From Dryococelus australis (lineage: Eukaryota; Arthropoda; Insecta; Phasmatodea; Phasmatidae): 64,000 nt of DNA. Made by a program: the position numbers and the translations under genes. The notes beneath the pieces are model-generated. The model made no database searches. It was not told where the DNA came from and saw nothing but the letters and a program-made list of their open reading frames with translations. The DNA lies in the NCBI GenBank assembly GCA_029891345.1, contig CM056993.1:108119800-108183799 (forward strand), given 5' to 3'. Positions within the stretch are counted from its first letter, which is position 1. Each line of letters starts with the position of its first letter. Of the stretch, positions 1-64,000 are shown one piece after another.

Positions 1-339
1 AATCAGAAATAATAGAGGCCCCAGAACACTCCCTTAAGGAACACCAACACTGATAAGCTGGGGTAAACTTTTATGTCTGATTATCTGAACATACTGATAG
101 TGGTTAGTTAGATAACTTCTAAAGAGCTTTAATGCCACACCCCTTACACCATAGTACTCTAGCTTTTGTAGTGGTATGGCATGGTCGACCATGTCGAAAG
201 CCTTACATAAGTCTATAAATATGGCACCAGCTACCTAGTTTTTATCTATAGTTTTTTGAATGCTGTTAACTAATTTAGTATCTGCAGCCTCTGTATTACG
301 GTTCTTTCGAAAGCCGAATTGACAGTTAGTTGACATCAA
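1..339 (-). mobile_element. LINE reverse transcriptase fragment, cut by the window edge
   Basis: The minus strand encodes the middle of a non-LTR reverse transcriptase. Reading from right to left one sees QFGFRKNR, then a palm-like FIDLCKAFDMVDH, then GVP-GSVLGPLLFLI near base 10, where the usual glutamine codon of GVPQG is a stop (TAA). Such stops and the small size show a dead copy. It differs clearly from the LINE that starts at about 340, so two families abut head to head here. The 3' part lies outside the window. The clade is not certain; the motif wording suits the Jockey/CR1 group. Confidence 0.85.
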
Positions 340-1988
340 GAATAGGGGGGCAAACAGGGTTCGGGGGTGTTTGGTAAGTTTAAGATGAGGGAGTGGGAGA
401 TAGAAAAGGTAATCTGAAGTTTGAAGAGCAGTAAGGCAGGGTGTCCAAATGGGATAGGAAACGCAGCACTAAAGTTTGGTGGCAGGGAGTTGGCGAAATA
501 TGTAGAAATGCTGTTTAAAAAGTCCTTAAGAGAGAGTAAGTTACCACAAAATTGGAAGGATGTTATGGTGGTACCTATACACAAGCAGGGAGAGGATAGG
601 GGGAGGCCTGGCAGCTACAGACCGGTGAGTCTCACATAAAGTACGGGAAAAGTAATGGAGAGGCTGGTGGTGCAGTATGTGGTAAGGTTATGAACAATAG
701 GAATTGGTTGGAGGAGTCTCAGCATGGTTTCAGGAGGGGATACTCTTGTGAGACTCAGCTCGTTGGGTTATTAGAGGATCTGGTGCAGGTAGTTGATGAG
801 GGGAAGCAGGTGGATGCCTGCTTCATAGATTTTGAGAAGGCATTTGATAAGGTGCCCCATGGGTCATTGATGACGAAAGTGGAGGCGCTTATACCAGACA
901 GGAGGGTAGTGGAATGGATAAGGGACTTTCTCAGGGGGCAAAGGCAGAGGGTGAAAGTGGGGGAGGCAATATCGGAGGAAGAGGAGGTTATGTCAGGGGT
1001 ACCACAAGGAAGCGTTCTGGGTCCTTTGTTATTTACCATAATGGTAAATGACAAGGGTTTGGGGATTCGGGGAAAAATCAGATTGTTTGCAGACGATTGT
1101 GTTGTATATGCTGAGGTGGGAGACGGGGCGGAAATTTGCAGGCAGACATTGATAAGATATGGTTGTGGACCAGAAAAAATAAAATAATAAATGTAAGAAA
1201 AACTAAGGTAGTGAGGTTCACAAGGAAGAAGATAAGCAGGGACATGTACAGTTGGGAGGGACAAGAGATAGAAGAAGCAGCAGAATATGTCTCTAGGGAT
1301 TGTACTGCAGGGAGACCTCAGGTGGAAAAAACAGGAAACGGGTAGAGAGGGTGGTTGCAAAGGGAAGAAGGGCTCTGGGTATGCTAGGGAAGGGTGCTGA
1401 ATGGAGTCAACTGTGAGGTGAAGGAGAAGGCGTATGGCGCAATGGTACGGCCAATGTTAGAATATGCTGCAGCAGTATGGGACGTGGAGGTGGAGGTGCG
1501 AGAACTGGAAAAGGTACAGAGAAAGGCAGCAAGATGGATGAAGGGTAGGTGGAGAAGGCAGGGGCAAGATGGTGAGGAAGAAGGGAACTATAGGCCTTCA
1601 GTGATGATGAAAGAAATGGGGTGGAGCTCATTGAAGAACGGGAGGAAAGTTGAAGGGTTAGTCAGGATGTACAGGGTGGTGAATGAAGAGGGAGGATGGG
1701 GAGGGCTACACTGCAAGATAAGTAAGGGGGTGTTTAGAGGAAGAGGAAACAACAGTGAGAAGCTTCAGAGGGTGTGGAGGAGAACGGAGCTTGGTAGGCA
1801 GTCCATGCTTGCGAGATCTGTGAGGGAGTGGAATGTGTTGAGGGAGGATTTGGTATCTGAGAGAGGGGTTGGTAAATTCTGAAAGGGAGTGGAAAAGGAG
1901 TTGGTTGGGTGAAGGAGAGTTGAGAGAGCTCGCCACCTGGCGGTAGCCTAATTTTTTGTGTGTGCGTGCGTGCGTGCGTGTGTGTGTA
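340..1988 (+). mobile_element. 5'-truncated LINE, copy 1 (CR1/L2/Jockey-like ORF2)
   Basis: A plus-strand non-LTR retrotransposon containing the reverse transcriptase and C-terminal part of ORF2. Visible in order are a fingers segment with SYRPVSLT (near 613), HGFRRGYSCETQL (near 725), ACFIDFEKAFDKVPH (near 818), GVPQGSVLGPLLFTIM (near 999), the catalytic LFADDCVVY (near 1083), and the C-terminal LEYAAAVWD and LEKVQRKAARW segments (1459-1540). The frame is broken into at least four pieces. One break is a small deletion near 1290 relative to the copy at 48.3-50.0 kb. The 3' end carries a simple TG/TGCG repeat instead of poly(A), as in the CR1/L2 group. The two copies differ at only about 5 of 145 bases over 475-620, so the family moved fairly recently. 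Confidence 0.92.
1961..1988 (+). repeat. TG/TGCG microsatellite tail of LINE copy 1
   Basis: Simple repeat of TGTG and TGCG units directly after the LINE 3' region. The sister copy at 48.3 kb ends in TGTA units instead, so the tail unit differs between copies. Confidence 0.85.
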
Positions 1989-4110
1989 ACCTTTCTCTCA
2001 ACGTCATGCTAATGTAAACAAGATTTTTTGGTTACTGGCAAGATGGCGGCTAGAGTTAAACCACCTATTTTCTCCCAAGGATGGAGTTTATATTTTGCCA
2101 GACTAGCTTGCCATTGCCAGAGCAGTTTGCATATATTTTGTTGTAGTAGTTTGCCCTTTGGATTCCTTTGGAGTAAGGTTTGTCTCGGCATACCCTCTAC
2201 CACCCTTAAAATGATGGCCACTATTTCTAAACACCCAGTACGCTGAAACATGCGCCGGCACGGGCAGCAAAAGAGAACTTGATATTAGGTATACAACTTC
2301 AGTAGTACACTAAGCACACTTGCTTTTTTTTTTATATTTAAAACATCACCATTACAATCTTGACATATAAACACTTAACTTTTCGCGAGCATACATTCCA
2401 TTATACGTTAATTTTTATGGAACCACAGAATAAAGATTTGTGAGACAATACTTACATGAATGACATCTCTTCCTGGTATATTTTCCATGAGCTGGGAAAT
2501 AAAAATTAATAATCTTCTGTTCTGTATTAATCGTCTGAACTACAATTGTGTTTCAAGAATTAGGAAAGATTTACGTCCTGAATTCTGTGCGGCTGGCAAA
2601 GCATAAATACTAGTCAACTTAAATAGAACAGATTGCGTATTTGTTATAAATTCTATACTCTTACTGCAAATTTCATAAGTTCGGTTAACTGAAATAGTTA
2701 ACATCTTCGACGTGTGTCGACTACTGCATTTACATACAGCAATTAAAAATTCCTTCGATCAAATTTACTTAAGTGTCAGTAAAAATATTATAAAATTTCA
2801 TAACTATTAGAACGTAAATTACTCTTATACGAGGGTTAATAACTATGTTATTAGAACAAATCTTTCGTAATGCCAAAAGAAACTTATTTAGGGATGGTAG
2901 GTTTAAAATGTAATTCTGGATTTACAGCCCCGACACAGTGAAATATTTTTCATCAGCCAATCAAGAGCAAGGTCACCCCGACAAACACAGCCCGACAAAA
3001 TAAGATTCCATAACTACTTTCGTTGGACCGGTCGGCATCGCTTGTCAGTAGAAAAAAAAACATAACGTAACAAAACAAAATGTCCTGCGAATTTTACTAC
3101 TGCGGTAATTTTCACATTAAACATATGTTTTTTACGTGTACATCCTTGTTTTCTTGTGCCAGAAGGCTAATGAATTGGTGAAAATAAATATTTGTGGGAA
3201 ATAAATACTCAAACATCCAAAAATATTTCGTTTACAAAGTTATCAAAACAAAATAGTGTACAATGGTCTGTGATTTCTTCACATTCAGTAGAGAGTTACT
3301 GGCCTCTCTAGGATTATGTCAAAAGCCACGAAACACTAGTTGGAAGGGAACTGTCGGAGTATTGTAAACATTGACTAACGCTTCGCTAGTTACACAATAG
3401 AAAACTTTAGCATTTGGATTTACGTTTTCTTTCCGCTAACTTACAATACAATTGTAAAGTCAGAGTTCAGACAATTGAGCATTGTTTCTGCGAGCATCTA
3501 AAAATGTGTATCTTGTTATGTAAATAAATATAATATTATCCAAGAATGCATTTTACGTACCTTTTTTAAAAATAGGCTTAAAATGTATATTAAAAGTTTA
3601 TTTCAAAACAAAAAACTTTTCTTTTTACTTTGTTAAAATATATAAATTCATATATTACTTATTCTCATTATATTTGTTTGACATTTATTTAATTTAAGAC
3701 GAGCATTGTATAGTATACCGAGATTAAAATCGCCCTATAATAAATAACGCCGATTCCAAATTACCTCTGAAGATTCTCGGCAAAATGGCTGATTGACTTT
3801 GCATAAACATCAACTTTTCGAAATCATAAAGTTAAAAGTGCTTGACTTTACCTTTGACAGTTCAATTTTGTCAAGCTCCATAAGAAACAACATGACGAAA
3901 CGCAAAAGTAAAGTCAAATTTTAAAATCAAATGTTCGAGTTCCCAATTGTGCAAGGACCTTGGTGGCGGAAATGGTAGGGCTATAACGTCGTGGCTGATT
4001 GTCGGGAATACCTCGTCGTTGCATTGTAAATCCAGCATAACAGTTAAAATAATTATACCATCGTTCCCATCATAGAAAAGAGAAACTGTCACCGGGGCAT
4101 TTGCTTCTCT
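1989..4110. other. Unassigned AT-rich DNA
   Basis: No convincing gene is seen. A short open frame at 2028-2246 reads on both strands but shows no family motif. The stretch has the base composition of the other unassigned parts of the window. Confidence 0.5.
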
Positions 4111-4114
4111 TATC

Positions 4115-4150
4115 CATAGACTTAAGATGAGGTAGACCCTCTGCACATGC
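4115..4150. repeat. Terminal fragment of the CATAG-TIR element family
   Basis: The bases from 4115 read CATAGACTTAAGATGAGG followed by TAGACC, which matches the terminal inverted repeat of the element family at 9.5, 10.2, 42.5 and 43.2 kb. After it comes a TGCACATG-like stretch resembling the next bases of the family. No second end was found nearby, so this is a fragment. Confidence 0.5.
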
Positions 4151-4269
4151 ACACATGGAAATAGGAGTATACAGGAGATGGCATGTTGTGACGTAAATGA
4201 AGCAGCTAGAGATAGCTGTAAGAAATTTGGGGTCCTCGCAGCCATCTTCACAGTCACCCAAAACACTAT

Positions 4270-6220
4270 GTTTACATTAGAATGACATTAAATGAAAGGT
4301 TACATTCGCACCATTTCGTGTTGAATAAAGACGAAGATGAATAAATAAATATATATTACAAATCACTTGTGAAATTTTGCTAGTTTCTTATTGGCTTGTT
4401 TTAGTTGTGCAATCAAATAATTTCCCCATAAAACTAACGATTGCGAGTGTGTGTATTGCAAACCAGTATTGGGTTATATGCGACAATAAGCACGTGTTTT
4501 AGATATAGTGCTCATATATCAGGATTTGTGGAAAACTATTTTTTGAATAAATCGTTAAATAAAGTATAACAAGCATGCTACCATTGTCGTGTAATGTAGT
4601 TCTGGTTGCGTATCGTAATGAGTGTAATAAACGACGACTAGCTGAATTTCTGGAAGGCAAAGTTCGCATATACCTGAGCCACGTATAAATAATAATTTAC
4701 TGGCATTTATATTTAAATCCCTAACAGTGACAATGACTCGAGATGTTTGTTTCCAATGTGACTTAATCTCCTTTATACATGTTTAATGTCAATATAATAA
4801 ATGGTTTCTGGTAAATAAAATCAAATCCCATTTTAGTTATTCCCTCTCTTTACAATACATTAGTTCTCTGTTATGGTACACTTTTATACTTATTTATCCC
4901 TTATTATACGGTACTATTTTGTTTCTTGCATCTACAATGCTGGACAGGGTTAAGTTACCCTTGCTACATAACTAAATCACAGAAATTAAAATTTTTACTG
5001 AATTGTCAGCACAGGAAAATAAAGTATTTTAGAAATTTTTCAGAAGAAAAAAAGGGCGAGGGGCAGGAGACATTTATGGATAATTTTATTCCCTATATCT
5101 ACAAAAATTGTGTTACATCTTTCTCCAAAAGTTCAATGTAGTACAAAGGACTAAAGACCCGCCAATCACCATACGAATTAACAATAAAAAATTGAATCCA
5201 CACTTGTATATAGCACCAGCTACAACACAACATAACAGTATAAGATGGCGGCCTGCTGGCAGTAGCGGCATTAAGAGGATAGAATATTTTCAATTATTTT
5301 ACACCAAGTTCTATGCCAGACAGTCACTAGACAACGTTTCCAACCACGAGAGTCAGTGCAGTGCAAGCTTATAACAAGAACATAGTTATTAAATGAACTT
5401 TACAGTACAGTTCAGATTTCCATTTATTTAAATAGTCAACACAGTTATTAACATGTATACCACACTTTAAATATCCCGAAATACGATTCCGCGAAACTTT
5501 TTTCATCACGAGTAGATAAACAAATATAAATATCACGTTAGCCAACACACTGTTTGAAAATATCCGCGATACATGTACAGTCTGTCTTTTTTTGTGCTAG
5601 TTTCTCATTAGTTGCATAACAGTTTTCTTACTGCTGTTGTAGCCAGTTCATTTTAATACTTCCATGATAACATCACTATTATCTTGCTACGGGTATCCTA
5701 TGGTGAATGTAGCCTAGGCTTTAGTTAGTCAGTAGCCACAGTTTTAATTCAGCCCAACATGTTAAGAAATTTCACATTGGGAGCAGAAACTACAATAGGG
5801 TATTATTCATATAAATACACTTATGGATAATAAAAGAACCATGCTATGGTAAGGTTAATATGTATGAAAATTTATTTGCCAGCATTTTAGGTTACTTTGG
5901 GCAGTTTAATTAGAATAGGACATATTGTTGAACTACAATGGGTGAAAGACACATGCACCTCAATGATATCGATAACGAGCGCACATGTACTAACCAATGC
6001 CAAAGTGATCCACAGACACACTTGTGACAACAATTCTTTGTTGTTACCTGGCAACTTTCGCAATTATTATTTTTAGTGTGAAATTCTCCTCTGGATACAT
6101 TAAAAACTATTAAGTTTCAATATCTCAGAATCACACAATAGAAACATGACAAACACTCCTCTAAGAAAAAGCATTATCGCTGAAGAACTGAAGTTCCGCT
6201 CCAACCTTCCAAGGGGGAGG
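4270..6220. other. Unassigned AT-rich DNA
   Basis: No gene or known mobile element is recognised. Short open frames at 4926-5141 and 5108-5374 show no motif. The phrase AAGATGGCGGC occurs near 5245 and again near 2040, which may be a trace of a dispersed repeat, but the flanks do not align well. Confidence 0.45.
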
Positions 6221-6225
6221 GGAGA

Positions 6226-6500
6226 GCCATGGTGCCGTAGTAGTAGGATGCTTGCCTTCCACCAGTGTATTCCATGTTGCTTCCCTGTGAGGTTAATCAC
6301 AGATTTTCACATATAGGAATTGTGCTGATTGATGGTGTTGGTTGGCTTATTTTCTCGAGGTTTTACCATTTTCCCCACCCTTGCATTTCAGTGCTGCTCC
6401 ATATCTTCCATATTTCACCCTCATTGGATCACAATACCTTGGTTGTTACAAACCACCAAACCTTTCTCAACTCCTCCTGTCTAAAGATGATGGACGCCAT
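6226..6500 (+). mobile_element. tRNA-derived SINE-like element
   Basis: Near 6230-6262 the sequence GCCGTAGTAGTAGGATGCTT resembles a decayed tRNA A-box and anticodon arm, followed about 40 bases later by AGGTTAATC, which could be a decayed B-box. The body then reads TTTCTCGAGGTTTTACC and continues pyrimidine-rich, a layout often seen in arthropod tRNA SINEs. There is no clear tail or target duplication. This is a pattern judgement; a chance match is possible. Confidence 0.45.
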
Positions 6501-6849
6501 GATGCTAAAGCAGCTAGAGTATTCGCCATTTCACAAAACACACTTTTGTTTTTGCATCCCATACACATTCAACACACTTTGGAAAATACTTATTAATTTT
6601 TATTTTATTTTTGTTATGCAATATTAATATTTGCACACAATTACATTAACATAAAAATATATAACAGGTAAATAATAAAATTTTCATACTTATTAATTCT
6701 AGCAGATCTACAAACATGTTAACACTATATTTGGTCGCAGTACAAGTTGTTACAGTTCATGTACAGATAGATATTAACATATACATATCTAAAGTCTACA
6801 TTATATTGAAACACAAGGTATTACATGAAGTCTCCTTATATCGACCTTG

Positions 6850-8830
6850 TTCTGCATTATATAAATTTATCTTTATGTAAGTATTCTTCTACATAATATA
6901 ACACAGAATATAACAGCTCTTTTTAATTTATGTAAACTATTTATTTACTTCAAATAGCTGGGTAAGTGTTTTATTAGTTTTGCCCCAGCGTAGTATGGAT
7001 TTGATGTAAATTTTGAGGTTCTGTAGGAGAATAGGTGAAGACGATTAGCTTGTCTGGTGTAACAATGGTGTATCGCTATTTTTAACTTTTTAAATGTTTT
7101 CCATGTAAAGAAGTATACTACGGTACATACACATGCATGGAAGAGTGAGAATTTTGTTATTAATAATAGCAGCCTACAATGTCTTCCTTTTATTAATCTC
7201 ACTATTTTCTTAAGTAATCTAAAATCCTTTTTCCATTTTGTCGATTTACCCCAAAATATGATTTCATAATTTATTATGGAGGAATATTTGAGAAATAATA
7301 GCAAGTATTGTATTATTATTACAAATATTTTTTAAGGTATGTACCACAAAACACATTGAACTCTATTTTTTACATCATTATCAACATGCTTATTCCATGT
7401 TAAATTACTGTCTATGATGAGCCCTAGAAATTTAGTACTATTTACTGTCTGTAACCAGTCTTCTTCTACTGTCGTACATCTTTCATCCTGCATTGCAAGT
7501 TAATTTCTCTGCGTGAAATTCATGAGCACATATTTGCTTACATTTAATATTAATTTACTGTAGTGGAACCAACTGGACATCTCAGTCACTGCTTGTTTTA
7601 TATTTTCTTCAAGAACAGTGTTATTTGAACTAGTTACCAAATTGTTTGTGTGATCCGCAAACATTATAGCTGAGCCGTTGGTTATTTGTTCTGTAGAATC
7701 ATTAATAAATATTAAGAATAAAATTGGTCCCAGTATTGATCCCTGTGGCACTCCTACTCTAGTAGTTCTGGTATTGGACATAACATCTGTAAAGTAATTT
7801 TCGTCATAATATCGTATGGAGGTGATCTGTTTTCTGTCTTCAATATATGGTTTAAACATATTATTGATTAAACCTCTTATTCAACACTGTTCAAGTTTTT
7901 TGCAATAAAATATTATGGTCGACACAATCAAAAGCTTTTGATAGATCTATGATTATACCTGTTGAGAATGGTCTTTTATCAAAAGAAGTTAATATCTTTT
8001 CAGTAAAACTGTAAATAGCTTGTTCTGTAGGTCTACCCTTTACAAAGCCGAACTGATGCAATGGAATTGCCTTGTTTTTTTGCTAAAAATTGTGTCAGTT
8101 TATTTGCTATCAATTTCTCTAAAAAAAATTTAAAAGGGCATAAGAAGAGCAATAGGCCTATAGTTATCCATTAATGCCTTGCTACTTTTTTTTTATGTTT
8201 TGGTACTACTTTTTCATATATGAGTCCATTAGTAAAAATCCCTTGGCAAGACATTAATTGAAAATGTAAGTCAAAGTGTGTTATAATTCCAAATGTTAGG
8301 TCTTTGGGTATGTGTGCAGGACTAATATTTGTAGCCCTGTGTTCATTTTGTAATTTTAACGGGATGTTTATAAAATAGTCATTAAAACTATAAGATATTT
8401 CCTTGCTATATTTAATTTAATTCCATCAACATTCAAGGAAAGGTTAACATGTCCTTGCCTAGGTTTAAATTCATTGTTAATAATGTTCCATGTCGCTTTT
8501 ATTTTATTAGAGAAGAAGGCTATTTTTCCTAATTGTATTTCTCCTTTGCTACTTCGAGTAACTTGTTATATAATTTTTCGTAATGCTTGCAGTATAATTT
8601 TTATTTTTTCCTCCTGGGTTCTTATCATTTTACGCATTATTTTTAACCTCTGTCCTGAGACTGTCAGACCTTTACTAATCCATTTTATTTTTGAGCTTAG
8701 GCTACATTTTACAGATTTGATTGGAAATGCTTGATTAAAATGACAAAGAAATGTATTAAAAAAACTGTTCCAGGCAATGTTTGGTTCAGTTAATGTATAA
8801 TCATCATCCCACATTTCCTATACAAGTAAG
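6850..8830 (-). mobile_element. LINE (Jockey-like) ORF2, broken
   Basis: Minus-strand LINE covering much of ORF2. From right to left: a linker rich in KWISKGL-type residues (8814-8566), HQFGF (near 8060), IIDLSKAFDCVDH (near 7930), TRVGVPQGSILGPILFLIF (7770-7710), MFADHTNNL (near 7670; the usual FADD box reads FADH), and a C-terminal YSSIINYEIIFWG segment (7290-7250) running on to PYYAGAKLIKHLPSYLK near 6960. Several frame breaks separate these parts. The catalytic-box change and broken frames show a dead copy. AT-rich sequence down to about 6620 may be its 3' untranslated part. It ends beside the SINE-like element. Confidence 0.9.
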
Positions 8831-9526
8831 CTTTTAAAAAATTTAACATTTCCATCTAAATATCCATGATTCATCATCAATATTACAATAAGCTTATGTC
8901 CAATTAGTTTCCCTCAAAATTAGAATTTTACATGCGAAATTCACATTTCACAAAGCAAGAATAACACAAATTTAGAGAAAATTCAGAACAACTAGTGAAG
9001 CACTCGCAAGGCTGTTCAATTTCAATGTCAAATAATGTTGTCTCTCCCACATGGCTGCTTCACTTATAATACACTCACAGAGACTTCAATATCGTATTAT
9101 AATCGATTTTAGTTTGGTTAAAGTTCTCTTAACTTTTAAAAGCTTCTATAACTGTCAGAAAATTATTTCTTGTAATATTCTCAAGGCAAATATAATGGGA
9201 ATGGGAAGAAAATTAACCAAGACACTGTATACAACACTTCCCTTTAAACATAAATAATTCATATATTTACATATTTAACAGCGAAATTTATATCTAGTTA
9301 TCTCAGACAAATGCACACATACTTTACATATATTATTGATTAGGTAAAAAACGCTTGTATGTTAATTTATGTCGATTTTTAATACTCGTCAAAATATACG
9401 TGACTGACGAGTCGATACAATTTTTTTTTGGCTACTGTTGAACATATGACCTTATTTTGCAGGAAAACAAACATCTAAATGCACGCTATAAACTGGCTTC
9501 ACTTGTTAATACTGCACGGTATAGGA
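8831..9526. other. Unassigned AT-rich DNA
   Basis: Nothing recognisable is seen between the LINE and the first full CATAG-TIR copy. The open frame at 9051-9257 has no motif. Confidence 0.45.
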
Positions 9527-9888
9527 CATAGCCACCCCCTGCATACACCCAACATTGACCTACATCAATCCTTCACAACTGTCAAAGTCAAATTGACAGA
9601 AGTGATAAACGTGTTTGTTTACATCTTAATTTTTAAGTGACAAGCACTATTATACCAATAAAATACTTTTACCAGTTAGAATGTTATCAAAGAATAATTA
9701 CAAACTTATTAGAGGAAGTTTAAAAACATATCAAAAGCAGGCACTTGTTTACTAAACAGTTTTCTAATATCACACCCAATCCACTCCATTTTTGTTAGAT
9801 GTGTAGGCAGAAAAGCAGTTAAAAATTGGGACACATAGATTGTTTGAGAGCGGCCAATGATATCGGTCTACATCATATTTAGTCAATG
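9527..9888 (+). mobile_element. CATAG-TIR non-autonomous element, copy a
   Basis: Shares with copies b, d and e the block CAACATTGACCTACA, a GTCAAAGTCA block, a CATCTTAATTTTTAAGTG block, an AAAATACTTTTACCAG block, and AGCAGTT...TTGGGACAC near the right end. The right end reads CGGTCTACATCATATTTAGT, the inverted repeat. The left inverted repeat is largely eroded. No coding potential is seen. It faces copy b, with about 315 bases between them. Confidence 0.8.
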
Positions 9889-10203
9889 CGTTTATCGAGC
9901 ATTAACAATTCCGTTTGTACAAACATCGAAAGTCATTATATGGAAATTAATTAATTTATCGGATTGGAGATTAAGCAGAGTTATCGTTTTTTACATTTTA
10001 AGATCAAATCTACTATAATCCTACACACCCTAAGTTATAAACAAATAATTTAATAAATGTTTTCTATTGTCTATGTTGCAATTATTCCTTGAAGTTGGCG
10101 TTCTTGACAAAGTTGTTTACAAGAATCGTACGTGAATTGAATTCCGATTTTGAAATGGGGAAAAATAAAAAGAAATGTGTATGTAGGAACACAATGTACC
10201 AAC

Positions 10204-10590
10204 CATATACTAAATATGAGGTAGACCGATCTCACTAACTTCACACAAACAATCTCCGTGTCCCAGTATTGAACTGCTTTTCTGCCAACATGTCTAACAA
10301 AAATGGCGTGGTAAAGATTTTAGGTTAGAAAACTGATTTGTTATCAAATGCTTCGAGATGTATTTTTACTTCCTCTAACCAATTTGTAATGTGGTTTGAT
10401 TAAATTAAAACTGGTAAAAGTATTTTATTAATATAAAAGAGATTGTAATTCTAAAACTAAAATATAAACACACACATTCATCACTGTTGACCATGTGACT
10501 TTGAGAGTAACTTGTGTAGGATTGGGGTATGTCAATGTTGGGTACATGTGCATAAGATGAATAAGCAGTTTACCCTATCTGTAGTCTATC
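10204..10590 (-). mobile_element. CATAG-TIR non-autonomous element, copy b (inverted)
   Basis: The same family in reverse orientation. It begins CATATACTAAATATGAGG and ends CTGTAGTCTATC, so both inverted repeats are present. It lies directly left of the 5' LTR of the gypsy element. Identity to copies a and e is obvious along the whole length, with scattered small differences. Confidence 0.85.
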
Positions 10591-10619
10591 AAATCAACGA
10601 CCAGTAATTGATGCAATTC

Positions 10620-11352
10620 GCTTCCTCCTAGCCCATTTGCATGGCATCGCCGGGAATTGAAGCAGCTACTAGCACTCTACCGAGTACTCGTGCACACCAG
10701 TTGGAGAGTGCACCACAGTGGTCGAGCCACCAGGACCTACGTTATGAGTGAGGCCGCAAGGGCCGAAGAGGGTGCTCTAGATATGAGCGGAGTAGGGAAG
10801 TGTAAGTGCAGAATGGTCCATGTGTGCACGTGTCTTAAAAGAAGACCCTGCAAAATTAGGCGTAAGTGAAAGGAGTTTTAAATAAGGAATGCTCAAGGAT
10901 GCCCATTCATGCAACTCTAAGTTAAGGAGCCCTATGGAGTTTTGATATCCCAGCTAGCTTTAATTGTCATTTTTTCTATTTTTCATTATTAGCTATTTTC
11001 ACATGTTTCATCCTGATTTCATTTAACAGAGTGTAACATATCTATAAAAGGTTGCATGCAAAGCGTAATTGTTTTTGTCAATGTTAAATATTTCAAGTAA
11101 CGTAGATTTGTGTTCAGGGATTTTATGTGTGTATGAAAAAAGTCCACATAGCTGGCCTGCCCGCCAAACCTCGGCCTGCATATCGTGCAGAACAGAACAG
11201 TGTTACCCTGATGGTGAGTTAAGCCCAGAAACATGTGTAAATTGCTTCCTAGAAGAGCTTTAATAAAACCCAATGATCTAACATAAATGGTGTGCGGTCT
11301 CATTCTGGTTTCCTACAGGCCATAGGGGTGCGGGGTCCCACCTTTTCCCGCA
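10620..11352 (+). repeat. 5' LTR of the gypsy fossil
   Basis: Aligns by eye with 16441-17406. Matching blocks include CATGTTTCATCCTGATTTCA (10999) against CTTGCTTCATCCTCATGTCA (16812), GGTTAAGCCCA-type words (11220 against 17268), AATAAAACCCA against AATAAATCCCA, and a shared CCTTTTCCCGC-type end. The AATAAA-like word would be the polyadenylation signal of the element. Confidence 0.75.
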
Positions 11353-12329
11353 ATTCATTAATGGTTATGTTTCAGTGTGTATGTTCTTTTTCAGTATTTT
11401 ATCTACGTACAACTAACTATGAGTGTGTGAGCCGTCCTAAGATATCACTGCACAGGTTTTCAGAATTGCAATTGTTTCCGTATTTTCAATAATGACAGTA
11501 GGAGAACCGGGAGGACACCACCCACAGACCGTTGGCAGATGAACCCAGGAGAAGAAGAGTTAGCTCTGCCAAGCTAGTTGGTATTATGTTTCAAAATACC
11601 TGGTGCCTATCATCTACAAATTGAAAAATTGGAGAGAATCTACAGGACATTTACCTATCCTGCTCCCAACCTATAATGAACACCACTTTGCTTCACTACC
11701 TTACTGTCAAATGGCTTTGCAAACTTAGGGGGGTTTCCTACTGCCAAAATAACTTTGTCAAAACACCGTTGAAATTTTCTCAAAATTTTCCGCAATTTTC
11801 TACATTCAGAAACTGTCCTTTCCCGCTTTCCCGATCTACACCAGAACCAGGAAGGCGTGAACAACACCTATTGTGCACATCTGGAGCAGTGGGATGCCGT
11901 TACGACTCCCATGATGCCGGAAAGACGATCCCCAAGGCGTAAGGGAATAGCGTGCCAAATCTGCAAGGACACCACCATTACAACCACCACAAGGAAGAAA
12001 GCAGAAGGACTAGGAAGAGCAGCCATCTTGCCATGCCGGGATGGCAGTCAGCTCGCACAACCCAGGCACCGAGCAGACAAAGGAGCTACTATTCCCTTCC
12101 GCCCACATCGCGCGCACTCGAGGATGACAAAGGTGGAAAATAAACAAGAGAAGGTGGAAAATAAAATCGCCTCATTCTCACGTTACCTGCTCCCGTGCCG
12201 AACAGTTGTGCTTGCCTGCCGTGTGTTGACTCCTGCCTCGCGCCACACCGAGCAGGACAGCCCGACCACACTCTCACATACCGCATATCCGCGACAACTC
12301 TCCCGCGACCAGATGGACTTATTTACAAA

Positions 12330-12990
12330 CACAATGACTGGCTGGACCAGTAGTGACTCCGTCGAGTTTCTCTGTCTGCAGTGCTTGCGACCACAACTGC
12401 AGGACTTAATTGCCAAATACAGGGGTGCACTACCTGCTTCAAGTGCACACGGCACTCCAGCCCAAACATACACGCCGAGAACAACTGCAAGAGGGAAGAA
12501 CAAGTGAACAGTGACATTTCGGACAAACAATCAACAAATTGGTGCCATGACCTACTCTGCTCAGATCGGTACACATTCTTATTAAAATGCCAACTGTGTG
12601 GTAACCGTTATCATATGGGGTGTTTGAACAGAAATGAGTTGTAAACAATTAAAGGGCTAGTATTTTTGTGTAAGCAGTGCAGTACACAACCCTTAACATA
12701 AAAGCATACTACTTATAATTGGGACATGTTCTTTGGCGAGTTGCAAAGGATAAACATGTGTGACCATAACGGATATACAGAGAACTCTGGTCGAAGAATA
12801 AGCAGCTGTGACCAATGCAACATTAGGGTCCACCTACAGTGTCAAATGGAGACCAAACAGCAAATAAAAAGCGAGGAAAAGTTCAAGTGTGGAAACTGTG
12901 CTCTCAAGGAGGAAGCCACAACTGCTGAAGTACCCGACGTTCAGACTACATCTGTGGTACCACCCAGGGCGAAAGTACTCGAGTCATAGC
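12330..12990 (+). pseudogene. PHD-like zinc-finger region of the gypsy fossil
   Basis: Upstream of gag lie cysteine/histidine clusters in PHD-finger spacing. One has LKCQLCGNRYHMGCL (12585-12630) with FLCKQC shortly after. A second has ISSCDQCNIRVHLQC (12796-12842) followed by FKCGNC (12884-12901). A possible earlier finger ends in VEFLCLQC near 12365. PHD fingers bind histone tails in host chromatin proteins and also occur in ORF1 of some LINEs. In a gypsy gag region they could tether the particle or guide integration, but that is inference. Confidence 0.6.
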
Positions 12991-13189
12991 CACAATCTGT
13001 AACTACCCTCCAGTACCAACCTTTGCCGTTAATATGTAGTACACCATATGTTCCGCACCTGCAACCATATTATTCCCCACCTATGTACACTCCACATTTT
13101 GCCACTGTGTTGCCAACACGACAGAAGCAGTTTCCCACATCAAAACCTTTTCCAAACATACTAAAAGACGTAAACAGAGCCACGATGGC

Positions 13190-14030
13190 TATGTCGAGTG
13201 TTGCCAATCACACTAACGTATCATGTACACCAACACCTACAAAGTTTCAGACACTTCCAACCTTTTCTGGCCAACTTAATGAGGATCCATCCACCTTTAT
13301 ACAAGACTGCACGATGCACCTACAGAGGTACAGAGTATCGGTAAAGGAATGGCCCAGATGTGTCGGGAAACAGTTAGAAGGAGACACACAGCAATAGTGG
13401 CAATTGATGAAACATTACTGACTGAGTTGGGGAGAATTCATCCACATGTTTCAGTGACACTTCGGAGATTCATTCACCTTAATCCAAGCCCAAAGCAAAC
13501 ACTTGCTCAAAGAACAACAGGAAGGTGAAACATTATCGGCGTTCGTCAACTGGAAAACGCACCTGGTACGAAGATTCCATCCTAGATTGAGTGAACGAGA
13601 AGTCCTCGAAGTGACAACCGAGACAGCGTTACCAGAGTGCAGACCAGCCTTAATACCACTACTAAACAGTGGACTCGCAGAGTTCATGCATGCCGCTATC
13701 ATCCTCGAACGAAACACGAGTGTTCCGCGATGCGAATCGGGAGGTTTCCAGATGCGCCAAGGACCTCACGATTTCGGGATCTACCGCGGCGAAGACCACC
13801 AGGTGCACAGACAGAACTTTCAACTACGACGACCGGAACAGCCGCAAGTGAACCAAATAAACAGTTTTCAATCCCATGCATGAGGTAACGGTAACAGGCC
13901 AAATGTGAATGAGTACCGTGAGACGAACCGGTCCGTTCAGTGGGGATGTACGAGACCACCTCGGATGCAATGCCGGTATTGCCCAGTACAGCAGCTCTAC
14001 TGGCATACCGATTGCCCGGGAAACCCGCTT
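13190..14030 (+). pseudogene. gag capsid region and zinc knuckle of the gypsy fossil
   Basis: The stretch begins with a TPTKFQTLPTFSGQLNEDP segment, typical of the start of Ty3/gypsy capsid, and continues with EGETLSAFVNWKTHLVRRF (13526-13580), a capsid C-terminal-like helix region. A cysteine cluster CRYCPVQQLYWHTDCP (13972-14019) sits where the nucleocapsid knuckle should be. It is broken in several places. Confidence 0.75.
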
Positions 14031-14224
14031 CGGAGACTGCCGAATAACAGCAGTGGAAACGCCCACCAACAACTGGACAGCAATGAAGACCAGCAAAGAA
14101 GATGGGTTGTAGGGGTAGAACCAGCAACCATGAACTTTACCCCTCCCCGCGACACCAGCACAATGGTAACACAACAGCAAGCCCTAATTACCAAGGTCAG
14201 TAGCCAGGGTGCAAAAAAATTTGT

Positions 14225-16150
14225 GTAATTGTTCATGTAAATGGTATTTTATGTCATGCCCTTGTCGACACAGCTGCATCACACCACAATTGTCACCCTC
14301 GCTTTGTGAACAAACATGACATTACCTCAACCGGACAGGTGATCAGGCTTACTAACGGGGATTGCTCTAAAACAGTAGTCGGCCAAGTGACAATTACTAT
14401 CAGGATAAGAGATTAAGAAACCATAACTACAGCATTCATTACTAGAATTAACGAAGATATTATTTTTGGAGTACCGTGCCTCTCAGAGCAAAGTACATTA
14501 GTTGAACCAGCCGAACGTCGTATCCACTTTGGAGCGAAGGAAATATGACCAGTGTATAACATAGACAGCCGTAGCCATGAAGATGTACCTAAAGTATATT
14601 TATCAGAGTTTGAACATGATATACCCACAGTGCACCAAGCTGTTTTTCAGCGCTTGCTAGATGAACGTAAACTAGACTTCGTAAACCATGATGCATTATG
14701 CAGAACAACAGTGGCAGATCACACTATCCCATTGACTCAGGAAGAACCGATCTTCAGTAACCCCTGCAGCTACTTGTCACACCAGGCTAAAATAATCAAG
14801 CAGCAGATATCCAAGATGATTGCAGACTGGGAAAGGCCAGAATTATGTCGTCACTCGATTTGTGAAGTGGCTACTGGCAAATACCAGTGCGCCAGGTGGA
14901 CCAGGAAAAGACCACCTTTACAGCCCTGGACGGCTGATGGTATCAATTCTGCGCCATGCCTTTTGGGCAAAAGTACGCTCCCACCACATTCCAAAGTATG
15001 ATGGTATGTGTCCTCGATGGTATGATAGGCGAATTTACACTCGCGTACCTCGACGACGTCGTCATATGGTCGGAGATGTGGGAAGAACAGCTGAAACACC
15101 TGTCACTTGTACTCGAGAGATTAGAGACTAATGGGATCACATGTGCTGTAAACAAATGCCGGCTTGGCAAGAGCAACCTAGAGTTTCAAAATGTGATGAA
15201 TGAACAAGGTAACTGATCGAACCCCAAACAGCTGGGGCTGATTGAGAATCAGGCACAATCACAAATACGTAAATAATTACATAAATTCTTCGGTCTAATA
15301 AACTGGTTATGTGAACATGTGCAGGACTTTGAAGTAACCACCGTGCCCCTCAACGACCTGCTGTCTCCACAAAAGTGGTATGTGTGGGGTAGCGAACAGG
15401 AAACTGCTTTTCTGCAAATTAAGGAGAAGTTCCATGAATGTCCCGCTCTAATGCGGTAGGGTCCAGCAAGACACCTTTACCTGCAGACCGATGCCAGTCA
15501 GAGGCGACACAGGTGAGAGAATGGTAATCGACTTCACGAGTGCATATATGACATCAGCGAAAGAGAATGCCTTACCGTGATATGGGTGATACACAAGTAT
15601 AGACCGTACATAGAATATTGTAGGTTCATGTTGCGAACCGATAACCTTGTATGGCTCAACAACATGAGTAAAGCCAGGAGCACTCTTACGAGATGGGCAA
15701 TTTTGCTGCAAGCTTCCGATTTTGCTATCGAACTCGTACAAGGACAAGAGAACGAGCTGGCAGACACGCTGTCGCGAACGCTAGAGGCAGAAGTAAAGGT
15801 CACAGACGATGTCGGTGATGGAAGTGAATGTCAACAGAATAACGGTAGGAGAGAACGACCAGCTGATAGCAGATTTATACAGCGAGGTAATGACAGCGCA
15901 GGAGATTTGTGAATTTGCGAGGGAGAAGAGAGAGAGCGATGTGGGAAGGAACACATAAACAGATGGAGATGTGTACGAGGGGGTATCGAGACATACACAC
16001 CACGAGAAGATACGAAATGGAGACTGTATGTATCACCTAGTTACAAGGAGATAGTGTTTTAACACGCACATGCGATCGTAAAGGCAAGACACCCGGGTGC
16101 CGAGATGTTAGAGATGGTGCAACAGTTTTCTGTGTAAATCTTACATACGA
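14225..16150 (+). pseudogene. pol region of the gypsy fossil (PR, RT, RNase H, start of IN)
   Basis: The protease is marked by ALVDTAASHH (14257-14286). The reverse transcriptase has MPFGQKYAPTTFQSMM (14956-15003) and the catalytic LAYLDDVVIW (15042-15071). RNase H has FMLRTDNLVWL (15627-15659), TRWAILLQASDFAIELVQGQ (15690-15749) and the ELADTLSR end. Near 16030-16120 a HAHAIVKARHPGAE-like stretch fits the zinc-binding start of integrase. The catalytic integrase core is absent. Confidence 0.85.
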
Positions 16151-16194
16151 TCTAGGATCGAGTTTCAAACTACGATGGTGCAACTGGGCACTAG

Positions 16195-16440
16195 TCATAC
16201 CATCAATATCTTTTCATTGATATATTAATAATATACTTTTACCAGTTTGGATTTAATCAAACAGCATTACAAATTGGTTAAAGGAATTATAAAAAGTCTC
16301 AAAGCACCACCTTAATAATCAGTGTTCTAACGTCAAATCCAATCTACACCATTTTTGCTAGTCGTAATAGCAGAAAAGCAGCTCATTGTTGGGACATGGA
16401 TATTGGTTGTGCACAACCAGGGAGATTGTAGTGTATGCAG
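16195..16440 (+). mobile_element. CATAG-TIR element, copy c (partial)
   Basis: Shares the TACTTTTACCAG, AATTGGTTAAAGGAA, CAGAAAAGCAG and TTGGGACAYGGATATTGGTTG-type blocks with copies d and e. Only the right-hand two thirds of the family is present. It sits exactly between the truncated integrase and the 3' LTR, so it inserted into the gypsy element or was caught in the deletion that removed the integrase core. Confidence 0.75.
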
Positions 16441-17406
16441 CGAATCCTAGATGGTGATAGCGACCTCCAGCCCTTGTGCCCACCGTCAAGGAAGTCCGAT
16501 GCAGCTGACACCAGACGTTAACATGCACCAGCGCACTACATCGGTGTGAGTGGTTGAAACCACGATGATGCGTGTATATAGTAAGAACAGTGCCATGCAG
16601 GTAAGTACAGGATGGACATGCTTCAATGTGCACATGCGTGCGCGAATACATAAATGAAGATCTTGTGTGCTTCTTATGTAAAAATACGCAATTATGCAAG
16701 GGCACTGCCATGCAAGGTTAAGCAGGCCAATAAAACTCTAGGAGAAACCCTTCTTACAGCCCATAGGGCATTACAGTAGTGTTTCTGTGTATTCTGTTAT
16801 ATTTTTCTCACTTGCTTCATCCTCATGTCATTCACCAGAGTCTTATATTTACATATTATAGTTCTTGAGTGTTCTCGTTTTATTTCCACAAGTTGTGTTA
16901 CTGCAAGGGGAGAGTAAGAGTCATTTTTTATGTTTCTAAGTGTAAGAAAATAGTGTACATTGCCCACCTGCCCACCAATGCCGGTCAGCGCGCCATGCTA
17001 CAAAGTAAGTCATCGTTTTGTGTCTAGAGAGTGTGGACGCCCGGTCCGACATCGTCGTGTTTTCCCGCACGCCTGGGCGGCATTCAAATTCTTGTCTGAT
17101 CACTTTTCTACAACAATACTTTAATTAACCGGTATCGTTTTTTCGTCAGCCGCCCAGGACTCTCCATCTCTCACCTTCACCTGGTTAGCATCGCCAGGGA
17201 AGGCTTGAGTTTCATGTAATCCATTTTACCGGCTTCACGCCATTTTTGTATAGTCACCTCGTTGGCAGGTTAAGCCCAAAAATGTACGTCAGTTGTTCCC
17301 ACAGAGGAAACTAATAAATCCCATTGAATTTATGTTATGAGTGTACATTTTTCACTCAGGTCGTTTCCGGGCATTTTGGGGTTTGGGCCCTCACCTTCCC
17401 GCTAAA
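16441..17406 (+). repeat. 3' LTR of the gypsy fossil
   Basis: Diverged counterpart of the 5' LTR. Matching words are spread across it (see the 5' LTR entry), including the AATAAATCCCA polyadenylation region near 17313 and a CCTTCCCGC end. It is longer than the 5' copy, so the boundaries are approximate. Confidence 0.7.
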
Positions 17407-18149
17407 ATGTACTTTTATCAGCAGGTGTTTATAAAATGTATTTGTCATGCATCGAGTATTTTATGTTCATCATTTACCAGTAGTTAAAGTTGTGTGGATC
17501 TCCTTAAAAATTCACTGTACAGTACGTACTTATAAATTTCGAATAATCACTAAGGAATACAACGCCGGAAGGATCTTCGCCTTTGTTCATCCGCACATGA
17601 CACAGAGAAGCAGAATCAACTCTAACACATAACGACATTGTCACTGGAAAATGCCTGGTGCCCGGGCACCATATAATTCCTAACCAAAATTTTCCCAGCA
17701 ATTTGTTTGCCGCTCCTGAAAACCTCGGTAACACCATCTCACACCACGACACCACATCACCTCGTTAAATAAATAATGGGGCGGGATAACATGAATATTT
17801 TCGTATACATGTCTGGTTCCGAGGCAGAATTGTTTTGTAACAGAAGTAATAATGGTGATTGTTCCGTATTGCGTACTCTTATAGTAAAACCATACAAACA
17901 TTCCAAGTGTACTACTTAAGTAACCATTCTAATTGTTTACTTTGCAGTTTAGTGCCGTATCGCATATCCAGCCAAGTCCCGTATAGCGTATCAAAATTCG
18001 GTGCCAATTTTTTCGTATCACGTATCCAAGGAAAATTTTTCCAAAACTTATAATTTTCTCTCACGAATCGCACGATGGTGTGCGCAGGTTGTACAATCAC
18101 AATGTTGAATGCCAGGCAAGTTAATCATTCCTCGCCGGACATATACACG
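17407..18149. other. Unassigned DNA with a 16-base palindrome
   Basis: No gene is recognised. The perfect palindrome TGGTGCCCGGGCACCA lies at 17656-17671. At 17950-18030 the words CGTATCGCATATCC, CGTATAGCGTATC and CGTATCACGTATCC recur, a small degenerate repeat. Confidence 0.5.
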
Positions 18150-18962
18150 TTTCTCATCTAGTACTACATCCTCAAGTCAGCGACATGGTGCAAAAAGTAT
18201 GGGGAAGGCGAAGTGAAACTAGTGGACAACAGGGATGGTTTTACTGGTACCGACGTCAAATGGAGGACGGAATTGAATGCACCTTTAAAGTATTGGTGAG
18301 GCAGGGCAGTTTCGTGGGAGATTCAAACTTGTCACCGGGCAAGATTGTCGAGTTGTGATTACTTTGGTGCCTGATCAAATACCCTCGACAGCAGACTATA
18401 GTAAACGAACTTTTGTGCTCGGGAAAGTCAGTCGTTGTCTGGTCGAGTTTCTCCAGCCAAGTGTGCATAGAATGGATGCTGACATACAGGAAACACATCG
18501 GTAGGCCGGGCAAAGTGCTCGAGATCGATGAGTGCAAGTTGGGCAAACGAAAAAATCTCAAAGGATGCAAAGTTCATGGCCAGAGGGTTTTTGGGGGTGT
18601 GCAGAGAGACGACCTGGTGCCTGTGGAAAAGAGGAACACTGCGAACATGACCAAAATTATTCGCGAGTGTATCGCACCAGGCACGACGATAATATGAGAT
18701 TGTTGGCGTGGTTACAGGAACTTGGACATTCACTGCTATCATCACATGCAGGTGAAGCAAATTCGTGTGCAGGAAAAAGAGCGGAATGGTAAACACTCAA
18801 ACACATTGAAGATGAAGAGGGGTGAAATGTTCATGGCACGCACACAAAACATAGAATGGAGCTTGTGTTCTGTGAGATCCCTGTTTTGGCCAACAGAAAA
18901 ATCTGAGTTCGGCTACCTGGCAGAATACGTCTGGAAAAAGAATCATTGGTATGGCGAATGAC
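18150..18962 (+). mobile_element. Merlin (IS1595/ISXO2-like) transposase relic
   Basis: Merlin is the eukaryotic DNA-transposon superfamily related to bacterial IS1016/IS1595; its enzyme is a DDE transposase. The plus strand shows, in order, a short N-terminal KLVDNRDGFTG region (near 18218), VRQGSFVGDSNLSPGKIVEL (18298-18357), VLEIDECKLGKRKNLKG (18512-18562) with the first catalytic aspartate, FGGVQRDDLVPVEKRNTANM (18590-18649), APGTTII-DCW (18676-18705) with the second aspartate just after an in-frame TGA, and HTQNIEWSLCS (18841-18873) with the catalytic glutamate. The frame breaks several times. Terminal repeats were not identified. The gene stands alone, next to tandem arrays. Confidence 0.9.
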
Positions 18963-19119
18963 TGCACTCTTTGCTGATTCATGCCGCCTACATGCACCAT
19001 TGGAATCGGCGCAGAGGAGCTGGTGGTGAATGCTATTCTAATTTTGTCATGTATCAGTTTTTTTCATTATTATCATTTCAATTTCCAGGCACTGGGGAGA
19101 TTGAGTTGCTGTTGCCGTT

Positions 19120-19690
19120 GCCGTTTGAAATTAAAATTTGAATGGCATGTTGTTTGTTTTAGTTTTGAAAAAGTTTGATTGACATGCAGTGTGTTTCAGT
19201 TTAAAATTAGAGTTTGAATGGCATGTTATTTGTAAAAGTTATAAAAGGAGTTGGAATTATGTGCTATTTGTTTCAGTTTAAAAAAAGTTTGAATGGCATG
19301 TTGTTAAAAACAAGTTTAAATAACATGCTGCTTGTTTCAGTTTTAAAAAAGTCTCAATGATATGCTTTTTATTTAAGTTTAAAAATAAAGTATGATTGGC
19401 ATGTCGTGTGTTGCAGTTTAAGATAAATTTTTAATTGGCATGTTGTTAACTTAGTTTTCAAAACAATAGTGTAGCATGCTGTTTGTTTTAGTTCTGAAAA
19501 ATGTTTTATCGACATGCTGTTTGTTTCAGTTAAAAATTCATGTTTGATTGACATGCTGTTGTCTCAGTTTAAAAAAGAGTTAAAACGATATGCTGTTTAT
19601 TGCAGTTTAAAATTAAATGTTGGATTGACATGTTGTTTATTTGAGTTTAAAATTAATGTTTGGATGGCATGTTTGTTTAAATTTACAGAC
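19120..19690 (+). repeat. Minisatellite, units of about 40-45 bases
   Basis: About thirteen degenerate units, each containing TGGCATGTTGTTTGTTTCAG followed by TTTAAAATTAAAGTTTGA-like bases. Units vary in length. The TTGTTTCAG word in each unit resembles a splice acceptor, so the array would present many weak acceptors if transcribed on the plus strand. Confidence 0.85.
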
Positions 19691-19699
19691 GCATGTCTG

Positions 19700-20110
19700 C
19701 AATGATTTTCTTTTGGCACCTGGATACACCACGGGAAACAAATGGGGTCTTTTACAGTATATTCTGTTTTCAGTTTGGATATACCATAGGAAATAATTGG
19801 GAGTGTGTCAAAATTTCCCCGTGATTTGTCTGGATACAAAATTCTGAACAAATTAGACATGGCACCAATTTTCCCCCCTTCCAGCTCGGATTCACAATGT
19901 CGTCCTTTTTGGTCCTGTACATTTTGTCACCTGGATATCCAAAGAGAAACTTTGCATTTTATTTGGTTTTTTCTGGGTTGTGGTTGGATATATAATTGGT
20001 GGTTTTTTGGCTCGATTTTTTGTATCATTTGATATGCAATACAGTGGTTTTTTAGCGATATAGATACGCAATAAGAAACAATCAGTGGTCTTTTGGATTT
20101 TTTCCCACAG
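19700..20110 (+). repeat. Decayed tandem repeat, units of about 50 bases
   Basis: Units begin with variants of CTGGATATACCA (19718, 19776, 19829, 19887, 19931, 19982, 20027, 20057) and continue with GGAAACAA and TTTTTTTGG-like stretches. It is more decayed than the array before it and follows it directly. Confidence 0.65.
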
Positions 20111-20237
20111 ATCCCTGTTGAGCCTCTCAAGTTCCAGCCAAATGGAGGAGGAAACAGACATGGAGGATGTGGAAGAAATGGACATTGACATTTTTTATAA
20201 TTATTTTTTCCAATGCGATTGTAATATTTGGGAATAA
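20111..20237 (+). other. Possible short acidic terminal exon
   Basis: After TTTTTCCCACAG, a good splice acceptor, an open frame runs to a TAA at 20235. The part from an ATG at 20142 encodes 31 residues, MEEETDMEDVEEMDIDIF and more, strongly acidic at first. No family is recognised. It could be a last exon or a chance frame; the acidic run and the acceptor are the only support. Confidence 0.2.
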
Positions 20238-20826
20238 ATAATTTTCTTTTGCCAACAGTAATGTTAAGATCGCAAAGGCACAGATATACAGTCATTCCCT
20301 ACCAGTCGAGACACCAAACAACTTCCGACGTCCATCAACAGAGATGCAAAAAGTGCAAATCAGCACCCGACACCAATAATGCGAAGCAAAAATAGGCACT
20401 GAGTAAGCGTTCAAAACAAATATCAACAACAGTCGTCCCCCAGCATCGAAGAAATAATACTAAACCAACCAAGATGACTGGTGATATTTCTCGTCGTGAA
20501 TTACAGCGAGGAACAAGTCAAAAGACTCGTTATAACCTTAGAAAAACAGATCAATCAAAGTATAAGATATATGGTTCTTATTTTATATTATAAATAACCT
20601 GTATATGTTGTTTATTTACAAAAATATAAAACTAGTATTTTATATTTTATGGTTTTATTTTATAAAATATATACAAAGCTACATAACATATTATTTGCAT
20701 TCTTGTTTATGGTTTTGCACTGTGTTTAATTGAAATTTGACAAGTTTCACTCGTAGTATCCCACATAATAGCAGTATCACCATATTGTTCTGGGTATTTA
20801 GGAAATCTGTAAATTTTTTCTTATCA
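20238..20826. other. AT-rich DNA with a short basic frame
   Basis: A plus-strand frame ending near 20592 reads SRRELQRGTSQKTRYNLRKT, basic and unassigned. The rest to 20826 is very AT-rich. No promoter or known element is seen. Confidence 0.35.
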
Positions 20827-21503
20827 TTATCCAGAGATTTTTTTATATATGCACAAAACAGTCGATGTATTGTTACCATAGGTAGTTTCGTGTAATACAG
20901 TACTGTTAACATATCTCATAAACAAAACATTGATTCCGTTTTCCAGTAGAAAATCTACAACTTCCACAATGCCGTCTCTGGCCACAAAATGCAGGAACAA
21001 GTCCTTTTCCGAGAAAACTAGGTCACAGAAATATTTCTCAATTAGGCAACGCACAGTGTTTTCGCGATCTTTACTAGTTGCTTTCACCAATAATTTCCCG
21101 CCTTTTTGAATCCCTTCCATTACCTTGTCTAATGTTTGCACTAAATACGCAATTACAGGCCAATTAAAAAAAAAGATTAACATACCCTAATACGGTTATA
21201 CCATTTGAATCTTTAGCCATAACATCGACACCTTCTGCTATTAGGAACTTTACAATTTCCAAATTTCCCGCCACTGCCGCTCGTTGAATTGGAAATTAAC
21301 CGCCAAGATCTTATCTGCTTCATGCGCACAAGTTCATCTAGCCAACCACAACAGGCAGCTAAACTTACAGGTGACAGTTCCTCCTCGCTAATAAAGTTTT
21401 GTTCATCACAGTTGGCTCTCATAGTGTTTTCATTCTGTAGTTCGCAGAGAACGAAAGTGTGCTTTTTGTTCAATGGTCTCGTTTTTAAACTCTCACTGTA
21501 CAA
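20827..21503 (-). pseudogene. Ankyrin-repeat gene, broken or unspliced
   Basis: Ankyrin repeats are paired-helix protein-binding modules. On the minus strand three repeat-like stretches are seen: SPVSLAACCGWLDELVRM (near 21375), PIQRAAVAGNLEIVKFLIAE (near 21260), and LFLHFVARDGIVEVVDFLLE (near 20970). They lie in different frames. The first two are separated by a frame change near 21295. The second and third are separated near 21175 by a run of nine thymines (minus strand) where one base fewer would keep the frame; a GT-AG intron there would not be in phase. The N-terminal ATG could be 21503 or the methionine before RANCDEQNF. The gene is short and may be a relic. A possible oppositely directed exon starts about 465 bases away. 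Confidence 0.65.
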
Positions 21504-21967
21504 TATTTTATATATTTTTTCATTGGCCCATAAGGAATGTAAATTTCTTTACATAGTATCGTGGGTTTTACCGATCTAGAGCAATCGAATAAAAACATTT
21601 TGTTATTCGACTTTCCCATACACGATTGATTTCAGATGCAAAAAAAAAAAAAACAATAGGATATACTTGCATTATCTTGTCACATCAATGAGCAAAGCTT
21701 AGATTAATGCGAAATTTTAAGATGTAATGCCACTTGTTTTGTTCTGGCAACCATTACACAAGTTGCATAAAAAACTTTTTTATTCTTTCAATTTTCAAAG
21801 CATTTTCATGTTAACTACAGATGGATTCATGAGAGAGTAGTTTGACTGTACTCTTGACTTCAGTAGTCGGGTAATCGGAGTTAGTTTTCGTTTATCGAAG
21901 TTACCAAATAATGCAGCGACTGTTGACAGTAGTGGTATTGCGGTGAGTCTGGCACAATGTATTTTAA

Positions 21968-22102
21968 ATGGAAGCCGCAGAGGCTTGTGTGGCTGGTGAT
22001 ATTCGGCTAAACTCGGACGAGCTCGGCAATCTTCGGCTCGACTCAGGGGTGTTCGGATGTCTCCGACTCAGGTTTACCGAACATATCCAAAGGTGCTCGG
22101 CA
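21968..22102 (+). CDS. Possible first coding exon of an unknown gene
   Basis: An ATG at 21968 opens a 45-codon frame, starting MEAAEACVAGDIRLNSDELG, that ends exactly at a consensus donor (GGCA|GTAAGT, with the intron from 22103). The stretch is richer in CG dinucleotides than its surroundings, and a TCAGTAGTC initiator-like word lies near 21858. The repeated CTCGG/TTCGG words inside it weaken the case, because they could be a simple repeat with chance openness; the opposite strand is also open. No family is recognised. It is oriented away from the ankyrin gene, so a shared promoter is conceivable. Confidence 0.3.
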
Positions 22103-22257
22103 GTAAGTCTCCAAATTTTCTTCAAGTATATGTGTATGTTTCTGTTAGCCATATAGGTTTTATAGGCATAGGGTATGTCAATTCTTAAATTTGTATTTTT
22201 ATTAGATTTTAAAATTTATTTTTTGATAAAAAATTTATTATTTTTATTTTGTGTCGA

Positions 22258-22440
22258 AATAGTACTCTCTCTTTCATTCTCTCATTCCATCTCTTTATCT
22301 TCATCTCTCTCATCTCTCATTCCATCTCTTTCTCTCTTTTGCTTCTCTCTTTCTCTATATCAGTCCATAGGTTTTCTCCATGTCCTCCCATTTTTTTGTT
22401 TCGTTTCTCTCTTTCATTCCATCTTGTGTTTTACTCTACA
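22258..22440 (+). repeat. CT-rich simple repeat (TCTCTTTCATTC-like)
   Basis: Nearly pure pyrimidine stretch built of TCTCTCTTT and CATTCCATCTC words. It reads open in two frames, but the apparent proteins are only serine/phenylalanine/leucine runs. Confidence 0.85.
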
Positions 22441-23100
22441 TCTTTGTTTACATTTATATCTCACCAATCATCACCAAAGAACTGCAGGCACCTTAACATT
22501 CAATGTTTCACCCACTGTAACTCATGCATGATATTTTACACTACCAAATATCATCTTTCTGCTCTACTCGTCGACAACAGTCAAATATATACTGATCACT
22601 CATACCATCCATTATATAAATCAAGTCATACCAGGGCACTCAACATACACATATTATAAACAAAGAAAAACCCAATTCAACTGTACCTCCCAATACATCA
22701 AGCACAGTATCCATCATAACTCGAGCAACAATACAACTGAGGCCAGCCCATATCTTAGCACCTATTGGACTTGTTCTACCAACCAACACTTCTTATACCT
22801 ACCAACTATACCACCCACTATAACTCTAGCATATCTCAACCATTCGTTCACACAGACCATGCAAAGCAAACATACAACCCATACCAGCGACACAATCAAC
22901 TTCTTCTCATACGATGAACCATGCCAATCAAAATACACTGATCATCCATACCAAAACACTTTAACTCACACAACTCAAGCATGCCTTAGCATTACATGCA
23001 CACATACTGTCCACACCATTTGACATACACTAACAATCACAAGACAGATATACTGGAAGAAAATATCACCCAACATATCATCCATGGTAACCCAAGTATA
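22441..23100. other. A/C-rich unassigned DNA
   Basis: Low in G on the plus strand, with recurring words such as CATACC, CAACAC and ACTGATCA. It looks like a decayed simple or tandem repeat. No gene is seen. Confidence 0.45.
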
Positions 23101-23102
23101 CT

Positions 23103-23135
23103 GGAGGAGGAGAGGAGGAGGAGGAGGAGGAAGAG
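23103..23135 (+). repeat. GGA microsatellite
   Basis: GGA repeats with one shortened unit, GGAGGAGGAGAGGAGGAGG and on. Confidence 0.9.
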
Positions 23136-23180
23136 TTAGCACAAACAATCTTCTTGGTGACTTTAAGCATGTTTTAGAAT

Positions 23181-23500
23181 GTGTCTCTTCGTTTTTCTGA
23201 GTGCCTGAAAACAAACAATTAAAATACAATCACAACACATCACAAGGGTATATTGTCCCTAAGATTCACCGTATAGGTGAATAAATTTTGCTGTCAGTGG
23301 TAGCAGAGTGTAAGTGTGTGTGTGTAGGTGCTTGTGTGTGTGTAGGTGTGTATGAGCATAGGTGAGTGTAGGTATTGTATCTTCGTTTTTATGAGTGTCT
23401 AAAAACAAAAAATTAAATTACAACCACAACACACCACAAGGGTGTATTGTCCCTACAGTTCAACTTACGGGTGAACAGGTTTTACTGTCTTTGGTCCTAG
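23181..23500 (+). repeat. Tandem duplication, two copies about 195 bases apart
   Basis: Copy 1 (from 23181) and copy 2 (from about 23375) share CTTCGTTTTTCTGAGTG-type bases, AAAACAAACAATTAAA, CAACACATCACAAGGG and TATTGTCCCTA, with substitutions. GT-rich microsatellite DNA (23314-23350) lies between them. Confidence 0.85.
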
Positions 23501-23534
23501 TATGTATGCATCTGACATTTTTTAAAGTGTGTGT

Positions 23535-23691
23535 CACATGGTGCTCACATGTCATTGACCATTTGTAGTGTATAATTTTAAATGAATCACATGGTAGTCA
23601 CCTGACATTGCTCGTTCATGATTGGCTGTTGCTCACATGCCATCTCAAACTCTGGGGGTATATAAGGCGAACAGATTCGGACATCGTCTCA
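23535..23691 (+). promoter_or_regulatory. Strong RNA polymerase II promoter with paired E-boxes
   Basis: All elements sit in textbook order. E-boxes CACATG occur at 23535, 23546, 23588 and 23634, and CACCTG at 23599. The first four form two pairs, each 11 bases apart (one helix turn), in a duplicated word (TCACATGGTGCTCACATG and TCACATGGTAGTCACCTG) 53 bases apart. An inverted CCAAT box, ATTGGC, lies at 23621. TATATAAG is at 23659, an arthropod-type initiator TCAGTT at 23689 (start A at 23691), and GGATCG at 23718-23723 sits at the downstream-promoter-element position. It would drive the frames at 23716-24520. Confidence 0.75.
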
Positions 23692-23715
23692 GTTCTTCGT
23701 CTGATGCGACAAGTG

Positions 23716-24287
23716 ATGGATCGTCATATCTCTCATGACCTTCTTAGCATTCTGGCTGGCAAGCAATTTTTTATGGCCAGCTCTTCCATAAAATTCTGTA
23801 GGGAATTATCATTCATGCTCGTAAATATACCTAAGTATATTCCATTTTGTATGATTCAGATCCCTTATGCTTTTTATTATCTTCGTGCTCATAATTATAC
23901 CTGTTTTCGGTTTTTTGTGTTCTTTCCTTGTTTTGTATTAATAGTTTAATTCCTTTTTACATATTATATTAATTTTTGCGATTATTAACAGTATTGATTA
24001 TGTGTATTTGCAGATTTCATCCTGACATGAATCGGAGGCGAATGCGTTCTTCTGGTTATTACCCGAGGAAGATTTATCGTAATATTGTGTCTTTTACTAA
24101 GGATGTCAATAAAGTTGATAGATCTTGGACAGTTAAGATCATTGATATAGAAGAGAGTTATATTTTGTTGTCTTTTCTGTACCACTGTGGCCTTCAAGGA
24201 ATAACTGCTAAAGCTGGCAGTGGTTTGTTGGAAATATATTTCTTCAGAAGGTCTCATGTCGAGAAGGAGCTGCACCAAAGGATATGA
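23716..24287 (+). CDS. Unknown small gene, possibly two exons
   Basis: The first ATG (23716) lies 25 bases after the predicted transcription start and opens MDRHISHDLLSILAGKQFF. A GT at 23835 and TTTGCAG ending at 24013, with TATTAAC near 23984 as a branch site, make a plausible 179-base intron whose removal keeps the frame. The second part reads MNRRRMRSSGYYPRKIYRN, strongly basic, then a neutral region, stopping at 24287. I do not recognise the family. A basic start followed by a compact body could suit a nucleic-acid-binding or capsid-like protein, but there is no motif to prove it. Being next to the Polinton fossil, it might belong to a mobile or viral unit; its higher GC content argues for a separate origin. 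Confidence 0.4.
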
Positions 24288-24520
24288 ATGAGATTGATCT
24301 ATACAGGATAAACAGCTGGAAGACTTTTGCAGTTCATGATGGCAAAACAGACAACACAGCTGTAATTAGAGTTTTTGGTAATGCATCTATGTATTCACAT
24401 AAGAAGATGAAGATGGAACTTGGTGATCAGATTTGGTTGTATCGAAAATTAGTTAGTACTACTGGCAACATGCATATTCTTGGTCAGCTGAGGTCTTGGC
24501 CTCGTAAACATCTGGGCTGA
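24284..24520 (+). CDS. Unknown reading frame overlapping the previous stop (ATGA)
   Basis: The ATG shares bases with the TGA of the frame before it. It encodes 78 residues, including NSWKTFAVHDGKTDNTAVIR and LGDQIWLYRKLVST. No family is recognised. It may be a second cistron or the continuation of the preceding gene after a change of frame; the two readings cannot be told apart here. A third weak frame continues to 24773. Confidence 0.35.
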   Translation: MNEIDLYRINSWKTFAVHDGKTDNTAVIRVFGNASMYSHKKMKMELGDQIWLYRKLVSTTGNMHILGQLRSWPRKHLG

Positions 24521-24829
24521 GGTGTCTCGAAACTTGGGGACATGCCCAAATGAACAAGTATTGATGAACAGGAATTTGCAGTGTTTTACAGCATCATGTA
24601 TTCTTCCAGGCTGTCTGGAAAACTCTAATCTTAAGTGGCACAAAAAGAATGTTGCAGCTACCAGCACACACTGTCTGGAGCGTTCTCTAACCTGCCAACA
24701 GCTCGATTCAAATAAAAAATGTTCCGATCGAATACTTGAATATCCTAACCTGACTTTTAAAACAAATGAATAAAAATTAAAATTTATAAGAGAAGGAAAC
24801 AACCTAAAACACGTCCGAACCTTAAGTTT

Positions 24830-25450
24830 GCTAATAAAAAATAAAAATGAAGGGAAAAGGGGAAGGGGAAATCCTATTAAAATAAAAGCATCTCAACAAA
24901 GAATACTAAAGAAAAATAATTCTTACTATTTTCAACAAAGGGGGATTTTTTTTCAATCGCAAAATTTTCCCACTCATAGTGATTTGTGGACCCCCCCCAC
25001 AAATAAATGTTACAATTGATATTATCTCTTTCCAATTATTTACGTATTTTTGAATGTTTGAGCTAAATGAAATACATCGATATTTTTGTCTGACACAAGA
25101 AAAAATAATCGCAGATAATGTCTTGATTTTCTAAAATAACACCTTCAAATAGAACTAGTGAATCTTTTTCGCACTCGTCTAAAGTAGGCACTTCATTAGT
25201 ATTAATAAAAAAAGAGCCATTTTTATTTAATTTTTAATTTTTTGGCCACCTCAACTGTGTTATTGTAACTGCATATATTTAGGTTGGTTGAAACTTTTTG
25301 AACAAACAAATAGTTTATCGAAATAAAACCAACAGATTTTATAAATAAAAATAATTATCAAAATTGTTTTTCTACAATGGTTCGGGCCAACACAATTATT
25401 GTGCGTATATTATCAAGCAATAATTCACAATTTTTTTATTATATTGATGC
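24830..25450 (-). pseudogene. Packaging ATPase of the Polinton fossil
   Basis: A32/FtsK-like ATPases pump DNA into the capsid. On the minus strand a Walker A-like region (GPNHCRKT, near 25375) is followed by FDKLFVCSKSFNQPKYMQLQ (25330-25270), a strong signature of this family, then a Walker B-like LVLFEGVILENQ (near 25150) and a CQTK region near 25090. The reading is damaged in several places. Confidence 0.75.
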
Positions 25451-25677
25451 CATTTCGGAAATTAAAATGGAAACACCCCAGTCAGTTTTTTTATATGTTA
25501 ATTTTTTATATAAATGGTTGATAAAGTATTTAAGTTGACAATTAATAGTTCTATTTTAAAGAAAAACTTCGTTATGATATAATAAGTACATAATGAAAAA
25601 TTGATTGATTAATCAGTTTTCATACAAAAATTTTTATTGCCAAATATAAATAATAATAATATAACAAGAATAAAAAT
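25451..25677. other. Intergenic region between divergent Polinton genes
   Basis: AT-rich gap between the minus-strand ATPase start and the plus-strand frame at 25678. It probably held both promoters; no clear TATA/initiator pair stands out against the AT background. Confidence 0.35.
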
Positions 25678-26215
25678 GAGTCCTATTGTTGATAAAAATG
25701 AAGTTATTAATATTCCAAGATGTCAATATGATATTGAAATGTTAAAATAAGCAAAAATTCAATTGACCCACTTTCAACAAATAATATTGAATTAGTAGCT
25801 GATAATGAAAAAAATAAAATAGATATCAAATCTAAATTAGATAATAAACTTGATGATCAGCTGTACGATATTCTTAGTTTTGAAACAAAATTAACTATTG
25901 AAACAGACAGAATTATTGTAGGCTATAAATTAACAAATTTTAATCCATTTAAAACAATAAATATTCACTGTAATTCAGCATTTGGTATGTTCATAGAGAT
26001 GAATCCAATCATTTCGAAACTAATATAATTGCGAGTTTTTCACAAAAAGCTATGCTTGGTTTTAAAGATTATAAAATTTATGAGCCTGCATATCCATTTT
26101 TTTAAATAAAATTAATAATGACAGGTTTAATCATATTGTTTTGGAAATTACAGATGAAAACGACAAATGATTGATATTGATGGTGCTGATATTGATGTTG
26201 TCTTATAAACTAAAG
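25678..26215 (+). pseudogene. Unassigned Polinton reading frame
   Basis: Begins MSPIVDKNEVINIPRCQYDI and includes SFETKLTIETDRIIVGYKL. Its position between ATPase and polymerase and the matching base composition place it in the Polinton. A minor capsid (penton) role is possible by position only; no motif supports it. Broken. Confidence 0.45.
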
Positions 26216-26479
26216 AATTTTGAAATATAATACAATAAATATTAATTTAAAATTATACTTTTTGTTATACATATGGTAGTATATATATTTTATTTTTTAA
26301 TATAACAATTACATTTTATTCGACTGTATATATTTCATGTTTTTCGCTCCTTATTAGATTCATTGTTCTATATTGTATTTTCTCTTTAAACAAACAATTC
26401 TTATAGTCATTAAATGTATTTCGTTTATTAACTACACATTTTTCATACCTTTCGATTTTTTATCCAACCTTATAAGCAT

Positions 26480-29350
26480 ACATTTTTATCTCAAACCAAC
26501 AAATTCTTTCATTATTTTACCATTACATTCATCTTTTTTTTCCCCTATAACTTTTTTATTTATTTGAGGCATGTTATAAATATTCAAATTTGGATAATCA
26601 CTTGTGTCATATCTTTCTATCACCGACATCATATCTCCATAAAAATCTTGTGTTTTTTATGATTAAAGTATGAATCAGAATCTTGATAACATAATTCCAT
26701 AGTATCACCATATTATGGTTTTATCACATTATAATGAATATCATACACTAATTATATCGATATATCTAAAATTGACATACCATGTAAGTTTGTTTATTAT
26801 ATTTTAGATTTTTTATTTATATGTATAGCTGCTAGGTTTTCATTAAATATAGCAATTCTTTCGAAATTAAATATTTTTTCACTCCGGCAATCTAAATCAT
26901 ATAATGTATTTAAAAAAAACTAGTCGAAACCGTCATATGGTAAATATTGTAACATTGCCCAACCAAATAAATTATTAGCATCAAGATATGATAAAAAAGT
27001 TTATTCTTGTTTAGCATTAAAATATTCTAAATGTTTGTTATTAACTTTAACATATCACTTACAACATTGTGATATGCCACCTCTAATTAATTTCTCAATC
27101 ATTAAATTTATATAATAATTGTGTAAATCATAAGTATTTATACATGTATTTCTATAATTATCTAATATATCTGCTAACAATTATACATTAGTTTTTAAAT
27201 ATAAATCATGGCATTAACCAATATTTTTAATATTAAATTGGTTCCATTTGTGTCTATCGTTTTCAAAATCAGTGTCAGTAATATCAGATTCATTTAATTT
27301 ATTGTGAAATTTGCTCTTTGATGGAAGTTTTTTTTCTAAAAAGTTTTTCCAACTATCCATATAATTATATGGATAAAAACCTTTTTTTTAATAACTAAGT
27401 CTACATGTTCTTTTGGAAAATGATTTGTGTGTGTGTTTCAGTTGATATTTACATAAATTAAATGATAATTTAGCTAAATACTAGCCATAAATTTGAATGT
27501 GTCTATGATTCGCATCTTCGAATTTTCTGTTTTTTTTTTTCCCAAAAAGTTATAAACTTTTCTTTATTATTTGCAATTAATTCCATATTTTTATCACCAT
27601 TTTCTAACATCATAGACTGCATAACTATGAAAATAAATTGGAACATAATTGGGTAATTTTAATTGTACATTACAATAATTACAGGATTAATGCATTTTCC
27701 ACTTATATGATCATGATGGCGTACTTTTTTATTGTCCTCTGTATATTCATATCCACATACAGTACATTCATCTGAGTTTATATAAAGTATTTTTCCTTCT
27801 TTTATTCATAGATGCATTTTCAATTTGTTATTATATTTCCCCAATTTCTTCTACTTCTTGTTTTATTGATAAATAAATATTTTATGAGCATTTGGACCTC
27901 GATATACTACTGGGTGCTTATAATAACCATAATTAGATACATTATAATAACAAAAACCAGCTGCTTTGTGTAATTGATATTTCACTGTGTATGATTCATC
28001 ATTTAATTTTGAATCACTGTTATTTATTTGTTCATTACTAAGATTGTAGCATTCTTTAAGTGTATCTTTATTAAAAAACATTATAAATGTCATCCTCTGT
28101 TAAAATTCTATATTTTTGACTTAATTTCAGTTTGTTTATTTTGCTTGGATTTGGTTTAGTTGTTGATATTTTCATTAATATTGATTCAAAATCTGTATAT
28201 ATTGTGAATGGAAGATTTGTTGTACATTTACAATTTTTATATTTTATTTGCTCTCCTGTTGGAGGTAAAGTGATTTTTACAGCATCATTTTTAGAACAAT
28301 TTTAAGTATGTTTATTTAATTTTTCTTGAGAATAAAAGAATTGAAGACACATATCACACATATAAGTTTTATGTTGTGTATTATTTTTTGAGCTGAAACT
28401 AACCTCGAAAAATTTTTAAACCAACAGTAAAGTGAGTTTGTATCATTTTTGAAATAAAGTAAATTTTTATGTTTTTCCTTTTTATTCTGTGTAAGATTTA
28501 GTGGATATACTGTATATTTATCATCAATGGAGTATACGTTTATATATGTATCAATTTGGTTTTATATCTTGGTATATCATCAATCTAAATATATGATATT
28601 CATATTTATCTATTATTTCATCAATATTAAGCCCCACAGTTTTAGATTTAGATAGTCTTTGTGGACCTTTTTCTACTGGAAACAATGCAGACTTTATTGC
28701 CCAAAGAAAGCATTTTTGATCAACTTTCTTTACATTAATGCACACTTTTTTATTTTTGATGACTTCTGGTAAATCGATATATGATTGGCCACTTAGTGGA
28801 TTATGCTTATTTATTGCTAATTGTATTACAATTATTTTATCTAAAGCCCATCCAGAATCCCTTTTTGAAATTCAGATAATTGTGTAAGCATTTCTTGTAT
28901 TATGAATTTATACATTTTTAAAATATCTTCAGCATTCAATACAGTATAATTGGGTGATTGAAAAGTGAACAATTGTACTTGATTATTTTCTTGCTTATTA
29001 AAATTAGCATATAATTTAATACTGGTTTACATACCTCTATATATTTTAAGATTATTGTGTATTATCTCAAATATGTCTTCTTTTTTTTTGCTGAAACCAA
29101 AAAATGAATGGGCAGTACTAAATTTAAAGTATTTTCAATGTTATATGTTTATAATCTACTTTTAAAAGCTTTATTAACAAAGTAATTTTTGTTGCTACTT
29201 CTTCGATTTTTTGTTAGCAAAATAATAATTATAAAATGGAAATATTTCTGTCAGTTCTTTTTTATCTTTGGGATATAATTCATTGATATTTTTATCAGCC
29301 AAAGGTAAATTTCTAAAATTATTTTCTGTTTTTTTTTTTTATTTGCTTTA
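26480..29350 (-). pseudogene. Protein-primed DNA polymerase B of the Polinton fossil
   Basis: The enzyme copies the element DNA from a protein primer. On the minus strand, from right to left: an N-terminal region with VQLFTFQSPNY (near 28960), INVKKVDQKCFLWAIKSALF (28737-28678), the first exonuclease motif YTDFES (near 28190), an endonuclease-VII-like zinc region DECTVCGYEY...RHHDH (27770-27690), polymerase motif A YLDANNLFGWAMLQYLPYDG (near 26985-26930), motif C with DSDS (near 26680), and the family-typical DTSDYPN region (near 26600). Together these identify a Polinton/adintovirus-type polymerase. Broken many times. Confidence 0.88.
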
Positions 29351-29579
29351 TCTTTTCTCCTCTTGCTTATAACCATTGACATAAAAAATCGTATAAGAGT
29401 TCTAATTAGATAGTTTTCCTCAGTATAGTTCTATATTCTATTTTAAAATATTTAGCAATACATCTCAACATTCAACAGAATTGTTATACACATCTCCATT
29501 TTTATACTTGCAATTATAAGAGAAAAATTTATAAATAAAATGTGAAAAAAAAAAAAACTGAATAAATAAAAATGTGCTT

Positions 29580-30000
29580 GAATTACTGGGAAACCGTATT
29601 TAACTTCTTGTTATGACGATAATTCTTCATATAATCGCTAAAACATTTTTTATGTGTGATTGAATATTTGTCCTTACTATTTTTATTATGAGAAAATAAT
29701 GTTATAGATTTATTCTCGTTACACACTTTACAGGTTTTTGTTGGAAAATTATCATGATTTTCATTTTAATTATCTAATGCTGTATTGTGTAATTTACTAT
29801 TTTTGTGCTTTTTGAGAGATGTATTATAAACATATTTTCCACATTCGCACATTACTCTCTCTTTTTTAATTTATAACGACTACTAGCATATTCACTATAA
29901 AATTTTTTACAGATGTTAAAATGTTTATCTTTTGTATGTTTATGTGGTGCAGAACTGTCTATGTTTAATACTTTGCCACACTTTCTACATTGTTATTTTT
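29580..30000 (-). pseudogene. Zinc-finger-like proteins of the Polinton fossil
   Basis: Minus-strand fragments with repeated paired cysteines and histidines: CRKCGKVLNI...HKHTKDKH (near 29980-29930), CECGKYVYNTSLKKHKNSK-type (near 29850-29800), and KTCKVCNENKSITLFSHNKN (near 29735-29680). They resemble the small zinc-finger/HNH-like proteins of large DNA viruses. The role is unknown. Broken. Confidence 0.5.
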
Positions 30001-30109
30001 TTTCATTTTATTTATTAAGAAAAAATTTTATATAGAGAAAAAATATATTATTTTAATTTCAACATTTTTGCAATCATATTATATTTGTTTCCTTTTAAAT
30101 AACACAAAC

Positions 30110-30390
30110 AATTAATATGAATTGACTATACTATGTGATATAGAAATTGATAAATGGAATGAAGATACAAAATTTCAAATTTATGAATCTAAGTTTGTCA
30201 ATAAAATTACTTGCATTCTAGATGATAATTATAAAATCACTTTACCAGATCGTTATGCAAAGATAATTGATTAAAATAGCTTAAAAATAATGATTGAGGG
30301 GCGAGATTTTATTTTGTATAAACGTTTAAAAGAAGTGAAAAATGGAAATCTGTATATGATATTGAGTTTAATATTTAAATTCTATCAATT
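30110..30390 (+). pseudogene. Small Polinton-associated reading frame
   Basis: Plus-strand stretch with ITCILDDNYKITLPDRYAKI followed by an ILYKRLKEVKNGN region. I have the impression that small proteins with a similar LP-R-aromatic and YKG/YKR layout accompany Polinton polymerases, but this is from memory and not provable here. Broken. Confidence 0.4.
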
Positions 30391-30700
30391 TTCTTTTTAA
30401 TATTTCGTCTGATCTGCTTGTTTTAGCCTTAAATTTGATTGATTTTTGCATGAGTTTGCTTGTTTCACCTGTCAAATCATGTGTGTACATTTTTGAAACA
30501 CTACCAAAATTTTCCTGGTTTTTTCTTAACATTTCCCATATTTGAGAGCTTCTTTTAAAAATCTTTTAGAGCTTGAATTTAACCCTCAAAGACCTTGATT
30601 TTGGCTTTTCAAAATGATTTTCACGGTTTTTGATCGAATTTTATATTCTGAGTTTTTAATTTTTTTCTGGTACTTCTAGACAAAATAACCCTAATTAGTG
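30390..30700. other. AT-rich tail resembling 37765-38040
   Basis: Starts with TTTTTAATATTTCGTCTGAT and contains TTTTAGCCTTAAATTTGA and GCATG words that recur, in the same orientation, at 37767 onward (TTTTTAATATTTCATCTGAT, TTTAGCTTAAATTT, GCATG). It marks a possible shared end of two Polinton pieces. Confidence 0.5.
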
Positions 30701-31224
30701 TACTGTATTTTTGTTCCAATTTTAGGAGAGTTTACCCCAAAAAATGTGCTGTGCCAGAATCGGCCTTTTACATCTATTCTTAGGCTGGGGTATGTGGCAC
30801 ACCTCAAATGTCCCCCTGCCATTTCGGGACAGTTTGTAGGCCATCGGATGCCATTTGCACCAACTGCATATGAAGGCTGGCCTGAGGGACCACTGGCGGT
30901 ACTGCCGCTCCTGTGGCCCTGCCTCACGCTGCAATGGCGTGGTTTGCACTTCCTGACTGGCAAGTTGGGCTGTCTGCATTATTGACATGGAGGTGGCAGA
31001 TGAGCATTCCGACGTGACCTCCAAAGACACAGCGAGCCCTCTTACTCTCTGCCCTCGCTGTCGTATTCTTGACTGTCCTCACACTAGCCTCATTGCCTCG
31101 GGGTGCTACCCAGCTGAACAGCCCCTGCAACAACACTTGCACTCACATGAATGTATGTCTCTTGCTTAACATATATATGCACATCTTCCTCCTGCTGAAT
31201 CACTCGTGAATGTTCACCTCGCTC

Positions 31225-31415
31225 CACTCCCTCAATTATGTACATATTTCCTCCTTCTTCCTAGTGTTGAATTACTTGCACTTTTCCTCCTTGCTCCTCT
31301 ATCTGAATTGCTGCATATTTACTCCTTGACCCTCTTGCTGAATTACTTGCGTATTTCCTCCTTGCTCCTCTTGCTGTATTACTTGCGTATTTCCTCCTTG
31401 CTCCTCTTGAACTTA
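31225..31415 (+). repeat. Minisatellite, 36-base units
   Basis: About five units of TATTTCCTCCTTGCTCCTCT followed by TGCTGAATTACTTGCG. The last two are nearly identical and the earlier ones more diverged, so the array grows more uniform to the right. Confidence 0.85.
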
Positions 31416-31689
31416 TTCCAGAGGTCTTTCAGGTTCGCTGTGTGGTGTTTCTACACCAGGTGACTCCTGTATCATTTACTCCTCTACACTTGCATTACCT
31501 TGAAATGCAGATGAACTTTGCTACTCCCTCTGCTCTCCCTGGAGCTTGTCAGTGCTGTTCGCGCTCAGCGGAACCTCTGGTGGTATTTCTTCTTCGAGGC
31601 GCACAGGCAGAGCCCCTGCGGGATCTCCTCACTGATGTGCTGCCACACCCCGCATCTGCCCTCAGCCCTCCTTGGGCTAGACACGGCCT

Positions 31690-32255
31690 GCAGCATCATG
31701 GGGTCGGGACACACCGGGACCAACCTCGTCGACGGCACCCAGGGTTAGTCGGATGTCATTCCAGTGTACCCTCAACTTCCTTCTGCCCATGCAGATTGTA
31801 TACGTGATCGATTCATGCTTTTGCAGTACGTAATGTGGTCCACTCCATCGTGTGGCCAATCTTGAGCAGAAATTGTTTTCTCACTGTCGACTGTGGGTGC
31901 ATTCTTACGTATACCTCTTTCTCTTCACGCACTTCTGGCGGTGGTTCGTTCGTAACCGGAAGCCATTTGGTCGTATAACGGTTTTGCCATTGTCTTACTT
32001 TGCACAAACACCTTTGTTGTTGCCATATTTGCGTATCGGTAATGGGCCACTAGCTACTTTTGTCCCACTGTGGGCATTTTGCCTCTCCTGGGTCCCTGTT
32101 GCTGCATTTTCATGCCTTCGCAATGTGTAGAGAATGGCTGGAACATGATCCGCCCAAGCTGTGTGATTTTGACCTACAAATAATTGTAGCTGCGCCTTGA
32201 CCTCTTGGTTTCTACATTCCGTCGGGTTGACCCTCGGGTGGTAGATAGCCATTTA
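31690..32255 (-). pseudogene. Gypsy integrase remnant
   Basis: The minus strand has AIYHPRVNPTECRNQEVKAQ (32250-32190), matching the end of the integrase catalytic core where the catalytic glutamate lies, then HTAWADHVPAILYTLRRHE (near 32165-32105), and further left RWSGPHYVLQKHESITYTI (near 31850-31795), the C-terminal GPY/F-type module followed by a VHWNDIR tail. The order and spacing fit Ty3/gypsy. Broken in a few places. Confidence 0.8.
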
Positions 32256-33835
32256 AAGTGCTTAACGCCCCACCATGTATACAATTCCCTCAATTTCTGG
32301 TTTTTTTTTGTTGGGCTGGTCTTGCGGCTGTATTAACAATTGGTACTGTTAAAATTTTGTAAGTGTTCATCAGTTACAATAGGATGTAAGCACTCAGGCC
32401 ACAGCATTGCTGGCACACTGTCAGTCATCCTGCCAGCCATGTTTTGTTTGTCAACAATCACACCTGCACGAGATATTCGGCTGTCAGGCACAGAAGTGCA
32501 ATTTGGGGAACAGGTATCGCCCTCCCCTTTCATGGCACGGCTGGCATACCCATGCAGGGTTGATGAACTGATGGCAGAGCTCATGTGCTACATGCACGAG
32601 GGGTTCAGCTAGCAGTCGGTGGTGGAGATAGCTGAGAATATGGGAGAGGTAGCCACTTCCCAATCGCTTCTCCTTCGCTGCTGCCCACCCTCCAATTAGC
32701 ATGGCATCACTCACAGTGTGGCATCACTAGCCGGTTGTTGACAATTTTGACAAGCATCCCAAGTGTCAATGCGGCATTCCAAAGGCATCCCAGAGGTGTG
32801 GTTTTTCTTTTTGCAACCTTGCTGTTGTCCTCATGCCGTTGCAGGTAGAAAAAGTTGGCAAAAACTGACATTTCAGGAAAACTCACGAAAGTTTTGGACA
32901 TTTGAAGAAAACCTTGGAAAGAATTTTGGTCAGGATAATTTGGTGGTGGGAGAAGGGTCCCAACTGGGCAAGCCATTTTGATGCTATCAAATGGATTGCG
33001 ATATCAGGAATACTGTGGTAGGAGTTTCCCCAGAGCTCCAGATGCTGTCAGGCGACATCAAGGGTGATGCTGCTCCACTTAACCTCAGGATTGCAGGCTA
33101 TCGACCATGGACCAATCTCGTCACTATGACTGCTGAATTGTTGTCATCCGCCTGTAGATTATTGTTCCAGATGCAGGTTGTTTCCTAAACTATAGCCCGT
33201 CGGTCGGCTATGCACCATTGTTGCTGTTGTTGGGAAACCCTCCTAACCATAACACTCACGTACGTGGGCTGTCAGGGCCTCCCACATGCCCATACAGAGC
33301 AGAAAAAAACTGATTACACACTTAAAATGAGACTTACGTGCTGATTGAGCAGGATTATAAGGGCACATCCTCTCAAACGCTTACGCGGTCGTGAATAGAC
33401 AACTGACTTGCAACAAATTTTTTTTTTAACGCTAAATCTACACCTCTTCTCTGAGGGAATGTTACACAAAACACAATCGGCTATTTTAACCAGCCGTGCG
33501 GTGAAGTGGAAAATTTCTGATGGCAATTAAACAATTACGTGCAAATTAAGCTCCCTGGGGCAATGCTAATCCCACAGGGAGTGGACGTGGCTTACCAGGC
33601 GACGAGACAAAAAGTTAAGTGCTTTTGTACTAATCACACACAGAAAGCAAAAATAAGAAATATAAAATAATAATATTTATCAATAACAACTAAATTAAAA
33701 GAGACAGTCTTACATTAAGACTATGACAACTTTCTCTCTACGCCTGCATGACCAACCCGACTGACCGGTTATAAACTCTATCTCTCACTAAACCTAAACT
33801 TATATCCTAAACTTGACTTCTATTTATAGATTGAT

Positions 33836-33873
33836 CGAGGTCATTCCTCCAGAATTTTCTGTTGGAATGCCCC
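33836..33873. repeat. Imperfect hairpin
   Basis: GTCATTCCTCCAGA and TCTGTTGGAATGCC pair around a short AT loop. It lies in the presumed LTR-like part of the inserted block. Confidence 0.5.
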
Positions 33874-34319
33874 GACCAAACAAAAGAAGAAATTTGTGGG
33901 ACTTAGCTCATCATTTTGGAGCATTCACGGCATTCCTCTGCAGGCCGACGCTTTGCATCCTCGCCATCTTGCCTAATGCTACACCACAACAAACATTCTT
34001 CCTCATTCTCTCTTCCACACCTTTATTTGTTGTCGCGGCACGTCCTTGGCTTCGGCCAATCAGCTCGTGCTGAGACTTCACCTGGCGATTATGTGCTACT
34101 AGAGACACACTGGCATACTTCCTCTTTTCCCCTTATTTGGCCAAGGGTTCTAGCTGACTGAATCAGCTGGTCACCTAACACCTTCCCCTCACACCGCCAC
34201 GAAACTTCCCACCAAAGCGGGATTTTTCAATTGTGAAAATATTAATTTTTTTCTTATAAATAAGTTATAAAATTATTGAGAGCTTTGAAAGACAATCTGT
34301 TCTCCCCACTTGGGAAAAT

Positions 34320-35052
34320 ATAAATATTTACAATAATATAATTAAATTTGATATTCCTATAGGTGATTGCATTTCTTTTCCAAATGACACTTATGTTTTT
34401 GAACAATATAGTTGACTACAATGAGGTAAAGAAGGAAATTATGTAATATATGGTGAATCAGATACTAATTATGTTTGTTCTAATTTTTTTGTTTAATTTT
34501 TCTAGAGTAGAAATCTTAAAATATTTAATTATTTTTGAAGCTTTTAATAATCCTGGAATAACATCGACAATTATGAATATTTTATTACGATCACCAAGTG
34601 AACAAAATAATTTGGAAGTTACTGGTGTTGATAATAAATTATTGAAAAACTCTGATTATAGTGATAAAACTAATGAAATAATATATCTATTGAGATATAT
34701 GTTTGATTTTTATTAGAGATAACAATTATATTTACTGGAAAGGTGGCTATAAAATTGCTTTTATTCATAATACAACAGATAACAATTGTTTATTTGTTTA
34801 TTTACCTAAGATAGAGGATGGTTCACTTGGTGATTATCCTGACCCTGGTAGAATTGTTTTTCAAAAATTAGAAATTATGTTTCCGATTGTTGCATACAAA
34901 TATAAACACAGCCCTTGCAAATAAAGAAAATATATATGAAGATCCAAAAATACCTATTAGTTTTGATCATTAGCAATTTTCATTAAAAAAAAGTTCCTGC
35001 TGGTTCAACTGTTTTTAACTTTGATATAAAATATCAGTTTAATAATTTTGAC
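34320..35052 (+). pseudogene. Polinton major capsid protein, left part
   Basis: Double-jelly-roll capsid proteins build the shells of Polinton-type viruses. The plus strand shows KFDIPIGDCISFPNDTYVF (near 34350), a NNPGITSTIMNILLRSPSEQ stretch (34550-34608) matching the GITST-K-N signature of the arthropod family, and FQKLEIMFPIVAYKYKH (near 34859-34910). Broken several times. The match stops at the 1.69 kb insertion. Confidence 0.75.
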
Positions 35053-36742
35053 GTGTTCCCGACGTCCACTTATCCCTTGTGTCTGTTTGTTCCACCGCAG
35101 AAGCATTATTCACACAGCATCACTCAACCGATCGTCATTAGGTCGCGGTCTCGATCACTGCAGGTCGGCAAGAGCAACTTTAAACTTTTCTTGCCGACCT
35201 GTAACCCTCGGCAGCAGGTGATAATATTAAACATTCACCATAAGAGGTAACTCTAGTAATGAATAGATTTGTGACGTAAACGAGTGTGTCCAGTGAAGCC
35301 ATGACCGTTAGACACAACAGCCATTGGAGGGATTTTTCCCACGACTTTCCAATGTGCTCGATGTCGACGGGCCCCGTGGCCGAATCCGGAGTGCGACGTG
35401 GCTCCGAGTGGTTTCAGAAGATGGGGAATCAAATTACTGCAAGAAGTGTGAAGTGGCGAGCGGTTCCCTAGCAGCATTAAATAACAGGAGCATCTTAAAG
35501 TATAATTCACTTTGATTACACCATAACTTACTAGGGAAACCGCCCGTTCCAGCAAAGAGAGTAGATAACATTCCATAGAAAACATGGTGTAGCTCCGCCA
35601 TTAGTTACGAAATCCGTGAGTCGTCACATCCATAAACATTCCTGAAATTAATTACATAACGACACCCGGCGATTCTAAAATGGTAATTATAATAGTGTAT
35701 ACATGTAATCATCTCTCGAGAATCAGCCACCTGAGGCAACATTTCATTTAATATCACCCTTCAAGTGTGATAACATTCTCATGTCTTCATATTCTTAGCC
35801 ATATCTGAGGCTCCGGCGTTCACGAGTATGTCACCAATGTGTTTTAGTTTAGCAATATTAATTATGTACTACATCAAATTCACTTATCATGTTATTCATT
35901 ATGTTAATTTTTTTCAGATTTTCATTTTGGCGCCGAATTTGCCGGACGTGCGGAAAAAACGACGCCATGTCGTTTGTCAGAATTCAGCACTCGAGACAAC
36001 CGGCAAGGCAGATGGTAAGCCCCGCATACCCCCCTCAACAATTCAATATAGACTACATTGTTCTTCATATCCATAGTTAACGTAATTCAATAACCTTTTG
36101 GTACTTTTATTTAGCCGGGGGAGGCCTCCCTGCATCCTGACGTAACATACCAGGACTTCACGCATGGGACACAATTTACATCATTACAATTTAAGGCTTA
36201 CACCTTACTTTTTAGCAGTAGCGACAACCGGCAGGTCCAGAGTGCTCGGTCAGGTTAACTAAGGCACGCATTAACAAGTGCAGTAACATTCTGTTGTACC
36301 TTTACGGTAATAAATCAGTCATGCCATAATTAGACAGGTTTTATTGCATTTAACTCTCCCGAGATCATCAGGTACTATGCCCTAATAGCAGCCTTCAAAT
36401 TTACAAGTGTATTTCAGTGTATGTTTTGCATTTACGGGGCCTGTCTCTCTCAAGCAGGGTAAATTCAGTGGTAATATAGGTGTGCGGAGTAGCCGACAGC
36501 TTCGCCTACAAGTAATATTTTATCTTTAAGTAATATAACAGACAAATTCACTCAGATCTCGTTCAAATTGACTGCATATCCAGCGTCGTCGTAGGCCGAC
36601 GGCCGTACGACCCCCATCAACAATTATTGTCTACACGGAACATGGCGCCGGGCACATCATAATTTCCTGTTCCCCACCTGCTCTCAGGTGGGACACGAAC
36701 ACATTACCAGCAACTCTTGAGGCACAACGCCTCAATTTGCTA
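35053..36742. mobile_element. 1.69 kb unclassified insertion in the capsid gene
   Basis: Flanked on both sides by TTTGAC (35047-35052 and 36743-36748), and the capsid match resumes immediately after it, so this is a clean insertion with a 6-base target duplication. It is GC-richer than the host element. The right end carries two hairpins, CCCACCTG/CAGGTGGG (36675-36694) and TTGAGGC/GCCTCAA (36717-36735). A TGGCGCC word near 35928, like a tRNA-lysine primer site, recurs near 36640. No terminal inverted repeat, poly(A) or transposase was recognised. The family is unknown. Confidence 0.7.
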
Positions 36743-37262
36743 TTTGACATCCCCAATTTTGTAGTTGTGGGCTTTCAAACTAATAGAAAAAATCACGCTG
36801 AACAGTATGTACACACAACTATTTTTGATCACTGTAATGTAAGCAATATTGATGTTAAGAATGGAAGAAATAAAATTTTTCTGAAGGAAATTTGGAATCT
36901 AGATATTGAAAACAGCCTTTGTGATAAAATCTTTCTTGCTTATAATGATTTTAGAAATTCAAAAACAAAACTAGATGCTATATATAGAAATAATGAGCTA
37001 TATTATAAACCAAATATGTACTTTGATGGAGGTGTCAATTATTAACCATTTTGGGATCGAATATCGTTATATGTTATTGATTGTTTTTATAGAAAAACTA
37101 CCGTAGTTAAAGATAAAACAAAAATTAAAATATTTTTTTGATTTTAATAAAGCCGCTAAAGCAAAAACAGTGTGTAAAGTTCTTTTCATTAGTAAAAGAA
37201 ATCTAACTTATGATTATTTGAAAGAAAGAATTACTGAAGATATATACATTGTTATATTAATA
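36743..37262 (+). pseudogene. Polinton major capsid protein, right part
   Basis: Reads NFVVVGFQTNRKNHAEQY (36756-36809), then FDHCNVSNIDV, and further on a VIDCFYRKT stretch (near 37075). The AFQTNR and FDHCN signatures and the later P-VIDC region fit the second jelly roll of this capsid family. Only a few breaks are seen here. Confidence 0.8.
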
Positions 37263-37466
37263 AATGGATGAAACATCAAAATGTTTCAATATCTTAATAC
37301 AATTTTTTAGACTTATAGTTAATACATTGCTTTTAAAACTTGTACATATTTTTAGATATTTAGTTGATTTATTTAATCAAATAAAATATCATTTTAATTA
37401 TTGTAATTGAAAATTTATCATGGTATAATTTTTTATAAAACATATATACATTTTTAAATGTTATAA

Positions 37467-37725
37467 ATGGATAAAATTATAGCACTTTGGGATATTGGAT
37501 ATGAAATTATAAAAACAGCTACTTCCATTGATAAAGAAGTGGAAATTGTTAATTTAAAAATTGTTTTAAAAATCAATAAAATGATTAAGATGAGATAAAT
37601 TTTCTAATTTTAAAGAATATGCTTATGATTTGGATTGTTGTGATGGTTGGGATTACAGAATCAGTAATGTTTGTGATTCTTTTTTCTTTATTTTTAGACT
37701 TTAAAAAGTCATATTGATGTTTTAC
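37467..37725 (+). pseudogene. Small unassigned Polinton reading frame
   Basis: Begins MDKIIALWDIGYEIIKTATS and is lysine- and isoleucine-rich, with a possible tail containing DLDCCDGWDYRIS. No family is recognised. Its base composition and position place it in the Polinton. Confidence 0.4.
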
Positions 37726-37800
37726 TTTTGTTGAATAAAATGTATACATTCTATTAATGTGAGTCTTTTTTAATATTTCATCTGATTTTACGTTAATTTA

Positions 37801-40800
37801 CATGATTTTAGCTTAAAATTTATTGTTTTACAGTTAACACAAATACTGCATGACATTCTTTGGAAAATGAACATTTTGCTTATTTTTAGCTCAAATTTTC
37901 ATTAATTTAGCTTAAATTTGCATGTTTTTGAGAATTGAAATTGACGTTTCTATAAGTGTGCAAAAGTTGTTTGAAATTGATAAAATTACTTGGGTTTTGA
38001 TTTAAATTGCTTGGTTTTTGGAATATTTTAGTGTGCTGTGCTAGGATCAGTGTTTATATATTATTGCCAGTTCACGATGTTGTGAACACGAGACTGCAAG
38101 CGGGGTCGTGCGGCCGACGACCGGTGTGGCTTACCCCAATGTTCTGCCGTCCGTGGAAACTGATTCCACTCTGCTCCTGATGATCTGATATAGCTAAAAT
38201 TCCATCCTGTCTCGTCTAGTAGGGGCTGTTTGCCTCCCCTAATACAGCACTCACTCCCGAGGGATTGATTTGGCCATACCACACCTTTGTTATGTTCAGG
38301 AAAAATTTTCTTTATGTGGGATGAGAAGTGTCCCAAAGAAATAAAAGTTGGAGGATACCATTCAACCACACTCCGTAAACCCTCACATGAGGCACACAAG
38401 TACAAGTTTTCTGTTATGTGGGAGAGCGAGAACACTGCTTAAATAGGTGCAAGGCCTATGAGACAAATTAAGATGGTATTTTTGGTCGGGCCGTGCAGAA
38501 ATCGGTCCGGACTGTGGTGCAGAGCTCTCCTTGGGTTGGTGTAAAACAAATTACAGTTCCAGATTAAATGTTACACTATTGACGTTACATGATTGGTGAA
38601 CAAAATGATGAAGACCTGGGGAGACCGCGAATGGCGTCTGCACCATGCGAGTACTGGTAGACTACTCAAGATGGCAGCGTGGAAGGGCTGCAGCCAGGTG
38701 CCAAACCTTCTCGCGTGATCCGATGAAAAAAATGGTAACATGATTAAATGATACATGATATGAATAATGCCATTAACATTATTTGTAATAGACACTGAAT
38801 TACTTAATGACGCGAGGCAGCTACCTAGGCCAATATTCCTGTCAATGGAACCAGCACTAATTGGCCAAGTGAGTTGACATCAAGAGAATCAATCTGCCCA
38901 GCGCACTATTTCAACTTTTCTCACCATGTTTATTGATGGAGTGACAGTGCGCAGAAATAAAAGCATAGTAATCGAAATGTTTGTAAATATTATGAAGAGC
39001 GAGTGAGTACAGAGAGTAACATTCTAGTGTACCCATCCATATGCCACGAGAAATGTCTAATGGTTATGTTTGTGTTTGATACGTCTTTGGATATGTCAAC
39101 GAAGGGTATTTATGTATGTATGTCTCAGTCTGGATACGTGATAATTTTTGCAATATGTAAATATGAGTGTTATTGTTTGTATTGTGTGGAGAGTGTTTTG
39201 CAAATATATGAGTGTTTATGGCCCTTGTTCCCAATGTCATGTAAACATGCATGTAATGGAGTACAATGATGGTAAGTCGCTGACATCAACATAATTCGTG
39301 GCACAGTTTATAAATATCTTTAAAGTGTATTATGTGCAACTTTTATGAGTGTTTTGAGTACTATTTAGTGCAACTATGTGTGACATGTGCAGGTTGCACA
39401 TTGGCTTCAGACCACGGGGATAGCGCTTTACAGTATTAGCAGTGGTGCAGTGTAAAATAAATAGGGGCTTAATTTTTCACCAGTAATATTACAAGCGCTT
39501 GTTGCTATGTAAATATATAAGATTTATAAAATATAAAAGAGTCAGTAGTGGACAGTAGCATGCCAGTGTTCATGCAGTATTGTGAGGCTAGGTTGTCCTG
39601 AACTAGGCAACGCAACCTAAACATTGGTCATGCGGGTTTTCTAACCCTACTTTCAGGACAAATAAATTAAAACAACAAATGTGAGAATTGTGATGTTAAA
39701 AAACCCTAAAAAGCCCGTATACACATTAGTAATGTGTGCTATAAAACTCTGAACAGGACAATTTATTTTGCTCATAATCCAAAACAGAATTCTTGTGTTG
39801 TGAATGCAGTAAGACTTAAGGTTATCGTTAAGACACCGCATAGTGGTATAATAAATATTTATATTTCTTTTAATGTAAGAGATATTCTGAATTGCTTGAA
39901 AGTGTTCTTTATTAAGAATCATGTTAGCACATCACTCATTTAGTCATGTGAATTAAAAGTAATATAAAAGTTTTTTCATAACTTGTGTGGGATGGACTGG
40001 CAAATGAGATGGCAGTCTGCCCGATGCCAGAAGTAGTGTGGTAACCTCGGTGCTCTGCGGACGTATGTCGTCGCGTCCTCCCCAGACCTTCACCAGTTTT
40101 GTGTCTAATCATGTAGTATACCAATAGTAAATTTTTAGAATGGAACCGTAAGTCTATTTCGTATCCGGGGAGAGTGCCGTACAGCAACCCAGTTCACATG
40201 TACACATCTGGGACTTAACTTGTTCATGTAACTATTATCAGCTTCACACCATTTTTGTCTGTCTAAGTGCGTTCTGATTAAATAGGAGCTGATGTTAATT
40301 TAAATGCTTCGTTATGAGGGATGAAGTGAAATAAATTGTGATTGTCTTGAAAGTTGGGAATCCAATTAATTTGTCTGGTCGCCTAACGACCCCATATCCT
40401 ATAAATGTGTGTCGGTAATGGCATGGGATTGTTGGAAAAAATCCCTCGGCATTTTAGTACCAGCATACATAGGTAGCTTGAATAGCTTCTACTAGACAAG
40501 GCAAATAATGTACATGGTTGCACGGTGAATTACAACATCTTCAAAGACGTCTGCACATCTTGGCAGTGGTTAGGTAGGGGCAGGGGTAAATTTAGGTGAT
40601 CGGCTCACAACCCAAAGCAATACTTTGTGCTCTGCACTGAGGGGAGCACTGGTGCCTGCCCCGACATATCCTCTCAACTGCTGTGACCTTAACAACTCCC
40701 CAGATGGAAAAAACAATGGCACGTCGAGTGGTTTGCTTAACTGTGACTTGTCATTAATGGGTATCCGGGCTCACATCACTCAGGATGTCACTAAACACTT

Positions 40801-41760
40801 ACAAAATAAAAAAATACCTTACATTAAAAAGATACCATTTTCTGACCACAAGACTTTGTTGTCTTGGCTGTCCTCCGTCCTGAACCCTAAACTTACAATA
40901 TGCAGGTTTTTGTTAAGCTCGTGTAGCTCTTAAGTTGCACTGTATGCGACACTATTTGTGTGTGTAATTGGTTCACCTCTCTTTATTTGCACTGTATTGG
41001 TTTTATGTAAAACTCTCAAGTTTATTAATTGGCAAAAAGTTAACATGTGGTTACATTGTGAATGGTCATGCCTGTTGTCGTGCCATCATGTTGGCCACTG
41101 ATTCTTGGCCCGGTTGGCCAGTGACGTCACATTTGTCATCTAGGTGCAAACCTCACCCAAAAATTAAAAATATACAACTAAAAATATTACTAAAATATAA
41201 ACACATAATTTACATGAATCCCTTGCATGAATTTGCAAACTGGCATGTGGTGTCCTTTGTTGACAAAACGTAAACGTCAACAAACAATAATGCATTACGC
41301 TGTTATATACTAATATTGCAAATTGCTTTAATGCATGGCAAGTTCCTGTGTCCTGGCTGCATGGTGCACTCTAATGCACGAAATGGAACATAACACTACA
41401 TAAATAAACACACTTGTCAAAACGTAAATATGATTACCCTCTTACTTACTAATATTATTTGTGTACTTTACTTACTAATATAATTTGTGTTCTATTTGTA
41501 CACATGTTTACCATGCAGTATAATAACACAAACACTTCAACCATATTTAATATCAATTTCAACACATTTCACTGCAAATAAAATACAAACACAAAAGTAA
41601 ACAAACACATCCACATGGTCGCTGCGGCGCACACATGACATATGATGTTAACATACTATTTTAAAAAGGCCATGAATGAGGTGGCGAATGGGCTGAGAAG
41701 AGGCGGTGATAATGATACACATCAAGATCATTTCGAAGCTGGGCTGGTGTAGCGGGACGA
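37801..41760. other. Unassigned DNA, no clear gene
   Basis: The first 250 bases repeat TTTAGCTTAAATTT-like words related to 30390. The open frames at 38061-38435 (minus), 39003-39269 (plus) and 40625-40933 (plus) have no motif and no promoter or splice support. Parts with higher GC (38060-38200, 40560-40760) may be pieces of retroelements, which I cannot assign. Confidence 0.4.
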
Positions 41761-41765
41761 GTGAG

Positions 41766-42310
41766 CTAGTGGAGGGATGTGGCACACATCATACACCCCC
41801 TCCTTTTTGCAACCATTCGTCCACTGTAGCCCATCGATTCCTTCTTGCTCAGCTTGTGGTAGCAGAATGATGGTTGATGTGGTCCTCGCCAATGCCGCAG
41901 GTGGTATAGGCCTTCCGGTGTGTAGGGGCAGTGGTGAGGTGGGTTAGGAGTCCTGTAGATGTGGTGTTGGAATGGCTGCCAATGGAGGCAGTTAGCCTCC
42001 ACATGCCAGGCAGGATGCACGTGGTGGGTGAAGGAGAAGTTTGGAGGGGCAAAGAGAGGTGGAGTCCTTCTCCGACTCAGTATCATCACTGCTCCTGCTG
42101 GAGATAGTGTGGGGTATGTGGTGCTGTCGCACAAGTTGCTGGGTGGGTGTTTGGACATCCCCAACATGCTCTGGAGGAGTGGCAATTACTGGCTTGCTAG
42201 AGGCCATGTTCGTTATTCAGGATACTGGGTGTCTCGGCGGCATCACTCTGTCACTGATCAGAGGAGGCACTGGCCGGAGCTTGATCCCAGCAGGCACCCC
42301 TGGTGGTGAG
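41766..42310 (-). other. GC-rich stretch with a proline/histidine-rich frame
   Basis: The minus strand reads openly for 139 residues, including HHVHPAWHVEANCLHWQPFQ and SMGYSGRMVAKRRGCMMCAT, and the plus strand is open too. The composition differs from the flanks. The end, just before a TGTATGATGTGTGCCACATC word, could be the tail of a retroelement polyprotein next to an LTR, but no domain is recognised. Confidence 0.3.
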
Positions 42311-42449
42311 TCTGGGTGGCATTATCTTAGACTCGCACAGGAACCAAGGATGGCCTCTGATTGGTTATTCTAGTTTTCCATTATGTCTGTTCGGCGTGAT
42401 CGACATACATGTGAACCAGGCTTTATATACAGCAATTCCACAGCTTCCC

Positions 42450-42812
42450 CATATATTAAATTTGAGGTAGACCACTTATTTGTCTTTTGCACACGTAACG
42501 AACATTGACCTGCTCCAATCATACATAGTTGTCAATGTCACATCGTGATCACTGGTAAAAGTGTTTATTTCTTAATTTTTAAATAACATGCACCATTATA
42601 TTACTAATACATTTACCAATCTGAATCTATTCAAATTTCATTGCTAATTTGTTAAAGGAAATATGAATTCACCTCTAAGCACATATTTCAGATCAATTTT
42701 ATAGCCTAAAATTCAAATGGTGCAGTTTCCCTTAGACATGTAGGCAGAAAACCAGTTCATTGTTGGGACACGGAGATTGGTTGTGCACATCCATCTAAAT
42801 CAGTCTACCAGG
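42450..42812 (+). mobile_element. CATAG-TIR non-autonomous element, copy d
   Basis: Left end CATATATTAAATTTGAGG then TAGACC; right end AGTCTACC, partly eroded. Interior blocks AACATTGACC, TTCTTAATTTTTAAAT and TTCATTGTTGGGACACGG match copies a, b and e. Confidence 0.85.
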
Positions 42813-43216
42813 CTCCTTCGCCAGTCTGTCGAGTAGGGGTCGTGTATCTGATACACAGTATCAGATAGGTGTGTATCAGATACATGCATTATCGAGTACA
42901 CACATTATCAAGTAATTGTTTTAAGTTGGTATACTCTGTTTTATATTTTATAGTAAAATAAATTAGGTATAAGAACAAGATCATAATGAAATACTTTATT
43001 TGAGCAAAAATGTTTCAGGGGGTATAGTGAATTTGCTATATGTAAAAATCGTGGAAACGAAAACTTAGTTGAAATTATCCTCTTACACTTATTGGTGCAG
43101 TCCCCAAATCTAAACCAGGAAACTGAGTTTCATTCTAAACCGCACATTTGAATTACAATAAAAAATATAATTTATCTGTTACTTTGGCAGTGTACTTAGT
43201 TTACAGTATTTGATAC

Positions 43217-43599
43217 CATAGATTAAAGATGAGGTAGACTGCATATTCATCTTCTGCGTATGTAATTAACATTGACCTACACCAATCATATAGATCTGTC
43301 AAAGTCACATGGTCAACTTTTAAAACTGTGTTTGTTTAAATCTTAATTTTTAAATTACAAGCACTTTTATATTAGTAAAATACTTTTAGCTGTTTTAATT
43401 TAATCAAAGTGCAGTACAAATGGGTTAAAGAAAGTATAAAAACATCTCTGAGCATTTTTTAAATTTAAATTTTTCTAACCTAACATCATAACCATGGTGT
43501 TATCACTAGTAATGTTAGCAGTAAAGCTGTTCAATATTGGGACACGGAGATTGGTTGTGCGCAGCCAGAGAGATCGGTCTACCTCATCTTTAGTCTATG
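43217..43599 (+). mobile_element. CATAG-TIR non-autonomous element, copy e (best preserved)
   Basis: 383 bases from CATAGATTAAAGATGAGG to CATCTTTAGTCTATG, with inverted repeats of about 24 bases. It lies in the same orientation as copy d, about 400 bases on, and ends about 400 bases before the NUDT start codon, so it abuts that gene's promoter region. No coding potential. Confidence 0.9.
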
Positions 43600-43659
43600 C
43601 TTGACACAAGTGTGTATATAAGATACAAAATAGCAGGTTGATACTCTGTGACCCGCCTC

Positions 43660-44006
43660 TAGGGTTGGGTAATCAAATCATTCTCATCGTAACCAGCAGG
43701 CGGTAATGATGGGTACTTCGAGCAATCTGTTTTCATAGTGAGGTCACGGGGTTGTGGCTCCGGTGCTTATCAATAATAGTATTATCGCGGCAGTTTGTGA
43801 TTCAACGCGTGGTGTAGGTAAATGGCGTTGTTCTTTAGAGGACGGCAGTAACCGGTAAACAATGTGTTATGGCGGGCGCTGATGTGTTGTTTCGGTGAAT
43901 ATCCTTACCGGGAAATACATTATTAACAGAAAACAAATCTGGTTAACCTAATTGGTTGTTTCTGAACGTGGGAGACGTTGATAAACTTCTTGATACCAGG
44001 CAAAAG
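43660..44006 (+). promoter_or_regulatory. Promoter and 5' untranslated region of the NUDT3/4-like gene
   Basis: The region is richer in CG dinucleotides than its flanks and has no TATA box at a fitting distance, as expected for a housekeeping gene. If transcription starts before 43820, the leader holds three short upstream frames: 43822-43851, 43862-43882 and 43869-43898. These could lower translation. The true start site cannot be fixed from sequence. Confidence 0.5.
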
Positions 44007-44105
44007 ATGGTGAAAGAGAAGCCTAATTCTACACGAATATATGACGAAGATGGCTTCAGGCGAAGAGCAGCCTGCATTTGTGTTCGAAGCGAACTGGAGA
44101 ATGAG
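44007..44105 (+). CDS. Aps: First coding exon, diphosphoinositol polyphosphate phosphohydrolase
   Basis: The 33 codons read MVKEKPNSTRIYDEDGFRRR then AACICVRSELENE, and the exon ends at a good donor (GAG|GTACAG, phase 0). This is the conserved start of the Aps/NUDT3/NUDT4 family, which removes beta-phosphates from inositol pyrophosphates and hydrolyses diadenosine polyphosphates in the cytosol. The Nudix box itself (with its WIVPGGG lead-in) lies in the next exon, which I could not find before 64000, so the intron is probably about 20 kb or longer. No break is seen. The symbol is that of the fly gene; a NUDT4-type name would fit equally. Confidence 0.9.
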
Positions 44106-45520
44106 GTACAGTCCTTAATTTAGTTCAATTTTACGCATTGGTTTACTTTACTATTATTGTAATCTGACACTGGTCATTTTCGGTTCGAAAGATTTGTAGC
44201 CGCCACATGGAAATTTTTTTTTGCCAAGAAAGCCGGTCATAATTGGGATTTTAGGTTGTTAAGTCTCATTTCTTTGGAAGACAGATTATTCCACGGAATG
44301 GTAGCTAATGGAGGCTACCGGTAATGTTTAAATGCTCTTCGGCATAGATTACCAGCAGCCTGTGTCCCCGTAATGGGGAATGTGCAGCGTACGTATTAAT
44401 CGCTCTTTAAACGTAAGAATTTAATTAGAAAATGAGTTGGCGTTGCCAAATACGAGTTGTGGTACGTACCGGTAGTCTCAACTTCCAAATTTGACAACGG
44501 CCTGTCCACTGTGCCATACGTTTTAAATAGGTATATTTTATGACCGTTTTATATAAGGAAATTCTAAAATGATCCTAACGAAAGTAGTGTCATTTAGATA
44601 CTTTCGTTTATCAACAATCGCTTTTAACTTGGCGTTGGTTTTTTCTACAAGGTAAAATTATATTACCTCAGTAGGCATTGTCACGTTTGCATGACAGCTC
44701 CTCATTGTGGACATTTCAATATGCAGTATTTTATGTGGGCTAGTTGAAGTACCTACTTACATCTGAACTCTTTGTACCACTGTGGTGAATTTCATGTATT
44801 ACACTCACGTATGCATTGGTAAAGTGCTTCCTGTTGTAGACACGCTACACTTTCATGGAGTGAAGTGCTTACCTGTAATTATTATGGTTACAAACCACTG
44901 CAATAAGTGTTCTGCATTGTCTCCATTGTTAGTGCAGCTATTTGAGCCCAGAACAGACAGACAAGCTTTCGTTTGTCAGCAACATACTAATTGCATTCAG
45001 GGAACACTGGTGCAGTCAATTGAAATATGCTATGAAGCACAACGGAGAGCATAAGTCAGTGTTGTACAATAGATGTTTTCTAATGCTCTTTGCAAGGCAC
45101 TACATAGAAAGTTTGCTATGAAAGAGGGTACAGTCAGGGGATAAATTTTTAAGACGTGTGGGGCAATTAGGGTAGTTGTCTAGCTAGCGATTTTTGTGAA
45201 AGGATGTAATTGTTAAAGAATGGTGACCTTTCTGAAAAAATATATCTGAAAATGCTATGAATTGACATCACTAATCACTGAACACAAATTTGATGAGGGC
45301 ATTTTGATATTCTCGGTACATACTAGCCTACCAAATGCGATAGTGGAGAGGGTTATAGAGATCAGGGAAAATTGTGGGCTAATGCACATAAAATTTTTGT
45401 CTGTTATGTGTCTTTACCATGCCAAATGCCGGAAGACATAACCTAACTTCAAGGAATATCATAATTATTGGATCACAGGGAAGGGGGTGTGGTGCACACA
45501 CCTACCCTCTGGTAATTTCT
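44106..45520. other. Start of the long NUDT intron
   Basis: Intronic DNA by position. The open frame at 44782-45054 has no motif. Nothing else is recognised. Confidence 0.5.
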
Positions 45521-45524
45521 ATAT

Positions 45525-45715
45525 AAAATACCAAGCTTCGCACATTTTCGAGTGCTTCGTGCTTGTTACCTACATAAAACTGCTGGCGTGCCTTTAACCA
45601 CTGTTTTAGGAATCAACTCCCCAGCTCGTGCTGGGACTCTGGTTCAGTGCTTAATGTTTGGCTATGCTTGAACAGTATTTTCAGTGTGCAGTTGCCGTAC
45701 TTGAACATAATTTAC
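45525..45715 (+). repeat. Dispersed repeat, copy 1
   Basis: Matches 46935-47115 by eye: CCAAGCTTCGC, CACTGTTTTAGGAATCAACTCCCC against CACTGTTTTGAGGATTTACTCCCC, GGGACTCTGGTTCAG against GGGACTCTGGCTCGG, and TTTGGCTATGCTTG against TTTGGCTACACTTT. The TGGYTCRGTG word resembles a tRNA A-box, so a SINE origin is possible. Confidence 0.65.
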
Positions 45716-46315
45716 AAAGTCTCACAGTAGTAAAACACCAAGGAAAAACTGCACCCTATCATGGAGTTAGGTGTAATTCAGTATGGTCTCCTGCATTTGA
45801 CACAAGTAGGTGGCAGCAGTAGATAACCCCGTGGTAATTTTCTAGAATAGGGGGCTTTTGAAAATCGGGCAATAATAATTTGTACTAATCATAAGCAATA
45901 GGAATAGTTTGCAGTAAAAAAAATGTTATACTGAGTATGGTTATAAAGATTGCTGTGTTTATTCAATAAAAACACTTAAAATTTAAGTTGAATATATTTT
46001 TATTGGGTCACGTAATTGTATTAAATGTGAGAATACCGTTTGAAATTAATTGTTAGTGTTAAAAATATCATTAACAGGGTATAGTTATGCCGCGGTGATA
46101 GGGTTAGATCTATTCTAGTATAAACAATATGAGTAAAACAGTGTAGGAAGATAATGTAAATCTGGTGAATTACTCAAGCTTTACCTTGTCTATGTTGACA
46201 AGAGGAGTGTACTACATAATGTATTACTTGTAGAATAAATAGACATGTAGTACAACATACAGATTGATTCAGAGATGGTTTATAAATTGTAGACGTGTGT
46301 CACCATTATACTTTA

Positions 46316-47998
46316 CGCTGCATTCGGGGACCAGTGATTGGAGAGCAATAGCATTTTTCAATCATTTCTCACAGTGCATTGTGGGAAGTGTCCGACTAGT
46401 GATGATTGTGTGATGGTTGTAGTTCAAAAGAGTGCGTAAAAGTGTGTTTTATTGTAATGAATTCAGTTAAATGTGTTAAATTACTTAATTGTGCTAAAAT
46501 ACAAGTGTTGCTGTACTATTATAGCATGTGAAAAGTAAAATTATAATATTTGTGCTGTGATTAGTGTGTGTGTAGTGTTGTCAAATGGATCGATGTTGTA
46601 GCTTGATTAAATTACACACCATATGAATGGCGGTTGATTCGGTGAGTAGTAATCAAATTAATTGTAACTACAATAGTGGGGTAAAAAGAAACAAAGATAT
46701 TTTCATAGTAAAATTTTACCCTGCAATTTCCCTCCAGTTCGTAGTCCTCCCCGCTATCGTATTTGTAAATTGTATTTGGTAACATTAACATTGTCAATTT
46801 AAGTAATGTTCAGTTCAATATTTTTGCAATCAAACATGTTTTCATGATACAATATTACAATTAGCATGGAAATATGTTAAATTGCAAAATACACATTATT
46901 TCTCAGTGCAAATAGGCTACACATGAAAATTGTTCCTGGGGAAACTCCAAGCTTCGCTGATGCGTGATGCTTCACATCACCACCAAAACAAAATTTCCGG
47001 CACACCTTGAGTCACTGTTTTGAGGATTTACTCCCCTGCTGGTGGTGGGACTCTGGCTCGGTGGATTGTATTTGGCTACACTTTTACATTATTTTTCTCT
47101 GCGAGGGGGCTACGCTTGAGTTTCGTACATTATCAGTAACATTTGGGGGTGTGTGTGTATTGATAATATTGTGAATTTAGGAATTGTTTGGTTAGGTACT
47201 TTTTGCAATTTAACATTTTTTCGTGATGTTCCATAAATAATCATAATATTTAATCATGAAACCACGTTTAATTGCACAAAGATGTAACCAAACAATACCT
47301 AAATTGACAATATTACCAATACAAGTTACCAGTTTGTTAGTGGGGAGAGCTATGAACTGGAAATAATTTGTGTGGTACAATTTTATAATGAAAATGTAGA
47401 CCTACATATTTTACACTCGCAACCTGCAATTTCCCTGATGTACATAGCCCTTGTCACTATTGTATTTGTAACATGTATTGGTAAAATTGTGAATTTATGT
47501 ATTGTTCGGTTAGGTCTTTGTGGAATTTAATGCATTTACCGGTACATAATTAAATATTACAATAACTTACTTATTTTTCACTTTTTTTACCACACAATTG
47601 ACACAACCACATGTAATACTACATACTTCATTTCACAATATAATTACTTCGTCATCTAAAATTGAAAATGTATTACATTACTCACCCAGTCAATACATCG
47701 TACATAATTAAGAACGTCATAAAGACAATCCATTTGATGACATTACACACACTAATCACCACCAAAATATTATAATTGAACTATTTCCTCGGTATAATAG
47801 TAAAGAAACTCTCGTAATCACACACAATTATTATATTCAACACATCAAACATCAATTGCAAAAAACATGTGTTTAAGCACTCATAAATTCCACACCTCCA
47901 ACCACAGCCGTATAGTAACATCCTGCAATTTCCCACAATCCACCTGACGTCAACCAACTTCGACGTGCATTGATTTCGTCTCATTGGTCGCAGTGTAT
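46316..47998. mobile_element. Non-autonomous element with long inverted repeats
   Basis: The first roughly 295 bases (46316-46610) match, inverted, the last roughly 290 (47710-47998). Examples are ATAATATTTGTGCTGTGATT then AGTGTGTGTG (46547) against its inverse near 47770-47745, and TCAAATGGATCG (46581) against the inverse near 47730. Inside are further inverted copies, such as GAATTTAGGAATTGTTTGGT (47174) against its inverse near 47300, and CCCTCCAGTTCGTAGTCCTC (46733) against the inverse near 47350. It also contains the second copy of the 45.5 kb repeat. No transposase is seen; the superfamily is unknown. Confidence 0.65.
46935..47115 (+). repeat. Dispersed repeat, copy 2 (inside the long-inverted-repeat element)
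   Basis: Counterpart of 45525-45715; see that entry. It is somewhat shorter, with small insertions. Confidence 0.6.
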
Positions 47999-48084
47999 TG
48001 AAAGGTAACATGGCGTTATACATGACGTCTTTATAAACACTGTCTCATCAAATAGTGAAACAAGGGTCTTTGTTCATTGTTACA

Positions 48085-48335
48085 TAAATTATGATCACTG
48101 CCTATGAATTACCATTGCAAGACGTATAAAAATACCCTCTTGGTAAGAAAACCTCCAACGAATGGTTTGCAACAAAACGTACCTCCAAGATATTAATTGC
48201 CTCATAAGCATTACATGGTATTTAATATCTTGGAGGTCTGTTTTCTTGCAAACCATTCATCGGAGGTTTTCTTCTCAAGAGGACTTTTGTTTTCAAGTTG
48301 TGCAATGGTAATTCATAGGCCGTGATCATAATTTA
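48085..48335. mobile_element. Foldback element (112-114 base arms)
   Basis: Left arm 48085-48196 and right arm 48222-48335 are inverse copies with only a few differences. They contain TAAATTATGATCAC, CCTATGAATTACCATTG, AAGAAAACCTCC and CCTCCAAGATATTAA, with a 25-base spacer. The transcript would form a long hairpin. Its right end touches the simple-repeat tail of the LINE at 48336. Confidence 0.9.
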
Positions 48336-50030
48336 CATACATACATACACTTGCAATTAGGCTGCCGCCCGGTGGCGAGCTCTCTCAACTCTCCTTCACC
48401 CAACCAACTCCTTTTCCACTCCCTTCCTGAATTTACCAACCCCTCTCACAGATACCAATTCCTCCCTCAACACATTCCACTCCCTCACAGACCTCACAAG
48501 CATGGACCCCGCTCCGTTCTCCTCCATACCCTCTGAAGCTTCACACTGTTGTTTCCTTTTCCCCTAAACACCCCCTTACTTAGCTTGCAGTGTAGCCCTC
48601 CCCATCCTCCCTCTTCATTCACCATCCTGTACATCCTGACTAACCGTTCAACTTTCCTCCTGTCCTTCAATGAGCTCCACCCCATTTCTTTCATCATCAC
48701 TGATGGCCTATAGTTCCCTTCTTCCTCATCATCCTGCCCTTGCCTTCTCCACCTACCCTTCACCCATCTTGCTGCTTTTCTCTGCACCTTTTCCAGTTCT
48801 CGCACCTCCACCTCCACATACGGGTCCCATACTGCTGCAGCATATTCTAACAGTGGCCGTACCATTGTGCCATACGCCTTCTCCTTCACCTCACAGCTGA
48901 CTCCATTCAGCACCCTTCTCAGCATACCCAGAGCCCTTCTTCCCTTTGCTATCACCCTCTCCACCTGAGGTCTCCCTGCAGTACAATCCCTAGATACTTA
49001 TATTCTGCTGCTTCTTCTATCTCTTGTCCCTCCCATCTGTACATGTCCCTGCTTATCATCTTCTTCCTTGTGAACCTCACTACCTTAGTTTTTCTTGCAT
49101 TTATCTTCATTTTATTTTTTCTGGTCCACAACCATATCTTATCAATGTCCGCCTGCAAATTTCCACCCCCCCTCTTCCACCTCAGCATATACAACACCAT
49201 CATCTGCAAACAATCTGATTTTTCCTCTAATCCCCAAACCCATGTCATTTACCATTATGGTAAATAACAAAGGACCCAGCACGCTTCCCTGTGGTACCCC
49301 TGATGTAACCTCCTCTTTCTCTGATATTGCCTCCCCCACTTTCACCCTCTGCCTTCGCCCCCTGAGAAAGTCCCCTATCCATTCCACTACCCTCCTGTCT
49401 GGTATCAGCGCCTCCACTTTCCTCATCAATGTTTTATGGGGCACATTATCAAATGCCTTCTCAAAATCTATGAAGCAGGCATCCACTTGCTTCCCCTCAT
49501 CAACTACCTGCACCAGATCCTTGAATAACCCAGCCAGCTGAGTCTCGCATGAGTAACCTCTCCTGAAACCATGCTGGGACTCCTCCAACCAATTCCTATT
49601 GTTCATTACCCTCACCACATACTGCACCACCAGCCTCTCCGTTACTTTTCCTGTACTTGATGTGAGACTCACCGGTCTGTAGCTGTCAGGCCTCCCCCTA
49701 TCCTCTCCCAGCTTGTGTGTAGGTACCACCATAGCATCCTTCCAATTTTGTGGTAACTTACCCTCTCTTAAGGACTTTTTAAACAGCATTTCTAAATATT
49801 TCGCCAACTCCCTGCCACCAAACTTTAGTGCTGCGTTTCCTATCCCATCTGGTCCCCCTGCCTTACTGCTCTCCAAACCCCTAATTACCTTTTCTATCCC
49901 CCACTCCCTCATCTTAAACTCACTATATACCCCCCAAACCCTGTTTGTCCCCCTATTCCAACCCTCCTTTGCCTCAAACACTGACAAGTACTGTTCTTGC
50001 AGCATCCCCGATTTTTCTTGGTAATAATTT
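48336..50030 (-). mobile_element. 5'-truncated LINE, copy 2 (same family as copy 1)
   Basis: The reading on the minus strand is much better preserved than in copy 1. One frame of 287 codons (50005-49142) carries SYRPVSLT, HGFRRGYSCETQL, ACFIDFEKAFDNVPH, GVPQGSVLGPLLFTIM and LFADDGVVYAEV. Then an overlapping frame (49248-48952) and a C-terminal frame (48964-48494) continue with LEYAAAVWDPYVE, LEKVQRKAARW and GWSSLKDRRKVERLV. So about two or three frame changes separate it from an intact reverse transcriptase. The endonuclease end is missing (truncated near 50030). The 3' tail is TGTA repeats. It lies in the NUDT intron, antisense to that gene. Confidence 0.93.
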
Positions 50031-51288
50031 ATGACAACTCTTTTTTCACTGAGGTGGAAACCCCCATTTTACTATGTAGGGTATGCGATATGCCAACATG
50101 GGTACTTGCATGTTGCAGTGACTGAATTGTTTGGCATGCCTACAGGAATTCATCCCTTAATATCACATGGTTTTAGTGTAATTAAATAAAGGTCATATTT
50201 GCAACCCCATCTTCACAAGGGTTTCCGGACGTTTGTTGTTAGGCATTTTCTAACTGAAATTTTGCAAGGAATGTCCTCTCGCCTTTTGTCGCAGTGCTGA
50301 CTCACCCTGAGACACACAAGGCAAGAAGGGCAATGAGGAAAAGGGAGATAATCATTGGGGGGGGGGGGGGGGGGGAGTGAAAACCAGACACAAACATGCA
50401 AAATTAAAGTAAGGTTGAATAAATTGTCATGGGAGAAATTTGGTGAGGATCACAAAAACAGGAAAAGATTGAGTAAAAGAAAGAGAAAAAGGAGTTTTTA
50501 AATTCAGTGAGTAAACGAAAGGAAATTGTTGATGCTCGGTAAGGGGTATATATGGAGGAAAAAGGAAAGAAAGAAGGGGTTTAAAATTTAGACAGGTATG
50601 AAATTCTGGGTAAGAAAGAGAATCAGGAAGAAAGAAAGGAAAAATGGGGGAAAAAAATGAAAAGTGTAGGAAGTAAGAGAAAGAAAAAATCATACAGCAA
50701 GACATACCATACATAAGTTAGTATAGTAAAATTATTTTTTAAAAATTTTTTTAGAGAAATAATGATGTTAATTCAGAAAATACGTTAAATTATATCCTAT
50801 TAAGAGATATTGTATATTGTACAAATAAAAAGTCATAGAGATAATCATTTTATTTTAAGGAAAAAGTTTTTTAAGTATTCAGGTAAGAAGTGTAATTTTA
50901 AGTTATATTTTTTATGACAACGGCAAAGAAGAATGTGCTTTCTTGGAAAATGTTAATGTGTTAAGAAGGTAATTAAAGATGCCTATCCATAGAGGAGTGA
51001 CACGTGAGATACAAAACATATAAATATATTAGAAAATTTAAAATTGAATCGGGATATCTGTGACACACATTGGGACATAGAGGTAATAATAATAACTACA
51101 GATGCAAATTATGTGGGTAGTGTGTTACTTGTAGATATTGAGATTGTTGTAAATTATGTATATTATTGTGGGTAGAATAAGGGCTATAGATAAAATTGGA
51201 CAAACAGATGACAAAGCACAAATCAATAAGTATGAGTGGTAATAAAAACATTAGGTTGTTTTAGATAAATGAAAATTTAGTTATAGTA
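50031..51288. other. Unassigned DNA with G-run and purine-rich tract
   Basis: A run of 19 G lies at 50357-50375. From about 50330 to 50700 the plus strand is almost all A and G. The rest to 51288 is AT-rich without a gene. Confidence 0.6.
50357..50375 (+). repeat. Run of 19 G
   Basis: Perfect homopolymer; it can form quadruplex structure and its length is prone to sequencing error. Confidence 0.95.
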
Positions 51289-52448
51289 CAGTATCGACCA
51301 AAAAGTAATGGGCACCCGTGAAGATAGGTAATTCAGTATTTCAGTTGACTTGTGTGGCCGCCACACGCTGCAGGCCTGTGTAGAAACAGTTCACAAGGAG
51401 ATGACATGAGGTACAGAGCTATCGGACTTCGATAAGGGCGTGATTGTGGGCTGCCATCTCAGTGGGCTGTCTAGCTGGGTGATTGCACGAAAGGTAAACA
51501 GGCCCAAATCAACGGTCGCATTCGTCCTGCATAAGTTGAAGGTCAATGGGCATTGTGGCAATGCAACACGTTCTGGGCGACCTCCAATCTTGACTGACAG
51601 AAATCGCAGAACCCTGAAACGTGAAATTGTTAAAAATAGGGCACAACCCATGGCATGCAGCAACAGGAGTATCGGTTTCCATTGGAACATTATATACAGA
51701 GGCCCACCGACTTAGATATTTTGGAAGAGCAGCTGCACATAAGCCCCATATCACGACAAGCAATAAAGCTTGGCGATTCAGGTCGTGTTTGGACCGTCGC
51801 AACTGCAGTAGACAAGACAAGACACTGCAGTAGTGGAAATCGGTTCTGTGGAGTGATAAGTCAAGGTTTACATTATTCCGGTCCGATGGACATATATGGG
51901 TGTGGCGTCCACCCGGGGAACGGCTTCTGCCGGAGTGTATAGTGCCAACTAGGAAATTCGGTGGGGTTGGAGTGATGGTGTAGGTCTATTTCACGGCCTT
52001 CTACGTAGGACCGCTGATGTTAATCCGTGGTAGTATGAACACAGAGGCTTATTGTAACATTCTGGATAAAGAAATGCTCCCAACATTGTGGTGTTTTTAC
52101 AGAATGGACCCATGTTACTTCCAGGATGACAATGTTAGGGGCCATGTTTCAAGGGCTACTATGCAGTGGTTTGCTGACGACAATGTTTGCTGATTGAAAT
52201 GGTTCACATTCGATTGCCGGGTGAGGGCTCGTTAGGCGCTGCCAAAATCCATTGCTCAACTCATGGAATGGTTGCAAGAGGAATGGCGACGAGTCCCCAT
52301 GGATGTCCTGCAAACACTCGTAGAGAGCATGCCAGACAGGGTGGCCGCTGTTATAACCGCAAGAGGTGACCCTACGAAATTCTAACGAGGAGACAACCAC
52401 CAAGCAAACATTGTGGACAGGTGCCCAATTACTTTGAGGTCAATAGTG
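51289..52448 (+). mobile_element. Tc1-like transposon with both ends, TA target duplication
   Basis: A cut-and-paste transposon. Both ends are preserved: CAGTATCGACCAAAAAGTAA at the left and, read inverted, CACTATTGACCTCAAAGTAA at the right, each next to a TA (51287-51288 and 52449-52450). The interior encodes a Tc1 transposase: an N-terminal DNA-binding part (DFDKGVIVGCHLSGLSSWVI, 51426-51485), SGRPPILTDR, SDKSRFTLFRSDGHIWVWRP (from 51859), and CYFQDDN (near 52112). A deletion near 52200 removes the box with the third catalytic acid (SPDLNPIEHLW-type), and the frame breaks several times. So it is dead and shorter (1160 bases) than usual (1.3-1.6 kb). Confidence 0.95.
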
Positions 52449-52529
52449 TATAATCAGATTAATAAATTGTATTTCATTTTGAATATTAGAGAATTAATAA
52501 AATTATATATCAATAGTTATATAGGTTTT

Positions 52530-52655
52530 TATATATAGTTATATATATTTTGTATATATATATAAATTGTATATATATATATAGTTATATATATATATAT
52601 ACAATTTCTCACAAAAAAAAATAGTTATATAACTATTTTTTTTTGTGAGAAATTG
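52530..52655. repeat. TA microsatellite and perfect 54-base palindrome
   Basis: TA-rich repeats (52530-52600) run into a perfect palindrome at 52602-52655, with arms of CAATTTCTCACA, nine A and TAGTTAT. It would extrude as a hairpin. Confidence 0.9.
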
Positions 52656-53637
52656 AAAATAGTATAAATATTGTTATAAATGAATTAATTACAAGGTAAT
52701 AGATTATAAACTAAGGATTTAATTAATCAGTTATTGTAAAATAGAAACTTGAATATATAGTGATTGAGAATTGTCAATTTAAATGTGACTAGCATATTGC
52801 AGCAATTATGTAGGATTAACAGTTCAATTTATTTTTCAGTTAGTAATAAATTGGTAAAATTTGTTCCAAACTGAAGAGGGGTTATGTAACATTACTGAAT
52901 TTCTGGGTTATATTTACATTTATTCATAGACATTATCTTTATTATGTAAATAATTAGAGTACTTGCTTATGTTGGAACTATATTTTGATATCTTTCCAAA
53001 TTACATATTAATATGAAAGTTAACAATATAATCTTTAGTTTATTTTACAGTAATTTACATAGGGAGTCATTTGTTTCTAGACAGTATTAATGTTTGTAAT
53101 TTTTCCATTTTTTCCTAGAGGGTGTAAATCAATTAAATGTGTATTAAACATAAGACTATCCTGTTTGTCTCTCGTATCACCATTGCTGATTGGCGGAGAA
53201 ATGTGTCATGGTCAGATGACAGCCAGAGTACGCGAGACAACATAAATAAGGCTAATGTAAAATAGAACAAAATTTTCCTGTGGAAAGAATTCCCACCATA
53301 GAAAAAGATGGTAGTGTGTGACTTGTAATATTAAGAACTGAAAATATTATTAATTTTGAATTAAATTGCTGAAATGTGTTTTCAATATGAAATTGTTGAT
53401 TAAGAAGAAAGTTGTAAGAGGTAATAATTAATAAAATGTGTATGAATATTGAGTTTAAGTTGCTGCAAGGTGTTTGAATGAGAATAATTATTAAGTTTTG
53501 TGGAGCGTTGACTTTGGCTAAGAAGAATATTGAATTATTTATGAAATTGTTTTGATATTTGTTTACTTTTGATGACAAGACTAAAGGAAGATTAAAATAG
53601 AAAGAAAAGATTTAGGCTTTCTATGTCCACCTAATTG
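52656..53637. other. Unassigned AT-rich DNA
   Basis: No gene is seen. A weak inverted pair, TTGTCTCTCGTA (53166) and TACGCGAGACAA (53229), lies about 50 bases apart. Confidence 0.45.
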
Positions 53638-53850
53638 CACCATACTCATTCTGCTGAAATGTAACACCCCTTTCTTTTTTTTCCTCTTCCTTTCTTTTTC
53701 TCAGTTTACCTTCTTTTCTCTTTCTTCCATTATACCGTATCCCTTTTCTTTTTTCACTTCCTTTATACCATCTCCCTTTTTCCCTCCCTCCAACCCTCCC
53801 TACCACCCACTGTCTTCTCTCATTCCTCTCCCCCCTTGATGCTTGCCGAC
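53638..53850 (+). repeat. Pyrimidine-rich tract
   Basis: Plus strand almost all C and T (CCCTTTCTTTTTTTTCCTCT and on). The opposite strand opens as a lysine/glutamate/arginine-rich frame that is only a composition effect. Confidence 0.8.
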
Positions 53851-56068
53851 TCCACTTGCTGATCACTGCATCATCACTCATCATTCTGATGGTTCTACAC
53901 ACCTGGCACTAATGACAGTCCACTACTCTAGACTCTTAGTATGCTGTGGCTTACATAGCTGAACTGACCCAGCCTCCAGCCTATTAGTTTCTTTGCCTCG
54001 TTAGTTGCAGTAAGGGGTGGGAGATGCAGTGACCAGAAATTTTGTGCTATTACCAAGGATGGTTAACTATTCTTAAGTTATTCATTGCTATTAACAACAA
54101 ACAGTAGTCAGTAAACATGAATTGAGGGTAATTCGTAACATGTCTTCATTGCTAATTTTGTAGAAATAATTATATGGGTATTGTTATGTCTACAATTTTA
54201 TAAATTTGACAAGGGGAGGAAAAGAAATCCTAAGGACTCTTAGGTCTGAAGAGTCTAGGGATGAAGACAAAAGAGGGAATATTTGTTGGGTAGATATAGG
54301 CCTGATGTAATCTTTGATACACTGGGTACAAAGCTGCAAATGCAGAGTTAAAATAAGCTTCAGTAGGTGTGGTATATATGAACTTCTACCATGTGTGAAT
54401 GACCAAGATTTTTGCAGCTCCACCTAAACTAGCCTCTTTTATGGAGAGATGACTGCAACCTTTCCATAATAGAAGAGTTCCTTGCACCTTAATTAATCTA
54501 AAGGTACAAGTGCCTAAAGGTGAGGATGTTGTCAGACTGACAAGTTAAGCCAAATTTCTACAGAAAGATTTTGTTGATCCAAATGGAAGTATAACACAAT
54601 GTTAGTTCTCCAGTCAGTTTCAACAACTCGTCCTCTATGGTATGTTAAAAATTATCAATCATGGGAGAAAACAGTTTATGGAGCTGGGTATTGGTGAACA
54701 TTGAGGGAAGATGCTATAGGGTATGAACGTTCAAAATCAACTCTTTTGTCCAAAGGGATTCCTATTCCAAACAAAAGCACCAGTTGAATATTTAGAAAAC
54801 TCTCAGCTCCTGGAATTGTAGTGTCTTCCCATACAGGTTTTCTGACAAGTGTAAGGGAATACAGCAATACCTGTACGTAATGTGGAGAATGTTACAAAAC
54901 TTCCAAAACATTCAACAAGAGTAGTGATAAAATTTTCTTCAAATGGCAAATGAACTAAACTAATGTAATTAATTATGCAGATGAGTACAGCTTCGGTAAC
55001 AGGTTTTAATAAAGTAATTAATTTTTTTTAAAGATAAAGCGTATCAAAAGGGTTTGGTAAAAACCACGCAATTTTAAATATATTTTTTAAATTATTTGTG
55101 GCATTAAGTATTATGTACACAGTTTTGTTTTTCATGCATTTCTGACCAAAGTAATTTTTCTGTTTTGTAATTCTGTTTATATCATACCCCATATAGTGCT
55201 GGTATAATTTTTCTAGACATTAGCCCAGCCCCAAACGAAATTCTGTCATTGAAGTTGTGGTAGAATGTTTAAGGGGCTACCTGGAGGTGGTTAAGGCAGA
55301 GAAGCGAGGGAGCGATAAGGGTTACACTGCCATGCACATCAAGTGCCCCACAGCCACTATGTGCAAGGCTATGAACTGAACTGGAAGTGCAGTGCTCTCG
55401 TAGTGCTGTGTGTACCTATGTGATTTTAATCAGTGAGTCTATCACTGCATTGGTTAAAAGTATGTAGCAAGGTTCAGTGTGTGCCCTTCGGGTATCCCTG
55501 TATTATTAAAACACTATGAAAAAGTCATTTTTAGATATGTTGGAGTGCTCTGAAATTGTGTTGCTAATGTGCATGGTGTTCTGAAAGTGACACAGGCAAA
55601 GTCTGAAGTTTGTGTTCTTTTCATAGTTCAGCACATTGGATGCACATTTAATGGTTGCGTAAAAATGACCTGGATTTCAAACACTGCAATGCAGATCAAG
55701 TGTCAGGTTGAACTTGCATGTATAAGAAGCTGGTGAACTACTAAATATTGTTCTTGGTTGAAAACAATACTCTTGAAGATAGTTACTTTAATGTGAGAAT
55801 TTTGAGGCCATGTGGTCTAAAGCATAAATTAAATTTGTATTACTACTCGTTGTTGGTCTGCATCACATCCCTTGACCCATTCTGCTCAAGCGAGGGAAAC
55901 AGTATGTCAAGGGGAGAGTTGAAATGTGAGAAGTGAGCGGTGACTTACAAAGGCAAACTACTGCGTGTGCCTGATAAGCCTATTGGGATTTGTGCACTCG
56001 TGACCATTACCAAATTGAATTTCTGGGGTTATCTTTGAAAAAATTTCTGATCATCATCCTTACTTCTC
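53851..56068. other. Unassigned intronic DNA
   Basis: No gene or element is recognised. The stretch 55240-55480 is GC-richer and could be retroelement-derived. Confidence 0.4.
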
Positions 56069-56523
56069 TGTTAGACTAAGAGTGCGGGAAATCTTCTATA
56101 TCGGGCCAGCGAGACTACTTAAATCGCGACGGGCCTCCTAGCCTAGAATTTGGATTGTGCGAAGCCAGCGAAGCGATGGGCCAGCAGAGTGAAGAGTGGT
56201 GGCGAGAGTGATCAGCGAGTGAGGTCTGCAGACTACAAGCTTCGGTACAGTGGAGAGTGAGACTGACGGGCGGGATTATTGAACTGAATATGTGCGAGTG
56301 ATAGACATTTGGAATGATGGCAATAGACAGATTGAATATGTGTAAATGAGTGTGAGTTGACTAACCAATATTGATACGGACTTATAATTAGAATTGAGAT
56401 AGCCATTAAATATTGCACTCACTAGAATAACAAGAGTAGCAGTGGAGATAAGTAGTTATGCTGTAAATAATTGCTGTGTGAATAAATTAAAAATTGAATT
56501 TAGTTCTATCAGGTTTATTAACA
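56069..56523 (+). repeat. LTR-like relic (solo or isolated LTR, fossil)
   Basis: Begins TGTTAG and ends TTAACA, the inverted TG...CA ends typical of LTRs, over 455 bases, with a GC-rich first half and an AATAAA word near 56480. No matching second copy, coding region or clear target duplication is seen. Confidence 0.4.
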
Positions 56524-59500
56524 CCTCCATCTCTCACGAACTCGGATACGCCTCTCTGGCATCTTGTAAGTATAGTTATACTGTAGCGACTTGTGCACGA
56601 GGTAGCAGTGTTAGGGTCTACAGCAAATATTGGATGTTAAATGCTGTTCACGATAAATTGAGCACTTTAGAAATGAACCTTAGAAAAAAGTCATTGCGCC
56701 TGCATGCATATATTTTAATTGGTGCATTGGGTGACATTTGCCCAGTAAAGTTAGTAACGATGGATGGAAAGTAGTTCCATATCGTAACGCCAAATAGTGT
56801 TAGGTAACCATTTGTGATAACTTAAAAATATTTCTTCCTCTTTCTGTTTTTTAGTGCATCAAAGTGTTAACATGAGCTGATTTGTAAAGTATTTACTTTC
56901 TTAATAATTTCACAGCTTCATTTGACTGACACATGAATAAAGTGAGGATACCCATGGCAATGTTAATTTTACATAAGGCGGAGGAATACACAACGTGCAT
57001 ACAAGTAGATCTTAAGCAGGGCTTTCCAAAGTGCTCATTTTACCGTGAACAGTCTATAACAAGGTTCTGATGTGATCCAGGCTTTAGTCGGCATAACTGT
57101 AACAGGCAGTCCTCCATTAAAAGTGGGTCATGTGAGAGTGTGTTTTTTTTTTTTTTACTAAACAAAAATCGGATTTTCATTGTGTTGATACTTGTTAAAG
57201 AAAATGAGTTGCTTGGGATTTAGTGTTTAGGTTCTCATCAGTATCAGGTTCAGGTAGTATTTAATGTATAGGCATTTCTGTGAAAGTGCAGAAAATTAAC
57301 ATAATCTACTCCGTGTCAAATAGCTATGCGAAAAGTCGCTCAATTAAAATATTAAAAATAACTTAGTGATATAAATTTGAAGTTACATGTAACTTGGCAA
57401 GATTTTGACAGTTCAAAGAAAGTAGTGCCAAAGTTTACTTTTAGTTTACATATCCTTACGCTATCAGCTGGTGCCTCAAGTGGAGGCTGTGTATTTTATC
57501 AACATGCTGTCAGCTAATCCACTTGCCATTTTACTGTAAGGTTTAACAAATTTTAAGGTATTGTTAGTCTGAAATCCACCTAAAAAAATTTATAGCTTAT
57601 GAAAGTAAAAATATGAAACTTGCAAAAATTAAATATTTGCTAACTCTTTTTTAATTTAATAGAGAGCAAATTTGGGTTAACATTTGCAAGACAGTAATTG
57701 GAGTTCTTGTCACAATTTGGATGTTGCAGTTAATTTAACTGGAAATAAAAGTAATTTGGGGAACTTACTTGGCAATGCACTTTGATTTGCTAACAACTCA
57801 CTGTCTGTTGCAAAGCATAATTCTACTATTACTTATACTAAACAGTTAGAGTTGGAAGTATGTGGCGTAGAATAATGTAAGAATTGCTTATGAACTACCC
57901 ATGTGCATACCACTTCCTTTGTTTTATTAATACAATATAGTAACAACATTTAAAGAATAAGGAAATGGGTTAGCGGGAGAACATCATAGCGTGTAATGGA
58001 CGTAGACATATTGATTACCAGCCTATTAGAAATTACTAGCAATCAAAATCGCTGTACACGGAAGTACACGTTACTTTAAAAATTATGAAGAACTTGCGGA
58101 AACATAAAACCATTGGTATCTGTTCATAAATTTTTATTTTACACAAGTAAGCTTTTTTTTTTTTTTTTTTTTCCCCCTCTGGGAGACAGATGGCGTGCAT
58201 GGCATGGCAGGATGTATTGTGAGCCGAGCATGTTACTTGACAGGTAGCAGCATGTTGGCCTGCCTCTTGATCCCGTCTTTTTAAAAGTTGACTCTTATAT
58301 ATTCAGTCAAATCATTAAAAAGAATAATTCAACAAATACCCTGCAATATTTCTGTATGCTTATGGAATTAATAGCAAGCACGTATGGAAAGCATGGATGG
58401 AGAGTGGGGATACGACATAAGAACTCCCAAGATTTTAAGTTGCATTTCATTTGGATCCAGCATGAAATTTAGTTTGCAACACTAACAGCTGGTGTTTTGC
58501 GACCACGTAAAATTAAATGTATTAATTTAGGAACTCTTTCTTATCCGCATATTTTCTGCTGGTCTGATGTGCATCAGCTGATACAGGATTTTGTAAATGG
58601 CACATTGTTTTGTATACATCCTGATGCCACTCACAGACTGTCATGATCTTGCCAAGTTATAAGACAGAGAGAATATTTAGTATCATTGAGACAGACCAAC
58701 GCATGGAACTTAATACACGTGTGATATGTCAAAGGTCGTCATCAAATCCCAAACATCACACCGCTGTGCTCAGGTGATTTTGCCATAGTGGCTTTTATTT
58801 GAAATGTTCCTGGAGTACCAAAATGCTATAATGTCAGTGGTTTCAAAGGATGTGTTCATTGGTTACGCAATGAAACGTACCATTATTGAGTATTGTGTAC
58901 GATTTGAGCGATTCTGAGCTACCTATATTCGTGAGCTTCCTTCAGCTTTATTATTGTTGCACTCTCTCTAGAAATTCAGTGGACTAAACCAAGTTTAAGG
59001 GATGGAGATCTTTATTAAATAAGAGTTAATTATAATTTCCTAATCTTATTTACAATAACTACAAACAAAATTCTCTCAACTCAACATCTCACAATAAATT
59101 GATATCACTCACTGTTTACAATTAATGAATTAAGTTAATAGAATTTATAATTACCTCAAATAAATTCATGACATTAAAGAATTAAGAATCAACTCCAATA
59201 GACAGTTTATTAATCCATTCAATTATTTTATAAATGATGTGTCCATATTTGACAGTCCCAATATTTATAATAAAAATCTGTATTACATGTTCACTCAGTC
59301 CCGCCTCAGTTTAGTCTATGCCAGTCTGCAATGTTCTTTACTTCTCAGAGTGCCCTCACACACAGTAGGTTTAACTCCCTCTCATCCATTCACACCAAGA
59401 ACATCTCGTCTGCAGTTGTACCGACTTCAATTCATGCCTGCACTCAGCTAGATGGCCTTTGTCAAAAACAGCTGGCCGCTAGATGCACAGAGCATCCTAA

Positions 59501-60118
59501 TTCCCAGAATACTTTTGCGCCTCCTACAGGGGTCGGCTTCTTCAGCGGGATGGAGGAGGAGGGCCTGTGACAGCAGCCAGTCTCACCAGAATATTATTGC
59601 ATCGTCGCTACATTTGTTGGCATCTCCAGCAGGGAGAGGAGTGACTGTGACCTCAGCCAAGAGCCAAACGGTGCGACAGCTTGACTGCCACTGTCAAATC
59701 ATCCACAGGCTTCCCTGAAGAAGGGAGTGTAAAAAGGCAGCGAGCGTGTCAGCCTGGGGGAGGGGAGGGATGAGGTGGGTCACCTTGGGAAACTTATAAC
59801 GTGAGTCCTGCCAGCTGCAGCCCGTAACATATTCATAACTAAAAAATGTAAAATTCAGGCTTACTGCTTGATTACTTCTTTTTAACTTTATCACTCCTGT
59901 AAATATCACCACTGCAATGGTAAAGAAATAGCATCTCCTTTTTGTCTAAAGAGGCAGCGTCCAGCATGAGAGAGAGAAGGCTGAAGAGAGGAATGTTTGA
60001 TCGTCAGACAGGTGCAGTCTCAATGAATAGTATCTTAAAAACATGCAGCGGCATCACTAATGACTTCCTATTTCTACCCGCACTCTTGCGAGGCGACTTG
60101 CAAAGTACAGACTTGCAT
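56524..60118. other. Unassigned intronic DNA
   Basis: Mostly AT-rich. The frame at 56442-56774 looks open but has no motif. A GC-rich part at 59440-59800 has overlapping short frames without family resemblance. A 20-base T run lies at 58153-58172, followed by C; read on the minus strand it could be the poly(A) tail of a retroposed sequence. Confidence 0.4.
58153..58172 (+). repeat. Run of 20 T
   Basis: Homopolymer followed directly by CCCCC. Possible poly(A) tail of a minus-strand retrocopy whose body I cannot identify. Confidence 0.85.
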
Positions 60119-60480
60119 TTTTAACGTCCCTTGCTCCGACTTCCATTGGCACCCCGGTAATGGAGACTTAGTTTGCAGCTATTGTAATTGGATGGCATGG
60201 GTGTTTGACATGGTGATGCATCGTCTTTAATGACGAATCCATGTTTTATATGGCCATGAATAACAACCTTACTCAGGTATGGACGAGCGTTGGACAGCGC
60301 ACAAATCTTGCTTTCGTTGTTGGGTGATACACCTTCAGAAATAGTCACGATATGGAGAGCAATCACCTATGATTCTCAGTCTTCACTGGTAGTGATTAGG
60401 GCACTGACGACATGGTAGTGCGTGTATCGTTTAAACCAGAAAATATGTCGGAGGAGATATGTGACAACCTGTCATGGTTT
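60119..60480 (+). mobile_element. Tc1-like transposase fragment (second family)
   Basis: Plus-strand pieces in family order: RPLLRLPLAPR (60125-60157), CIVFNDESMFYMAMNNN (near 60210-60260) holding the first catalytic aspartate, and AITYDSQSSLVVIRALTTW (near 60360-60416), which matches the VWGAI-YDS-S-LV-I-GT-TA segment of a Tc1-type group. The frame shifts between pieces. The sequence differs from the element at 51.3 kb. No ends were found. Confidence 0.8.
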
Positions 60481-62039
60481 AACAGAGCATCCTGAAGGTG
60501 AATAGCCAGACGTACTCACCTAAGAGTAGTGGACTGGTAAAAAATGTTAAGAAAATGTATGCAACACACAACTTTTTTTTAATGTGATGCATCTTTTCCA
60601 AAATGTGATAAATACAGGAATTTGGGCATTATTTTCACGAATGATCCAAATTTGTCTAAGCATACTTTCAGATTATTGCAACTATCCTAACTTTACCTTA
60701 AATTTAAAAAAAAATCTGTCTTCTATAGGATGAAATAGTAGTTAACATGATTCTCTTGTCATTTTCTGTTATTGTACGAGATTATTTGTTGACCTTCTTA
60801 AAAAGAACCAGAACCAATACCATCTAAGTTAAAAATGTGTGTAGTACTATTCATTTTTGCTAAAACCTGAACACAGCACAGCATTTAACAAATAAGAACT
60901 GGCTTAAAATGGAATGGAAAGCAAATAACAGTTCTCGTAAAGATGGTGTGATTGTATCGTACTATTTCATAACAAAAAGAAACAAGTTGCAGTACAAATA
61001 TAGAACTATACATGAAATCAGTTTATAAGGGTTTACGAAATCAAGGTTCCAGTTTTGAAAAAAACATTCTGGTATCTGCCCTGCAGCTGGTGGAATGCTC
61101 TTCTTGTCAATCAGTAACTCTGTTACTTAAAAATAAAATGAACTGTAAAAAACTTTTCAAAACCAAGCTAGAAGAAAAGCATAAAAAAGATCAAATTATT
61201 TTCTAATAAAATTTAGTACTTTCTTTCTGACTCATAATTTTTTTGGCTAAGCTCATAATTTTCAAACCAGCAAGTCAAATTTACTCCAAAAATTTTGGGT
61301 GTAGAAGAAGCTCTGCATAATTAATTTTCACAAGCTTAGTAAGAACATCTTGCGTAAGGCTCTTAACCATTTACACCAAGCTTTTATATATTAAATATAA
61401 ATTTATATAAACTTAACAATTTGTAGTAAAGTTTAATATGGCTGTTCGACAACATCTTGCAAGTTCAACTTCTATAATTATTTTTCTTTTTTTAGGGCAT
61501 TTATAAATAAAAAGTTCAGTTTTGAAAAGTTTTCCTATAGTTAATTTATTTTTCACTGTTTAGTCTCACCAATTTTTATTTTATTATTATAATGGTAGAC
61601 TATTTATCATTCATTTATACATTCGTGAGACTTAAATGACTAAAAATGTGCAGTTAAACACTGATGGCCCCTTCCACACTTCGGCCTGCAACCTGGCAAA
61701 CAGTGATGAAATAAAAAATATGTGAGACTAAAAAGAATTAAAAAGTATCAGTATGTACATTCTGTTACATCCTTTAATTTGTTGTTATAACTATTACTAT
61801 CTTTATGGCACCCTGATTGTAAATTATTAATGTATTTATGTTATATTATATTTCACAAGTCACTCCTCTATGGATCCTTTTAATTGCCGTAATGATATTT
61901 GAAATTTTTTTATAAATGCGTATTCTCCTTTGCAATTGTAACATCTAAACCTAATGAAATTGCATCTCTTATTAAAAAAATTTATACACATTTTCCTTAA
62001 ATTAAACTTTTAATCTCTGACATGCATAAACCCGAACCT
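60481..62039. other. Unassigned AT-rich DNA
   Basis: No gene is seen. The frame at 61012-61206 is lysine-rich without a motif. Confidence 0.45.
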
Positions 62040-62340
62040 TGAACCTTATTGTCGGGCACAAAAACCCACACCCCGGCAAGTGCGGGAGGGCGGAAGGGGG
62101 GGGGGGAGATGTCGGCTAACCTAACTTGGTCCTTTACCCAAGGAGGGTTATTGGTCCTCCCCCCCCCCAGAAGGACCATTCCCACCCCCCTCATCCTTTT
62201 TACTAAACACGAATCTTAATTTTGTGACCTCGCCACCATCCGGAAGTGTGGGGAGGGGGGAAGAGGGTATGTAACCCTAATTCGTCCCTTTCTCCAAGGG
62301 GGACTATCCAGACTGACTATCGATCCCCTCTAGGCCTGTT
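62040..62340 (+). repeat. G/C-rich tandem duplication, diverged
   Basis: Two units about 150-190 bases apart. Unit 1 (near 62075) has CCGGCAAGTGCGGGAGGGCG, a G run, CTAACCTAACTTGGTCC and CCAAGGAGGG. Unit 2 (near 62238) has CCGGAAGTGTGGGGAGGGGG, GTAACCCTAATTCGTCC and CCAAGGGGGA. Runs of G in unit 1 and C between the units could form quadruplex or hairpin structure. Confidence 0.7.
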
Positions 62341-62367
62341 CCCATCTTCCTCGCTGTTTTCGCTTAA

Positions 62368-62728
62368 TGGGAATGGTGCATGAAAGCAGTATATTTACCC
62401 GATTTTCGATAGTCTTTTTCCAAAGGGCTAATCGAAATTTTTGGTTCGACAGGACGCAACTCATAATTTTCAACGCCTTTTCAAATTGTTAGATTTTCAC
62501 TGCCTTCATTATTCTCTGAGAGCATCGATGGAAGAAAAGAAAAGATCTTTTTTTTCTTATCTTCAATCAGAGCTCCGAATATAACGAACGCAGATACTTT
62601 TTAACAAATTATTAAGTTTTTTAAAAATTGATATTTACGACTTGTTGAACCAAAAATTTCGAAAAATCCTCTAAAACAAATTATTACAAAAATTATATAA
62701 CTATACGATTTTCGTGCACCATTCTCCT
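62368..62728. mobile_element. 361-base inverted-repeat element with TTAA at both sides
   Basis: The flanks are TTAA (62364-62367 and 62729-62732). The ends are inverted: TGGGAATGGTGCATGAAA at the left and, read inverted, AGGAGAATGGTGCACGAAA at the right. Homology of the arms continues for about 90 bases (ATCGAAATTTTTGGTTCGAC at 62429 against its inverse near 62665-62640). TTAA duplication is typical of piggyBac and also of Kolobok. No coding capacity is seen. Confidence 0.8.
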
Positions 62729-63149
62729 TTAAGTTGTTAGACAAAGCAAACGGTAAGTGCCGGACAGACACCGTACACACAAATCCGGACAGACACGTAA
62801 GTCAAGTTAAATAAAAGTTTGTAAAAAACCGAAACATAGTGTTCTGGTACTGATGCAGAATGCAATCACAAATACACAGTATATTGAGACGCTTTATCGG
62901 TTATTCTGTGTTTATTTTTTTCAATGGGCTTATAATGGCTTGGCGTATTTTTTGGCGTTAAATTTTTGGACATCAAAATATTTCTTCCTTAAAGAGGCAA
63001 TTACTATTTCATGTAACGAGTCAGAACATATTATTCATATCTGAAAACAGCAAGAAAGTGTGCGTGTGTATGTGTAAGTTCGAACAATTCGTGTATAAAT
63101 AAATGAACAATTTCTCTGGCCTCGTGCGTTTCCTTTTATGGCGCCGCTC

Positions 63150-63340
63150 CAATGGGCAGCTTTACGCTTTACAACAGGATAATGCCCACCCACATACAGC
63201 ACGGGGTTTCGTCCTCTAGGTGTCGACGTCCTTCCTGGGGCAGCCTGGTATGCAGAATTATTGACTGTGGAACATGTATTCAACCAGCTGGGTTGGCAGC
63301 TGTCTGCAGCGTCTGGAGCTGCAGTTGTAGCAATTAAGGG
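63150..63340 (+). mobile_element. Tc1-like transposase C-terminal fragment
   Basis: Plus-strand ALQQDNAHPHTARGFVL (63169-63219) is the second-aspartate box of Tc1-type transposases. After a frame change, VDVLP and then EHVFNQLGWQL (63270-63302) match the third box, though the usual SPDLSPI is eroded. It may be the same family as the fragment at 60.1 kb. Confidence 0.65.
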
Positions 63341-64000
63341 ATAATCTTCCACAAGTTAGCACTAGACGTCTGTGACTCAGTGCATGGCCGCACTATAAGT
63401 TTTACTTTCAGGCCTCGCGCAAACGAAGCTTAACCGGAAATTGCACCAAAAGGAACAACGCGCTGCATTTGTGTGCACTCACTTCAAATATATTTTACAT
63501 GAGAACTACCGGTATTTCTTTCTAGGCATTACTAACAGACCTATTTTCTCTTTTAAAATGTAAGTAAAAGTCGACCGAAGTATAAAACGATTCTCATTCG
63601 TGAAGTATTTGGGAAATAACCAATCACGTCATACATGGCGTAATATTTCAAAAGTTTGGTTACAAAAAAATGAGGATAAGATACGAACATTGGTTTATCG
63701 CGCTGGGAGAGGCGCCCATTTAGGAGCGCGATAGTGCATTTACCCGTCAACAGAACGGCACACTTCGTTTTTACGCGTTGTTTGGTGCAACACTGATGTC
63801 GCCGGTACCTTTTTGTGTCAGGGTGGTTTAGGCGTGCTATTTATACACAGCCACCCGTGCCAGTTGTTTTATCTGGCCACCAGAGCCCGCTAGTACTTAG
63901 TGACGGTGTTGGCGAGCCAGAGAGTTTTCACCTAGGTTTTGTCAGTTTCGTCACGAAACTGTGAGCGGTAAAATAGCGCTTTTGAAATCCTCGCATTTTT
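63341..64000. other. Unassigned end of window; 19-base palindrome
   Basis: The last 600 bases are richer in CG than the intron before them. A CTATTTATACA word lies near 63838. CAGTTTCGT, a central C, and ACGAAACTG form a perfect palindrome at 63943-63961. These could be a regulatory region near a further exon or gene, but no exon is visible. Confidence 0.35.

Follow-up and report, generated by a model that had tools for sequence, protein, structure and literature searches.

A promoter-like stretch of Dryococelus australis DNA is very probably the decayed 5' end of a Maverick/Polinton-type DNA polymerase gene

The promoter-like stretch around position 23691 of the window (the whole stretch of 64,000 nucleotides of Dryococelus australis DNA analysed here) is very probably the 5' end of a DNA polymerase gene of the Maverick/Polinton type, consisting of an ancestral promoter and a spliced first exon, whose copy in the window has been cut off and has decayed. 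According to this model, host RNA polymerase II would have started transcription of the ancestral element at the TCAGTT initiator, placed by the TATA box at −32, with initiation boosted from upstream by E-boxes of the CACGTG type and by a CCAAT box. A first exon of 68 nt, carrying its ATG at +14, would have been spliced over an AT-rich intron to an exon for the zinc-finger, endonuclease VII and polymerase parts, and expression of the polymerase would have served the element's own replication. The window copy itself would be an old insertion, its gene severed at ~23902 by another repeat and its E-boxes decayed. The features are collected in Table 1.

Table 1. Features of the promoter-like stretch and of the element around it (positions in the window)
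Feature	Positions	Strand	Basis or state in relatives
Maverick/Polinton-type fragment: terminal repeat, promoter, putative DNA polymerase gene start	21928..23902 (end approximate)	+	blastn to relatives; AGTAGTG end; gene downstream in relatives
Outer part of terminal inverted repeat	21928..22265	+	both orientations in L020, L022, L024
CT-rich block	22266..22443	+	several tandem copies in relatives
120-bp tandem duplication, first copy	23182..23301	+	82% to 23376-23495
120-bp tandem duplication, second copy	23376..23495	+	
E-box pair 1, CACATG + CACATG	23535..23551	+	second mostly CACGTG in relatives
CATTTG, CANNTG word	23560..23565	+	in 4/39 relative rows; mostly CATTCG there
E-box pair 2, CACATG + CACCTG	23588..23604	+	second mostly CACGTG in relatives; duplicate of pair 1, 53-bp shift
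Inverted CCAAT box (ATTGG on +)	23621..23625	−	ATTGG in 30/39 relative rows
Further E-box, CACATG	23634..23639	+	mostly CACGTG in relatives
TATA box, TATATAA	23659..23665	+	32 before initiator A; identical in 26/39 relative rows
Initiator TCAGTT, predicted +1 at 23691	23689..23694	+	identical in 30/39 relative rows
Predicted first exon of polymerase gene, ATG at 23704	23691..23758	+	ATG in 33/39 rows; predicted from sequence
GGATCG at +28, fits downstream promoter element	23718..23723	+	identical in 26/39 relative rows
Predicted first intron start	23759..23902	+	donor GCAAGC in window, GTAAGC in 27/50 relative units (12/50 not found by the pattern used)
Other high-copy repeat replacing the polymerase gene, short broken frame	23901..24486	+	

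The stretch had been described in the initial annotation as lying in otherwise featureless DNA. In fact, it is part of a high-copy mobile element, and the idea of a special host promoter under strong regulation, set in plain DNA, finds no support. A 501-bp query yielded 1494 first-look candidates, 40 of them being scored, namely the window itself and 39 relatives with 84-88% identity over most of the length, and shorter pieces were found as well; a 191-bp promoter query gave 386 candidates. The start of the repeat was placed by blastn comparison with 20 long loci at 21928, where it begins with AGTAGTGG.

The promoter core is linked to the polymerase gene at nearly all of its places. It was matched 55 times in 51 loci plus the window, and in 51 of these cases the start exon of the polymerase lies no more than 500 bp away; as L012 and L014 cover one and the same place, the start exon follows the promoter core at 50 of 54 places, the window being counted among the 54. 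The other four are one arm of L019, L027 (where the start exon is missing and later polymerase sequence is present), L069 and the window. An upstream-only query brought up 23 new places, from which 12 copies were taken. The idea that the promoter belongs to a repeat common to both element ends is not supported, since 11 of these 12 copies lead into the polymerase gene. In rearranged copies the promoter is present in both arms.

The words from which a promoter had been proposed are all where they were said to be. Two E-box pairs with 11-base spacing (23535/23546 and 23588/23599, start to start), an inverted CCAAT box about 70 bases before the initiator (ATTGGC, −70), the TATA box, the initiator with its A at 23691 and GGATCG at the downstream-element position were all recovered; the CANNTG words are likewise present, their number being six in 23535-23639 (starts at 23535, 23546, 23560, 23588, 23599 and 23634) rather than five. 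We take +28 to be the downstream-element position of Drosophila core promoters; in the polymerase gene model GGATCG at this position is coding. TATA box, initiator and downstream element are all kept at the exact spacing in 21 of the 39 relative rows.

How much of this could arise by chance was assessed with shuffled sequences. TATA box plus initiator alone is unremarkable: the window has 6 such combinations, and 60 dinucleotide shuffles had 3.3 on average. If the downstream word is required too, 1 occurrence remains in the window (mean 0.067 in the shuffles), and if the CCAAT box is required as well, still 1 (none in the 60 shuffles), while at least six E-boxes occurred in 0.85%, and at least two 11-bp E-box pairs in 0.05%, of 2000 local shuffles of 111 bp, all of these figures overstating the surprise because the words were picked after the sequence had been seen. 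E-box density is not unique to the promoter stretch either, since the densest E-box stretch of the window, with 7 CANNTG words in 111 bp, lies at 15051-15171.

The two E-box pairs are products of one 53-bp tandem duplication (identity 0.75 at the 53-bp shift versus 0.10-0.37 at 16 neighbouring shifts) and therefore are not independent of each other. Their 11-bp spacing is found in 39 of the 39 rows covering them, which is mostly inheritance rather than independent conservation because the rows share one ancestor; both words are intact in 25 of 39 rows for pair 1 and in 24 of 39 for pair 2. CACGTG, a type of site that suits bHLH factors, occupies positions 23546, 23599 and 23634 in 17, 22 and 19 of 39 rows, and CACATG or CATGTG, its forms after CpG decay, are found there in 12, 7 and 11 of 40 rows, respectively; the window has lost CACGTG at all three. 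Altogether, 39 rows of the 119-bp E-box stretch hold 59 CACGTG words, a density almost 40-fold that of the 20 long loci (0.34 per kb).

These figures bear on whether the stretch could be a mere coincidence of short words within repeat DNA that was no promoter then or now. The commonness of TATA box plus initiator, the degeneracy of the downstream word, the origin of both E-box pairs in one duplication and motif columns barely better kept than others (see below) would all agree with such a reading, but the absence of the full set with CCAAT from the shuffles, the location of the promoter core directly before the gene start at nearly every place and the concentration of CACGTG in the stretch speak against it, and we regard it as very improbable. 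An ancestral promoter of the polymerase gene remains our preferred interpretation.

Conservation within the family adds little to this choice. Outside CpG, conservation of the motif columns is 94.9% versus 92.7% for the others (39 rows, p = 0.025), and the p value rises to 0.08 if a dropped donor site at 23821 is no longer counted as a motif. CpG columns are kept at only 83.6%, and mean pairwise divergence is 13.6%. The faster decay of CpG may reflect methylation, and the rows look like copies of one ancestor decaying separately, with at most weak constraint on the motifs; since they resemble a star of neutral decay, motif conservation is uninformative as a test of function. The rows derive from 42 promoter matches in 39 loci, reduced to 40 by dropping two identical rows (L012, L049); the second arm of L017, which matches only from 23642 on, was left out of the 39-row counts. 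The 40-row version gave 94.3% versus 92.3%, p = 0.047 and a divergence of 14.4%.

Downstream of the initiator, the first ATG lies at 23704, 13 bases past the predicted start site, and the pattern of splice sites, with GTAAGC as the predicted donor and CCTGCAG as the predicted acceptor, points to a 68-nt first exon followed by an intron of about 140-230 bases. Among 50 unique units, 29 were scorable (donor, ATG and acceptor) and 21 were not by the pattern used. Of the 29 scorable copies, 27 have a fitting spliced frame, open in 26, and 2 have an unspliced frame that both fits and is open; the count for splicing is weakened by the one-in-three chance that a splice would be in frame in a single ancestor. 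In G+C content, the predicted intron (0.30) lies below both the sequence between ~23650 and the donor (0.48) and the opening bases of the next exon (0.47). Two junction-pattern searches for spliced retrocopies, the first of which used the donor at 23821 (later dropped for 23759), gave 0 matches. An alternative model, in which the polymerase gene lacks introns and its frame continues without interruption from the ATG at 23704, would be in line with vertebrate Mavericks, which are reported to be without introns (PMC8097293), and with several copies whose frames stay open for part of the stretch and on into the polymerase start. On the other hand, it has to accommodate both the near absence of fitting unspliced frames, as opposed to the mostly open spliced ones, and the drop in G+C between donor and acceptor; we consider it unlikely, and retain the spliced first exon.

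The proposal of an RNA polymerase II promoter near 23691 can thus be upheld as an ancestral function, given the gene that follows it, the ATG 13 bases on and the consistent splice pattern. Its extension to a strongly regulated transcript produced now from the window copy is not supported, as the gene is gone from ~23902, the three CACGTG-type E-boxes are mutated and the copies look neutrally decaying.

The identity of the element was approached through its coding capacity, ends and flanks. Open coding pieces downstream in relatives match the Pfam families zf-C2H2 (3.3e-06), Endonuclease_7 (7e-06) and DNA_pol_B_2 (5.5e-07); the latter, found on one open piece, marks the polymerase as a B-family enzyme of the viral/organellar type, for which protein priming may be inferred from the family. 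Two of the five polymerase pieces scanned had no Pfam match above the cut-off. The terminus of the element is AGTAGTG, and the terminal inverted repeat has (AGT)2-type ends. Opposite-strand arms were observed in 3 of the 18 loci with a leader match (L020, L022, L024), same-strand pairs in 0 of 18. Six-bp flanks with both ends in hand are available for two elements only, CACGTG/CACATG (L020) and CAAATG/AAAATG (L022), and agree at 5 of 6 positions each. On these grounds (polymerase, ends and flanks) the element, known here from partial elements, is best read as a Maverick/Polinton. An LTR reading was rejected because the 18 leader-match loci include three opposite-oriented pairs and no same-oriented one, and because a DNA polymerase gene follows the repeat. 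IMG/VR viral contigs, searched with a single 220-residue piece of the polymerase, returned two pattern matches, neither of them confirmed.

Several loci show unusual architectures. In L012/L014, L017 and L019, two arms in inverted orientation each contain promoter sequence, and those of L012/L014 and L017 the polymerase start as well; these pairs resemble snap-back deletion derivatives of a linear element. The inverted polymerase-bearing arms L023:7590-9501 and L057:3088-5000 are 99.9% identical over 1913 bases, family copies differing by ~14%; they may represent either a recent palindrome or an assembly artefact. Among the matches listed, either end of the window's contig has TTAGG telomere repeats, as in an arthropod-type genome.

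In the window, the polymerase gene is replaced by an inserted repeat ~210 bp past the start site, and blastn with two polymerase-region copies found nothing else in the 64-kb window. The donor of the first exon reads GC instead of GT. The inserted repeat (23901-24486) is itself abundant, with 3232 first-look candidates and 89-91% identity in scored full-length matches. Its short frame (MNRRRMRSSGYYPRK...) comes after a TTTGCAG that resembles a splice acceptor; this frame has no Pfam family match and only insignificant matches in PDB sequences, and several relatives of the repeat carry CGGAAGT-type words upstream. Elsewhere in the window, two reverse-transcriptase-like fragments (690-1882 and 48494-50005), judged by eye from their frames, belong to one family on opposite strands. 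Divergence from the commonest family bases is 9.5% for the window copy and averages 7.4% for the other rows (3 of 39 being as far or farther), and so gives no sign of constraint. The promoter in the window is probably a relic, mostly an ordinary one, and judging from its sequence the copy is most likely silent.

One could envisage that the host has taken over this copy, with its TATA box, initiator and first exon driving a chimeric transcript into the inserted repeat, by way of an acceptor near 24014 and an ATG at 24027. The TATA box, initiator and +28 word of the window are the commonest family forms, the inserted repeat has its own TTTGCAG ahead of an ATG, and several relatives have, within ~18 bp absent from the window, a donor-like GGTATGT/GGTATGC site, all of which would suit such an event; but the GC donor of the first exon, the downstream frame broken in two, the loss of all three CACGTG sites and the lack of any sign of constraint in the window copy count against it. 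Little probability is therefore left to host takeover, and the window copy is better regarded as a decayed remnant.

In a broader sense, what looks like a host promoter appears to be a mobile-element relic, which calls for caution when promoters are predicted in genomes that are large and rich in repeats. A working promoter would provide a mapped example of how animal cells switch on a Maverick polymerase gene; among the papers listed, judged by titles and abstract openings, no work addressed this switch, which is a weak absence. The family has scattered a CACGTG-rich module over the genome, with possible host use. A more far-reaching scheme, possible but doubtful, is that the replication gene of a Maverick follows a host-type promoter containing a duplicated bHLH module (CACATG-N5-CACGTG) and has a 5' intron, so that the polymerase would be under a host bHLH factor, and that perhaps hundreds of such modules are dispersed.

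Known systems resemble the stretch in part. The tandem E1-E2 E-boxes of BMAL1/CLOCK (PMC3043000) are two E-boxes about one helix turn apart, as here, but their spacer is 6-7 bp (with activity also at 16-17), compared to 5 bp in 39 of 39 rows of our family, which thus departs from the circadian E1-E2 element. Drosophila core promoters (PMC1779564) combine a TCAGTY initiator with TATA box and downstream element at fixed spacing, as here; TATA and DPE are negatively correlated there, whereas both are present in our stretch, and an older Drosophila set cited in the same paper had both in 14% of promoters. For the insect elements Sf Maverick 1 and 2, PMC5803895 reports integrase, ATPase, protease and capsid genes, none of which were noticed in the partial elements here; zinc fingers and a predicted first intron are features of the copies described here. 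With our family these elements share a B-family DNA polymerase and, within it, a predicted endonuclease VII domain, the scores of this domain being weak there (E 0.02 and 0.32). Vertebrate Mavericks (PMC8097293) differ from our family by the 5' intron predicted here and resemble it in the (AGT)2 terminal motif and mostly degraded copies; the 6-bp target duplications reported for them may have their counterpart in the 6-bp flanks of L020 and L022. Overall, Maverick/Polinton is a common virus-like jumping element of a kind already known, to which the copy described here would add a member.
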